In this document: positions 1 through 64,000 of the stretch, piece after piece
Position numbering within the stretch: position 1 is the first letter of the stretch
How the letters are laid out: each line of letters begins with the position of its first letter
Assembly (NCBI RefSeq): GCF_026151205.1
Contig: NC_087080.1
Span: 3,265,096-3,329,095, forward strand
Origin: Bolinopsis microptera
Taxonomy: Eukaryota > Ctenophora > Tentaculata > Lobata > Bolinopsidae
Direction of reading: 5' to 3'
DNA: 64,000 nucleotides
Program-made: the position numbers and the translations under genes
Notes under the pieces: generated by a model
What the model saw: only the letters and a program-made list of their open reading frames with translations
What the model was told of the DNA's origin: nothing
Databases searched by the model: none

Positions 1-2
1 CA

Positions 3-242
3 CCAGCTGCATTCAGTGGCACCTACTCAACAGCCGCAACTAGTGATACCTACCCACCAGCCGCAACCAGTGAAATCTACCCACCACACGGAACCGTTGG
101 AGGTAGGATATCTAACTTATCTGACCACTCACCACAAAGTTACAATGACCTCCCACCGCCAAGTTACAATGATGTCACCACAAGTGGTGGAGGAACTACT
201 CAACCAATGGCGGCTGGTTTGCAAAAACATCCTCATCAGTAA
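3..242 (+). CDS. 3' end of a PPxY-tailed membrane protein gene (first tandem copy, partial)
   Basis: The window opens inside the last exon. Reading from base 3 gives 79 residues and a TAA stop at 240-242. The product matches the C-terminal tail of the complete paralogue at 2161-3844: a Thr/Ser/Ala/Pro-rich stretch, then GTVG, LSDHSP, and a PPSYNDV motif near the end. PPxY is the known ligand of WW domains such as those of Nedd4-type ubiquitin ligases, so the tail may control trafficking or turnover; that role is inferred. This copy has one intact PPSY and one PQSY, whereas the paralogue has two PPSY. It also has far fewer GTHSSPAT-type repeats in the visible part. The signal peptide, ectodomain and membrane segment would lie left of the window. 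Confidence 0.7.
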   Translation, partial: PAAFSGTYSTAATSDTYPPAATSEIYPPHGTVGGRISNLSDHSPQSYNDLPPPSYNDVTTSGGGTTQPMAAGLQKHPHQ

Positions 243-1060
243 ACAAGATCAACCAGTGTTGACCCAGATGAGGTGATAGAAAACAGTTACAGAGTACGAA
301 CTAACGGACTTAATTAAATACTGTTAACAAAATAATAAGTTAATTTTTTATTATTATTAAGCTGATATTAATATTAAGTTATTATTAATAATTAACAAGC
401 ACCATGAGAGTAGATGTAGTTGAGTATTTTGATGTGAGTTGAGAGTGCTAGATCTATAATCTCAGTGCTGCTGACTCGGCCTGTTATCAGTATCCACAGC
501 ACTTGGAGCACTTTGTCAGAGATTACTCCTTCCATATCGTCCTCTGCCAGTCTGACATTTGTTTCACCAAATTTGTACACAAACTCGACGTGTTGCATCA
601 GAAGGGGCAAATTGAAATAATATTTATTGGAAACAGTACAAATAGTAGATAAAATGAAGGCTCCCGTTCATCACCTTTACAAATATCGTGGATCTATTCT
701 AATTGTGTAAATTAAAATTTGCTATACTTTGCACTGTCGAAATAAAGATTGTAAATGGATAATAATCCCTGTTTTTATAGCAACTCTCTCATTGCAGAAC
801 ACAAGTCAGAAATATTTAATACCATGACAAATCCAAAGGTCATGTGTTCGTATGGTCAAGTTATGATAATTATTCAGTTTGGAAAGAGAAATTGTAATCA
901 AGGTACGTAACTAAATATTATACAACCATGTTCTCAATTATTATTCTCTGCAACATAAATAGTTATTTTTGATGACACATTATTTGACTATTGAATTTCA
1001 TTGCATTGATTTAACTGTCCGCTAAATAAAGTACATTATTATCTTGAGACTTTAACCGCC
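243..1060. repeat. Tandem segmental duplication, copy 1 (3' flank of the PPxY gene)
   Basis: This stretch aligns base for base with about 3845-4672, with scattered substitutions and small indels. The match starts right after each gene's stop codon (TAAACAAGATCAAC). It runs through an AT-rich stretch, the USP9X-like fragment and a run beginning AACTCTCTCATTG. Gene and 3' flank were therefore duplicated together. From about 1061 to 2160 I see only AT-rich sequence with no supportable gene. Confidence 0.8.
392..610 (-). pseudogene. USP9X-like exon fragment, copy 1
   Basis: The minus-strand reading encodes 72 residues containing RLAEDD, EGV, KVLQVLW, IIDLALSTHIKILNY. From memory this matches the helical repeat region of the deubiquitinase USP9X/fat facets, which has the same spacing of RLAEDD, KVL..LW, DLALSAHIKILDY. 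Only this short internal piece is present. The catalytic domain is absent and the reading ends in TAA just after HIKILNY. No 3' splice site (AG) is visible at the upstream boundary. It lies antisense behind the PPxY gene and recurs at 4021-4240. I read it as a duplicated gene fragment, although a real exon of an unseen minus-strand gene is possible. Confidence 0.6.
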
Positions 1061-2160
1061 ATATCAAACCTTTGTAACATCACATCTCCGGCCCCAAATT
1101 ATAATTAAAAGTCCATAATTTCCGCCAGGCTTATCTCTGTTTAGAGGTCTGACATTCTGCGCCAAATAAAATAAACTTGTTTATAATTACCTAACGTCAA
1201 GGATTAGAAAGTGAGAGATGAAAAAGTGAGATTCCAAAATGTATCGCTTAGAATCTCACATCTATTCACAATTGCTTAGACTATGTAATGTAAATACGAA
1301 TTTAGAAGATTTATTAAAGATGTGAAATCTATTAAAATCAAATTATTGTATCAGAATTTTAATAATGATGTCTTAAATAAATATGTTAAAAAGTTCATAG
1401 AGGCTAATATAAACATCCGTGTACATATAAGTTTTGGGAGGTTTTAAAAACTAACATTTTTATCTAATTGCCCTTTTCTGTAACAATTCTTTCTGTAAAT
1501 ATTATATTTTTTTCTGTAAAATTAAAATTTTGAAAATTTGTTTTGATGAAGGAGCAAATTTGATATTTTACGCTTCTGAGTCATTCTTCAAATATCGTAT
1601 GTTTTGTTGTTATTTTGTTATTTTGCTATTATGTTATATTATGTTGATATTTGTTTTGATTTATTATTATTTGTTCTTTTGTTGTATCTTTGCATTAGTG
1701 TGTAATATAATTTTGGTGTTTAGTAAATTTTGTTTTCGTAGTTATCTTTATTCAGGACGTTACAGAAGGAATTGATTTAATGTAGTTGGAGGAGTCCTAA
1801 GTCTCCTCACGTCCGAAAATGGCGTTTCTCTTGTATCAAAAATGAATCACATTCTTGCTTCTCATTTGATCCTGACCTATGATTAGATTAATTTTAGGCA
1901 ACTTTCCAATGAGTTGAAATTTCGTCTCTTAAGGGGCTCTGAAAGGAAATAAAACTTGACATTGTGAAAACCTATTGGATATCTTAAGCCAGCCAGTATA
2001 GTTGTGAAGTTTTAAAGTTTAAAATTAAATAACTTAAAATCTTTTAGATGTTAATTTTTTCATTCTATGATAGCATTATGCCCGTCTTCGAACTATTGTC
2101 TATTAGTAATGCACAAATAAGTCACCCATACATGAATTTTAGAGCGTCTGTAGGGATTTC

Positions 2161-3844
2161 ATGGAAATCAGAGCAGCGATCTTATCTGTGATATGTCACA
2201 TGATTCTATCAGAATCAGCTGATCCGAAGAAGAAGACGACAGAATACATCGGATGTTACAAACATAATAGCACAACGTTTAGATGGGAGAATACAAGCGT
2301 CGTGATTAATGTTAACTTTACAACAGATGTATATCAGGAATGTCAAAGTAAAGCAAGAGTGCAAGGTTCGTCAAACATTTACACATATTTTATTTTATTT
2401 ACAGATTTATTCGCTTTTTCGTTCAATCATGTGTTTTGATTACCTTAATACAAGCTTACACTCTACAGCTGTGTGATTATCTACAGTAATACCCCAATTT
2501 AGGTGTAAAATCCGCGATAAATCGGGGTTTTAATTGTTTACAATATGTATGTTGATTGTTGAGCCCTATTTGGGGGAAGGAAATGCCCCCCCCCCCCCCC
2601 GGCGCCCTTATTCCTTAAAAACTCATTTTTGGAACATCTCTGCCCGATTAATAAATTTTTAACCTGTTTCAGGACACCATGTAGCTCAGTTTGAGTTCGA
2701 CGAACATCAACAACTATCGATCAGGTGCAAACCTGAAACTAAGATCAACATATATGAAGCTCTGCTCTTCGATCTTACTCCTGAATGCTTTGGTAGGTTA
2801 ATAAACATATTTATATTTTATATGTTTATAAAGAGTGTTACCGAGTTACGATTTCCTGTGCGTAACATCTTTTTAGTGTGCAGGTCTTCATTATCTTTCT
2901 CTAAAACTAGAATTATACTCCAATCTGATTTAATTATCAATTCAGGTAAAGAAATTGAAAACGTTACAACGTCAATTTACAACATGTGTTCCGCTGCGGA
3001 ACAGTGTCAAATATACGACCTTATAGAAGCAGACTACAATGTTGCAGATGGCTGTTACTACGAAAGGCTGAATATTACTTTTGGTTGTATGAACGACAGA
3101 TTGATCAAGTTAACTAGATTGACCAGAGGTACTGATGATCTGAATCCTTTTGATATAATATTATTAGCGTGCAGTCCTCTTTTGACGGTGTGTTGTGTAT
3201 GCACATGTTATTATGTTAATAAGGAGGACGAGGAGGACACCAACTCAACAGCTGCAACCAGTGGTACCCACTCATCACCTGCAACCAGTGGCACCTGGAG
3301 CACCTACTCATACCCATTACCTGCAACCAGAGGTACCTACTCATCACCTGCAACCGGTGGTACCCACTCATCACCTGCAACCGGTGGTACCCACTCATCA
3401 CCTGCAACCGGTGAAACCCACTCATCACCTGCAACCGGTGGTACCCACTCATCACCTGCAACCGGTGGTACCCACTCATCACCTGCAACCGGTGGTACCC
3501 ACTCATCACCTGCAACCGGTGGTACCCACTCATCACCTGCAACCGGAGGTACTTACCCATCACCTGCAACCAGAGGTACCTATTCATCATCATCAACCGG
3601 AGGTACCCACTCATCACCTGCAACCGGTGGCACCTACCCACCTGCCGCAACCGGTGGAATCTACCCACCACACGGAACCGTTGGAGCTAAGATATCTACC
3701 TTATCTGACCACTCTCCGCCAAGTTACAATGATGTCATTGACCTCCCACGGCTCCCACCGCCAAGTTACAATGATGTCACCACAAGTGGTGGAGGAACTA
3801 CTCTACCAATGACGGCTGGTTTGCAAAAACATCCTCATCAGTAA
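2161..3844 (+). CDS. Type I membrane protein with Thr/Ser/Pro repeats and PPxY tail (three exons)
   Basis: Exons at 2161-2365, 2673-2792 and 2946-3844 join with GT-AG introns, all phase 1, giving about 407 residues. Residues 1-20 form a hydrophobic signal peptide. The ectodomain has paired cysteines and several N-x-S/T sites, beginning EYIGCYKHNST and including CKPETKINIYEALLFDLTPEC and CSAAEQCQIYD. One membrane segment follows (FDIILLACSPLLTVCCVCTCYYV region), then an acidic stretch (NKEDEEDTN). The cytoplasmic tail holds about 14 nine-residue repeats (GTHSSPATG type). It ends with two PPSYND motifs, predicted to bind WW domains. The ectodomain family is not recognised; a WSC-like start (YIGCYK) is suggestive only. 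The start has no in-frame competitor with a signal peptide. A tandem paralogue lies to the left. Confidence 0.7.
3255..3655 (+). repeat. 27-bp coding minisatellite (GTHSSPATG repeats)
   Basis: About fourteen direct copies of a 27-base unit (consensus around GGTACCCACTCATCACC then TGCAACCGGT) lie inside exon 3 of the PPxY gene. Because 27 is divisible by three, copy-number changes keep the frame. Middle copies are nearly identical and edge copies diverged, as in a growing minisatellite. The other frames stay open too because of the periodicity, but those readings are not genes. Confidence 0.85.
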
Positions 3845-4672
3845 ACAAGATCAACTAGTGTTGACCCAGTTAAATAGATGACTTACCTCACCAAATTGAG
3901 GTGATAGAAAACAGTTACGGAGTACGGACTAACGGACTTAATTAAATACTGTACTAACAACATAATAAGTTAATTTTTATTATTATTAAGCTAATATTAA
4001 TATTAAGTTATTATTAATAATTAACAAGCACCATGAGAGTAGATGTAGTTGAGTATTTTGATGTGAGTTGAGAGTGCTAGATCTATAATCTCAGTGCTGC
4101 TGTCTCGGCCTGTTATCAGTATCCACAGCACTTGGAGCACTTTGTCAGAGATTACTCCTTCCTTATCGTCCTCTGCCAGTCTGACATTTGTTTCACAAAA
4201 TTTGTAAACAAACTGGACGTGTTGCATCCGAAAGTGCAAATTGAAATAATATTTATTGGAAACAGTAAATAGTAGATAAAATGAAGGCTCCCGTTCATCA
4301 CCTTTACAATATCGTGGATCTATTCTCAATGGGTAAATTAAAATTTGCGACATTATGCGAAATAAAGATTTTAAAAGGAATCCCTGTTTTTATAGCAACT
4401 CTCTCATTGAAGAAGACAAGTCAGAAATATTTAATACCATGACAAATCCAAAGGTCATGTGTTCGTATGGTCAAGTTATGATCATTATTCAGTTTGGAAA
4501 GAGAAATTGTAATCAAGGTACGTAACTAAATATTTAAATATTACACAACCATGTTCTCAAGTATTATTCTCTGCAACATACATAGTTATTTTTGATGACA
4601 CATTATTTGACTATTGAATTTCATTGCATTGATTTAACTGTTCGCTAAATAAATTACATTATTATCTTGAGA
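3845..4672. repeat. Tandem segmental duplication, copy 2
   Basis: This is the second copy of the 3' flank found at 243-1060. Similarity ends near CTTGAGACTTTA (about 4672), after which the two flanks differ. It contains the second USP9X-like fragment. Confidence 0.8.
4021..4240 (-). pseudogene. USP9X-like exon fragment, copy 2
   Basis: This is the partner of the fragment at 392-610, and most residues are unchanged (RLAEDDKEGVISDKVLQVLW, then IIDLALSTHIKILNY). The reading ends at the same stop. Differences such as MEGV/KEGV and RVSS/RDSS are few, so the duplication looks recent or the frame is constrained. The frame stays open upstream to about 4353, but that part shows no USP9X similarity and has no splice acceptor I can support. 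Confidence 0.6.
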
Positions 4673-5074
4673 CTTTATACTCCAGTAGCAGGGAGGGGTT
4701 GAGTGTGCACTTCGATGGCAGCATTATAGCATTTATTGAAGTTTTCCCTTAAATTTTGCTTCACGTACAACACGATTAATTACAATACCCTATTATTTTC
4801 AAGGTTCGTTGTGGGAATTTCCAAGGAAGCTAAATGGATATGGATTGGTTAAGACAACAAATCTACTGTGCACTGTCGACGTCGTTTACGTTTGAATTTG
4901 GAAGTAATTTATCTCTGGGGTGAGCATATAATTGGTTTCCCCGCTACCCTAAGCAAGAAATTCCACAGCCCCTTCCCCTTCCCCTCCCATTCCCTACCAC
5001 CAAAACTCCCGAAATCTTTAATAACTTTCCTACTAAGATATCTGAATCTCGGTCCGCTAAAGGTGGTAGATTGA

Positions 5075-5158
5075 ATGAGCGACAAGTTTGCCGATGCTTG
5101 TCTGATCACCATGGTTACGAGATGCAGTTTCAGAATCCAGCCAGTATCAGTCGAAGAG
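5075..5158 (+). CDS. Possible first coding exon (orphan)
   Basis: ATG at 5075 opens 28 codons (MSDKFADACLITMV...PVSVEE) and ends in phase 0 at a good donor (GAAGAG|gtatat). It could join the phase 0 exon at 5644-5748. No domain is recognised. This is a splice-signal-based guess. Confidence 0.25.
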
Positions 5159-5379
5159 GTATATATTGCTTAACCAATTGAAGTGGCTAGTGCTGCAGTA
5201 GTCATTCTTTTGTGTTTCAAGCCTCCTAGGTCTCTAAAATCGAGTAAGATTTATAAGCTGTCGTTTGCAGTGGTCTATTCTTTGGTAGATTGTATTTTAT
5301 GTTATACTTATAGTTGTAAAACTAGAGGTTATCTCTGTATAACTTATCAGTACCCTTTTCCCAATTGTGACACAGATAA

Positions 5380-5435
5380 CTGTGACACGGATGTGACACG
5401 GGTGTGACACGGGTGTGACACGGGTGTGACACAGA
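5380..5435 (+). repeat. 12-bp minisatellite (GTGTGACACGGG)
   Basis: About five direct copies of a GTGACACGGGTG-type unit, degenerate at the edges. Confidence 0.8.
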
Positions 5436-5643
5436 CAGCTATGATGATGTCAACCAGCTAAAATTATCAACCTGCCAGATTTACCCTTATTTGGATGCCC
5501 TTGATAAGTATTTCCAGAGGTTAGGTTTCTTTTCATACGGCTCATCATTTTTAATTCCAACCAATGATTTATAATTCAGTTAAAGATAATTGGATATTGA
5601 AAACTTGAAAAAAGGTAAATCAATAATGCTGCTCGTTTCTCAG

Positions 5644-5748
5644 GACACAATCCGAAATTTAAGCGACGCCTTAAATCCAGCTGAAATGATGGTACCAGCA
5701 CTTCCTATTTCTGCAATGCCAGGAATCTACTCAGCTCTATTCCACCAG
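5644..5748 (+). CDS. Possible internal coding exon (orphan, 35 residues)
   Basis: A pyrimidine-rich acceptor (CTCGTTTCTCAG) precedes 35 open codons (DTIRNLSDALNP...SALFHQ). A donor (CACCAG|gtgact) follows, so the exon is phase 0 on both sides. It could precede the TIR gene 1.4 kb downstream. However, no in-frame phase 0 acceptor exists at the TIR exon's 5' edge, so another exon would be needed between them. The family is unrecognised. Confidence 0.3.
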
Positions 5749-5790
5749 GTGACTAATTCATTGCATGGAATTATTTTTGTTTGGGTTTAG

Positions 5791-5954
5791 GGTTCTTTTG
5801 TGATAGTGTAAACGCGACAACTAGCGCTGGATGGCGGCAACTAGTGCTATCCAGCGCTAGTTGTTATCCAGCGCTGGATAACAACTAGCGCTGGATAGCG
5901 CTGGTTGTCGCCATCCAGCGCTAGTTGTCGCGTTTACACTATCGCAAAAGAACC
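5791..5954. mobile_element. 164-bp foldback MITE built from CCAGCGCTGG units
   Basis: The ends are inverted repeats of about 45 bases (GGTTCTTTTGTGATAGTG and its complement, with one or two mismatches). The interior is a nested palindrome made of repeated CTAGCGCTGGAT blocks. The whole can fold into a single long hairpin. No clear target duplication is visible, and no coding sequence. From 5955 to 7160 I see no gene, only AT-rich sequence with a short (CT)n run near 6940. Confidence 0.7.
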
Positions 5955-7160
5955 GGGTTGGTTAAAGTGCCTACTTGCTATACGTTGTAATTGTATATAT
6001 TTTATTACAGAAACGATAATTCGGACTAAGACACTGTTTAATAGCTATGTTTACGCGATTTTGTGAAAAGGTCTCTCTTTGTATCTGGCCGATATAGTTA
6101 CAATTTATATTTCCACTGTTTTAGATCAAGATGTTCCTGTGTTTCAATAATTATTTTGTTAACATGTATATTATGTGTTTCTCTGATTTTTTTCTTATAT
6201 AGTTATATCAATTTGTGTTAAACCACTAAAATATAAAATTAAAAACAAAATATTTCTTACGATGGTGATATGAAGAAGAATTAAATCAAAATCCTAATTC
6301 CAGAAAATCATAAATTCCTAAAACAATTAAAATAAAAGTTTTTCCATTGGATTTCTTTTTACATAATAACCCATATCTACTTCTCATAACCATATTATGT
6401 TCATTGGTTTGTACCTCCTTATATGGGCATCACGTGCTTAATCAAATTACAGAACACAAGTCAGCTCCTAATGTCCGGGATTGGTTTTCTTGGAAAATTA
6501 ACATCGATGTTATCACATCAGCTAACAAAATTAACAAATTACGAACTTAAAAGTTGAACATGAAAATTCATATTATCTTTTATATTGGGCCGTGTTTTAA
6601 CTGTTATATGATCAGTGCACTGTAATAGGTACATGTAATGAAACTACATACTAATATGATACTGTGACTAAGCTGCTACTATAGCAACGGGCAGATCACC
6701 AAGTATTCATAAGCCCTCCTATCTTATTGTGCACACACCGTTATGTTTTCCTGCTTAACAAAGTCAAAAGTTGCTATTCCAGTCTTTAATTTAAGTTTTG
6801 AGAACATGAAATTTTACTGTTTGTCTCCACAGCCTAACATGAACAATACGATCTTACATCATTGATATTTTATAAGCATGTAATTGTGCCAGTAACGTAA
6901 TGTGTACAGCAACAGGCAGTCATTACTTCATGAGCTCTCTCTCTCTCTCTCTCTTTCTTTGCTTTTTAAATTTTGACGTAATCAATTTTATGTTTCGGTT
7001 AGAGTATTCTTCCTTCATAATACTCCTTCATAATTCTCTTTAATCGAATGTTCATTATTATCACATCTTCGATTGTTTTGCTTTAATTATGTAGAAAGCC
7101 TTTCTTGATTCGTTGTAGATTCGATTGTTGCAGATTTTTGGATAAACTAGACTCAATACA

Positions 7161-10100
7161 ATGATTAAAAGGAGGGTGACCAGTAGAAACTATGAAGATA
7201 GCAGGACTGAATGTGAAATGAGGCAGATGGAAAGGAAGCACGTGATGCTGTCCTACCAGTGGGATTCTCAGGAAATAGTACTGAGGGTCTACAACAGCTT
7301 AACATCACTAGGGTACCGGGTCTGGATGGATATTATGGGAGGTAAGGGTTTACTATATCAATATCCATAAATTTCACCTCAAAAATAGGTATAAATCAAA
7401 ACGATTTAGTAAGTGAGCCGTACATTAACCGTTTTATGGTTCATTCACTTAAGGTTTTTTATATATAAAAGTAAAACTTCTAAGACGCCACCTGGCAGTA
7501 TTTTGTGTAGGGTATTTTCTACCGCACTTAATTCAGCTGATAACACCTACTTATCTGTGACCATATACATACCACGTTAGATTTGTTTGGAGAGGCGAAT
7601 CATACACAGTTTAACTTTAGGCTCTTAAATTCTTCGAATAAAATATCATCTTTAGAGAACTTCCTCAAATTATTTGTTAAATAGTCGTGTTGAAAGTATT
7701 AAAACACACACACACACCAGGTATAAGCGGAGGTAACATATTCGCCAGCATGGCACTTAACACACACACACCAGGTATAAGCGGAGGTAACATATTCGCC
7801 AGCATGGCACTTAACACACACATACCAGGTATAAGCGGAGGTAACATATTCGCCAGCATGGCACTTAACACACACACACCAGGTATAAGCGGAGGTAACA
7901 TATTCGCCAGCATGGCACTTAACACACACACACCAGGTATAAGCGGAGGTAACATATTCGCCAGCATGGCACTTAACACACACATACCAGGTATAAGCGG
8001 AGGTAACATATTCGCCAGCATGGCACTTAACACACACACACCAGGTATAAGCGGAGGTAACATATTCGCCAGCATGGCACTTAACACACACATACCAGGT
8101 ATAAGCGGAGGTAACATATTCGCCAGCATGGCACTTAACACACACACACCAGGTATAAGCGGAGGTAACATATTCGCCAGCATGGCACTTAACACACATA
8201 CACCAGGTATAAGCGGAGGTAACATATTCGCCAGCATGGCACTTAACACACACATACCAGGTATAAGCGGAGGTAACATATTCGCCAGCATGGCACTTAA
8301 CACACACATACCAGGTATAAGCGGAGGTAACATATTCGCCAGCATGGCACTTAACACACACACATACCAGGTATAAGCGGAGGTAACATATTCGCCAGCA
8401 TGGCACTTAACACACATACACCAGGTATAAGCGGAGGTAACATATTCGCCAGCATGGCACTTAACACACACATACCAGGTATAAGCGGAGGTAACATATT
8501 CGCCAGCATGGCACTTAACACACACATACCAGGTATAAGCGGAGGTAACATATTCGCCAGCATGGCACTTAACACACAGTACACACATACCAGGTATAAG
8601 CGGAGGTAACATATTCGCCAGCATGGCACTTAACACACACACACCAGGTATAAGCGGAGGTAACATATTCGCCAGCATGGCACTTAACACACACACACCA
8701 GGTATAAGCGGAGGTAACATATTCGCCAGCATGGCACTTAACACACACATACCAGGTATAAGCGGAGGTAACATATTCGCCAGCATGGCACTTAACACAC
8801 ACACATACCAGGTATAAGCGGAGGTAACATATTCGCCAGCATGGCACTTAACACACACACATACCAGGTATAAGCGGAGGTAACATATTCGCCAGCATGG
8901 CACTTAACACACACACACCAGGTATAAGCGGAGGTAACATATTCGCCAGCATGGCACTTAACACACACACACCAGGTATAAGCGGAGGTAACATATTCGC
9001 CAGCATGGCACTTAACACACACATACCAGGTATAAGCGGAGGTAACATATTCGCCAGCATGGCACTTAACACAGACATACCAGGTATAAGCGGAGGTAAC
9101 ATATTCGCCAGCATGGCACTTAACACACACACATACCAGGTATAAGCGGAGGTAACATATTCGCCAGCATGGCACTTAACACACACATACCAGGTATAAG
9201 CGGAGGTAACATATTCGCCAGCATGGCACTTAACACACATACACACCAGGTATAAGCGGAGGTAACATATTCGCCAGCATGGCACTTAACACACACACAC
9301 CAGGTATAAGCGGAGGTAACATATTCGCCAGCATGGCACTTAACACACACATACCAGGTATAAGCGGAGGTAACATATTCGCCAGCATGGCACTTAACAC
9401 ACACACACCAGGTATAAGCGGAGGTAACATATTCGCCAGCATGGCACTTAACACACACACACACCAGGTATAAGCGGAGGTAACATATTCGCCAGCATGG
9501 CACTTAACACACACACACACCAGGTATAAGCGGAGGTAACATATTCGCCAGCATGGCACTTAACACACACACACACCAGGTATAAGCGGAGGTAACATAT
9601 TCGCCAGCATGGCACTTAACACACACATACCAGGTATAAGCGGAGGTAACATATTCGCCAGCATGGCACTTAACACACACACACCAGGTATAAGCGGAGG
9701 TAACATATTCGCCAGCATGGCACTTAACACACACACATACCAGGTATAAGCGGAGGTAACATATTCGCCAGCATGGCACTTAACACACACATACCAGGTA
9801 TAAGCGGAGGTAACATATTCGCCAGCATGGCACTTAACACACACACACCAGGTATAAGCGGAGGTAACATATTCGCCAGCATGGCACTTAACACACACAC
9901 ACACACCAGGTATAAGCGGAGGTAACATATTCGCCAGCATGGCACTTAACACACACACACCAGGTATAAGCGGAGGTAACATATTCGCCAGCATGGCACT
10001 TAACACACACATACCAGGTATAAGCGGAGGTAACATATTCGCCAGCATGGCACTTAACACACACACATACCAGGTATAAGCGGAGGTAACATATTCGCCA

Positions 10101-11732
10101 GCATGGCACTTAACACACACATACCAGGTATAAGCGGAGGTAACATATTCGCCAGTATGGCACTTAACACACACACATACCAGGTATAAGCGGAGGTAAC
10201 ATATTCGCCAGCATGGCACTTAACACACACATACCAGGTATAAGCGGAGGTAACATATTCGCCAGTATGGCACTTAACACACACACATACCAGGTATAAG
10301 CGGAGGTAACATATTCGCCAGCATGGCACTTAACACACACACACACCAGGTATAAGCGGAGGTAACATATTCGCCAGCATGGCACTTAACACACACATAC
10401 CAGGTATAAGCGGAGGTAACATATTCGCCAGTATGGCACTTAACACACACACATACCAGGTATAAGCGGAGGTAACATATTCGCCAGCATTGCACTTAAC
10501 ACACACATACCAGGTATAAGCGGAGGTAACATATTCGCCAGCATGGCACTTAACACACACACACCAGGTATAAGCGGAGGTAACATATTCGCCAGCATGG
10601 CACTTAACACACACACATACCAGGTATAAGCGGAGGTAACATATTCGCCAGCATGGCACTTAACACACACACACCAGGTATAAGCGGAGGTAACATATTC
10701 GCCAGCATGGCACAGAGCATCGAGAAGAGCAGTGCTCTAGTGTGCTTCATGACTGAGGGCTACGAGAGGTCGTCTAATGGGGAGAAGGAGTTGACGTACG
10801 CGGACAATACGAGTGTCAGGATTATACCGTGTTTGTTGCAGGAGAGAGTGGGGGGAGGAGAACCTTATAAACCGACTGGTATTAAACATATAATAATGAA
10901 TCAAATAATGCAACGCCAACGTTGTGTAATTCTATCACATAATTATGATAATTGTGATTTTGAATCGATCCCAAAGAGTTAAGAGATTAAGTAAAGTTAA
11001 TTTCTTTTGGAAATAAGTAATACCGACTTAGAGATATGACAGAGTTCTTCTTCTCAGGCTGGCTTGGATTTCTTAGATCTAACTTACTGTACGTTGATTT
11101 CACGAAGGCTGAATCAGACGAAGAGGTTTATGATAAAGCAATCGAGGACCTCGTCAAACAGATGAACTTTTACATGGTGCGCTTTCTGTTCCGCAAATTG
11201 CAAATCAAAAACAAACTGTGAAATGAAATTATGGATGATAAGATTTTAAAAATATGACTATTATGAAACTAATTTGTTTTGTGGGTATATTGTTCATAAA
11301 ATTATTGGCCACGATAAGTTTACCAATTTAACCATATTTTTCCAGATAATTCCTAATATAACTGGAACAGAAGCACAAGAAAGGATCTTAAACTCGAGTT
11401 CATCACCTACAGCTGACTTCCAAACAGCTGACTTCCCTACAGCCATCATATCAAACCCACTATTATCCCACTTTACCCAAGAAAGGGATCCAACCTGCAC
11501 AGGACCCATGACAGCGCTGAGACTCAGTATAGAATCCATACCACAGCACATTGTGAGGCAAGTTCGCAGACAATTCAGTCGCTCTAGATCAGGGTCAGAC
11601 AGCGTGTCGTCAAATTCTGCGGGTGGTGGAGGGGAGATAAGGGACCAGTCTGACAGTGGCTCTAGTCTGAGTACTGTGTCTGAACCTAGTTTAGATGAAC
11701 AATATTCTCACCTTGGTAGTGCTCCTCCGTGA
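7161..11732 (+). CDS. TIR-domain protein with Ser-rich tail (four exons)
   Basis: Exons 7161-7341, 10678-10878, 11058-11176 and 11346-11732 join in matching phases (1, 1, 0) with GT-AG junctions, giving about 295 residues. TIR landmarks: box 1 HVMLSYQWDSQ (27-37), GYRVWMD (51-57) leading into the BB loop, then ASMAQSIEKSSALVCFM and the EKELTYA helix. Next come RIIPCLLQ, YKPTGWLGF and a final helix (AIEDLVKQM). TIR domains signal by self-association or NAD cleavage. A Glu is present in EKELTYA where many animal TIRs have C-x-x-E-x-x-YA, but the usual Cys is Gly, so activity is uncertain. The last 129 codons are Ser/Thr-rich without a known domain. No membrane segment is seen. The start has A at -3; upstream exons cannot be excluded. 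Intron 1 holds the splice-site minisatellite. Confidence 0.75.
7703..10712 (+). repeat. 55-copy minisatellite derived from the TIR gene's own 3' splice site and exon start
   Basis: There are 55 direct units of 54-58 bases. Each has a (CA)n stretch, then CCAG|GTATAAGCGGAGG, AACATATTCGCCAGCATGGCA, and CTTAA leading into the next CA run. Length varies mainly by the CA count, plus one irregular unit near 8570. The last unit runs straight into the authentic TIR exon. The 35 bases from GTATAAGC to ATGGCA are its real coding start, and only the following CTTAACACA is replaced by CAGAGC. The array thus arose by amplification of intron end plus exon start. Long readings on both strands across the array reflect periodicity, not genes. 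Rare variants (CAGTATGG, CAGCATTGC) recur near 10.1-10.5 kb, which suggests higher-order duplication. Confidence 0.95.
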
Positions 11733-12931
11733 GACGTCATACGAGAATATTAATCATGTATTTGTTTATTGATGAAAGATAAAGGATATAATTTTTAAGG
11801 GGAAGGATCAGTGGGAGAGAAAAAGGAAAGGGAGAGGAAATAAGGGAGAGGGCAGTTACTTCTGCCTCTACTATTAGTTTATACTCATTATGCCTTGATA
11901 TTTTTGAGATTTGATTCGTGAGTCTGAACAGAAATCTGAAGCACCTAGCGTTGACGTAAGTTCATGCTTCGAATGATATTATGTAAATATTAAATGAGAT
12001 TTTAGATATATAATGAGATATTTTACCGTCAAAATGATGAAACCTATACCATTGTTGACCTCATATTTTCGTTACAACAGCTCTATACTCTACTTTCGTC
12101 ACCTCGTACCTCCATACCTCGCGCTCGAAGCATTGCTTCACTGTCTCCACTCTCCAGTAGTTTATTCCCTTTATTAAAATATAGTCTTTAAAATAGCATT
12201 ATTTAATTATCAACTTTGTTATCTAATACAATACTGGTACTCGAAAGTGCAAGAATGACATCAGGTGCAAATCATCTGTAAATAGATCAATCTAGATCAC
12301 GAGACCGTTTAACGGCTGCTGTGTAGTTGTAGTGTGTATGAACCGTTGCTTACGTGATTTGAAAAGACCTTAATGATCCAGAATATTACTTCATCCGACA
12401 CCATGTGGTTCCATTTGGATCCATAAGATTTTGAAATTTTTCTCTTTTAAGAGATTCAGATCATAAGTATGAGACTAAGGACTAATGATGTTAAATGAGC
12501 TCGGTCTGACACGTGTTTGTAAAGACATAAACAGTTGGATCCCTTGAGGAATCCCTCAAAATCCCTCAAAATCGCCCAACACCCTCGCAGTAAGGCGATA
12601 ATTGTTCATGATCTTAGATCTTAATATTATGACAATCATTTATAATAGCTACAAACCACTTGAACACCTGTTATCACGACCACATGCAGCATGCTCAGTC
12701 CAGCATATAACTACCAGTAATCAGCCTTGCTATTTAGAACATTCATGAAATCTGCTATTTGTGGTTCAGTTTTTGTTTTAAAATATTTTATTTTTGATCT
12801 AAGCAGCATTGTGCTGCTGTACTTTGCTCGACAGAGTAACGTAAATCTAACAGTAACGGTATAATTAGATACTTGATTTTTATATCTTTCTGACACACAT
12901 CATAACATAGGATTAAAAGTAAGTCTAAACA
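11733..12931. other. Intergenic region
   Basis: This is the 3' flank of the TIR gene and 5' flank of the GPCR gene. I see no reading frame with recognisable similarity, no tandem repeat, and no transposon ends. It has AT-rich stretches and a purine-rich tract at about 11800-11850. Confidence 0.5.
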
Positions 12932-13996
12932 ATGAAAGTAAACGACGAGAGTTTTACAAACCTAACTGTATTGGCTGATGCTCTCGGGCTTAGCAGCACT
13001 GAATACTCGATACTCTCAACCTCACTCAGCATATACTTCATCTTAATAATAATTCTTGGTGGAATTGGAAACTCCCTCGTCATCTACGGAGTATGGAAGC
13101 ACAACGCCCTCAAAATGGAGAAGAGAAGTGTTCTAGCCCTACTGAGTGTGGCATTTGCTGACCTTGCATGTGTTGTGGTGTTCTACTTCCCTCGACTTAC
13201 CACTCTTCTGGGTGGGAGGTGGGTTTTAGGAACGAAGTTTTGTTATTCCACACTCATGAGGTGGACTGAGATCCCGTGTGAGCAGAACTTCATAGCACTG
13301 CTGTCCTGTCACAGAGCATATCTTATATGGAAACCACTCCGAGGCGGCATCCCTACCACCGTAATGAGGAACCTCCTTATCCTTATTTGCGTGTATTTCC
13401 CCCTCACGTATACTCTGGAAACTGTGCTGATTGACGGGCCACTGCTCAAGTTTGAGCCATCAATGTTTGATTGCGAGATTGATGTGACGCAGATAAAGAG
13501 CTCTTCAGCTAAATTCATACCATACCGAGGATTTATCCAAACCTTTCTCCCGCTTATCGCTATCATCCTAGCAAACGTCCTAATTCTTGCTTTTATGGGG
13601 AAAGCTGGACACCTTCGACGATTCCGTGCGGTAAAAACTGTATCGATAGTTTGTTGGACATTTCTGGTGAGTTATATTCCCTGTATGGCACTGTGGATAT
13701 TGAAGGGTTTATCAGCAACAAATACCATACCCACACCGAGCAGTCAGGTGTTTATCGGACTGAGGATAGCCACCATCATGTCAATAGCTATCAACATCGT
13801 GGCAAACCCCGTTATTTATTTCTACACCAACGAGAAGTTTGCTTTCTTCATCCGAGAGCTGTTGAGGGGGGATGTGAGGGAGTTTGGGAGGAATTGGCAG
13901 AACCACGTGAATCAGGTTTCGAGTCCAACAACAGGAAACACGACTAACGCAATGCCATTGCAAATAGTTACTTCAATCGTAAGGCTAACTGGCTAA
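12932..13996 (+). CDS. Class A (rhodopsin-like) G-protein-coupled receptor, single exon
   Basis: The product has 354 residues and seven hydrophobic segments, at about 32-54, 66-86, 104-126, 146-166, 200-222, 234-257 and 276-298. Family landmarks: N47 in GGIGNSLV (TM1), D77 in SVAFADLA (TM2), C104 at the top of TM3 with C181 in the second outer loop as its likely disulfide partner, P250 in TM6 (FLVSYIP), and NPVIYF (292-297, the NPxxY motif) in TM7. A helix 8 follows (NEKFAFFIREL). The DRY motif is changed to CHR (126-128), and TM4 lacks the usual Trp. An N-glycosylation site (NLT) lies at 10-12. It is a plasma-membrane receptor probably coupling to G proteins; the ligand cannot be told, and a peptide ligand is plausible. 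No intron interrupts it. Confidence 0.9.
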   Translation: MKVNDESFTNLTVLADALGLSSTEYSILSTSLSIYFILIIILGGIGNSLVIYGVWKHNALKMEKRSVLALLSVAFADLACVVVFYFPRLTTLLGGRWVLGTKFCYSTLMRWTEIPCEQNFIALLSCHRAYLIWKPLRGGIPTTVMRNLLILICVYFPLTYTLETVLIDGPLLKFEPSMFDCEIDVTQIKSSSAKFIPYRGFIQTFLPLIAIILANVLILAFMGKAGHLRRFRAVKTVSIVCWTFLVSYIPCMALWILKGLSATNTIPTPSSQVFIGLRIATIMSIAINIVANPVIYFYTNEKFAFFIRELLRGDVREFGRNWQNHVNQVSSPTTGNTTNAMPLQIVTSIVRLTG

Positions 13997-14139
13997 GTCA
14001 ACGCCGACCCTAAGAAACTATGCCTGCCCTAAACACGCCCGTAGAACGACTAACATAAAACTCTAAATTAACGTTTTCTCTGACAAGTGGTTGTAAAAAA
14101 GGATGATGATTAATCACTCTACACTCGACTGTCACGTTT

Positions 14140-14819
14140 TGAAGATGAAATTTCCAGGACCGACATTTTACAGTTCAGAAAATTTCATATTTGAAAATGG
14201 GACATGATTTTGAAAATACAACTTTTTGTTTTGTTAAGCTTTCTGCTGTGGACTTCCTCCGACCGAAATCAAACTTCCAGCACCTCAATCGTGCCATTTG
14301 GTATCTACTGTTGACTTATTAATTGGTTGCGGGTGAAAAAATTAATCAAAACTGTAAAATTTCGGTCCTCGAAATTTCATCTTCAAAAACTGAAAATGGG
14401 ACACAGATTGGGACGATATTATTTTGCAATTTTATTCGGGATTTTGACCCTCAGTACCTTAATTTGGTTTTATACCATCATCAATTAACTGACTAATTGG
14501 TTTCTGGGCAACAAATTCATCCAATTTGTCAAATTTGTGTTCAGAAAATTTCATATTTGAAAATGGGACAGGATTTTGAAAATACAACTTTTTGTTTTGT
14601 TAAGCTTCTGCTGTGGGCTTCCTCCGACCGAAATCAAACTTCCAGCACCTCAATCGTGCCATTTGGTATCTATTGTTGACTTTTTAATTGGTTGCGGGTG
14701 AAAAAAATCAATCAAAACTGTAATATTTAGGTCCTCGAAATTTCATCTTCAAAAACTGAAAATGGGACACAGATTGGGACAATATGATTTTGCAATTTTA
14801 TTCGGGATATTGACTCCCA
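14140..14819 (+). repeat. ~370-bp satellite, first block
   Basis: Direct copies of a unit containing CAGAAAATTTCATATTTGAA, CTCCGACCGAAATCAAAC, TCGGGATTTTGACC. Starts are seen near 14172 and 14541, a spacing of about 369. The block is cut at 14819 by the 3.1 kb element and resumes at 17964. Short readings through it are not conserved genes. Confidence 0.8.
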
Positions 14820-17800
14820 TAGGGCCTGTCGTGATATCATGGATCGCTTAGGTTCCACCAGGATCTGGTAGTCCTCATAATTCTGCGGCCTCTATGTTTC
14901 GTCATCTCGCACAACTCTTTAAGAATCTTGTGGATTTGGCATGTGAAAATTTGCAGCCTTCCAGACATTGATTGGGTTAACGAGGTGTCGTACGTCACCT
15001 CAAGATCGGGTGACAGGGGGCTGACCAGGCCAGAACCCAATTGATTGGGTCTTAGGTCACGTGATTATGAGCCTGAGGTCACGTGACTATGACGTCACCA
15101 GACCTTCCTCTCCGTTTCCCGCTCATTGGACCAGGTGAGCTTGCATGCATGTGAATGTGGGTGTAAGTATAGCTGTACTGTAGTTTATACCTAATTAAAC
15201 CCCTATAGAAACCGAAAATTTATTTTCTGGCAGAAAGCTAGAAATTTACCAAAATATCGTCATTGTTTTAAATTTATTTTGATGACCATTCCTGACCTAA
15301 AATCGCACGAGAAATCGATTAAACTTGGTTTCAGAACTCAACAATGCTTCCTTATGCCTTAAAATCCATGTTTTATCAATACAATCAACATCTCGATCAT
15401 GTAGTTAAACTTATTACTTAACGGATTCAAGTATAGTTACGCGGTAGACAAACTAAAACAAAATTGTAGGTTTATAACCTGCCAGGACGTGCGCCGAGTT
15501 AAACTTGTCGAAGGTAATATTTTACGAGTATCACCCGTTAAAAACAAAACACCAGTTTAATTGTCCTTTTGTCTGAACCATATGGTTAAGTGCAAGCTGT
15601 ATACAATACGTCAAAAAATCATATCAACGAATCGTATCAAAGTCCATCATCAGTTAGTAACAGAGTAAAGATCAGAGCAGAACGAAGGAACATGCTTGCT
15701 TGCGGGAATCTTTTCTGAAATATTGTCGACAGGTTAACATCAATTGCATTTCCGTTACTTGGGTGTGGGATATAAAGCATTATATGGTTGTTATTAAAGC
15801 CTACATAATACTCTTCAGTTAATATGGCTAATGTTTAGCATTATTTATAATCCATTATAATGATTGATGTGATCTGAAATTAAGTTAAGCTACAGACGTT
15901 TTTTGTGACAATTCAAGAAATAATGGTTGAGCTCCTGCCTGTGAGCCACTTAGGAAATACAGTATATCTGATTTATTGTACCTTCACTTCTTCTGCTTTT
16001 TCGTTTGCTGTCTGTGCTCTGCGACAGCAATTTGTTGCCCAGACTTCCTATCCTCCCCTACCACCTTCTTACCACAGGTTGACATAAGAGCCACTTGCCT
16101 CTCAACGGCTTGATTGTTGTTGACAAATGCCGTTTTGAGAGGCATTCTTATATAGGAGATGATAGCGGCTCTCGTCAGACCACGTAGCAAGGGGGGTAGG
16201 GTTACCCGGGCATACTCCTTCTTTGCTGAGGATAATTGTGTTATTTTTTATTTACATCATGTACTGAGACTTAAGAAACTATAACCTATGAAATAAGTGT
16301 TACATCATAAACAAACAAAGTCCGTAATTTGCTGATACGTGTTCTATGCTCACACTCGCTCCCTCAACTTCTGTCTTAATCTACGGATATCGAACGAATT
16401 GTAACAAAAAGAATAAAAAATTCACGTGTAAAGTTGCAAGTAATAATATATCTAATAGCTTGATCATATATTCAGCGACAATATTTACAAGGGAAATTGA
16501 AACCACATACTTGAAGATGTTGGCTTTACTGTTAAGAGATATCAATAATTCCGATTCAGCATAAAATTGAACAAGTTCCTCAGCCACCAAGGTCAGAATT
16601 CTGTTAATCTGTACCTTCGGTTGCTGGTCACTTCTAAGAAGTAATAATTGAAGCACTCTCCTAGTCGAAGGAATCGTTTGAGGTAACTCAAGTGGCTCTC
16701 CAATAAGGGAGGAAAACTTCATTTTTGAATGGAAAATTGTAACGAATTGAAAATGTAACGATTAAAATAATGCTTGCATTTCTTGCGTGATTTAGCAGCC
16801 TTTTTTAGCGTAATCTTGATTAAAACTGCTGCCATTGGTCGATATATTCTATCAGTAGAATAAGCTGTTGCAATTGGCCACATATTGTTAACTAATGCAC
16901 CCTACTAACGCGTGTCTTACTCCGCAAAACCATCCAAAAGCTATACACTAATCCTACCTAATCTTACACTCAGCTCTAATGGCTATTCTACACTCAAACT
17001 AGAACATTCTAAAAGATCGATTATTACGCTGAAACCCTGCTGTGTACAGCTTATTGGCCACTGTGTATGTGCTAGTAGTCATATATGTGTGAAAAGATGC
17101 CGATAATACTTCCAGATTAATTACGAAAATTGAAATAACAGACACTTAAAAAAAGCTGCCCAACTGAAATTGCACAAATTGCAATACAACTGCCACATAA
17201 CACAAGGTTTTTATACATATAAGTTTATTTAACGGGTGATACTCGTAAAATATTTGTTCCAAATATTACCTTCGACGAGTTTAACTAGGCGCAGGTCCTG
17301 GTAGGTTATAAACCTACAATTTTGTTTTAGTTTGTCTACCGCGTAACTATACTTGAATCCGTTAAGTAATAAGTTTAACTACATGATCGAGATGTTGATT
17401 GTATTGATAAAACATGGATTTTAAGGCATAAGGAAGCATTGTTGAGTTCTGAAACCAAGTTTAATCGATTTCTCGTGCGATTTTAGGTCAGGAATGGTCA
17501 TCAAAATAAATTTAAAACAATGACGATATTTTGGTAAATTTCTAGCTTTCTGCCAGAAAATAAATTTTCGGTTTCTATAGGGGTTTAATTAGGTATAAAC
17601 TACAGTACAGCTATACTTACACCCACATTCACATGCATGCAAGCTCACCTGGTCCAATGAGCGGGAAACGGAGAGGAAGGTCTGGTGACGTCATAGTCAC
17701 GTGACCTCAGGCTCATAATCACGTGACCTAAGACCCAATCAATTGGGTTCTGGCCTGGTCAGCCCCCTGTCACCCGATCTTGAGGTGACGTACGACACCT

Positions 17801-17963
17801 CGTTAACCCAATCAATGTCTGGAAGGCTGCAAATTTTCACATGCCAAATCCACAAGATTCTTAAAGAGTTGTGCGAGATGACGAAACATAGAGGCCGCAG
17901 AATTATGAGGACTACCAGATCCTGGTGGAACCTAAGCGATCCATGATATCACGACAGGCCCTA
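14820..17963. mobile_element. 3.1 kb DNA element with ~720-bp terminal inverted repeats, Mutator-like
   Basis: The left arm (14820-15542) and right arm (17231-17963) are near-identical inverted copies ending TAGGGCCTGTCG...CGACAGGCCCTA. The 9-base direct repeat TGACTCCCA flanks both ends (14811-14819 and 17964-17972). The related satellite copies show the uninterrupted target. Long arms with a 9-bp duplication fit Mutator-like elements. An identical 67-residue reading occurs in both arms because they are inverted copies. The core (15543-17230) shows no transposase I recognise, so the element is probably non-autonomous. A minus-strand frame lies at 16381-16722. Confidence 0.85.
16381..16722 (-). 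CDS. Hypothetical 113-residue frame inside the long-TIR element
   Basis: This is the only sizeable open frame in the element's core (MKFSSLIGEPLELPQTIPST..., then a hydrophobic C-terminal half). The first half has protein-like composition (RILTLVAEELVQFYAESELL). I recognise no family. It could be a remnant of the element's own gene, a captured host fragment, or chance. Confidence 0.2.
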   Translation of the reverse strand: MKFSSLIGEPLELPQTIPSTRRVLQLLLLRSDQQPKVQINRILTLVAEELVQFYAESELLISLNSKANIFKYVVSISLVNIVAEYMIKLLDILLLATLHVNFLFFLLQFVRYP

Positions 17964-18592
17964 TGACTCCCAGTACACCTCAATTTGGTTTTATACCATC
18001 ATTAATTAACTGACTAATTGGTTTCTGTCAAATTTGTGTTCAGAAAATTTCATATTTGAAAATGGGACAGGATTTTGAAAATGCAACCTTTCGTTTTGTT
18101 AAGCTTTCTGCTGTGGGCTTCTTCCGACCAAAATCAAACTTCCAGCACCTCAAATCGTGTCATTTGTTATCTATTGTTGACTTACTTATTGGTTGCAGGT
18201 GAAAAAATCAGTCAAAACTGTAAAATTTCGGTCCTGGAAATTTCATCTTCAAAAACTGAAAATGGGACAGATATTGGGAAAATATGATTTTGCAATTTTA
18301 TTCGGGATTTTGACCCTCAATACCTCAATTTGGTTTCATACCATCATCAATTAACTGACTAATTGGTTTCTGGGCAAAAGTTTCATCCAATCTGTCAATT
18401 TTGTGTTCAGAAAATTTCATATTTGAAAATGGGACAGGATTTTGAAAATGCAACCTTTCGTTTTGTTAAGCTTTCTGCTGTGGGCTTCCTCCGACCGAAA
18501 TCAAACTTCCAGCACCTCAATCGTGTCATTTGGCATCTATTGTTGACTTACTAATTGGTTGCAGGTGAAAAAATCAGTCAAACCTGTAAAAT
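17964..18592 (+). repeat. ~370-bp satellite, second block
   Basis: This is the continuation of the array interrupted at 14819, with starts near 18038 and 18404. It ends where the (CTCCCT)n array begins, inside the usual GTAAAATTTCGGTCC segment (here GTAAAATCCCTCTCC). Confidence 0.8.
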
Positions 18593-19050
18593 CCCTCTCC
18601 CTCTCCCTCTCCCTCTCCCTCTCCCTCTCCCTCTCCCTCTCCCTCTCCCTCTCCCTCTCCCTCTCCCTCTCCCTCTCCCTCTCCCTCTCCCTCTCCCTCT
18701 CCCTCTCCCTCTCCCTCTCCCTCTCCCTCTCCCTCTCCCTCTCCCTCTCCCTCTCCCTCTCCCTCTCCCTCTCCCTCTCCCTCTCCCTCTCCCTCTCCCT
18801 CTCCCTCTCCCTCTCCCTCTCCCTCTCCCTCTCCCTCTCCCTCTCCCTCTCCCTCTCCCTCTCCCTCTCCCTCTCCCTCTCCCTCTCCCTCTCCCTCTCC
18901 CTCTCCCTCTCCCTCTCCCTCTCCCTCTCCCTCTCCCTCTCCCTCTCCCTCTCCCTCTCCCTCTCCCTCTCCCTCTCCCTCTCCCTCTCCCTCTCCCTCT
19001 CCCTCTCCCTCTCCCTCTCCCTCTCCCTCTCCCTCTCCCTCTCCCTCTCT
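18593..19050 (+). repeat. (CTCCCT)n array, about 76 uninterrupted copies
   Basis: A perfect hexamer repeat of about 455 bp. The G-rich strand is (GGGAGA)n, a run of G-triplets with three-base spacers that fits the G-quadruplex rule throughout. Apparent Leu-Pro, Ser-Leu and Arg-Glu proteins across it are artefacts of repetition. Confidence 0.95.
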
Positions 19051-19117
19051 GAAAGAACAGTAAAGTATAATAGTATAGAATGTATAACTATAAGCTTATA
19101 AGAGGCGTGGTCGTGCT

Positions 19118-19125
19118 TATAAATA
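19118..19125 (+). promoter_or_regulatory. TATA-box-like motif upstream of the signal-peptide exon
   Basis: TATAAATA lies about 360 bases before the first candidate ATG of the exon. The duplicate copy has ACCAATA at the same place, so this motif is lost or absent there. No transcription start is proven. Confidence 0.3.
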
Positions 19126-19480
19126 CCAGCACCTAGCCGCCTGAGCTCTTGTGGATACACCGTTTTCTTGAAACAGATGCTTAAACTATGATCTATATTA
19201 TGCTAGTAACCTCTGTAAATAGCATTAGCACTTCGTCCAACCAACCAGGGCTCTCAGAGAGAGCTAGGGAAGACTCACGATCGCGATTGGTGGATTGCTA
19301 GCACGTACTGTCCAGGCCTAATGGTAATGTGGACCATTTTCTTTAGCATTAGCCATGAGACTGAGAGCGAACTCTCTCCAAGGTCACAACAACTATGTTC
19401 AACCCTTTGCCTTTGCGTTCAATTCCTTAGCTCTCCAAAGTTTCACACAATCGAGTCCGAAGAAGGCGTGTGATGACAAG

Positions 19481-19796
19481 ATGAAGATGAACTATTGGCT
19501 TTCCGAAGAGTTCACATTCACAATGGTCAGCACCAAGGACATCTTGACCATCTTGATCCTGACTATCAGTATCTCCATTTGGGGGCGGGGGGCCGCTGCT
19601 GCTGACGAAAATGGTATGTTACTATGTTTACCTAATCGGACGTTATTTGACCGGACATTGTGTGATTGTGAACAAACATATAATTTTACGTCTTTACACT
19701 TAATTAGTCACTGTTCTTTAGATTATAGAATTGGGGACTGTCCGGGAAACTACACGATGTGTCGGGTCGGATCAACCTGGATAGAATTTACTTTCA
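19481..19796 (+). CDS. First exon of a secreted or membrane protein gene (copy 1)
   Basis: From ATG at 19481 (or 19523) the exon encodes MVSTKDILTILILTISISIW, a clear signal peptide, then a short Gly/Ala stretch. The frame continues with an extracellular-like Cys-rich and N-glycosylated segment (NRTLFDRTLC, YNFTSLHL, DCPGNYTMC). Two donors fit, both phase 1: AATG|gtatgt after 19613 and TTCA|gtgagt after 19796. Upstream in-frame ATGs (from 19355) are not conserved in the duplicate because of a deletion, which favours the later start. Downstream exons are not identified, and the family is not recognised. Confidence 0.45.
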
Positions 19797-20069
19797 GTGA
19801 GTCATATAGAATTTAAAAGGATATTGGAAACGGGAATAGACACTATATAAATAGAATAGAAACAATATAAATATAAAAATCACTTCAGACTCTTTTATAA
19901 AAAACAAAATACTAATTTGAAGTTTGAACGGCTCATATTAATTTAATGCAAGGAACTTACTGGAATACTTATGACTGGAAAGCTTAACATACCCGGGCGG
20001 AACCGGCTTAAAACCGGAGAAACCCACTGACCCGAGAAAGATATCGGTCCTCCGATTGTTCTACGTTAT

Positions 20070-21216
20070 ATATCTCTCCGAATTTCCCAGATTAAGAGTC
20101 TATTCTGCCGTTCCAAATTTTTCTCAGGGAACGGCAGTATTGTTCATCAAGATCGGTATTGCTCATCATTGTTTAAACTCCGCTGCTAATCATTCATCTT
20201 CACGCTTCGTCTGTGATTGGCTGGTCTGGGGCTCTTAGTCTTATTTAAACCCCTCCTTAAATCCATAGTAACTCATCAACCGAGTCAAATTATTCAATAG
20301 TTTTCTCACAGAAAATGACATTTTGTTAATTAAAGTTAAACTTCAACGTATATTCCATTTCTGGTATACTTTTAATATAATGTTAACAATTTACTATCTA
20401 TCTTAAATGAAAATGAATGTTGACTGTTAAGCCTAAGTCATTTAACTAACGTTAAAGGAAGATTGAAATAAATATAGGATTTCGAGGTTCCTTACACTTA
20501 CGGATAGACCTACAACTACAAGGTAACTGTCCGGAAAATTTGGGGCATATACAATCATCTAATCAGACATTATGTCACAGCTCAAACTAGATTCAAAACA
20601 ACACTTTTGCTCAATTTTCATCACTATATCGACTCCGATATCCACCAAGTTTTTCGGATAGTTTTGAAAGCCCGATGGGAAGGTCTTCACACATTTTCAA
20701 AATGATCTTCCATGAACCGAGGATATGGGGTCGTTCACATATTACGTAATCAATATTTTGGCAATTTTTACCCCCCCCCCTCCGTAATCAACCGTAATCA
20801 AGGTTTGCCCCCCCCCCCCCCCCCCCCGTAATCAAGACCCAACCCCCCTCCTATTTTACGTAATAACTAATAACTATAAGCCATTTATTTATTAAAAGTT
20901 ATCACAACGGATTAAGGGGGGGGGGGGGGGGGGTTCACCCTAATTTTTTGTGAAACTTGGTTTCGAGATAGCAAGTTGACCAACAAACTAGGACCGGTGA
21001 CCGAACTTTTGAGGGGGTCCCGGACCCCAACCGCCAAATGGTGCTCGCGGGGCAGCCACGCCCATATTTGGTCCAAATTAACCAAATACCCTGAGCATGC
21101 CCAAAACCCAGGTTTATGGTGCTTTACTTGTAGCTAGTGGTCCCCTAAAGTCTAAACTCGTATGGGGTCGTTCACATATTACGTAATCAATATTTAAGCA
21201 ATTTTTATCCCCCCCC
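20070..21216. mobile_element. Spacer with poly-C/poly-G MITE fragments and an inverted-repeat element
   Basis: GGGGTCGTTCACATATTACG occurs at about 20728 and 21173, each followed by poly-C runs; it matches the ends of the Harbinger-like MITE at 25619-26004. Between them, 20983-21163 (ACCGGTGACCGAAC, GGGGTCCCGGACCCC, GGGCATGCTC) is an inverted copy of about 23236-23415. No gene is seen. Confidence 0.6.
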
Positions 21217-21603
21217 AGTCAAAACTGTAAAATTTCGGTCCTGGAAATTTCATCTTCAAAAACTGAAAATGGGACAGATATTGGGACAATATGATTCTGC
21301 AATTTTATTCGGGATTTTGACCCTCAATACCTCAATTTGGTTTCATACCATCATCAATTAACTGACTAATTGGTTTCTGTGCAAAAGTTTCATCCAATCT
21401 GTCAATTTTGTGTTAAGAAAATTTCATATTTGAAAATGGGACAGGATTTTGAAAATACAACTTTTTGTTTTGTTAAGCTTTCTGTTGTGGGCTTCCTACG
21501 ACCGAAATCAAACTTCCAACACCTCGATCGTGTCATTTGGCATCTATTGGTGACTTACTAATTGGTTGCAGGTGAAAAAATCAGTCAAACCTGTAAACTT
21601 TCG

Positions 21604-22087
21604 GTCCCTCTCCCTCTCCCTCTCCCTCTCCTTCTCCCTCTCCCTCTCCCTCTCCCTCTCCCTCTCCCTCTCCCTCTCCCTCTCCCTCCCCCTCCCCCTC
21701 CCCCTCCCCCTCCCCCTCTCCCTCTCCCTCTCCCTCTCCCTCTCCCTCTCTCTCTCCCTCTCCCTCTCCCTCTCCCTCTCCCTCTCCCTCTCCCTCTCCC
21801 TCTCCCTCTCCCTCTCCCTCTCCCTCTCCCTCTCCCTCTCCCTCTCCCTCTCCCTCTCCCTCTCCCTCTCCCTCTCCCTCTCCCTCTCCCTCTCCCTCTC
21901 CCTCTCCCTCTCCCTCTCCCTCTCCCTCTCCCTCTCCCTCTCCCTCTCCCTCTCCCTCTCCCTCTCCCTCTCCCTCTCCCTCTCCCTCTCCCTCTCCCTC
22001 TCCCTCTCCCTCTCCCTCTCCCTCTCACTCTCCCTCTCCCTCTCCCTCTCCCTCTCCCTCTCCCTCCCCCTCTCCCTCTCCCTCTCT
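21604..22087 (+). repeat. (CTCCCT)n array, second copy, about 80 units
   Basis: The same hexamer as at 18593-19050, but less pure: a CTTCTC unit, a block of CTCCCC units around 21690-21715, one CTCTCT and one CTCACT unit. It ends in the same CTCTCTGAAAGAACAG flank as copy 1. Confidence 0.95.
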
Positions 22088-22521
22088 GAAAGAACAGTAA
22101 AGTATAATAGTATAGAATGTATAACTCTAAGCTTATAAGAGGCGGGTCATGCTTACCAATACCAGCACCTGCACTGTGATAAGCTGTGAGCTCTTGTGGG
22201 TACACCGTTTTCTTGAAATATATGCTTCAACTATGATCTGTATTATACTAGCAACCTCTGTGAATAGCATTAGCACTTCAAGAAATCCGTCCCACCAACC
22301 AGGGCTCTCAGAGTGAGCTAGGGAAGACTCACGATCGCGATTAGTGGATTGCTAGCGCGTACTGTCCAGGCCTAATGGTAATGTGGACCATTTTCTTTAG
22401 CATTAGCCATGAGACTGAGAGCGGTCACAACAACTATGTTCAACCCTTTGCCTTTGCGTTCAATTCCTTAGCTCTCCAAAGTTTCACACAATCGAGTCCG
22501 AAGAAGGCGTGTGTTGACAAG

Positions 22522-22654
22522 ATGAAGATGAACTATTGGCTTTCCGAAGAGTTCACATTCACAATGGTCAGCACCAAGGACATCTTGACCATCTTGATCC
22601 TGACTATCAGTATCTCCATTTGGGGGCGGGGGGCCGCTGCTGCTGACGAAAATG
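22522..22654 (+). CDS. Signal-peptide exon, copy 2 (downstream part frameshifted)
   Basis: Residues from MKMNYWLSEEF through the signal peptide to the AATG|gtatgt donor are preserved, so the exon is still usable if the first donor is used. Beyond that donor, a 12-13 base change after TTGTGTGAA and an 8-base insertion (TCAAATAGTCA in place of TCA, near 22743) break the frame that is open in copy 1. If the longer exon is the real one, this copy is a pseudogene. Confidence 0.4.
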
Positions 22655-23235
22655 GTATGTTACTATGTTTACCTTATCGGACGTTATTTGACCGGACATT
22701 GTGTGAACGGACATATAATTTTACGTCTTTACACTTAATTAGTCAAATAGTCACTGTTCTTTAGATTATAGAATTGGGGACTGTCCGGGAAACTACACGT
22801 TGTGTCGGGTCGGATCAACCTGGATAGAATTTACTTTCAGTGAGTCATATAGAATTTAAAAGGATATTGGAAACGGGAATAGATACTAGAAACAATATAA
22901 ATATAAAAATCACGTCAGACTCTTTTATAAAAAACAAAATACTAATTTGAACGGCTGCAAGGAACTTACTGGAATACTTATGACTGGAAAGCTTAACGTA
23001 TCCGGGCGGAACCGGCTTAAAACCGGAGAAACCCACTGACCCGAGAAAAATATCGGTCCTCCGATTGTAAGTATAGGCTAACCTTCCACATAAAGTTGGT
23101 TTCATTCCAAAATATTGATATTTGACCAATTTATGGGCCAAAAATCGATAAAATTTGGTGCGTATGCCCAAATATGGTCATATGGTTTTTGGCTCATAAC
23201 TCAGTCATTTGTTGTCCAATCTTGATGAAAATTCA

Positions 23236-23415
23236 TATATGAGTTTAGGGGACCACTAGCTACAAGTAGAGCACCTAAAATCTGGTTTTTGGGCATGCTC
23301 AGGGTATTTGCCTAATTTGGGCCTAATTTGGACCAAATATGGGCGTGGCTGCCACGCGAGCACCGTTTGGCGGTTGGGGTCCGGGACCCCCTCAAAAGTT
23401 CGGTCACCGGTCCCT
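23236..23415. repeat. Inverted copy of 20983-21163
   Basis: Shares GAGCATGCCC-type, GGGCGTGGCTGCC and GGTCCGGGACCCCC segments in opposite orientation with 20983-21163. Poly-C follows. The pair brackets duplication copy 2. Confidence 0.7.
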
Positions 23416-23683
23416 CCCCCCCCCTTAATGAATGAAATAATCGCAAAGCACTAAACGAAAATTGGTTTAAAAAACGAAAATTTTGATTACATAATTAACG
23501 AAAATTGTCCAATCGGTAAAAAATTAAAATTTTTATTACGTAATCAACGACCAAACGGCAAACATTCTCTCACATCTAACGTTCGCACGCCAATCCTTGT
23601 GCGTGGCGCTATTTTCAAGCTTCCGAGATAAGCGAGCAATAGACTATCATACCTACATACACGCTACATGAAGAGGTCTCCTC

Positions 23684-25520
23684 CTAGTCGTTGGAGTGGC
23701 CTGCATCACACACATCTCTTTTATGATGTATCATGTTCCTCCATTCCACTCGTTTTATGGCAAACTGTTTTACTGCGTCTCTGCTGATGTTATCGACACC
23801 TGTAATGTCAGCCGCATCCTCGAGTACACAGGCCATCGAGCCTTTGCGGGGTCGTCCTTTCAATCTCTTTCCATAGTTTAGTTTCCAATCCAGTAGAAAA
23901 TTGGGAAACCGTGTCTCTGGCATTCTGACAACGTGTCTGTACCACCTTAGTCTAGCCGAACCGATGAAGGTTTCAATAGACTTTATTCCAGCACGCCTGA
24001 GAACTTCTTCATTGGAGACATGGAAGAACCACTTTATCTTCAAGATTCTTCTCAGGGAGGTCAGATGGAAGACCTCGAACCGTTTCATCTGCTTCTTTGT
24101 TGTGTTCCACACTTCAGCTCCATATAACAGAATAGTAATAACAGCAGCCTTGTTGATACGGATCTTGGTGGGCGTTCTTATAGTTCTACTGTTTCATATC
24201 TTCCAAAGCTGATGGAACGCACCATTAGCACGCTGATCCTGATGTCAAGATCTCGGTCAATAGTACCATCCCCACTGATGTTGGCACCAAGATAAACAAA
24301 GTTACTGACCTGTTCAACAGGTTCTCCCTCCACTGTTAGCTTTATACTGTCTCTTTCAGTGTAAGGTCGCGGGGACGCACACTTGCTGATCGCCATGCAT
24401 TGTGTCTTTTTAGCGTTGATCTTTAACCCAGCATAAGAGGTGTGATAAGCTATAAGATCAGTGGACTCTATTGCAGCCCTTCTTCAGTATTGTCCATCAC
24501 TGCCAGATCATCAGCGTAGTCACTATCCATGGTAACTTTTTCATCTGCACCCCTCAGTTTCTTTTGCAGTACAGCACCATAACTGATTGCCTTGTGAACC
24601 TCAGCCAAAAAGATACCAAAGTTCAGACAAAAATTAAATACAGGAGGGCCCTGGATATCACCCTGTCCAGTGCCTGAATTGACAGAGAACCAATCAGACA
24701 TTTCCCCATTAACCCTGACAGCACTCATGGTTCCGTTGAAAAATGCCTGAAAGATTCTAACATATTTCTCAGGGAGTCCATAGTGTCTCATGCTTGACCA
24801 GATAAACTCTCTTCTGATGGAATTAAACGCTGCCTTAAAATCAATGAAATTAACATAAAGTGGAATGTTAAATTCAATGCAGTTATGAATAATGGTGCAG
24901 ATGGAATAAATCTGATCAATACATGAGCGGTTCCGTCTGAACCCACACTGGTTTTCCCTAAGAAGACACTCCATTCCAACATCCAGCCTCTTAAGAAGAA
25001 CCATTTGAAGAACCTTAGACGATGTTGCCCTAAGAGTTATACCCCTATTATTACTGCAGTATGAGGTGTCTCCCTTCTTTCCAATAACCACTATAACCCC
25101 TTAAGCCAATCATCAGGGATCGCCTCCTCTTCCCATACCTTTTTAAACAGTAGCTCTAGTTGGCCAACAAGTGCACTTCCGCCATACTTAAGTTGCTCAT
25201 TAGTTATCTCATCAACCCCCGCACTTTTGCAGTTCTTTCTTTAGAGCATAACTAATCTCATCTCTAGAAGGAGGTCCATCAGAACAAGTAAAGAAAGGTA
25301 ATCAAAACTCATTTAACTCGGTTGTGAGGGCACACCATCGAGGTCATCAAGGTTAGCATCAGATAGTGGAGGATTTAAGAGCTCAGTAAAGTGCCCCTTC
25401 CACCTTTCCTTCTGACTGTGCGTCGTGACCCCCATTGTCGTTGCACTTAGTGAAAGCCACGATGTAGTCGTGCACTCGTGGCGCGGGCCTACAACGTATG
25501 GCAAGCAATCAAGCATGTCA
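23684..25520 (-). mobile_element. Degenerate 5'-truncated LINE (reverse transcriptase, YADD)
   Basis: In minus-strand order the pieces are: a linker (KERWKGHFTELLN, 25313-25516), an RT domain (24468-25091), then two C-terminal pieces (24178-24396 and 23684-24112). The RT domain shows NNRGITL, ENQCGFRRNRSC, FIDFKAAFNSI, the altered GQGDIQGP and SDYADDLAVM. The C-terminal pieces contain NFVYLGANIS, LRRILKI, RLRWYRHVVRMPETRFP and GRPRKG. These are hallmarks of CR1/RTE-like non-LTR elements. Frameshifts and stops separate the pieces and no endonuclease remains, so it is inactive. Confidence 0.85.
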
Positions 25521-25618
25521 TACTTGAAGTAGGAGGTATACGTGGTCCTAAATGATGCAATTTTGGAAAAGTTGGTCAGCCGAATGAAACCTAAAAATTG
25601 AACCTAAAAAGGTCATAA

Positions 25619-26004
25619 GGGGTCGTTCACATATTACGTAATCAGCCGAGGGGGGAGGGGGGTTTCCAAATGCTTACGGTTGATCATGAATCATGATGAG
25701 CCGAAATCATTGTTATGATATCCGGCCAAGCACCTTCTAAACTACTTACTATATATTATAGCCGGATATTCGATCAATTTCTAAATTTTATCACATGATA
25801 GCATGATCAGGGTAGCATGAAACGTAGAGAAAAGTGTTTTCTAGGAAAAAGTCAAGGGGGGGGGGGGGGGGGGTCAGGCCATGATTAAGTAATATTGCTG
25901 TCTGGGGGGGGGGGGGGGTTGGGTCTTGATAACGGTTGATTATGGAAGGGGGGAGGGGGGTAAAAATTGCTAAAATATTGAATACGTAATATGTGAACGA
26001 CCCC
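25619..26004. mobile_element. Harbinger-like MITE (386 bp)
   Basis: Ends are GGGGTCGTTCACATATTACG and its complement, flanked by the 3-base duplication TAA (25616-25618 and 26005-26007). A TWA target and GGG-starting ends fit PIF/Harbinger. The interior has long poly-G runs and no coding sequence. Confidence 0.75.
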
Positions 26005-26029
26005 TAAATCCTTTGGAAGCTTCGATTGG

Positions 26030-26392
26030 CCGACATCTGTCCGACAGCGACATCTGTCCGACTCAGAAGATAGGTTATTTGGACAATAGTTTTTGTCGGA
26101 TCCTACCGTACGATTTTCTTGAAACTTTCCATAAAGTATGGTGGTTATAGGACGAATAATCTGTGTAAGTTTAAGCGAGTTTCTATGTGCCAAATTTAAG
26201 ATATTACCTTAAACACAAAGTGGTTCCAAAGCATATATCTGGAGATACAACGATACGATTTTCTTGAAACTTTCTAGATAGTAAGATAGCTTTAAGACAA
26301 ATAATTTGTGAAAGTTTGGATAAATTTCTATATGCCAAATTTGAGATATCACTTCAAACACACGAAAATAGTGCTGTCGGACAGATGTCGTG
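26030..26392. repeat. Inverted-repeat element with CGACATCTGTCCGAC ends
   Basis: CGACATCTGTCCGACAG occurs twice near the left end and its complement lies at about 26372-26389. Inside, a roughly 140-bp unit (ACGATTTTCTTGAAACTTTC...) occurs twice in direct orientation. A non-coding MITE is likely. Confidence 0.5.
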
Positions 26393-26644
26393 TTATCGTC
26401 CATATCGCGTAAAATATTGACCTTATAAGGTAATCGTGACGTCGCGTTATCCATGACAGTTGGCACGAGTACTGAACAGACTGCAGTCACGTCAGGCACA
26501 GATTTTTAGTTAGGCACGGCTTTTGAAAAGACGTGCCCAGCGTGCCTGAGGAGTTGTCACGTATCCTTGGCACGCCCTCTAAACAAACTACGTGCCTATG
26601 GTCATGACTGTCTTGCCTGTTGGCATTCCGTCTGACCGCACTAT

Positions 26645-26795
26645 GACAACAGTCATGGTGACAACAGTCATGGTGACAACAGTCATGGTGACAACAGTCA
26701 TGGTGACAACAGTCATGGTGACAACAGTCATGGTGACAACAGTCATCATGGTGACAACAGTCATGGTGACAACAGCCATGGTGACAACAGTCATA
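26645..26795 (+). repeat. 15-bp minisatellite (ACAACAGTCATGGTG)
   Basis: Ten or so direct copies, one with an extra CAT. All six frames are open across it because of the 15-base periodicity. Non-coding. Confidence 0.9.
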
Positions 26796-26938
26796 GTATG
26801 GTCGGGCCCTTAAATTCGGAAAATAAATTATTGGCGACATTCTTACAATTCCTTTACAATTTTGCTAGAACACCTCCATAAATTCATGATACCATTAATC
26901 ATTGCTCAGTAGTCATGAGTTAAATATACAATTAACAG

Positions 26939-27370
26939 GTTGGTTACCAGTCGAACGTGATGTGGACATAGAGTGGGATCTTGAGTCGACACCTTTAGAA
27001 ATTAAAACTAATAGTGTGCTGGGGAGTAACGATAGGGTGGTAGTGTCCTTCTACTCAGCTGGGGGAGAGTATGCAGGAGGAGTCCAGCTCTACTTCAGCT
27101 CTACTCCACTATACCATCTCGGCGGGTGTACCACATACGACCCTAACTTCCCTGTTAATCCCCCCTCTGCTACTAACAAGGTTTGGCGTATCACACTAAC
27201 CAGAACTGCAGGTGTTAGAGTAGTGATACACTGTAACGAGGTAGAGGTGCTCAACACACTGATCGTTCAATCAACGTGTATAAGGTGGAGCACGTACTGG
27301 AACAGAGACGTGGCAAAGATAACGTTCCATTCCTCCGAAACAGCATCTGATTACTACAGACCACAACCAG
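26939..27370 (+). CDS. Extracellular-domain exon, phase 1-1 (unassigned domain)
   Basis: Acceptor AATTAACAG|GT and donor CCAG|gtgact enclose 432 bases, phase 1 at both ends, as in shuffled extracellular modules. The 144-residue product starts GWLPVERDVDIEWDLES and contains SNDRVVVSFYSAGGEYAGG, YHLGGCTTYDP, KVWRITLTRTAGVRVVIHCNEVEVL, CIRWSTYWNRDV and ASDYYRP. Alternating strands suggest a beta-sandwich, perhaps sugar- or ligand-binding. I do not recognise a named family. It may belong to the same gene as the CCP exon at 30582, also phase 1-1. Confidence 0.6.
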
Positions 27371-27807
27371 GTGACTAATAACAACAAGCATTGGTTTAAC
27401 TAAGTAACAATAACTTTTATTTATATAGCTACCTTGCTGATTCTCTCGTAAGCTCGTGATTACGTGTTTTCTGTCTAAATTTCAAGTGTGTTATTTAACA
27501 TATAATATAAAACATATATAGGATATGGGATACAGGATAGTTAGCATATTGTTATTTATAACTTAATAAAGTGGTCATAATTTTTATCAATTACTGTTCT
27601 CCAAATGAAATAAATAACATTCTTTCACTGAAGGCAGAGTTATAATCATATTGACAATAGCGGATTGCAAAATAGCTAACTTTAATTTTAAAATATTGCA
27701 TATTTTGTAGTACTAGTAGACATCATGGAGACAAGCCATTTCAGTGAAAATTTGGGCATGGAACTTAGGGGTTGAAAGAATTATCAATTGAAAACTGATG
27801 TTTTTAC

Positions 27808-28341
27808 GGCAAGTTTCCATAAATGAAATTTTGTTATCAGCGCTGATAATCGCTTATTGGGCGCTTTTTTCGGCGCTTTTTTCAAAAAAACAGCCGTTTA
27901 TAATCGATTTTTTAACGATTATAAGCGATTTTTTTGAAACTTTCCGTAAACCCACTTATAAGCGCTTTATAAGCGTTTTTTAGCGCTTTACAAACAGCCA
28001 AATTGTAACCCACTTATAAGCGCTTATAATCGCTTATAAATGGTTCAAAAAAGCGCCTACGAATCGCTTATCTGGCCGACCGCTTATCCACCACTTTTTA
28101 CCGCCAATCCTACTGGAAAATCGCTTTCAAATCGTTTGTGGAGACTTATGATCGCTTATTATATAAGCTCTTATAAGCGTTTTTATATTGAAAAAAGCGC
28201 TTTTTTGAATTATTACATCAATTATAGTGGATTATAAGCGATTTTTTTTGAACCGCTTGTAATCGTAAAAAAAGCGCCGAAAAAGCGCCCAATAAGCGAT
28301 TATCAGCGCTGATCATAAAATTTCATTTATGGAAACTTGCC
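27808..28341. mobile_element. 534-bp MITE with 8-bp target duplication (hAT- or P-like)
   Basis: Ends GGCAAGTTTCCATAAATG and its complement form inverted repeats of more than 70 bases. GTTTTTAC flanks both sides (27800-27807 and 28342-28349). The interior is filled with variants of CTTATAAGCGATT and AAAAAGCGC. No coding sequence. Confidence 0.8.
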
Positions 28342-28539
28342 GTTTTTACAAAATATCTTGAACATAAGCAGTAAGGTATTTTTCCAAACAAACTCAAAAC
28401 TGTTTTCGTTCAATATTTATTTTGCAGAGTTTACACAGTATGTGCATTCATAATTTGTTGATGAGGCGAATTTTTAGCGTTAACCCTTATGACTGATAAC
28501 AATTTGAATTAGTGTTGGGCTTAGAATTAAGAAGGAAAA

Positions 28540-28660
28540 TGCGAATCAGGGTACTATTGTGCCCTGAATCGGGAACTACTGTGTCGCTTAATTGGAACTA
28601 ACCAGTGATTAAGGTACAATTGTGCCCTAAATCGGGAACTATTGTGCTTTGATACTTTGA
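28540..28660 (+). repeat. Short direct repeat (ATTGTGCCCTGAATCGGGAAC)
   Basis: TTGTGCCCTRAATCGGGAAC occurs twice about 65 bases apart in otherwise unremarkable sequence. No gene is seen from 28350 to 29880. Confidence 0.5.
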
Positions 28661-29885
28661 CCTGCGTGACAAAAAGGGAACAACTGTGTCTCACACGTGC
28701 AATCGCGCTCAAGGGGTCTGGTAGGTTATGCCAATTGCATATCATTTCTGATAATAACTTGTCTACTCTTGTTCCAACGTTCTGCTTGTTGATTTGATAT
28801 TTGACCTATGTCTATTGCTAGGCCTAAACAGTAATCATCATCGGTCTGGTCGTATTATAGCTCTTAGAAATGCGGAACTTATTGTGTAATTGCAAACTGT
28901 GGCTTATAATCAATTGCTCAATACAAGTGTTTCGATGTATCAGTGCAAACGGACTCTAGCAACAATAACATTCAGTATGACAAGGAATGTGAGGTACCAG
29001 AATCATTTTTGTTGATTGATGAACATTTAGAACATTTGAATATAATTTGAAACATTACAGAAATGTTGTACAAATCGCTCAAACACACACACTAGGTTTT
29101 AATTCGGTAAAATTCCATTCGAAAATTAAATGATTCTCAAAATGTAGGTGTCTAAAGAAAATGTGATACTGTGTGACAAAGTTAAGAATGTCGTAGTGAA
29201 AGAGAGTTAACTGTCAATAAATTCATGTGAGGTACTATCGAAGTTCAAAATGTTGTGATTGGTGACATGATAATGACTGATAAGAAAAAGTTTTCATGTC
29301 AACTGTGCCATAATCCATAACAGTGTGATGACTGTCAAAGTGTCGACCACTGGGTACTTGGACGAACAAGTGTACCCGAGGTGTTCTGAGAGAATAAGGG
29401 GGCAGGCTCGGGAACACGAACGCGCACTAGTCGCTAGGGCAAAAAAGTGAAATGCACAGTAAGCAAGTTAAAAAAAGGAAAATTAAAATGCCGTTTGGGC
29501 CAAATGCAGTGAGCCAGTAAGGTACGGTCGTAAGAGCATGTGGCTCTGAAGACTAAATCTGATGAGACTGATGAAGCTGATGCTGAAAATGAAGACTAAA
29601 AGAGGGGGAAGCAAAGGAGAAGGAAAGGATGCAGGGGGACAAGAAAAAAGAAAGAAGAAACAAGAGTGGAGACAAACCACCTGCTGAGGTCTGGCTAAAA
29701 TCTGAATGCAGTGAGCGGCCCGTGTAACATAATCGTCCGTGGCAGTCTACCCCGTACGCAGACTACGGTCCAAGATTTCAGGCGCCAGAATACACCTTTT
29801 GGTGCAGAGCTGGTCACGACCAGGGTCCTCTCGGGTACCCCGTCTCGGAGGTCGGGCCAATGGAGCGCTCCATTGCTGTACTAAC

Positions 29886-30240
29886 AACCATTGTAATATC
29901 ACTAGCAACTAGCAGGAACCCGCATAACCCTAAAATGGTGTCAAGACTCGAGAGACTAAAATAATTATTACCTATTTAATTCACGTTTTTGACACCACTT
30001 GGTGGGTCAAATTTTGGGCTCTAAAATTCCTATTCCTTGGCCTATTTTGTATTTTTTCACGCTGATTTGGAGGCCATTAAAGCATTTGACCGAGTCAAAA
30101 AAGTTTCAGTTGTATATCTTGTACGGTTTTTGCGAAAAGTCGCGTTAAAGTTGATGCCGTGGTGTCAGTAAAATGGTACGGATAAACACATATCTATATA
30201 TATATATATATCTTCTCGCTTTATATATTGTAAGATAATA
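29886..30240 (-). repeat. Interspersed repeat family Y, copy 1
   Basis: This is the inverted counterpart of about 39590-39960. Shared blocks: CTAGCAGGAACCCG, GGTGTCAAGACTC, TTGGAGGCCATTAAAGC, GATGCCGTGGTGTCAG. It ends in a (TA)n tract at about 30190-30215. Non-coding. Confidence 0.75.
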
Positions 30241-30581
30241 TATTTTTTAATATCATAATTTATAATGACAAAAGCCCAATAATAAGGATTGATTTAAATT
30301 TTCCGGCAGCCTTATAATTGCCCTTCCTAACAACCGGTTCCGGTCAGGCAAAATCCGGCTAACCGGATAATGGATTGATATCCAGCAAAATCCGGTCCGG
30401 CAGCCAAAAGCCCACTCCGGTTGGTTCCTAGTTATGTTAGAGGTTGCTCGAAAGGGTTCGGGTTGGGACAGGAAAACTAAATCGTGGAAGAGAACATAAG
30501 AAACCGTCAAAATAACCCTTATAATTGTATCACACAACCCAATTAATCAGTTCAACGTGATTTAATATGACATATCGACAG

Positions 30582-30776
30582 TGAACTGTACGGGACTGAA
30601 GGCTGAGTGGAGAACTGCGATCAGAACAACAACACAGTTCCCAGTAGTCCCAGGAACCGTGGTGGAAGTGAATTGTGTTGAATCCAGAGCTCTCAATAAA
30701 GGGAGCAGCGAGATGACCTGCACCTCAAGAACGGAATTTATTTTCGATTTTAATGAACCCGAGTGTATAAATACAG
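30582..30776 (+). CDS. CCP/sushi-domain exon
   Basis: Acceptor ATCGACAG and donor ATACAG|gtattg bound a 195-base exon, phase 1 at both ends. The 65 residues have the CCP pattern: C (NCTGLKAEW), a Pro-Gly turn before VVEVNC, then SSEMTC and PEC, giving four cysteines for the two disulfides. The usual conserved Trp near the end is replaced by FIFDF. CCP modules mediate protein binding in secreted and membrane proteins. The full gene structure is not resolved. Confidence 0.65.
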
Positions 30777-31017
30777 GTATTGTAGAAGCGAGCATGCTAA
30801 ATGACCATAGCATCACTACAAAAGGATAACTAAACTCTTCATACAACCAGGATAGTATCATCAGAACCGACTTAAGGGGGTAAAATAATGTCGTAAGGGG
30901 AATAGTTGGTTATATCACTATAGAAAACTGTTTTAATTTAATGTTACTGTTGATGGGCTATGACCGATAGCTCAGATGATACTGCAATCTAACTTAGATA
31001 TCTAAATAAGAAAATGT

Positions 31018-31145
31018 ATGTTTGAGTTTTCCGGGTGGAAAAGTATGACAGCAGAAACCCAGTACCCAGAGGTCCCCAGAAAAGTTATCGAGGTAACCTG
31101 CGCTGAGATACTGAGATCTCGAAACAGGGAGCAGCATTTGACAAA
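31018..31145 (+). pseudogene. Broken CCP-like exon
   Basis: The reading GWKSMTAETQYPEVPRKVIEV then TCAE resembles the start of the CCP exon at 30582, including its P-x-x-VIEV-x-C turn. The second half is lost into Lys/Asn-rich sequence, so the later cysteines are missing. Probably a decayed duplicate. Confidence 0.45.
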
Positions 31146-31229
31146 GCAAAATAAAATGCAAAATAAATTTAAACTCAAAAATTTAACAAAGAATGCATTG
31201 TTATTATAACATAGTAAAACACTTTGTTT

Positions 31230-32200
31230 CATAAATATATTAAGTTTAGATTAAAACACTTAATACAATCGTGAGATGTACGCAGAATCTAGCTCAATGT
31301 TACAACATAAACCCTTGATGATATAGTCTAGTAAATATTAGAAACTAGCCACACATCCGGTGATTTCCATTTCAAATGACAAAAACCAGAAGATCTTAAT
31401 AAGGTCCAATGATAATCTACTCCTATCTCAAGTTATTAATTAACAACCCCAGGAACGAAGACGATGCTGTATAAAATCTATAAGAATGTCGACAGAATAG
31501 AGATGAACAGGAAGAAAGAAAGAGAATATCAGCTCCAATTAATTTAAGAGAATTCAAGGTTAGTAAGAAAAATGTCCACTTAAAGTGTTTTTTACTGCAA
31601 CACTTCTATTGTGCTGAATTCCTAAAATTCAATTGCTGTTCAACACACATTATTATTATCTAAATTATTTTCAGTTTGACGGTGACCAAATTTTACATTT
31701 TGAACATGAACTGTGTTGATCAAATCACCATTTCAGAATACAGATTACAGAAACGAGCTTCATGGTAATGAATACCCTGAAAAAATACACATAACTCCAT
31801 CAGTATCACTGTGAGACACATTTGTGTTTTTTAACATTTATAAACATTATTCAATGTTAGTTGTGGAACACAACAACAAGATTGAGAATAATCGTGTGCG
31901 AGGGTAGGGACCCAGATGTCGTTTCTAACCCAAATAAACTTTAAATAACTAACCCAAATAAACTTTAAATACATAAATATGTATTTAACATTAATATATA
32001 TATAAATATATATAAATTAAATTCAAAATCTATTCAAAGATTTAACAAAGGTTTGATGTATTGCTATTATATCATATTATAACACTTTGTTTCAGACCCT
32101 TGCTCAGCGGTAACGAACCTTTCAACTGAAAAGACAAAATGTGAATCCTTTGTTGACCATTTTATGAGCTGTGAATGAGCAGTAAGTACAAGAAGCAGAG
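31230..32200 (+). repeat. Local duplication of a 3' exon region, decayed copy
   Basis: Matches about 33668-34770 in order: CCCTTGATGATATAGTCTA, TTCCATTTCAAATG, AACAACCCCAGGAACGA, TTACAGAAACGAGCTTCAT, TTTGACTGTGACC-like and CTCAGCGG..GAACCTTTCAACTGA. The exon equivalent to 33719-33921 contains several stops here, so this copy is non-functional in that frame. Confidence 0.6.
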
Positions 32201-32576
32201 GAATACTCTTTTCGTCGAAATCTTTCAAAAAAACTGTTCAAGCAATATTCAATAAATTTTAACATTATTGGGCTTATATTAATACTTTTCATACAAAGTT
32301 ACAACAAAGTCTTCATGTTATGTATCCTGGGTTTGGACAGGATATTACCCGCTTAAAATATTTCCATCGCGATACATAATACTCAATAAATATAATAGAT
32401 TTGTAGTGTTGTAATTAGTTTTGAACTGTTGAAGTTTATCCAGTCTTAATATATAACAACCTTAGAAAAGCAAAGTTATTTGCCTTCGTTTTTAAACCTA
32501 CTTTCAGTTTTTATCAGCAGCTATAATTACGGTACGTACCTATACTTATTACTTAATACGTAGAATCTAGTTAATT

Positions 32577-33655
32577 TTTTTTTTTTTGGGTTGGGGCACC
32601 CACTTTACCTTCCTATCGGAAGGCTACGTCCGTCTGGTGACTAACGTCTATTGGGGTCCCTCCGGTTGTAGGTGTCACAGGGTACGGACACTTGGCATGG
32701 GCTAGTGCTCCTTACCCTCCGGAGGATAAAGCCTTAGTGAGCGACGTTTTCCCGTAGGAAAACTGTCATAATGCTCGGTCTCGGGAGAGCACCACCCATG
32801 CCTAGGTGATCTCCCGGGCGCTCTTTTAGAACAGGCTGCCCCCTGTCTTTTCTAGTGAGCAGACAGGAACCTACCGGGCATACCTGAGCAACTAGTATCT
32901 CTTGCCCAAATCTATGATTTCTTTTATTTGCGCGCGTCTTTGCGACGCGCGGTATAATGTTGACAATAGGAAGCTACCAAGCAAATTTGTGTTTTGTGAA
33001 GACCCTTTTTTTGTTTAATTTGAAATTTTGGGCCGCGTGTGACTTTTCTTTGTTTGTGTGTTCGTGTTGCTTCCGTTTACCGGAGTTTTTCTGGGTGCTA
33101 ATTATCCACTAGCTGGAAAAGGAGTAAGTGCTAGATATCCACTAGCTGGAAAAATAACTAATTGCTAGATATCCACTAGCTGGAGCGGCCCGGGGGGCGG
33201 CGTGTGAGTGAGTGAGTGAGTGGGGGTGGGTACACCTGGAGATGAGACTGGTGTGTGATCTGATCCAGTCAGTATGGTACACTGTTGCCAGCTGACTCAC
33301 CAGCAACAATGCAAGTCCAAGAAGAAAGAAGGAGAGACACTGTCCGTTATCTGGGTGAGCCACCACCGACAGTGCTCCCACTTCTGTGGGGCTGAGGGTG
33401 TTGGCTCCAAGAACCAGCCGTGAGCGAGCAGCGCCAGACCCCCTTTATGGTTAACTTGAGAATAACAGGACTATGCCTTTCTCCAGGCCAATCCGTTCAG
33501 TAACCAGCTGACCCAGCACCACCTCTGATGGAAGATGTGGTTCGGATTGGACTTCGCTAGGATTTGTCAGTTTTTCTGTAGACACTAATGCTCCCTCGAG
33601 GAAAGACATGAGCCCCGGCGAAGCTGACCAAAAACGTGGCAGGGATTCTCACCCT
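32577..33655 (-). mobile_element. Retroposed element on the minus strand with 12-bp target duplication
   Basis: ATCTAGTTAATT occurs at 32565-32576 and 33656-33667. A T-tract at the left boundary is the poly(A) tail of a minus-strand insertion. The sequence is GC-richer than its surroundings, with a GCGCGCGTC...GACGCGCG hairpin near 32931-32952 and three copies of TATCCACTAGCTGGA near 33105-33183. No RT domain is seen, so this is a SINE-like or heavily 5'-truncated LINE copy. A 79-residue minus-strand frame (33142-33381) has no recognised family. Confidence 0.75.
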
Positions 33656-33718
33656 ATCTAGTTAATTGTAACAACATACACCCTTGATAGCTTGGTGATT
33701 TAGTCTATCAAATATCAG

Positions 33719-33921
33719 AAACTGACTGGAAATTCGGTGCTTCCATTTCAAATGGCAAAAGCGAGAAGATCTTTATATCGTCAATTAATAATAATCTACT
33801 CCTATCTTAGGTTATTAATAACCAACCCCAGGAACGAAAACGATGCTGTATACAGACTATACGAATGTTCAACAGGAAGGAAGATAGGATATCAACTTCA
33901 ACCAAATAATGAGAATTTAAG
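33719..33921 (+). CDS. Possible cytoplasmic-tail exon
   Basis: After TATCAG a 203-base frame encodes basic and Tyr-rich sequence (MAKARRSLYRQLIIIYSYLRL, then NENDAVYRLYECSTG, IGYQLQPNNENLR). It ends in phase 2 at AAG|gttagt. An exon at 34029-34056 fits the phase and ends the protein (NELHSIDK, stop). It could be the tail of a CCP-type membrane protein. The acceptor is weak and the duplicate at 31.4 kb is broken, so support is modest. Confidence 0.35.
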
Positions 33922-34028
33922 GTTAGTTTTTTTTCTATTGTGCTGAATTCCAAAAATTCAATTGCTTTTTAATACACACATTGCTATTATCTAACTGATT
34001 TTCAACTTGACTGTGATAAAATTTACAG

Positions 34029-34056
34029 AAACGAGCTTCATAGCATTGATAAGTAA
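34029..34056 (+). CDS. Possible last exon (9 codons and stop)
   Basis: Acceptor ATTTACAG, then bases completing an Arg codon with the exon at 33719-33921, then NELHSIDK and TAA. Related sequences follow acceptor-like AGs at about 31750 and 35794. Confidence 0.3.
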
Positions 34057-34238
34057 TGAATACCCTGAAAAAGACACACAACTCCATCACTGTGAGACAC
34101 ATTTGTGTTTATAAACATTTATAAACATTATTCAATGTTAAATACATATTATTTATAAATATGTATTTAGCATTAAATAAAATTCAAAATCTATTCAAAG
34201 ATTTCACAAAGTTTTGATGTTTTGCTATCATATCATAA

Positions 34239-34330
34239 ATTAGAAATTAGAAATTAGAAATTAGAAATTAGAAATTAGAAATTAGAAATTAGAAATTAGA
34301 AATTAGAAATTAGAAATTAGACATTAGAAA
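34239..34330 (+). repeat. 7-bp microsatellite (GAAATTA)n
   Basis: About twelve direct copies, the last ones changed to GACATTA/GAAAGAT. Confidence 0.9.
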
Positions 34331-34861
34331 GATCATTACAAAATTACATGAGTCAGATCCCAATCAATTAAATGAAAATTCAACCAAACAAAAAAACATA
34401 ACATAAATAAAGAAATGGTTTCAAAGTGTGCACGGAATATGGATACTAAGTCACAGCTTACTTTTAGGAAATCTTTCACGAAATAGATCATAAACAAAAT
34501 TTCTGGTCTCAAGAATGTTATCCTCATTAAATAATTTACTGAATTGACTATTTGTGAGCATGTTGTGAAGGTCTGTGCTGTTTCTTTGTCTGATCTTCTT
34601 GTAGACAGGTCATTCTTTTAAAAGCAGATGGGAGAGGACATTCTTAAAGCAGATCATATTATAATAACACTTTATTTCAGATTCTTACTCAGCGGGAACG
34701 AACCTTTCAACTGACAAAATGTGAATCCTTTGTTGACTATTTTATGAGCTGTGAGTAGTAAGGTGAGGTAAAAGAAGAGGAAGAATATTCTTTTAAAAAC
34801 TGTTCAATCAATATCCAATAATTATTATTTCATGAAATGTGATCATTTCTACTTTTACGTT

Positions 34862-35722
34862 TAGTAGAGGCTGTTACGGGCAAAAAGACGTGTTTTCTGC
34901 TACGAGTTTAGAGACCTAACCGCTAATTGGACACAATAGTATGATGTCTAAGGATCGATAATATGTTAAGAAGTATAAATTTGGCATTATTAGTCACGTG
35001 CTATACCAATGCGCGTTTTAAACTTTGACAGTCTATTACTCTAAGGCAAATAGAGTAATTATATTCATATTTTGTCAGCAATAAGATCACATCATTTTCT
35101 ATTTGGTGTGAAAATATGAGCTAGAACGGACATAATCTCGCTGAGTTATAGCTGTTTGAAATTTATGATGAACGCGCGGGTGCCAATTGATAACAACTAA
35201 ATGCTTTTGCGCGTAGTGCGCGTCGAAAATTTGGCAAAAACGCTTGCGGAGCGACAATATTCAAACTTCGATAAAGTATATGAAGTGGGTACTTCTCGGA
35301 AAGGAAAAATTTAGGCAAACACGATGTGACTATTTTTGGGTTGATTTAATACAACTGCAAAAAATTATTCAAACTTCAAGCAAAAAAGTTAAAATTTTTA
35401 CCACTTTTTTGGATTTTTACCCGCGTAAAAACAGAGGGATTTTTAAAATTTTTAAACCATCTTGTGCGGCTGTGTTTTAGCTATTTCCATGCAAGTTTTG
35501 CCGACATGCCAACAAAATTAACTTGTTCAAAATATCAAAAAACATGGTTTTTTGGCCTATTTTTGGCCCAAAAATCGGTTTTTTGCGATTTTACCCGCGT
35601 AAACTCAGTCCAATCATCTCAAAACCACTTTTAATCGATTCTACGGTCAAAAATACGTCTAGGAAGGTGTATCTTGGGTCCCTAGCGTATCGAGCAGACA
35701 ATGCCCGTAAGAGCCTCTACTA
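34862..35722. mobile_element. 861-bp non-coding DNA element (TIR TAGTAGAGGCT)
   Basis: Left end TAGTAGAGGCTGTTACGGGC and right end complement match in about 20 of 21 bases. A 3-base duplication GTT (34859-34861, 35723-35725) is possible. Inside, TTTTACCCGCGTAAA occurs twice. Short readings have no recognised domains. Confidence 0.6.
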
Positions 35723-35725
35723 GTT

Positions 35726-36720
35726 CCAAACACGAACTGTGGTGTTTACCAAAAACTATATAATACAAGATTTTTGTCACTCAACTATTTCAGAATCCGG
35801 AATTGAGCCTCATGATATTGAAACGAAGATCACGAGAAAAGAGTAAAGACACAGACCTCCGCCACTGTGAGGTACTGCTGTAACCAGACATTTCAAGCTA
35901 TCTTAATGGACAATTTCACTAGTAATAGTATGAACCTACCACTGAAGATGGTAAACATTGTACACCGTACCGAACGGTAGAACTGGTGTCCCTTTTAACA
36001 TTTTAAGAAATGCAATCGATTGATAAATGGAATCGGATTTTTTTGAGGGATAACTTTAAATAATTTTGAACGTTTTTATAAATCAGCATTCACCAAGAAA
36101 TTTAGAGATTTATTTTGAAATTTAAAAAATAAATGTTGTGTGAAGTGTGATTATTTTTCTTTAAAGTGTAAATTATTACTTACAATTTTTAACTGATGTT
36201 TTTTTATACGAAATTTAAATCAAATTTACTTTGCAATTTACATTACTTTTTTTAAAGTATTAATTTAGAAGCACATACTTAAATAACTTTTCACTTTTAA
36301 CTTTTACATTATTACAAATACAATAGCAATGACTATGATTTGTTTCAAACAGGTGCACAAATTAACTGTGTATTCTCACAACTCTCTTTCGAATAAAACA
36401 TTTCAGTAAGGCCATAAAAAATACGTCATATATATAATAAATAAATAAATATTCAACAAGGTACTGTAAGTGCTCATACACTCATCATTTAAGCAAAATG
36501 TCACTATAAGACCCAAAATTAGTGGCTCACGACATGAAATCTCAACGAGATACTATTCAGATTATTATACTAATTATGTTAAATTTGTTAATGTTGATAA
36601 ATTTGCTAATTACAATAATTTTGCTAATTAAATACTAATTTTGTTAATGTTGATAAGTTTGCTATTTACAATAATTTTGCTAATTATACTAATTTTGTTA
36701 ATTATACTTATGGAGTGTTA
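35726..36720. other. AT-rich stretch without a gene
   Basis: No supportable coding sequence. From about 36560 degenerate AATTTTGCTAATTA-type repeats appear, related to the minisatellite on the far side of the LINE fragment at 36.9-38.8 kb. Confidence 0.4.
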
Positions 36721-36911
36721 TAAAGTTGTTGTACTGTATAAGTGTATATTCACCTACAAGCATAACTGCTTGGCGTGATGAGGTACATCTTTGATTGGTC
36801 GAAGGTCTTTCAACAACACAGCATCATCACTTTCATAGTAGTCCCCGGCTTATGACGGGTTCATAGCGGTATTAAACATGTTTTTCTGGGCCCAAACATT
36901 CTACGCTCCTA

Positions 36912-38770
36912 CTATGCAGATGCTATTAGTATTACTGGTCTCTTGACTAACTCCCAATCATCTGTCCATATGGTAGTGTTTCTGGACAAATAGATGGTAT
37001 ACGATGCCCTCAGGCTGATCCCAGCGATCTTCATGCAGGCCTTCTTCTTCTCTTTGTTCTTTACGTTCAGGTGGTTCATAAATGTTGGGAGGCTATAGTT
37101 GTAAATGCCTCGAGCTCCCACTTCTACTGTCTGGAGCTTGCAAGCCCATCCGTTGGCTTCTATCTCTTCTGTCAGCTGCTGATATCTCTTCATCTTTCGC
37201 TTCTCTTGATCAGCAAAGTTCTGCTCATTTCCACAAGTCAGCTCCATTAGATAAACCTTCTTTGCTTTATCTGAATAGATCACTACATCAGGTCTTAGTG
37301 GTGTAGCTGCAATGTGCTGCGGGAAGTTCCTCTGTCTCTCATCCTCATCAAATATTATCTTCCAGTCGTTGGCATCTGAAAAGAAATATCTTTGGGTCTT
37401 ATAATGAGTTGGGTCAGCTAAGGTAACCTTCTCGCGCTTATTGCCTGCCTTGTGAAAGACCGACGGTGCCCTCTTCGATTCCTTGGCGATGTCGGAATTA
37501 AACTCGTCAATCTGTGATGAAACAGTCGTCATGATTTCACGTAGGACCTGATCATGGCGCCAGTTGAAACGTCCCTGTCTTAGTGCAACCTTGCAGAACG
37601 TGAGGATATGATTAAGTGTCCCTTGTTTGCTGCAGAGTTTACAGTTTCCTGAAACGGCTTTATTCCAAAGCTTTAGGTTGCTAGGTGTTGACGCAGTGTC
37701 ATGGATAGCTTTGACATGAAACTTTAACAGTTCCGGACTAAGTTGATAGATCAGGTTATTCCACGTGGTGTCGAATGTCATTGTATTTTCCCATGTGAGA
37801 AAGAGGTTTTGCCGCTTTTTGTCAAAAAGTGAACAAATAAGTGTCTCTTCATCAAAGGTCCTCACCATGTTGGTTAGCAGTTTCCTCTCTGATGTGTCCT
37901 CATATCTTGTCCCATAACCGAGGCCAGTTGTACCAACTGCAGGTTTTCCAACTAACTCTTGGAAGTAAAGTTGGCGCTGACGGTCTTTCAGCTCTTTGGG
38001 ATAAGACCACATCTTCTGTGTGTCTGCAATAGCCTTATGGTTAGAGTACACTTTTTTGATGTAGGGGTCACTAGAGTTACAAAGTTGGTGTCCCTTAATA
38101 AGTTGGATGACTTTGTACTCAGTGCAGATGTTTTTCAGCTGCAATCCTTTCTGGTTTCTACTCCTGTAGAGGACGGTGGTGGTGCAAGGATGCGCAATCC
38201 CTAGCCACTTCTTAAGGTATCTGTTACACAGTGCCTCAAGCTCTCTCACAAATGTGATGGGTAGGTTATAAACAGTAAACCCCCATGACATCTTACTAAT
38301 GATGAGGTGGTTATACACCCACGCCTTCATTGGACCGGTGATTTCATCATTAGACGTAGTTTCCAAAAGGTCCTCTAACTTCTTCTTAATCATGGACCGA
38401 ATTTCCTTCACCTCTAGATCTACATACATGTACATTCCTAGGAACTTCATTGGTGCTGGTGCTTGGATAATGGACGGCACCTGTTGTTCGCTTAGTACAA
38501 ACTCTGCATCATAGGTATTGTACTTTCCTCCAGTACACTTCATAGACATAGACAGGCACTTCGATGGTTTAGCCTTCATTTTCTTCGACCAGTCCAGGAA
38601 CTCTTCTACTACCTTCAACATCTTCTTCATCTCCTTCTCGCTCTTCGACAACAGGGTTAGGTCATCAGCAAATGCTTTCTTTGAGGTCTTGCTATCACTG
38701 AAGCTTGGCTCATACCCAACTTGACTGCACAGTACAGCTAGAAGTTCCAGTAGGATGTTGAATACTATAA
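36912..38770 (-). mobile_element. 5'-truncated LINE with restriction-like endonuclease (R2/R4/NeSL type)
   Basis: A single open frame of about 620 residues begins inside the RT palm (ILFLIVFNILLELL) and carries the catalytic FADDLTLL. It continues through the thumb to a CCHC finger (CKLC, H, C spacing C-x2-C-x7-H-x4-C). It ends with a PD-(D/E)xK nuclease-like region (RPDVVIY, YLMELTCGNE, KMKRYQQL). This C-terminal nuclease replaces the N-terminal APE nuclease of other LINEs and typically gives site-specific insertion. The N-terminal RT motifs are missing. Instead the frame runs into the 18-bp minisatellite, adding a meaningless repeat of six residues. No stops break the retained part, so it is fairly young. 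Confidence 0.85.
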
Positions 38771-39240
38771 GGAACAGGATGCTAATCAAACTAATTTTGT
38801 TAATTATACTAATTTTGCTAATTATACTAATTTTTCTAATTATACCAATTTTGATAATTATATACATTTTGCTAATTATACCGATTTTTCTAATTATACT
38901 AATTTTGATAATTATACTAATTTTGATAATTATACTAATTTTGATAATTATACTAATTTTGATAATTATACTAATTTTGATAATTATACTAATTTTGATA
39001 ATTATACTAATTTTGATAATTATACTAATTTTGATAATTATACTAATTTTGATAATTATACTAATTTTGATAATTATACTAATTTTGATAATTATACTAA
39101 TTTTGATAATTATACTAATTTTGATAATTATACTAATTTTGATAATTATACTAATTTTGATAATTATACTAATTTTGATAATTATACTAATTTTGATAAT
39201 TATACTAATTTTGATAATTATACTAATTTTGATAATTATA
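38771..39240 (+). repeat. 18-bp minisatellite (AATTATACTAATTTTGAT)n, left part
   Basis: About nineteen near-perfect units from 38890 to 39240 after a degenerate stretch. It directly abuts the truncated LINE. It is interrupted at 39240 by the mariner-type MITE and resumes at 40312. Confidence 0.95.
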
Positions 39241-40309
39241 CAGGGTGGGCCAAAAGTCAGTGGGCATATGTTGGCCTTAATAGCTCCGCCGTGCTTTATA
39301 TTTGAGAGCTGTTGCTTTGCAGATGGCATACTGTACTTACTGGTTCGAGGATTCCGTCGTCAAAATTTGAAAATTCGAATATTTTAGACCACGCCCATTC
39401 AATATTAAAACACTTATATTTTTTTCTCTGAACTTGCTGAATGCCTAATTTTTTCAGAAACGGGAGATTATTAAATGTTGCATATGATCTGAAAACATGA
39501 GGCAAAACGGATTAGAAATGACGTAGTTATCAAGTATTTTCTGTATCTCGTTAACAAAATTGACTGGGTGATTATGTGACACCGTGACACGACACCTTAA
39601 TTGGGCACCCTTAACAATCTTACTATATATAAAGCGAGACGATATATATATATTTATCCGTGCCATTTTACTGACACCACGGCATCAACTTTAACGCGAA
39701 TTTCGGCAAAAACCGTAAAAGATATACAACTGAAACTTTTTTGATTGGGTCAAATGCTTTAATGGCCTCCAAATCAGCATGAAAAAATAAAAAATTGGCC
39801 AAGAAATAGGAGTTTTAGAGCCCAAAATTTGGTACCCCAAGTGGTGTCAAAAACGCGAATTAAATAGGTAATAATTGTTTTAGTCTCTTGAGTCTTGACA
39901 CCATTTTAGGGTTAGACGGGTTCCTGCTAGTTCCCATAATGTTTAACGGGGTCACCTAATCACGTGATTAGGTTAACCAATCACCTGATCACACGTAATG
40001 AATAAACTCGTAATGCTTCATATCTCGGTCATCTGAGAAGCTACAGTTCTAATTTTTCAGGACTTAAACGTAATTCGAATGGCCAAACACAATTCAATAA
40101 AATTTAGCTCAATCCGACTATCCAAACTATCAAATAAATGCAAAAATGAACCTTCATTTGAAAAAAATGAACTCGAATATTTTTCGATTTGAAAAATTCC
40201 TCGAACCAGTAGTGGTAGTAAGTCATACCAGAAAGAATTATTCCAATTGGGTACTCAGTGACTGAGCTATTAAGGCCAACGTATGCCCACTGACTTTTGG
40301 CCCACCCTG
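39241..40309. mobile_element. Tc1/mariner-type non-autonomous element (1069 bp, TA target)
   Basis: Ends CAGGGTGGGCCAAAAGTCAG and complement form inverted repeats of about 45 bases. TA flanks both sides (39239-39240, 40310-40311) and the minisatellite reads on across the site. The interior contains family Y (39590-39960) and no transposase. Confidence 0.85.
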
Positions 40310-40311
40310 TA

Positions 40312-40560
40312 CTAATTTTGATAATTATTCTAATTTTGATAATTATATTAATTTTGATAATTCTGCTAATTATGCTAATTCTGCTGATTATGATCATTTT
40401 GATAATTATACTAATCATACTGATCATACTAATTATAATAATTATACGAATTGTACTAATTATACTAATTGCATTAATTACACTAATTATACTAATTATA
40501 ATAATTACTAATTTAAATACTTATCATACTAATTTAAATACTAATTATACTGTTTACTCA
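40312..40560 (+). repeat. 18-bp minisatellite, right part (degenerate)
   Basis: Continuation of the AATTTTGATAATTATACT array, with growing divergence to mixed ACTAATTATA units. From 40560 to 41020 no gene is seen. Confidence 0.8.
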
Positions 40561-41025
40561 CCACACTGATTTTAATATGGATGCATACGGTGTTACTCCG
40601 ACTCCATTTCCAATTAAAACTGTAGTTTGTACTTGAATATGTCCTGAGATCATAGAATGTAAGGTGAAACTCACAGGTTTCTCGTGAAAAATAGCTGATG
40701 CATTCTTATCAATTATTCTTTGGTTGACTGGTTGGGCTACGTGTTCATTATAGGATATAAAGCAAGTCGAGTTTGCACAGAAAATGTGGAACTAACGTCC
40801 GATGGTGTCTCATAAGGTCGATCAACTGCTATTTTAAAGTTCAGCTCTGCTCTTTTTCCCTCTTTGATCATAGTCTTGTCTCTAGAATGACCGGCTACAG
40901 CTTTCAGTAGGGAAGCTGTAAAAATGGTTGGGTTAGACAATATTTTTAGTTTTCTTCAAACTGTGTCTCCAAAAACTGAACGAAAGCTTAAAAAGATAAT
41001 ATATGATTGATTGATTGGGGGACTG

Positions 41026-42268
41026 GTATGGCGGCCGAGATGGCTCACCAAAATTTTCACTGAAAATTTTGAATTAAAAAATTAATTATACAATTAATCG
41101 CAAAATAAAAACGATTTTGAATTTGATTTGTAAAATGATTTTAAAATTTAAATAAAAAACGATTTTCATATTGAAATTGAAAACGATTCTCATTTTTAAA
41201 ACGATTTTGAGTTTGATTTTGAAAACGATATTGATTTTGATTTTGATTTTGATTTTGATTTTGATTTTGAAAACGATATTGGTTTTGATTTTAAAAACGA
41301 TATTGATTTTGATTTTAAAAACGATATTGATTTTGATTTTGAAAACGATATTCATTTTGATTTCGAAAACGATATTCATTTTGATTTTGAAAACCATTTT
41401 GATTTTGATTTTAAAAAACCATTTTGATTTTGAAAATGTTTTTTTTTTGTTTTTGTTTTTTTTTCGGTGGCGGCCGAGATGGCTCAGCTAGCTAATTAGC
41501 CGTATGGGATTTATGTTCCGGGGTATTTGGAACAGGTTTAGGGGTTTAAATAGTTAGTACCTGTCCCAAACCATCAGAAAAATCAAGTTTCGACCTCCCA
41601 ACCCACTCAGGCCACTCACAGGGGCCACGCCCATCTAACTATCTTGATTTCAGCTATTTTGGGATGAGCGTGGCCCCTGGGAGTGGCCTGAGTGGGTTGG
41701 GAGGTCGAAACTTGATTTTTCTGATGGTTTGGGACAGGTACTAAATATTTAAACCCCTAAACCTGTTCCAAATACCCCGGAACATAAATCCCATACGGCT
41801 AATTAGCTAGCTGAGCCATCTCGGCCGCCACCGAGAAAAAAAAAAAAAAAAAGAAAAAAAACATTTTCAAAATCAAAATGGTTTTCAAAATCAAAATCAA
41901 TATCGTTTTCGAAATCAAAATCAATATCGTTTTCAAAATCAAAATCAATATCGTTTTCAAAATCAAAATCAATATCGTTTTTAAAATCAAAATCAATATC
42001 GTTTTTAAAATCAAAACCAATATCGTTTTCAAAATCAAACTCAAAATCGTTTTAAAAATGAGAATCGTTTTCAAAATCAAACTCAAAATCGTTTTAAAAA
42101 TGAGAATCGTTTTCAATTTCAATATGAAAATCGTTTTTTATTTAAATTTTAAAATCATTTTACAAATCAAATTCAAAATCGTTTTTATTTTGCGATTAAT
42201 TGTATAATTAATTTTTTTAATTCAAAATTTTCAGTGAAAATTTTGGTGAGCCATCTCGGCCGCCATAC
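41026..42268. mobile_element. 1.24 kb near-perfect palindrome (foldback element)
   Basis: The ends read GTATGGCGGCCGAGATGGCT and complement, and the arms match almost throughout, meeting near 41645. Each arm has an outer (AATTTTCACTGAAAATTTTG), a variable-number region of ACGATATTGATTTTGATTTT units, and an inner GGTGGCGGCCGAGATGGCTC block that resembles the outer end, as if one palindrome were nested in another. GGCCGAGATGG is close to a tRNA-type A box, but no clear tRNA fold is seen. The frames in the repeats are not genes. Confidence 0.85.
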
Positions 42269-43424
42269 TTGTCCCTATTTTGAAGAACTATACCTCTATA
42301 ATTAAAATACTATGTAACTTTATCATCGAAACAATTTCGATAAACTAGTTATTTTGCCAGCAAGGAGCTAACAGAGTTATAATAATTTTTTTGTGACGAA
42401 ATTACCCTATTTTTGACCATGTTGCGGTAGTTTAATTGTGACACTGTTAACATATTACACCCGATAATGATTTATGTGACTAACAGTGTTGTTTGATCCA
42501 TAGTACGTAATATAAGGGGTTTAAGCTGGTATATCATTATTTGTTCAATTTCACACATGTTCAGATATCATCAAGATTATGTGACAAATTAAACTTGTTT
42601 GTGCCTTCTGTGTTTTAATTCCTTACGACTATATGTAATAAAATAACAATTCCTAGCACTTCCACGCCATCAAATAAACCTACACTACTCAGCATTGCTT
42701 ATCAGGGTGCCCTAAACATTCTTCACATATTTTCTTAAATGTGTGACAGAGTAAACCTGCGTGCACCATCTAACGAAAAAAGTCGTCAAATATGTACGTA
42801 ATGGTCACATATACCCATCCAATCAACTGGACACGCAAAAATGTGGTCAAAAACGGCAGCAAGGGGTCCATATTTACTCCGTCACATGTTTATAGTGTGA
42901 CAATGTAACCATTTCCGTGCCGGCCGTATTTAAGCGATATCTTATCACCTGATTAAGATATCGTTATGTGACAAAGTTAGCCTAGAGGATGAGACGATTA
43001 TCCTAACCATCAAGGGTTCGTGTAATTTCATAATGTGACAAATTCAACGACACTGTGCCTTTTAATAGGGTCACTTATATTTACCAATATCCTCAAACTC
43101 AAATGAACGTGTCCATAATTGAAATAAGTTAAATAAGTTAAATATTCATCCCCGAGGGGCACGCAGATTATAATTGTGATGTTATCTATTAAAACTATTC
43201 AATTAAAATTTTATTGGTCGAGTCGACTGGCCCTGATCTGCAAACATATTTGATATTAGTAACTTTATGATGCTGCCTCACCGCAATTAGGTGTGTTATC
43301 AGTGTATATATGCGCTATGTGGCAGTGAAATAAGGAATGTGCTGTTAGAATGGCAGGTGGTTTGAAATGTTGTCCTGATTCAGATTGTTTAATTTGAGCT
43401 GTATGAGTTTGGTTTTGAGTGATT
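42269..43424. other. Region without a gene; spaced TGTGACA motifs
   Basis: No frame or transposon end is recognised. A loose motif (TGTGACAAA..AAC) recurs near 42578, 42744, 42897, 42974 and 43039, always on the plus strand. Confidence 0.35.
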
Positions 43425-43524
43425 ATTGACTATGTTCTTTGTGATTTGCGTAATCCAGGTAGGTTGTGGAGTAAAAATGGTGGCCATTCGTCGTTGCAGC
43501 CAGCACTTTGCAAGTCTAGTAGTA

Positions 43525-43985
43525 CTTTTTTTTACGAATTCTTATAAGCTTATATATGTTGATAGAAAATATACTGGATGGGCATGTAATGCGAGTGTTA
43601 TGCTCTGAAATAGCGAGCATTGGGCCTTTATAAAAGATGCTAGATCTCAGGTCAGTCTGTGAGTAAATTGATAACCAGTCTAAGTTTTGTTCATGTGTCG
43701 TTCCTTGTTTGGGTGTGTTAGGAGGGAAAAGTTCTGAAATCGATTTAGGTAACAAACTAGACATATTTCGAACTTTGTGCAGTAACATAAGTGCGTTTTT
43801 AACGATAACCCCTTGAACGGTTAAGACCTCGTGTTCTTTAAATGCTAGTTTTGTGTGCTCTGGCAGTTTTCCGTCCTTGTAGTAGTAGTTCATATTTCCG
43901 GCCATAACTGCCCTCATACCTTGTTTTTGTTTAGCAAAAAGAGATTCTATAAGAGATTTTGAATCAAATCCCCAGACAAGTGAGC
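43525..43985 (-). mobile_element. Older LINE, 3' part (split by the 5.75 kb LINE)
   Basis: The minus-strand frame begins at the insertion site (SSLVWGFDSKSL), passes KQGMRAVMAG and runs to 43516. It shows the C-terminal region typical of a LINE family common in cnidarians (YYKDGKLPEHTKLAF, LTVQGVIVKNALMLLHK, RSSIFYKGPML). It ends in an A-tract read on the minus strand. The upstream half lies at 49747-50345. Confidence 0.8.
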
Positions 43986-46900
43986 TTTGTGTACTCTATG
44001 CATCCAACATTGATCGCTCGTCCCTGCGATAGGCAGATCTGTTACTACATGTCATAAGGTACCCACCAAAACCTCCAGATGCACCCCAGGTGGGGGTACG
44101 CACTGTTGAGGTGAACTCAAAACTACACAGGCCCAGTCCCTCCAGTTGCTGCAACCCATGGGCACTACCAAGTTGTAGTCTGCCATTTTTTTCCCCCCTT
44201 TTGTTCTGGTCCAGAGCATTAGCCAGGCAGCTTCCCGGTAATTCGAGCGGCTGGGTGGGTCCTGGGCGGGATTGGTGTGGGTTCGTCCTCCTCGTGGTAT
44301 GGTCTGAGATCTGGGGGTTGGCACGGGGGTGCGGCGGGGATGGGTGAGTGGTGCTGGCTGGAGGGACGGTTACTATTCATACCGACCAGCTTAAGCAAGT
44401 AAAGTTGTTTGCAGTCGGGACGGATGGGAACTTTGAATCGACAGTTAGCATTGCGATCCTGGCTCTTGTCAAACTCTCGGGCCTTGGACCCGTTTCTCGG
44501 GGCTGGCACAGGGGGTTTGGGCTCCCGCCTCTCGTCTGGGGCCTCCTGGACGCTTTAGAATTGCTGGGATTATAAGTACGGCGGCGGAGTCAGTCCTGAG
44601 CACCAGAGCATTCGTGAAGACTCCGCCCACTTACTCTGATTTATCTGACTGTAATTCCTTTCAACCCAATTCTTGTTCGTGTCTTTCATTCTTGGATTGA
44701 TTGGAACAGCAGCCTGGATTCGGTTAAGTGACCTTGACGTGGTAAGGGGGCTTACTCGGCTTCACTCGACCTGCCGAAACTAAGCCGTACTGTCCAGCTG
44801 GGCATCACTGGACATAAGTCGCACGTGCACTTCTTTTGGCTATTTAACTCACCTGATCCTTCCTCCCTGAGCACTCACAGCTTTCATTCACATTGAGCTA
44901 TAGGGTTTTTGAAGTTTAGGGTGTGCGCTTCAGGTCGGGCCCTTAATTCCGATCATTAGCACCCATTTTCCCTGTTTTATTGGGCGGCATTTCAACACTG
45001 TCGTCGTAGTATTTCTCAGCATCTTTCTACGATTCGCAGAAAGTGTTAAAACTCACGATACACCCTCACTGATCAACCATTTGCTTTATAGATCGTGGAT
45101 AGAGTGTGCTTCGGCAAACACAAATGTATGTGCACGGACTCTTGGGTCTGACTCATGCACTTTGTGCACCGTCCACGAACCCTATAAAATAATATACTGT
45201 AACAACACCAAAAACCAACCTTTACTGCCAACAGTGGTGCCAACTGGAGGGACGGTCACTATCCATAACGACCAGCTTAAGCAAGTAAAGTTGTTTGCAG
45301 TCGGGCCGGATGGGGACTTTGAATCGACAGTTGGCATTGCGATCAGACCAACAACCTACTTTCAACCGACCACTTTTGACTCTCGGCAAGTCTCAATGGT
45401 CCAACCGACATACGACATTATTGTGTTAAAAGCTAAAAAAATCATATCTTCGCGCGGGTGCGCGCACCCACGTGAGAACATATGGTCACAAACAAAAGAT
45501 AACAACAAACACAATTTCACACACAAACGTCTATTGAGCGGACTGTGGGAGCCATGTTCAGGGAAGGTCTGGCGGGGGCTGTTTGTCTGGAAGGGACCAT
45601 GCGTACCTTCTGGGGGGCCAGCTGCTGCTACCCGACCCTGTCCAACTCCTCAGCGCCCCACCGGCAATGATAGGTCATAATACCTGTCTAGGGGGAGGGA
45701 CGGCTTCCACTCCGCTCAATGACGCTCAAACTAGCACAAAAAATAAGAGACGCCAAAAAAAGTTAAAGACTACTGTTGCAGCACGCAACAAGCAGTCTGA
45801 AACTTACTCTGTCACCCAAATTAATCTCAAACGCAAGTTCAATGCATGGAAAACCCTCCTTATCAACACTCACGGCCGGAGAAATCCAATCATTCTTGCA
45901 ACAGAACCGTACTCTAATAACAAAAACCTAATACCACCCATCAATAAGGATCTCACCCAATATTACTACAAGGTCGGGGATAAAAGACCCCGTGCCGCTA
46001 TTGTACTGCACAAAAACCTGACAGTAAAATGTTGGGAACTTACACAATTCACAACACCCGATCAAGTGGCCATTAAAATCCAACTCAGCTCGACAGAACT
46101 CATTCTGGCAGCTTCGTACATGGATATAAATGGGCCGGTACCGCCACAAGAAACATCACCTCTAGCAAAATACGCAAATGATAACAACATCCCGCTCATT
46201 ATAGGGTCGGACACCAATTCCCACCACACCCTTTGGGGGAACAAGGCATGCAATAAAAGGGGAGAGGAGCTTCTTGACTTTCTCTCCTCCCTAGGGCTGT
46301 CATGTGCCAACAAAGGATCATCCCCAACCTTCCTCAACTCTCGAGGCCACAACTCAATTATCGATCTCACAATAACAAACCAGTTGGGAGGAGATCTCAT
46401 TAGTAACTGGCATGTCAGTGACCTTTACTCCAACTCTGACCATCGCTATATTATGTTCGATATAACTACAGGGCCAAAGAAGGAACCCAAACAGATCCGA
46501 CTAGTCAAAAACACTGACTGGGACAGATTTGATGAGATCCTATCGAATAACCCCAACCTTAACAACACACAAATCAACACTACGACTGAAATTGATCACA
46601 AAATAGACATAATCAATACTGCACTAAAGGAAGCCTTCGAGGAGGCATGCCCCATTACTTACATCTCAAGTTCCGTCCGCAAACCCCCCTGGCTAACTCG
46701 AGAAGTAGAGGAAGCACAGAGGGGAATAAGACAAAAACTGATTACTGCCCGCAAAAAGAAGACTGATGCCCTGTGGCTCGCTCTTAGAGAGAGCAACAAA
46801 CAATACAACCGACTTATAACCAACTCCCAGCGTAATGCTTGGAGAACTTTTTGTCAGGAAACAGAGTCTGTTAAGGAATCCGGAAGGATGAATAAGATTC

Positions 46901-49738
46901 TGAAATCCTGTAACGACAACAAACATACACTAGAAGCCGTTTACAAACCAAACGGAGACCTCACCAAAAATGCAGAGGAGACATTGGAAGTCATGACACG
47001 AACCCACTTCAAGGATAGTGTCACTGATCCGCCAGTGCCTCCACCTGGTCCTCTACCAATCACCACCACCTTACTCAATACCATCTACAGCCCAGACAGA
47101 ATCGAGGAGGCTCTTAAATCCTTCGATCCGTTGAAAGCTGCTGGACCCGACACCCTCAAACCTATCATCATACAGAAAGCTTGGACACACATCAAAGACA
47201 TCACCAGAACCATTATGACAAAAAATCATGAAACCCAACACATTCCAACTTTGTGGAAAGAATCCCTTGGAATCTTTCTCCCAAAGCCTGGAAAAACTGA
47301 CTACAACCAACCAAAGTCATTTCGCACTATCACCCTTTCGCCAGTGATGTTAAAACTACAGGAGAAGGTGATACTGTGGCATATGCAACACGACCTTAAT
47401 ATCGCTAAAGACATCAACAAACGACAATTTGGCTTTAAGAAAGGATGTTCAACCGAAGCAGCCCTTCATAAAGTTACTCACACCATCGAGCGCAGGATAG
47501 CTAAGAAGGGATATGTCCTAGGCGTCTTTCTAGATATAGAGGGAGCTTTTGATAATGTCTCTTTCAAGGCTATTTCTGACGCTATCAAGACCACGAAAGT
47601 GGATCTGGCCACAGCACAATGGATTATCAACATGGTAACTAACAGATTCATCACATTAAATCATAAGGATAAGTCGACAAGGGTTCGGATCCGGAGAGGG
47701 TGCCCTCAAGGTGGCATCCTTTCCCCTTTCCTCTGGAACCTGGTAGTCGATGATCTCCTGGCCTACACCGCAAGAGACATACCAGGTTATCTGCAAGCTT
47801 TTGCAGACGATCTGCTCTCTCTAGCGGAGGGGAATGATTTAGATATCATCTGGAACAGAACACGCAAAACCATCAACACAATAGAAAAATGGTGCCAAAC
47901 CAAAGATCTATCCATAAGCGCACTCAAAACTCAAATAGTCATGTTTACCTGGAATAAGAAATGGACACTAAGACCTGTGGTGGTGGGTAACACCACTATA
48001 GGTCTTTCCAAATCTGCCAAATTCCTAGGAGTGACCCTCGACAGCAAGCTCAATTTCAATGAACATATCACCAATACCACCAAAAAAGCTACGGCATCCC
48101 TTATGCAATGTAGAAGAGCTGTCGGCCCCACTTGGGGTATGAGCCCTAAAACATGCAAATGGATGTACACCGCTGTCATCAGACCTATTCTATCATACTG
48201 CTGTAGTATATGGATTAGAGCAACTCAAACAGACACCAACGCGAGGAAGTTCAAACGAGTTCAGGCATTGGCATTGAGAATGATGTCTGGTGCCATGCCT
48301 AGTACTCCCTTCATCGCACTGAACCACCTCACTAACACTCCAGATATCATACTTTTCCTGAGAGGTGAAGCAGCAAAGGGCACAGCCAGGCTTCAAGCCT
48401 ATGGAAGCCTAACCCTCGAAACTATCGCCCCCAGAAAAGGTACCATCACAACTCACACCACTATCAACAAACAATTCATGGTAGATCTCAACATACCACT
48501 CAAAACAGAGAGAGACCTATCTATACCAACCATGATGCTTGAACGACGCTTCACGGTCACCACTCCTGGAGCTGACAACATTGGATATAGAGGCTCACTC
48601 CAAAACACCATCGACAACATCCCCAGTGAAACCATCACCTGCTACACAGACGGGTCACGCACAGACTCAGGTAGCGGGGCTGGTTATATTATCACCACAG
48701 ACAACAACAACACTACACTAGATGAAAGATCATTCAAGCTTCCCGATTATTGCACCGTATATCAAACAGAACTCACTGCCATCATCGAAGCTTGTAAATA
48801 TCTATCAACTTACACAAACACACATATCATCATATGGTCAGACAGTCTCTCTTCTATTCAAGCCATATCCTCACCTTCAACGAGGAGTAGGACTACTAGA
48901 GACTGTTACGACACCCTCAATACACTCGGATCCACTAACACCTTAGAGATCAGATGGATAGCTGCACACATTGGATTGTGGGGTAATGAAAAAGCAGACG
49001 AGCTGGCCAAAAATGGTACAACCAGTGAATCCACTTTGAATTGCCCAATTCCACAATCCTACATCAAACGCCTGATCAACGACAAAGTCACAAAACTTAA
49101 TCAAGAATCATGGATTACTGATGGTCCCAGACACACTAAACTGACACTTGGACATAAAAACATCAACATCATCAAAAATCTCAACACTACACTCAGTAAC
49201 AACAGACAAAATTATAGAACTGCAGTGCACCTCATCACGGGACATTGTGGCCTCAACAAACACCTACACACCATTCGCAAATCAGACACAAGTGCTTGTC
49301 CTAAATGCGGCGACGAAGAGGAGACTGTCTCACACTTTCTCGGACAGTGCCCGGCTATTGCCCAAATAAGAGGTCAATATTTCCGGGACTACTACCTCTC
49401 TGTCAATGACATATTCGACAACCAACACATCTCCACCATTGTCAACTTTACAAACCACACTAAACGCTTAGTGGTGCCAGAGGAGTTGGACCAGACAGGT
49501 GTAACATAGCGACTATTTTAACGCCGTCTTATTTCGCCTCTCTCTTCCACACTCAACCACCACTTAAGCGTTTATCCATGACACACCCCACAACACTTAC
49601 CATCATCCTTGATTACACATCTTGATTCCACTGGCATCCTCCCACAGGACTGCCATACCCCAGAGGTAGGCAAAGCATTCATATGCTATCCTCTCGTGGG
49701 CCAACCAGGCCCAGCCTCTCTAAAAAAAAAAAAAAAAA
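43986..49738 (+). mobile_element. Full-length-looking non-LTR retrotransposon (APE-RT-RNase H)
   Basis: The element runs from TTTGTGTACTC to a poly(A) tail (49722-49738). The flanking repeat AAGTGAGC (43978-43985; 49739-49746) is the target duplication; its AA may be shared with the tail. The 5' part (43986-45580) is GC-rich and contains a ~100-bp direct repeat (44359-44458 and 45244-45344, including CTTAAGCAAGTAAAGTTG). No gag-like CCHC knuckles are visible in a first frame (45081-45680). The large second frame is intact. The domain set (APE, RT with FADD, RNase H, terminal CCHC) fits the I/R1/Jockey group. Confidence 0.9.
45583..49509 (+). CDS. LINE polyprotein: endonuclease, reverse transcriptase, RNase H, CCHC
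   Basis: The product has 1308 residues. APE endonuclease at about 78-295: TEPY (catalytic E108), GSDTNSHHTLWG (D210, N212), SIIDLTI, SDH (285-287). RT at about 530-850: LGIFLPKPGKTDY, RTITLSP, RQFGFKKGCSTEAAL, VFLDIEGAFDNVSF, GCPQGGILSPFLWN, and catalytic FADD (740-743). RNase H at about 1020-1150: DGS (D1023), ELTAIIEA, WSDS (D1087), NEKADELA (D1139), a complete acidic set. A C-terminal knuckle has C1239, C1242, H1251, C1256. It copies its RNA into DNA at a nicked target. The first ATG overlaps the previous frame, and ATG at 45667 (M29) is an equally good start. No stop or frameshift is seen. Confidence 0.93.
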   Translation: MSGRDHAYLLGGQLLLPDPVQLLSAPPAMIGHNTCLGGGTASTPLNDAQTSTKNKRRQKKLKTTVAARNKQSETYSVTQINLKRKFNAWKTLLINTHGRRNPIILATEPYSNNKNLIPPINKDLTQYYYKVGDKRPRAAIVLHKNLTVKCWELTQFTTPDQVAIKIQLSSTELILAASYMDINGPVPPQETSPLAKYANDNNIPLIIGSDTNSHHTLWGNKACNKRGEELLDFLSSLGLSCANKGSSPTFLNSRGHNSIIDLTITNQLGGDLISNWHVSDLYSNSDHRYIMFDITTGPKKEPKQIRLVKNTDWDRFDEILSNNPNLNNTQINTTTEIDHKIDIINTALKEAFEEACPITYISSSVRKPPWLTREVEEAQRGIRQKLITARKKKTDALWLALRESNKQYNRLITNSQRNAWRTFCQETESVKESGRMNKILKSCNDNKHTLEAVYKPNGDLTKNAEETLEVMTRTHFKDSVTDPPVPPPGPLPITTTLLNTIYSPDRIEEALKSFDPLKAAGPDTLKPIIIQKAWTHIKDITRTIMTKNHETQHIPTLWKESLGIFLPKPGKTDYNQPKSFRTITLSPVMLKLQEKVILWHMQHDLNIAKDINKRQFGFKKGCSTEAALHKVTHTIERRIAKKGYVLGVFLDIEGAFDNVSFKAISDAIKTTKVDLATAQWIINMVTNRFITLNHKDKSTRVRIRRGCPQGGILSPFLWNLVVDDLLAYTARDIPGYLQAFADDLLSLAEGNDLDIIWNRTRKTINTIEKWCQTKDLSISALKTQIVMFTWNKKWTLRPVVVGNTTIGLSKSAKFLGVTLDSKLNFNEHITNTTKKATASLMQCRRAVGPTWGMSPKTCKWMYTAVIRPILSYCCSIWIRATQTDTNARKFKRVQALALRMMSGAMPSTPFIALNHLTNTPDIILFLRGEAAKGTARLQAYGSLTLETIAPRKGTITTHTTINKQFMVDLNIPLKTERDLSIPTMMLERRFTVTTPGADNIGYRGSLQNTIDNIPSETITCYTDGSRTDSGSGAGYIITTDNNNTTLDERSFKLPDYCTVYQTELTAIIEACKYLSTYTNTHIIIWSDSLSSIQAISSPSTRSRTTRDCYDTLNTLGSTNTLEIRWIAAHIGLWGNEKADELAKNGTTSESTLNCPIPQSYIKRLINDKVTKLNQESWITDGPRHTKLTLGHKNINIIKNLNTTLSNNRQNYRTAVHLITGHCGLNKHLHTIRKSDTSACPKCGDEEETVSHFLGQCPAIAQIRGQYFRDYYLSVNDIFDNQHISTIVNFTNHTKRLVVPEELDQTGVT

Positions 49739-49746
49739 AAGTGAGC

Positions 49747-50345
49747 AAAAGTTTAAATGGGACTGAACAAAACTTTGGAAAATCTGTAAACGGGCCTTCA
49801 TTGGCAATTTGTGTTTTATCCTGTACATCACCCCAATAAATCTTGACATCTTGCTCCTCAGTGCTTTTATGTGGTTAATCCAGTTAAGCTTTTCATCTAC
49901 AATTACACCAAGAAACCGGGCCTCAGTTTTACGTTCTAATACTGCATTTTCTATTTGTACTTTAATCAATGATGGTTCTATGCGCTTTTTCGAGAAAATC
50001 ATATAACACGTCTTTTTTAGATTTAGTGCTAATCCGTTGCTATTAACCCACCGTGATAATGTTTCCGTTAATTGGTTGACCCTTAGCATTAGTTCTTGGA
50101 CATTGGAACCGTTAATAATGATATTTGCATCGTCTGCATAAAGTATGAATTTTACCATCATGTTAGAAATACCGGGAAGATCGTTGATGTATATGACGAA
50201 AAGTAAAGGACCTAGTATGCTCCCTTGTGGAACACCATGCACAATAGGCTTGTGGGACGAATGTGAATTGTTTATTGCTACATATTGGCTTCTATCACTT
50301 AGGTATGACTCAGTGAAACTGGAGAGAACAGGACATATTAATTAA
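49747..50345 (-). mobile_element. Older LINE, RT part (split by the 5.75 kb LINE)
   Basis: The minus-strand frame holds SFTESYLSDRSQYVAI, then GVPQGSILGPLLFVIYINDL, FILYADDANIII (catalytic YADD), NGLALNLKKT and FLGVIVDEKLNW. It stops being LINE at the insertion site (SHLNFCS), where the younger LINE's poly(A) begins. It is 5'-truncated near 50345, with no endonuclease. Together with 43525-43985 it forms one interrupted copy. Confidence 0.85.
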
Positions 50346-50411
50346 CACAACAATACAATTTACCAGGTAAACATCCCGGTAATAACTCACCTATACTGCC
50401 TACCTGCCTGC

Positions 50412-51240
50412 CTAGGTCGGTCCAGATGAAATCTGGAACGAGTTTCGTGTCAACGCATGTCTCCATTTATCTCTATCACTCATGAGCAGACGTATCATGT
50501 GGGGCTCTAAACCAGTATCTTCTTGAAGGACGTCCGGAAAGGTCTTGTGTGGTCGTCCTCGATACCTTTTGCCGTAAGATGGTTGCCAGAAAAGGAGTTG
50601 CTGAGCAGGTTGGTCCTGTAGACGGTAGACATGCCCTGCAAAACGAAGTCTTCGTGTTTTGATGGTATCAGTCACCGATGGGATATTTCCGTAGAGGACG
50701 GAGTTAGGTGTGTGGGATTTCCATGAGATACCAAAGACCCTTCGTAGCATTCGTGTGTAAACACCGTCTAGTGCTTTAGTGTCAGCTTTCTTCAAAGTTC
50801 ATGTTTCTGCGCCATATAAAAGAACAGGCTCGACTGCAGTTCTGAAAATTTTAGTCTTGATCTTTCTAGACATGTCAGATTTCCAGAAAACATCTAGACT
50901 TTCAAGTGCTTTCCATGCAAGGCCTTTCCTGACATTGATGTCTTTGCTGGTTGAAGCGATGTAGGATCCTAGATATTTAAAGTCGTGGACTTCTTCGAGA
51001 GGGTTGCTGTTAATGAAGACCCTATCATCCGAGTTAACAGGCCGTGGTATGTTGTAGGACATGTATTTTGTCTTCTCGATGTTGATGAGTAAACCATACC
51101 GGGCTGCAATATCAGAGATACTTTGACAGAGGCGGCTGTTATCGCTGAAGCTGGGTGTGATTGTAGCTAAGTCATCGGCGAATCAGTCACCCGATTTCCT
51201 GATATGCACGGAGAAATAGTCCTCTTCAGGAGCTGAAGTT
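50412..51240 (-). mobile_element. Another decayed LINE fragment
   Basis: Minus-strand pieces: FADDLATITPSFSDN near 51180, VHDFKYLGSYIAS (50799-51062), a shift into VYTRMLRRVFGISWKSHTPN, RRLRFAGHVYRL and KRYRGRPHKT (50412-50795). These are the RT end and C-terminal region of a CR1/RTE-like element. At least one frameshift and one stop break it. Confidence 0.8.
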
Positions 51241-51435
51241 AGGGTGAAGGGATGCCACTCAAATATAGACAACTCACTACATTGCAGGAACACGTACTGG
51301 GGAGAGTGTAGTGGGTTTTTATTTTTATTTTTATCAAGGGGTCTGATATTTAGATGATTTTGCAGCAGTTTAGAAACTGTTAAAATAGCTTTAATAACTA
51401 GGATTGAGTATTAATCATTTATTCTGTATGTTCAG

Positions 51436-51599
51436 GCTGTAGGACTATTGAGCGGAGGACTGTTGAGCGTAGGACTGTAGGTCGGGAAGGTCGGAAGTAG
51501 GACTTTAGAGCGGTGTCAAATCCTCATTTTAGGATCGTACCGCTCTAAGTCTAAAGTCCTCATGTTGTGAGATCTATAAGGGCGGCCGCTCTAGAGTCC
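51436..51599. mobile_element. MITE, left part (split by the LTR element)
   Basis: AGGACTATTGAGCGGAGGAC and the next ~80 bases are inverted at 55863-55955 (...CCGCTCAATAGTCCT). The two parts form one short inverted-repeat element, with the LTR retrotransposon between them. It includes GCGGCCGCTCTAGA by chance or descent (see rejected). Confidence 0.75.
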
Positions 51600-52673
51600 T
51601 GTACGCTGTTTAATATCCGTCCTGATTCGAGCATTTCTTTAAGTCCAAATAACACATTTTAATATGATCGTAAATTATTGTAAAGACCTTGAAACTTACA
51701 GCCCATTTACTACGGAACCTCCCACGGATTCTGTACCCTTATTTTAAGCTGTTTAGATTTAAGTTCTTGATATTCCGAGCATTCCAAGTGGTTAGTTTTG
51801 AATGGTCTTGACTAGTATTTTGATTGAGCCAGTCGGCTCATCTCCAGGTTTCATGATAAGGTGATAATTAACAAAGTTTTAGAATTATTTACAGGTTAAT
51901 GATCCAAGCCTGCAGGAATTTAAATCAGACTTTCACGTGCGCTTATTTTAGAATTTTTAAAGTAATAAGATCGTGTGAAGAAATATGTTACTGTGGAGAT
52001 TCGCACGGAGACAAGTTTATGCTGTTCGAGTTTTGTGTATTTGCAACGTGATTTATAAGACGAGTTTTCCCTTTGAAAGATAAGGAGGTTATCCCTTTGA
52101 AAGAGAAGGACGTAAGAATGTTTTGCAATATTGTTTTAGTAGCAACGAGATTTACGAAGACAATTATAACACTTTTAAGAACGAGATCAGAGAAATTGAT
52201 TTGAATTTTGCACGGAATTCAGAGACATTGATAATGATATTGTTACGATTCAGACACGTGAATGACGTCATGAATGCGATAAGGAATTATTTATAAGGTC
52301 GTATTTTTATCCAATAAGTGGCTTTGGGCTCTTAACTTTTAGGCTTCAGACCCTTAGGTCTTAGGGCTTGGTTATAGGTTCTTGTCTTTTGAGCTCTGGG
52401 TTCTTGTTTCTTGGGCCTTGACTCTTAAGTCCCAATGTTTGACGTTTTTAAGTTTGTAAGTTCCAGTACTGAGGGTACAGAATCCTATACTGTGACTCAT
52501 TTTGTGACAAGTAGTATTTATACTTTACTCCACTTCGCTTTACATTAGTTTACGAACTTGTCTCAATTGTCCCCCCCTCTATCTCGAAAGTAAAGAAAAG
52601 CTAAAGACACCTCTGACCTCGCCTAAAACTCTCAACTTTAACTCCTTCTACCAAATTACCCCCTAAGCGCACA
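51600..52673 (+). repeat. 5' LTR (1074 bp)
   Basis: Starts TGTACGCTGTTT and ends CTAAGCGCACA. Equal in length to the 3' LTR, and no difference was noticed by eye. GTCC immediately precedes it, as the left target duplication. A TATTTATACTTTACTCC motif near 52511 may be promoter sequence. Confidence 0.9.
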
Positions 52674-54776
52674 ATTTGGTGGAGAACCCGGGCACTGAGT
52701 TGTACGCTGCAGTCTATTGGAACTCAGCCAACCGATCCCAAACGAGGTTATAATTTACTACATTAGTCATGGGAGATCCACTTGCTACATTAGAGTTGAA
52801 GACGACTTGGTCCTAATGTGGAAACTTCTTAGCCTCTCCATTACAGATTTCACAAAATTCAAGAATTGACACAGTCCTGGAACCCTTGAACCCTCGAAGA
52901 TCTTCAAAGTCCTAGCCTCTTGGACCTACCTGGTACAACACCTGGAAACGAATAAGCAGACTGTGTGCCATTTTGACACAATAAAGCTTATCCATACAAA
53001 TTAACGCAAAGCTGAAACTCCTAGTCAACACTAGATAACAATACCTTACAAGCACAACCCGATGAAACTAACATGCCTAAGTTGATGAAGCTAAGTTAGG
53101 ATCCACATCTAACATTCTAACCAATTAGTTTCGTCCACCTGAAGGATTATGACTTTTACTTACAGAAATGTCAAGGACTGATATCTTATGGTGATAAAAT
53201 CAACAAATGTGATTGTTCATCTGGTCGGGTCCCAGCTAAGAGTAGTGGTTCATTGCAAGGAGTTGCTGCTTTTGCTGATGAACCCGCAGCAAATACTCTA
53301 GCTGTGATCTACCTCCCAGAGACCCCATTCTAGCATCACGATGACCCTTGTCAGTTGTTACGTTGATCGCTACTTGCTAGCTTTAGTTGATAATAAGCGA
53401 AGTATAGACTTGTCGATCCAAACACTCTAGAGATATCAATTAGAAGAACCTTGATATGCAAAGGAACCGGCAATGCTACTGAAAAGATCACCAATGACGA
53501 TGAGAACCACAAGATATCTGATCCGATGGACGAAAGTGAAAGGACGAAACTGATGTTCGGCACTGTTATGGAAATGGAAGCACCAACCAGCGAACCCATG
53601 AATGAAAACAATGCCCCGGACCGCTCAGAGACTGAACAAACTAGGTACAACCCCAGACCAAAAAGGATATTTTTCGCTCTTCAAAGGTTAGCCCAAGCTT
53701 TAATTTGCATTGTTCGCTCCATCGTTTCTCAAGTCTACTCTGGCCAAAACTGGTCCTGTCTCCCTTTCCACATGAAATTTTGAAAGATTCTGAAAGACAC
53801 TGAAAGACACCGAAAGTTACTGAAAGACACTTATTACGACGGAAAGAACTATGAATGCCTATCTGGCTGGTTAACTCTACCAAGTAGTGATTCATTGACG
53901 AGGAGTTGCTACCATTAGTTGATGAGTCCATGTAGTAAATACTTGGAAGATTTGATCTACCTGTTGGTATAAGTAGTTTTGCAACGGCTGAAACTTTTAA
54001 CTGTTTCGAACTTGATGACAAAGGTTGCACTTGATACCCATAAATAGTTAGACATTCCGATTGAAATGCTGATTTGACAGTAAGAAAACAGGTCTAATGA
54101 ATGTTGCTGAGTGCAAAAGTTCAAGCCGAAGCTGACATTAAATCACTCCTGAAAGAACCTCCAGCCCACTCTTCAGTTCGACAACAGAGGATAACTCACT
54201 GGTCGAACATGGACATGATTCAAAAGAATTGATGTAATTTTGCAAATTATGATAGTTGCAGAATCACAATTTATGTAACAGGAACCTTACAGAAGGTATA
54301 ACGATACCACTCTGGAAACTACCCTCTCACTACTTCTTCTTCACTCTATAACAACCCCCAGCAAGTTTTAGACAAGCTGTTCCTCGAAAAAAGTCACGGA
54401 AAAGACATCGGACAAGCTTGGAAGATTAAAACAAAGCTAACGAATAACTCTGCAGATTTCAGCCGCGAATTAAAGACACAGTATTTGATATATGAACTTG
54501 AAGCTCACTGCCTAATGCAGTTATGAATAAACATTGCCTCCTTAACTAAATAGATATTACATTGTAACTTTTCGTGATTATAAACCCGATAAATATGACA
54601 TGTTATAATTATATTATCATCGATGATCGTAAGCCTTTAATAACGCAGCATGTGATTTAGACTTTAAGGATTCATAGAAACACTGCATGTAATATGATAT
54701 GAGATCTGTTAGCTGTATCTTAACTGAAAGACTGTACAGAGAGAATCAATCTTAGCATTTTTTAAGAGGGAAGTGT
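52674..54776 (+). mobile_element. Internal region of a non-autonomous LTR retrotransposon
   Basis: Just after the 5' LTR, TTTGGTGGAGAACCCGGGC is the likely primer-binding region (TGG start, complementary to a tRNA CCA end). AAGAGGGAAGTG before the 3' LTR is the polypurine tract. The 2.1 kb between them lacks protease, RT and integrase. A 110-residue frame at 53451-53783 contains RYNPRPKR, a motif often seen at the end of LTR-element polyproteins, so it may be a remnant. The copy would need enzymes from a related element. Confidence 0.75.
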
Positions 54777-55850
54777 TGTACGCTGTTTAATATCCGTCCT
54801 GATTCGAGCATTTCTTTAAGTCCAAATAACACATTTTAATATGATCGTAAATTATTGTAAAGACCTTGAAACTTACAGCCCATTTACTACGGAACCTCCC
54901 ACGGATTCTGTACCCTTATTTTAAGCTGTTTAGATTTAAGTTCTTGATATTCCGAGCATTCCAAGTGGTTAGTTTTGAATGGTCTTGACTAGTATTTTGA
55001 TTGAGCCAGTCGGCTCATCTCCAGGTTTCATGATAAGGTGATAATTAACAAAGTTTTAGAATTATTTACAGGTTAATGATCCAAGCCTGCAGGAATTTAA
55101 ATCAGACTTTCACGTGCGCTTATTTTAGAATTTTTAAAGTAATAAGATCGTGTGAAGAAATATGTTACTGTGGAGATTCGCACGGAGACAAGTTTATGCT
55201 GTTCGAGTTTTGTGTATTTGCAACGTGATTTATAAGACGAGTTTTCCCTTTGAAAGATAAGGAGGTTATCCCTTTGAAAGAGAAGGACGTAAGAATGTTT
55301 TGCAATATTGTTTTAGTAGCAACGAGATTTACGAAGACAATTATAACACTTTTAAGAACGAGATCAGAGAAATTGATTTGAATTTTGCACGGAATTCAGA
55401 GACATTGATAATGATATTGTTACGATTCAGACACGTGAATGACGTCATGAATGCGATAAGGAATTATTTATAAGGTCGTATTTTTATCCAATAAGTGGCT
55501 TTGGGCTCTTAACTTTTAGGCTTCAGACCCTTAGGTCTTAGGGCTTGGTTATAGGTTCTTGTCTTTTGAGCTCTGGGTTCTTGTTTCTTGGGCCTTGACT
55601 CTTAAGTCCCAATGTTTGACGTTTTTAAGTTTGTAAGTTCCAGTACTGAGGGTACAGAATCCTATACTGTGACTCATTTTGTGACAAGTAGTATTTATAC
55701 TTTACTCCACTTCGCTTTACATTAGTTTACGAACTTGTCTCAATTGTCCCCCCCTCTATCTCGAAAGTAAAGAAAAGCTAAAGACACCTCTGACCTCGCC
55801 TAAAACTCTCAACTTTAACTCCTTCTACCAAATTACCCCCTAAGCGCACA
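54777..55850 (+). repeat. 3' LTR (1074 bp)
   Basis: Appears identical to 51600-52673 by eye and is followed by GTCC, the right target duplication. Equal LTRs indicate recent insertion. Confidence 0.9.
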
Positions 55851-55958
55851 GTCCTACCCTGGCGATTTGACACCACTCTAAAGTCCTACTTCCGACCTTC
55901 ACCGACCTACAGTCCTGCGCTCAACAGTCCTCCGCTCAATAGTCCTGCTCCCGAACTA
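55851..55958. mobile_element. MITE, right part
   Basis: Inverted counterpart of 51436-51535 (GATTTGACACCACTCTAAAG to CTCAATAGTCCTGC). Similarity stops at the outer ends on both sides. From 55960 to 56570 no gene is seen. Confidence 0.7.
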
Positions 55959-56580
55959 TAACCATATTATCATGAATTAACTATAGATGTGACTAGATTC
56001 TTCACCACTATGACTATTGACTAGTGACTACGCGTCATGTTGTGCTGTATTTCTCACCTGGCCAGCATGCTGTTTCCAGCCCTACTTCCTCATCCTTAGT
56101 TCCAGACAAGGTCCAGGATGCTCAATAGCCTTGTACAGCAATCACCGGGTTGAACCGCCTTGACCACCGTACAATCCGGTCGATAGTGTAGATTATCAGG
56201 GGCGCTCCCACCTACTACACCACTACGACTGAAGATTTTATGTAAGAGAAAATAAAGTTCTCTGTGAAGAAAATATACAACAGTAATCTCATTACAGCAT
56301 CTTTAAAATACTTAAATGTGACAATGGGACCAATAATTGGTGAGATGAGGAACAATCGGAATATTATCAGACACACTAGTCATTGAGTCACGACGAGACT
56401 AATATATTATCCAAAAGAGCTAGACCACAGTTAAACCAACCTTAAAAGTTGGATCTTTACAGATGGTGGTCCCGGAAGACTAGACACTGTTTTGTCGTAA
56501 GTGTCACAGAGGTAATCTGACTGAATATAATCGTGTCAATAACATTATAATATGAGTATTACCATTATTATCATATAATC

Positions 56581-56968
56581 ACAGTGCTGGCAAGCACGAC
56601 CGTTGCATTTATTGTGGGTATACTATGTACCCCATTTACTATTATACCCCCTTTACTATTATACCCCCTTTACTATTATACCCCCTTTGGTACACGTTAC
56701 AAGCCTCTTTCGTGCACGCGAAGCGTGCACTCCGGCCGGAGGCGGCGGCCGAAGGCCGCCGCCTCCGGCAGGAGTTTTTCAGGCATTAAGACTCATAGGA
56801 AGTCGTTCAGCAGATTTATTTTTAGTTCAAAACATTCTAATTTGATGTCAAAGATGACAGGAATAAAAAATAGTTATGTTGAGATTTCTAAGAAATTTGC
56901 ATAAAATACTCGCCAGCACTGTTATACGAAATTCGGTAAAAAACCCAAAATCGCCATATTCAGGTGCC
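56581..56968 (+). repeat. Interspersed repeat X, copy A (5' part)
   Basis: Starts CACAGTGCTGGCAAGCACGA and ends CAGGTGCC before the TTAA target of the piggyBac element. The rest of this copy is at 61047-61201. It has TTTACTATTATACCCC repeated three times and a GC-rich double hairpin not found in other copies. Other copies: 58341-58773 (inverted) and 61202-62768 (split). Confidence 0.85.
56712..56768. other. Two consecutive GC hairpins with GAA loops
   Basis: GTGCACGC-GAA-GCGTGCAC (56712-56730) is followed by a 15-bp perfect stem with a GAA loop (56736-56750 and 56754-56768). The first contains GCGAAGC, known as an exceptionally stable DNA mini-hairpin. They sit in an otherwise AT-rich repeat. 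Confidence 0.85.
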
Positions 56969-57040
56969 TTAACCCTTATCATACTGGGGGTGGGTTGATT
57001 CGTCCATCCCTCCCGTTCAGTAACAAATAAATGTTACTTA

Positions 57041-57369
57041 ATTTGACCAAAACCCATAATCATGGGTAGAGTGAACCGCTGCCAGTGTCTCTCTTTTCCA
57101 AACAAAAGAAAATGATATTAATTTGAGGAACCGTCCGCAAATGCAAATTGATACCGAGAATGAAATCGGTCGCTCGCTTTTCCCATTCAATAAGCTTTAT
57201 TACAATACGTAAGCCGTGAATGAATGGGAAAAGCGAGCGACCGATTTCATTCTCGGTATCAATTTGCATTTGCGGACGGTTCCTCAAATTAATATCATTT
57301 TCTTTTGTTTGGAAAAGAGAGACACTGGCAGCGGTTCACTCTACCCATGATTATGGGTTTTGGTCAAAT
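57041..57369. repeat. Perfect palindrome with 149-bp arms inside piggyBac
   Basis: 57041-57189 and 57221-57369 are exact reverse complements, with a 31-base spacer. No mismatch was found when both arms were read against each other. Confidence 0.95.
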
Positions 57370-58340
57370 ATCATCTCTTTTTGATTATAATGTCAGGATA
57401 ATTTACACAGTCGAAACTTAATAAGGAGGTAATTTCAACGATTTCGAAATTTTACCTTTGAAAACGTTTCCTTGTGTTTAGGTAGGCATATCTGTCAATA
57501 ACAGACTGAATATAGCACTTTTTACTCATTCAAGTTGGCATTAAATTCATATATAATGCCATTTTAATATCGTGGGAAAGCAGAATATATTCGAAATCAC
57601 GAATGAGCAAAATTCTCACCTTTCGCACGTGCAAACTTTGAGCGGACGTTGCGTGCGCATAAAATATTGAATCACCATAAATTTTTGCATAGAGTTATTT
57701 AATATATAGTTTGATAAGCATGAAAAGTTTCAGAAGATTTCAAAAAGAACTTGGATATAACAATAACAATTTTTAGTGATTTTAGCTATTTTAAATGAAT
57801 TTGGGCGTGTCCCCATGTGTGCAACTTTTCGATTTTCAACTTTAAAACTAGCCTATAACACAATTTAGACCTTTAGGAAGCAAAATTGAGCTCCACAACC
57901 CAAGGGATGGCCCAACACCAGAGAATACTAATTCACAACTTTTGTGTTTTTATAAAATTATTCTTCAAAAAAGCACAAACTTCAATAGCGAATATCTTTA
58001 TGAAGGAGCAAGGTAGGAAAACTTTCCGGTAGATTTTCAGAATGCTTGAACAATTATCTAAGGTGAAAATGTCCTCAGATTTTGAATAAAATTACTCCTT
58101 AATGCTTTAAAATCGATTTGAAAAGTTGTTATTTTGTCAAAAATCAAGTTTTAAAAACACTTAAATTGATGACGTCATCAAGTGATGATGATGACGATAA
58201 ATTATTTTTCGATATAATGTAAACTAAAGTATAAACAATTATCTTTAAAACCTGTGATTCGAAATGACTGTATCTTTTATACTTTTGAATCTACGGACAC
58301 TTAAATGTAGGCTACAATTTACTGCAAAAGCGTCTATATA

Positions 58341-58773
58341 TATATAGCTTCACGACAATCTGTTGTAAAACAGGGGTTCCAGAAAACCCACTTCCCGATA
58401 CTCCTGCAACATGAAATTTTTTTTACAGTCGATTTGGACAAGGTCTAGACGCTCTGCAAAGTTTCAGATCTCTAACTCAATTTTAACATGGTTTTTAAGG
58501 CACCTGAATATGGCGATTTTGGGTTTTTACCTAATTTCGTATAACATGCTGGCGCGTATTTTGCGCAAATTTCTTAAAAACCTCCACATAACTATTTCTT
58601 ATTCCTGTCATCTTTAACATTGAATTAGAATGTTTTGAACTTAAATATACCTGCTGAACTACTTTCGATGAGTCTTAATGCCTGGAAAACAATAAAGGGG
58701 ATATAATAGTATAGGGGGTACATAGTGTTGTGAATATAAGGGCAACGGTTATGCTTGCCAGCATTGTGATAAA
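58341..58773 (-). repeat. Interspersed repeat X, copy B (inverted, complete)
   Basis: Reads as the complement of copies A/C and D, from GATTGTCGTGAAG-complement to GCTTGCCAGCATTGTG. It lacks the GC hairpins and both transposon insertions, so it shows the empty sites for the piggyBac and Mutator-like insertions. Confidence 0.85.
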
Positions 58774-59508
58774 TTTCAATTTTATATTGACTTATATGAC
58801 TTTTATCAGCATCATCTCCTCTATCAGCCATATTATTTTTATCAACAAGTTTCAATCGGCCGGAGAGCTATTAGCATAATTATGCCGAAATTGCTTCATT
58901 TTAGTGCAATTTTTGCTCTCTAGCCTATTAGTGATTTTGCTTCCTATATTAGAGCTGAACACGTGGTATACTGCGTCACATCACGTGATACAGGAGCTCT
59001 GGGACCGAATTGAGGTTCCTAGTGAACGGCATAGTGGGTCTAGCACTTCACCCTTTCATGCACGTCAATGGCAGAATGGCTAATCCAATCAAGCTTACAC
59101 TCAACTCAACACACTTCATGAGCCGACCGCTTGAACATCTATAGAGCTATAGTTTACGAGAAACGATATGAAAAATCTGCAAATTTGAATAAATGTTTCA
59201 AGAAATTGTTGAAATAATGTTAATTAGTAGAAGAACCAATGGCAACCTAAAGTTTATGTATCTTTTCGACCCTCTATTGAAAGGTTTCATTGTTAGCTAG
59301 TAAAAATATCTCCAATTCGTCTGAATGTTTAACTTCAACTGCAAGTGTTGTTGTAAATTATTTGAACGGGTTACAACAACAATAACATCAATGTACCTGA
59401 AACGTCAAGGACACCAACGCTCGAATCGTCGGAAAAACTTAATCCTGAACTTCTTATGAATGACTGAATGACAAGTACACCTACATTAGCATAACTGACA
59501 AGGTTGAG

Positions 59509-60284
59509 ATGTGTGCTTTCATTGGCCTTATCTACTTTCGGGGAGAGGAGCTGCCCTTGACGGTCTGCGGACTATTTACTCACTTTCTGATGGACTTTCC
59601 AGCATTTCCTGCGGTGATGTCCAGGAACAGATTCTTCTTTCTGTCGACGAAAATAACATTCGAAACTAAAGAGATGCGACACGATAGAGCAGAGCATTGG
59701 AAAAGAGACCGGTTCACGGCAATTCGCGAGTTTTACGAAAAGTGCCAAGCTAATTTCGCCACGGAACTAATACCTGATCAATATATTTCTAGTCGGATAC
59801 AGACATTCATCAACTGTGAGGTATACCTCACAGTTGATGAATGTCTGTATCCGACTAGAAAGCGCATCCGTTTTCTCCAGTACATGAAGAGCAAACCAGC
59901 AAAGTATGGTATTATCATCAAAGCACTCAACTCGGTGATATACCCGTACACCTATCAAGCCCATTAGACCTTGCCCGTGCCCTCTTCATTCCTGCTATTA
60001 GGAACAGGTCCTTGCACGGCCTTAGCACCTGGACCCTTACCAACTGCTACTTAGAGACCGAAGACCCTAAGTTTCTGAGGAGTACGGATCATGATACAAG
60101 TCGTGACCCAAACACACTATTGCTACCCTTGGTGAGTCCAGGTCTGCCTAGTCGGTGTGTTCAGTGTGTAAAGGACGCATCAGGACCTGGTTACAAGAAG
60201 AAGGTCTGCGGTTTGTCGAAGGTCAAAAGTCAGTGTCCAAGTTGTGGACTTAGAATGTGCACGAAGGTTCATCTTATTTCATAA
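59509..60284 (+). pseudogene. piggyBac transposase remnant
   Basis: The first frame (59509-59967) has the DDE_Tnp_1_7 signature: MSRNRFFFLSTKITF, RDRFTAIREFYEKC, then YLTVDECLYPTRKR with the first catalytic Asp, and KPAKYGIIIKAL. The second frame (60012-60284) ends in a Cys-rich RING-like C-terminal domain (RCVQC, CGLSK, CPSCGLRMCTKVH), as in piggyBac transposases. The segment with the other catalytic Asp residues is missing between them. A 76-bp palindrome at 59786-59861 replaces sequence just before the VDE motif. Inactive. Confidence 0.85.
59786..59861. repeat. 76-bp perfect palindrome inside the transposase remnant
   Basis: TTCTAGTCGGATACAGAC through GTATAC to its exact complement, with no spacer. 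The right half encodes YLTVDECLYPTR in the sense frame, so the left half is an inverted duplicate of it. Confidence 0.95.
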
Positions 60285-60579
60285 TGTGACTCGTGTAAAT
60301 GAACCATTAATTCTTTCGTACGAATACTCATATCCAAATGTTATATATTTTTTACACTGATTATGATCGAAAACTTGACTTTATTTTTAAATTTCGTTTG
60401 TTTGAGTCTTTCCTAAAATGTATCTACCTTGATAATGAAATTTGGAGTAGAGTCGCATAGTTCACAACTTTCAAATTCACACACATACACTCATGTTTGC
60501 GATTGACCAATCCCTGCAGCGTTCTGCAAAATTTAACTCAATTTATAAAACAAGCACTCCTTATACGGGCTGATTTGGG

Positions 60580-61010
60580 ATGGGTTGATTCAACCCATCC
60601 CCAGTATTCTAGGAGTAAATCGGATAAACAGTCGTTTCTTAGGGATGGGTTGATTCAACCCACCCCCAGTATTCTAGGAGTAAATCGAATCAACAATCGT
60701 TTCTTAGGGATGGGTTGATTCAACCCACCCCCAGTAACCTGAGGATTAATTAGATCAACAACCGCTCCTTATATGGAGATCATGGATCACTTTGAGGCCT
60801 GTATCATGTGATAAACTTGTGATATCCCACGTGATTTCTCAATTAACGCAGGAGACTATCTTGTGCACTTGTGCACTATCTGGCCCTTTAGAACATAATG
60901 AGTCTTGTAGAACTAAGTATAACTAGAGCATTCCACTTTTTGTGGTGGCTGAATACCGTCTAGAACCAAAGTTATTAGGGATGGGTCCTTTCAACCCACC
61001 CCCAGTAATG
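60580..61010 (+). repeat. Subterminal repeats of the piggyBac element
   Basis: GGGATGGGTTGATTCAACCC followed by CACCCCCAGTA occurs three times about 63 bases apart (60582-60740) and once more in a diverged form at about 60978-61007. The sequence TCAACCCACCCCCAGTAT equals the inner part of the left terminal repeat read in complement. Confidence 0.8.
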
Positions 61011-61046
61011 AATGAGCTCCAAGCACCCCAGTATGATAAGGGTTAA

Positions 61047-61201
61047 AAACCATGTTAAAATTGAGTTAGAGATCTGAAATTTTTCAGGGCGTCTAGACGT
61101 TGACCAAATCGACTGCAAAAAAAGTTTCAGGTTTCAGGAGCATCGGTAAATGGGTTTTCTAGAACCCCTGTTTTACGATAGATTGTCGTGATACATACAT
61201 C
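61047..61201 (+). repeat. Interspersed repeat X, copy A continued (3' part)
   Basis: From AAACCATGTTAAAATTGAG to GATTGTCGTGATACATACAT. It completes the copy cut by piggyBac and joins head-to-tail with copy D. Confidence 0.85.
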
Positions 61202-61937
61202 ACAATGCTGGCAAGCATAACCGTCGCCCTTATATTCACAATACTATTTACCCCCTATACTATTATATCCCCTTTATTGTTTTCCAGGCATTAGGACTCA
61301 TCGAAAGTAGTTCAGCAGGTATATTTAAGTTCAAAACATTCTAATTCACTGTTAAAGATGACAGGAATAAGAAATAGTTGTATGGATGTTTTTAAGAAAT
61401 TTGCGCAAAATACGCGCCAGCATGTTATTGTTATACGAAATTAGGTAAAAAACCCAAAATCGCCATATTCAGGTGCCTTAAAAACCATGTTAAAATTGAG
61501 TTAGAGATCTGAAACTTTGCAGGGCGTCTAGACGGGAGGCCGACGGCCAGGCCCCCTCATTACTAGGGGGCCCAGGGAGATCAGATCATATCACTAATTA
61601 GTGACGTATAATTAGTGATGTGATCCATCAGTAGGATTTAACTGACCTAGAAATGGGCTAGATACAGGGTAGAGTTCACATGTACATCATAGCAGTTCAT
61701 TAAGAAGTAAACATGATCTTTAAGATTTGACCGCTCGACTCGTATATCACACAAGGGACGGGAGCTCTTGCTAAAGGGGGGTTCTCGTATCTAGGGATGT
61801 GAGACGTACGTGCCAAAGGCATGCAACGGGAGTGAGCCGATCAAGTGTTCTTAGGTATATATACGGGAAGATGATAGACAATAGTATCGCATTCTATCAA
61901 CATGCCTACCTTCTCCAAATTCATCTCTGGTCGGACA

Positions 61938-62280
61938 GGATGTCAACAGCTACTCGACTCTGAAGTCTGATGGATACATCTACTCCCGGAAGAAGGACAA
62001 GGATTCAGCCGTCAAGTCTGCCTGGCGGTGCTGCAAGCACACTCCTCCTACGAAGTGTCCCTGTCGGTGTTATCTCACCCTGTCAGACAAATGTGTTCCT
62101 TTAGTTTATATTTAAGTGGTGACAAGAAAGGGGACACTTATGAATTTGTTTTAGATGTTATTAAGCACTATTTTGACCAGCATTGTCCGGTGGACACTGG
62201 TACTATTTTAATAGATTTTGAGAAAGCAGTGATGAATGCTTTTTTGAAGAGTTTGCCAGGGTGGGATGTTAGCAATTGCT
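61938..62280 (+). pseudogene. MULE transposase remnant
   Basis: The first frame gives SYSTLKSDGYIYSRKKDKDS, then SAWRCCKH and KCPCRC, resembling a FLYWCH-type zinc finger common at the start of MULE proteins. It runs on to CVPLVYI and a stop. One frame over, SGDKKGDTYEFVLDVIKHYF, then GTILIDFEKAVMNAFLKSLPG is the part of the MULE core holding an acidic catalytic residue (IDFE). The sequence between is deleted and the frames disagree, so it is inactive. Confidence 0.75.
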
Positions 62281-62445
62281 TCAATATTCAGTATTCAGTA
62301 TTCAGTATTCAGTATTCAGTATTCAGTATTCAGTATTCAGTATTCAGTATTCAGTATTCAGTATTCAGTATTCAGTATTCAGTATTCAGTATTCAGTATT
62401 CAGTATTCAGTATTCAGTATTCAGTATTCAGTATTCAGTATTCAA
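62281..62445 (+). repeat. 7-bp microsatellite (ATTCAGT)n, about 23 copies
   Basis: Perfect direct repeats starting right after the MULE coding remnant (GCTTCAATATTCAGT). All three frames read the same IQYSVFS heptad because 7 and 3 are coprime. Confidence 0.95.
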
Positions 62446-62769
62446 TAAATTTGATTAATTATCCTACGAAAAATGTGTATTGACTTGTTAATTTAAATCA
62501 AAAGTAAGGGGTAAAACTGGGCTAGATGTAGGGTAGAGTTCACATGTTCTGTAAATCGTAGTTGGTGGATCACATCACTAATTATACGTCACATCACTAA
62601 TTATACGTCATATGATCTGACCCCTAATAATAGAGGGGGCCTGGAAGTCGTGCAGCCGTCTAGACCTTGTCCAAATCGACTGTAAACAAAATTTCATGTT
62701 TCAGCAGTATCGGCAAGTGGGTTTTCTGGAACCCCTGTTTTACAACAGATTGTCGTGAAGTATATATAT

Positions 62770-63984
62770 GTACGAAACGAAACGAAACGAAACACTGTAT
62801 TTACTACCCCGCTACTATGCGACAAAGATATTGTATAAAGTTAACTAAATAATTTACACAATACGGTGCCCATGTCTGAGCGGCTCTCCTCAAATAACTT
62901 TCTCTCCTCCTCGGAGCAGAAAGTTAAAAACAAAACACGGGTCTCATAAATCAAAAAATACTAAATAATGTTAAAGAGATAATATCAGATTAACTGTCGC
63001 AAAAAATGGTTAAAGTATACATATTACATAATTGATTTTATTGACACACCGATAAAAACCAGAAAAACAAGAAGTGGATACTTGGAAAACAAAAAATAAC
63101 ACAAAAAAAGACTAGAAGCCACAAAAAATAGCTTAACCAGGCTATAGCTGATCATACAAATAGTTCTTTAACTTACCCTTAAAAGAGACAATATTGTCGA
63201 TGTTACGGACATTAAGAGGGAGAGAATTCCATGATTCAGGTGCATAGTTGCTGAACCGCCTGCTAGTTGCCTTCAATTTAGAGAACTTAGGTATCTTCAT
63301 AAGAAGGTTGCATGCTGTTTTTGTTCTGGTTTCTTTGACAGCCTTATCATCTCTGTTCATTTGAACCAACTCTTGGAGGTACATTGGTGCCAATCCATGG
63401 GTCACTTTGAAACAGATGAGACACACTTTGAAAAATATCCTCTTTTCAACAGGGAGAATATGAGCTTTCTTGTAGAAAGGAGACAAGTCAGTATTCCTGT
63501 CATAGATGTCGTAAATGAAACGTATCCCTGCATTTAGAACAGATTGCAGCTTCTTCACTCTAGTCTTTGAAAGATTCATGTAAAGGGCATTACAATAGTC
63601 CAGCTTTGATATGATCAGTTGTTTGACCAGCATGAGTTTAACTCTCTCATCTAGATACTTTCTGATAGTTCTAAGATTGTTCATTGTCCAGCAACAGTTC
63701 TTCCTAACGTTGTTAATCTGCCTTTCCATGTTGAGAGATTCATCTAGTAACACTCCAAGACTCTTCCAGGTATCGTTTTTACATACAGTTGGTGTAATAA
63801 TGGTGTCACCAAACTTTATTGTTATTTCAAGGTCAAACTTCTTCAGTACCAAAGGCTTTCCAATGACTAACAATTCTGTCTTGCTCTCATTCAGTTTCAT
63901 GAAATTATTAACCATCCATACTTTGATTTCAGACAGACAGTCATTGATCCTACTAGTGACATTCTGCAGCTCCATGGGTCTCAT
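62770..63984 (-). mobile_element. 3' end of a CR1/L2-like LINE, running off the window
   Basis: The minus-strand frame 63142-63984 (280 residues, open at the window side) holds the post-RT region: MNNFMKLNESKTELLVIG-like, WKSLGVLLDESLNM, KLDYCNALYMNLSK, LQSVLNAGIRFIYD, ILPVEKRIFFKVCLICFKVTHGLAP, APESWNSLPLNVRN, FKGKLKNYLYDQL and stop. The 3' end has a short tandem repeat (GAAAC on the plus strand, 62774-62794), as CR1/L2 LINEs end in microsatellites rather than poly(A). No break is seen in this part. Confidence 0.85.
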
Positions 63985-64000
63985 CGGGTGGAAAGCTATA

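Follow-up and report, generated by a model that had tools for sequence, protein, structure and literature searches.

A minisatellite of copied splice acceptors in the first intron of a TIR-domain gene in the ctenophore Bolinopsis microptera

The first intron of a predicted TIR-domain gene in the ctenophore Bolinopsis microptera contains 54 tandem copies of its own 3′ boundary, each made of a splice acceptor and the first 36 bases of exon 2. The real exon 2 follows the last copy, giving 55 CAG|GT junctions between positions 7721 and 10678 of the window, the whole stretch of 64,000 nucleotides that was analysed (NCBI RefSeq assembly GCF_026151205.1, contig NC_087080.1, positions 3,265,096 to 3,329,095 of the forward strand). 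By these features, the array belongs with the boundary-spanning minisatellites known from amphioxus as mirages, and it holds many more copies than the one in the globin gene BflGb6. It is probably a passive minisatellite of this type (probability roughly 0.78), which would be removed during splicing by exon definition at the last acceptor. An earlier note on this DNA had placed tandem copies of an acceptor and an exon start in a TIR gene, within its first intron and at the BB-loop region, and this placement is borne out by TRF, a scan of the junctions, a TIR_2 profile match and an alignment of paralogs.

The host is a TIR_2 gene, modelled from reading frame, junctions and homology as four putative exons that join in frame to one protein (Table 1). 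The inferred spliced protein matches TIR_2 (PF13676) over residues 28-151, scoring 67.9 bits where the cut-off is 28, the protein scored being a near-identical version that is four residues shorter at the joint of exons 3 and 4. The PF01582 profile scores 13 on the inferred spliced protein, under its cut-off of 21.3. This match to PF13676 only agrees with a report on three ctenophores in which PF13676 was detected and PF01582 was not (PMC11797021). A sequence search of the PDB with the TIR protein returned three weak matches, the best of them (E 0.015) to a CRISPR-associated TIR protein. Two glutamate receptor loci were also compared with the PDB: one resembled vertebrate kainate receptors most closely, with ctenophore ML032222a chains from E 2e-52, and the other gave no hit at E 1e-70 or better. 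Alignment to paralogs places the boundary between exons 1 and 2 just past the WMD strand, in the BB-loop region. If exon 3 is read through without splicing at 11176, a stop is met shortly downstream.

Table 1. Features of the predicted TIR gene and its array, in positions of the window
Feature	Positions	Strand	Description	Basis
Exon 1	7161..7341	+	ATG at 7161; start of TIR domain and WMD strand; phase 1 end at GGAG|GTAAGG	translation and junctions, TIR_2 match
Intron 1	7342..10677	+	3336 bases, of which the array makes up 2975	gene model
Array	7703..10677	+	54 units: (CA)n acceptor CAG|, copy of the 36-base start of exon 2, CTTAA joint	TRF, junction scan, unit comparison
Unit 54	10624..10677	+	sole upstream acceptor from which exon 2 is reached in an open frame, with 18 added residues	translation
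Exon 2	10678..10878	+	201 bases; begins in the BB-loop region; donor CTG|GTATTA	gene model, junction scan
Exon 3	11058..11176	+	end of TIR domain	gene model
Exon 4	11346..11732	+	putative Ser-rich tail	gene model

TRF reports the array at 7706-10713, with a period of 54, 54.9 copies, 96% matches and a score of 5465. An exact scan for CCAG|GTATAAGCGGAGG found 55 junctions, the first exon-like base lying at 7721 in the first and at 10678 in the last, and none outside the array in the 64,000-base window. The AG/GT splice signals are present as CAG|GT at 55 of 55 junctions and only the last unit continues into the full exon 2 (10678-10878), just as the earlier note had counted them. That the copied coding stretch is the start of the exon also stands, but its length is 36 bases rather than the 35 first given: unit and real exon part ways after base 36, where the unit passes to TTAA(CA)n and then to the next acceptor. 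The 54 spacings between junctions are mostly of 54 bases (37) or 56 bases (15), with one each of 58 and 61. Over the first 38 bases, 50 of the 54 units are identical, three share a common C>T and one has a G>T, so that two positions only are variable; the remaining variation from unit to unit is confined to the (CA)n tail, a microsatellite tract. Chance is not a candidate cause of 55 near-identical copies, and no claim of selection on the exon copies is made, the copies being nearly invariant and the variable part a microsatellite tract. A recent block duplication within the array is unsupported, as the repeated runs of unit types reach a length of 3 at most, which is not above that in 5000 shuffles. 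RNA structure gave nothing that stands out in any of the three stretches tested (z 0.29, 0.59 and 1.23).

The joint between units carries TTAAC, 14 to 18 bases upstream of each AG as measured for the three tail types, with TTAAAAC in its place in the first unit. TTAAC is branch-point-like, and each unit may amount to a complete weak acceptor. Two donor-like sites are also found in every unit, CAG|GTATAA and GAG|GTAACA, each with six of nine matches to the U1 consensus, by which measure introns 1, 2 and 3 have real donors with seven, five and six. The GTATAA directly after every acceptor scores six of nine within the unit and five of nine, as GAG|GTATAA, once exon 1 has been joined to it. The real acceptor is itself preceded by an ordinary unit of type B, a type to which 16 of the 54 units belong, and whatever singles out the last acceptor would thus have to lie beyond base 36 of exon 2 rather than in the acceptor. 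The locus is also a natural test of acceptor choice among 55 locally identical sites, a choice that must use exon-level information.

When the sequence is translated up to the last base of exon 2 starting at each of the 55 acceptors, the frame stays open only for the last two, 54 (10624) and 55 (10678), and a stop is reached from 53 of the 54 upstream acceptors. TAA stops are present in both shifted frames of the unit and units of lengths other than 54 bases are dispersed along the array, which leaves the insert of 18 residues valid for one unit only. The earlier note had expected such in-frame inserts per 54-base unit, with a shift of frame from units of 56 or 58 bases; they are the outcome for one acceptor in 54, that at 10624.

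Mirages in amphioxus are described as minisatellite-like duplications of intron-exon boundaries with AG/GT signals in many units; they lie in the genes for Adh3, the globins BflGb6 and BflGb9, troponin C and PGBD5, and regular splicing is undisturbed, as RT-PCR suggested (PMC3087553, PMC3902484). Like them, the TIR array consists of tandem minisatellite copies with AG/GT in the units, and its repeat unit lies across an intron-exon boundary, itself inferred from the gene model. Its unit length falls within the 10-72 bases stated for Adh3 (PMC3087553, PMC3902484). BflGb6 shares the arrangement of intron 3′ end and 5′ part of exon, and its two haplotypes are described with 6 and 3 units; here there are 54 extra copies, and the units have 54 bases against 150-160 (PMC3087553). 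The array further differs from the amphioxus cases in its phylum and in lying in a TIR gene. It is unusual for a mirage in its 54 copies, its gene and its ctenophore host.

Human genes offer two further likenesses. The CBS variant 844ins68 also places a duplicated junction, that of intron 7 and exon 8, before one exon, and the distal site is strongly favoured there, but it is a single extra copy of 68 bases and not an array (PMC2630376). Internal tandem repeats at exon-intron boundaries in segmental duplications are likewise boundary minisatellites that affect splicing; they differ in having units of 30 bases on average repeated four times, in lying for one half in coding exons, in that they may form new introns at boundaries, and in being backed by RNA (PMC2812944). 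The TIR array extends boundary-spanning minisatellites from these amphioxus and human cases to a ctenophore, and no such array in a ctenophore is named in the titles or opening lines of abstracts among the matches listed from the open-licence literature.

A DNA search of the whole assembly found the array at one other place, within C5:20872798-20876327. The C5 block around it, which ends at C5:20894775, tracks the window piecewise over positions of about 251 to 28050, with window 1426-2405 placed before 251-961 and about 1.35 kb beside window 961 without a partner. Relative to the window, mismatches, inserted bases and deleted bases per 100 window bases amount to 5.6, 12.6 and 2.8 upstream, 5.6, 12.8 and 3.4 in exon 1, 5.3, 8.3 and 2.5 in the unique part of intron 1, 5.2, 13.0 and 2.5 in the array, 4.8, 18.2 and 1.8 in exon 2, and 5.6, 14.2 and 2.7 downstream. 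In C5, inserted bases outnumber deleted ones about fivefold (1611 against 320), at similar rates in the flanks, exon 1 and the array. A repeat element in the block, which is LINE-like by eye (a reverse-transcriptase-like flank and a T run), differs from a clean copy of 1220 bases by 51 mismatches, 105 inserted and 24 deleted bases, and two clean copies of this element agree at 1215 of 1221 positions (99.5%); of the six pairs set side by side, the four on opposite strands were left aside. Searched against the assembly, the element gave 42 rows: itself, 27 spanning at least bases 1-1286 of its 1301 at 84-86% identity, and 14 shorter ones. Such an error pattern is that expected of one raw long read and not of an old duplicate.

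A diverged paralog was considered for the C5 copy and ruled out by the similar noise in the flanks, exon 1 and the array and by the noisy repeat element. In all, the block covers at least about 34 kb (C5:20860880-20894775) and has the appearance of a long read from the C9 locus, raw and unpolished, put in place by gap filling. This reading fits the published Bolinopsis microptera assembly, for which gaps were closed by TGS-Gapcloser and PacBio CLR is named among the libraries of the study (PMC10232365). Such an insertion of a C9 read into C5 would be an assembly error that passes for a diverged paralog.

Aligned with both flanks, the C5 copy has 55 units, with no insertion in the array longer than 17 bases and no unit-sized gap, and 40 of its 55 junctions read CAGGT, about as the noise rate predicts. 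The register of unit order between C5 and the window is 1.591 at shift 0, against a permutation mean of 0 with an sd of 0.15 and a maximum of 0.61 (20000 permutations); the units match in order only at this shift, about 10 sd beyond permutation. It is on the flank-to-flank alignment and this register test that the count of 55 rests, the plain fit of a 54-base consensus being not decisive (1966.6, 2021.2, 2069.2, 2070.4 and 2066.2 for 52 to 56 intervals, where 54 are expected for 55 junctions). The repeat element of the C5 copy lies near window 4190, where the window has none, which marks the copy as a separate DNA molecule from the window; it is probably the other haplotype. The number of units is thus observed in two DNA molecules, two chromosomes at most, with no length difference between them, and the length polymorphism that the earlier note had suggested is not seen in this comparison, since the other available molecule agrees with the window in the number (55) and order of its units.

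For the passive reading, the duplication step would have taken a segment with one end in the (CA)n tract ahead of the 3′ splice site and the other at base 36 of exon 2 and repeated it in tandem, joining GGCAC to TTAA(CA)n; we infer this step, while the copies and their uniformity are observed. The array would then have expanded to 54 nearly uniform copies, carried within the intron and presumed to lack a function. The last acceptor would be chosen by exon definition, likewise a reconstruction, as the one that starts the shortest exon (201 bases) reaching a donor, and use of an upstream acceptor would nearly always lead to a premature stop, as in the observed frame outcomes. That the units lead one after another into the real exon supports a minisatellite of the mirage type. 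Against the reading as a whole stand the local equivalence of all acceptors, which makes leaky use plausible, the two donor-like sites in every unit, the candidate acceptor at the next AG described below for the C3 and C10 paralogs, and the absence of length instability, a reported trait of mirages, from the one comparison possible, that of the window with C5.

Such leaky use could damp the TIR protein, upstream acceptors leading to a stop and to decay, while acceptor 54 would supply a minor form longer by 18 residues in the BB-loop region. The local equivalence of the acceptors, the 53 of 54 that run into a stop and the one open form would all suit this, and human boundary tandem repeats can cause alternative splicing (PMC2812944), but amphioxus mirages and CBS 844ins68 are reported as regularly spliced (PMC3087553, PMC3902484, PMC2630376), and such tuning by leaky use is unlikely. 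More generally, it seems quite improbable that the array is active, whether as a ratchet splicing ladder or as a decoy array setting the level of functional TIR mRNA, with occasional BB-loop inserts of 18 residues from acceptor 54 or of four residues from a microexon. The ladder taken by itself is very unlikely. Each acceptor with its donor-like GTATAA would there form a zero-length exon and the intron would be removed stepwise, or a 12-base microexon (CAG|...GGAG|GTAACA) would add four residues in frame. Recursive splice sites, or ratchet points, share with the units an acceptor that is directly followed by donor-like sequence; CAG|GTATAA, with six of nine matches to the U1 consensus, exceeds the five of the real intron 2 donor, and the microexon is phase neutral. 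Set against this, by the same consensus the GAG|GTATAA regenerated after joining of exon 1 has only five matches, its +5 base is A and not G, and the real exon begins with the same donor-like sequence. The weak donor, the (CA)n tract in place of a pyrimidine-rich one, the short intron (3.3 kb) and the tandem copies also set the array apart from recursive splice sites.

The earlier note had proposed a length-polymorphic switch on an immune-type gene. The TIR_2 gene and the position of the array at the BB-loop region accord with it, as does the length instability reported for mirages (PMC3087553), but two molecules that differ by the insertion of a repeat element each hold the 55 units in one and the same order and an in-frame result is obtained from only one acceptor in 54, which makes such a switch highly improbable. 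It is hardly credible that the assembler expanded or misplaced the array: an artefact-like copy of the region is indeed present on C5, but that copy, apparently a single unpolished read, spans the array and both flanks with the same unit order and without a unit-sized gap.

A protein search found relatives of the TIR gene on C2, C3, C10 and C11 and, at a greater distance in sequence, elsewhere on C9, and 22 stretches of the genome match TIR_2. In the C10 and C3 paralogs, GGV[ST]G|N is interrupted by an intron (216 bases in C10, about 227 in C3) whose site is shifted 12 bases downstream from that of the array gene; no acceptor array was found at this BB-loop intron in either of them. The C2 relative has no intron across residues 1-120 of 141, the part that matched. 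The GISG encoded just past the last CAG resembles GGV[ST]G in three of the five aligned paralog copies (C2, C3 and C10), and this speaks for the final CAG|GT being the true acceptor; the two C11 copies have DMSG at this position. In the alignment, exon 2 of the C3 and C10 paralogs begins at GGAG|GTAAC, the AG that comes 12 bases later in the unit and could be the acceptor in place of CAG|GT. When the exon sequence of the array gene is joined without its intron, GGAGGTA occurs twice, 12 bases apart, and the intron may have slid between these two sites in the array gene relative to the C3 and C10 paralogs.

The C3 paralog carries a 31-base repeat of 2.2 copies (1694-1760 of the C3 paralog stretch) across the donor of its BB-loop intron, with TTTCAG|GTTAGT present twice, which by its sequence can be considered a minimal mirage of the opposite boundary, in two copies. 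Together with the array, it points to boundary duplication at least twice in this TIR family. Boundary repeats have been proposed to help create new intron positions (PMC3087553); the 12-base shift of the intron in C10 and C3 and the donor duplication in C3 fit this idea without proving it.

Other repeats lie near the acceptors of later introns in these paralogs. In the C3 paralog, an 8-base array at 791-899 of the paralog stretch, CTAACATG in 13.6 copies, ends 17 bases before such an acceptor, and its CTAAC resembles a branch-point motif. A 30-base minisatellite in the C10 paralog (752-1851 of its stretch, 38 copies), with GTAAGT within several of its units, ends about 42 bases before a later intron's acceptor, and the intron that holds it also contains, at about 2400-5950 of that stretch, two inverted copies of what is by eye a secreted glycosidase-type gene. 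Elsewhere in the window, an open frame at 2663-3844 includes a 27-base coding minisatellite that encodes THSSPATGG-type repeats (12.7 copies by TRF), and positions 1-240 appear by eye to be the tail of a tandem copy of this gene. Hexamer arrays of TCCCTC occupy 18592-19049 and 21605-22086 (76 and 80 copies by TRF); their flanking DNA is similar, and the two are therefore probably one duplicated element.
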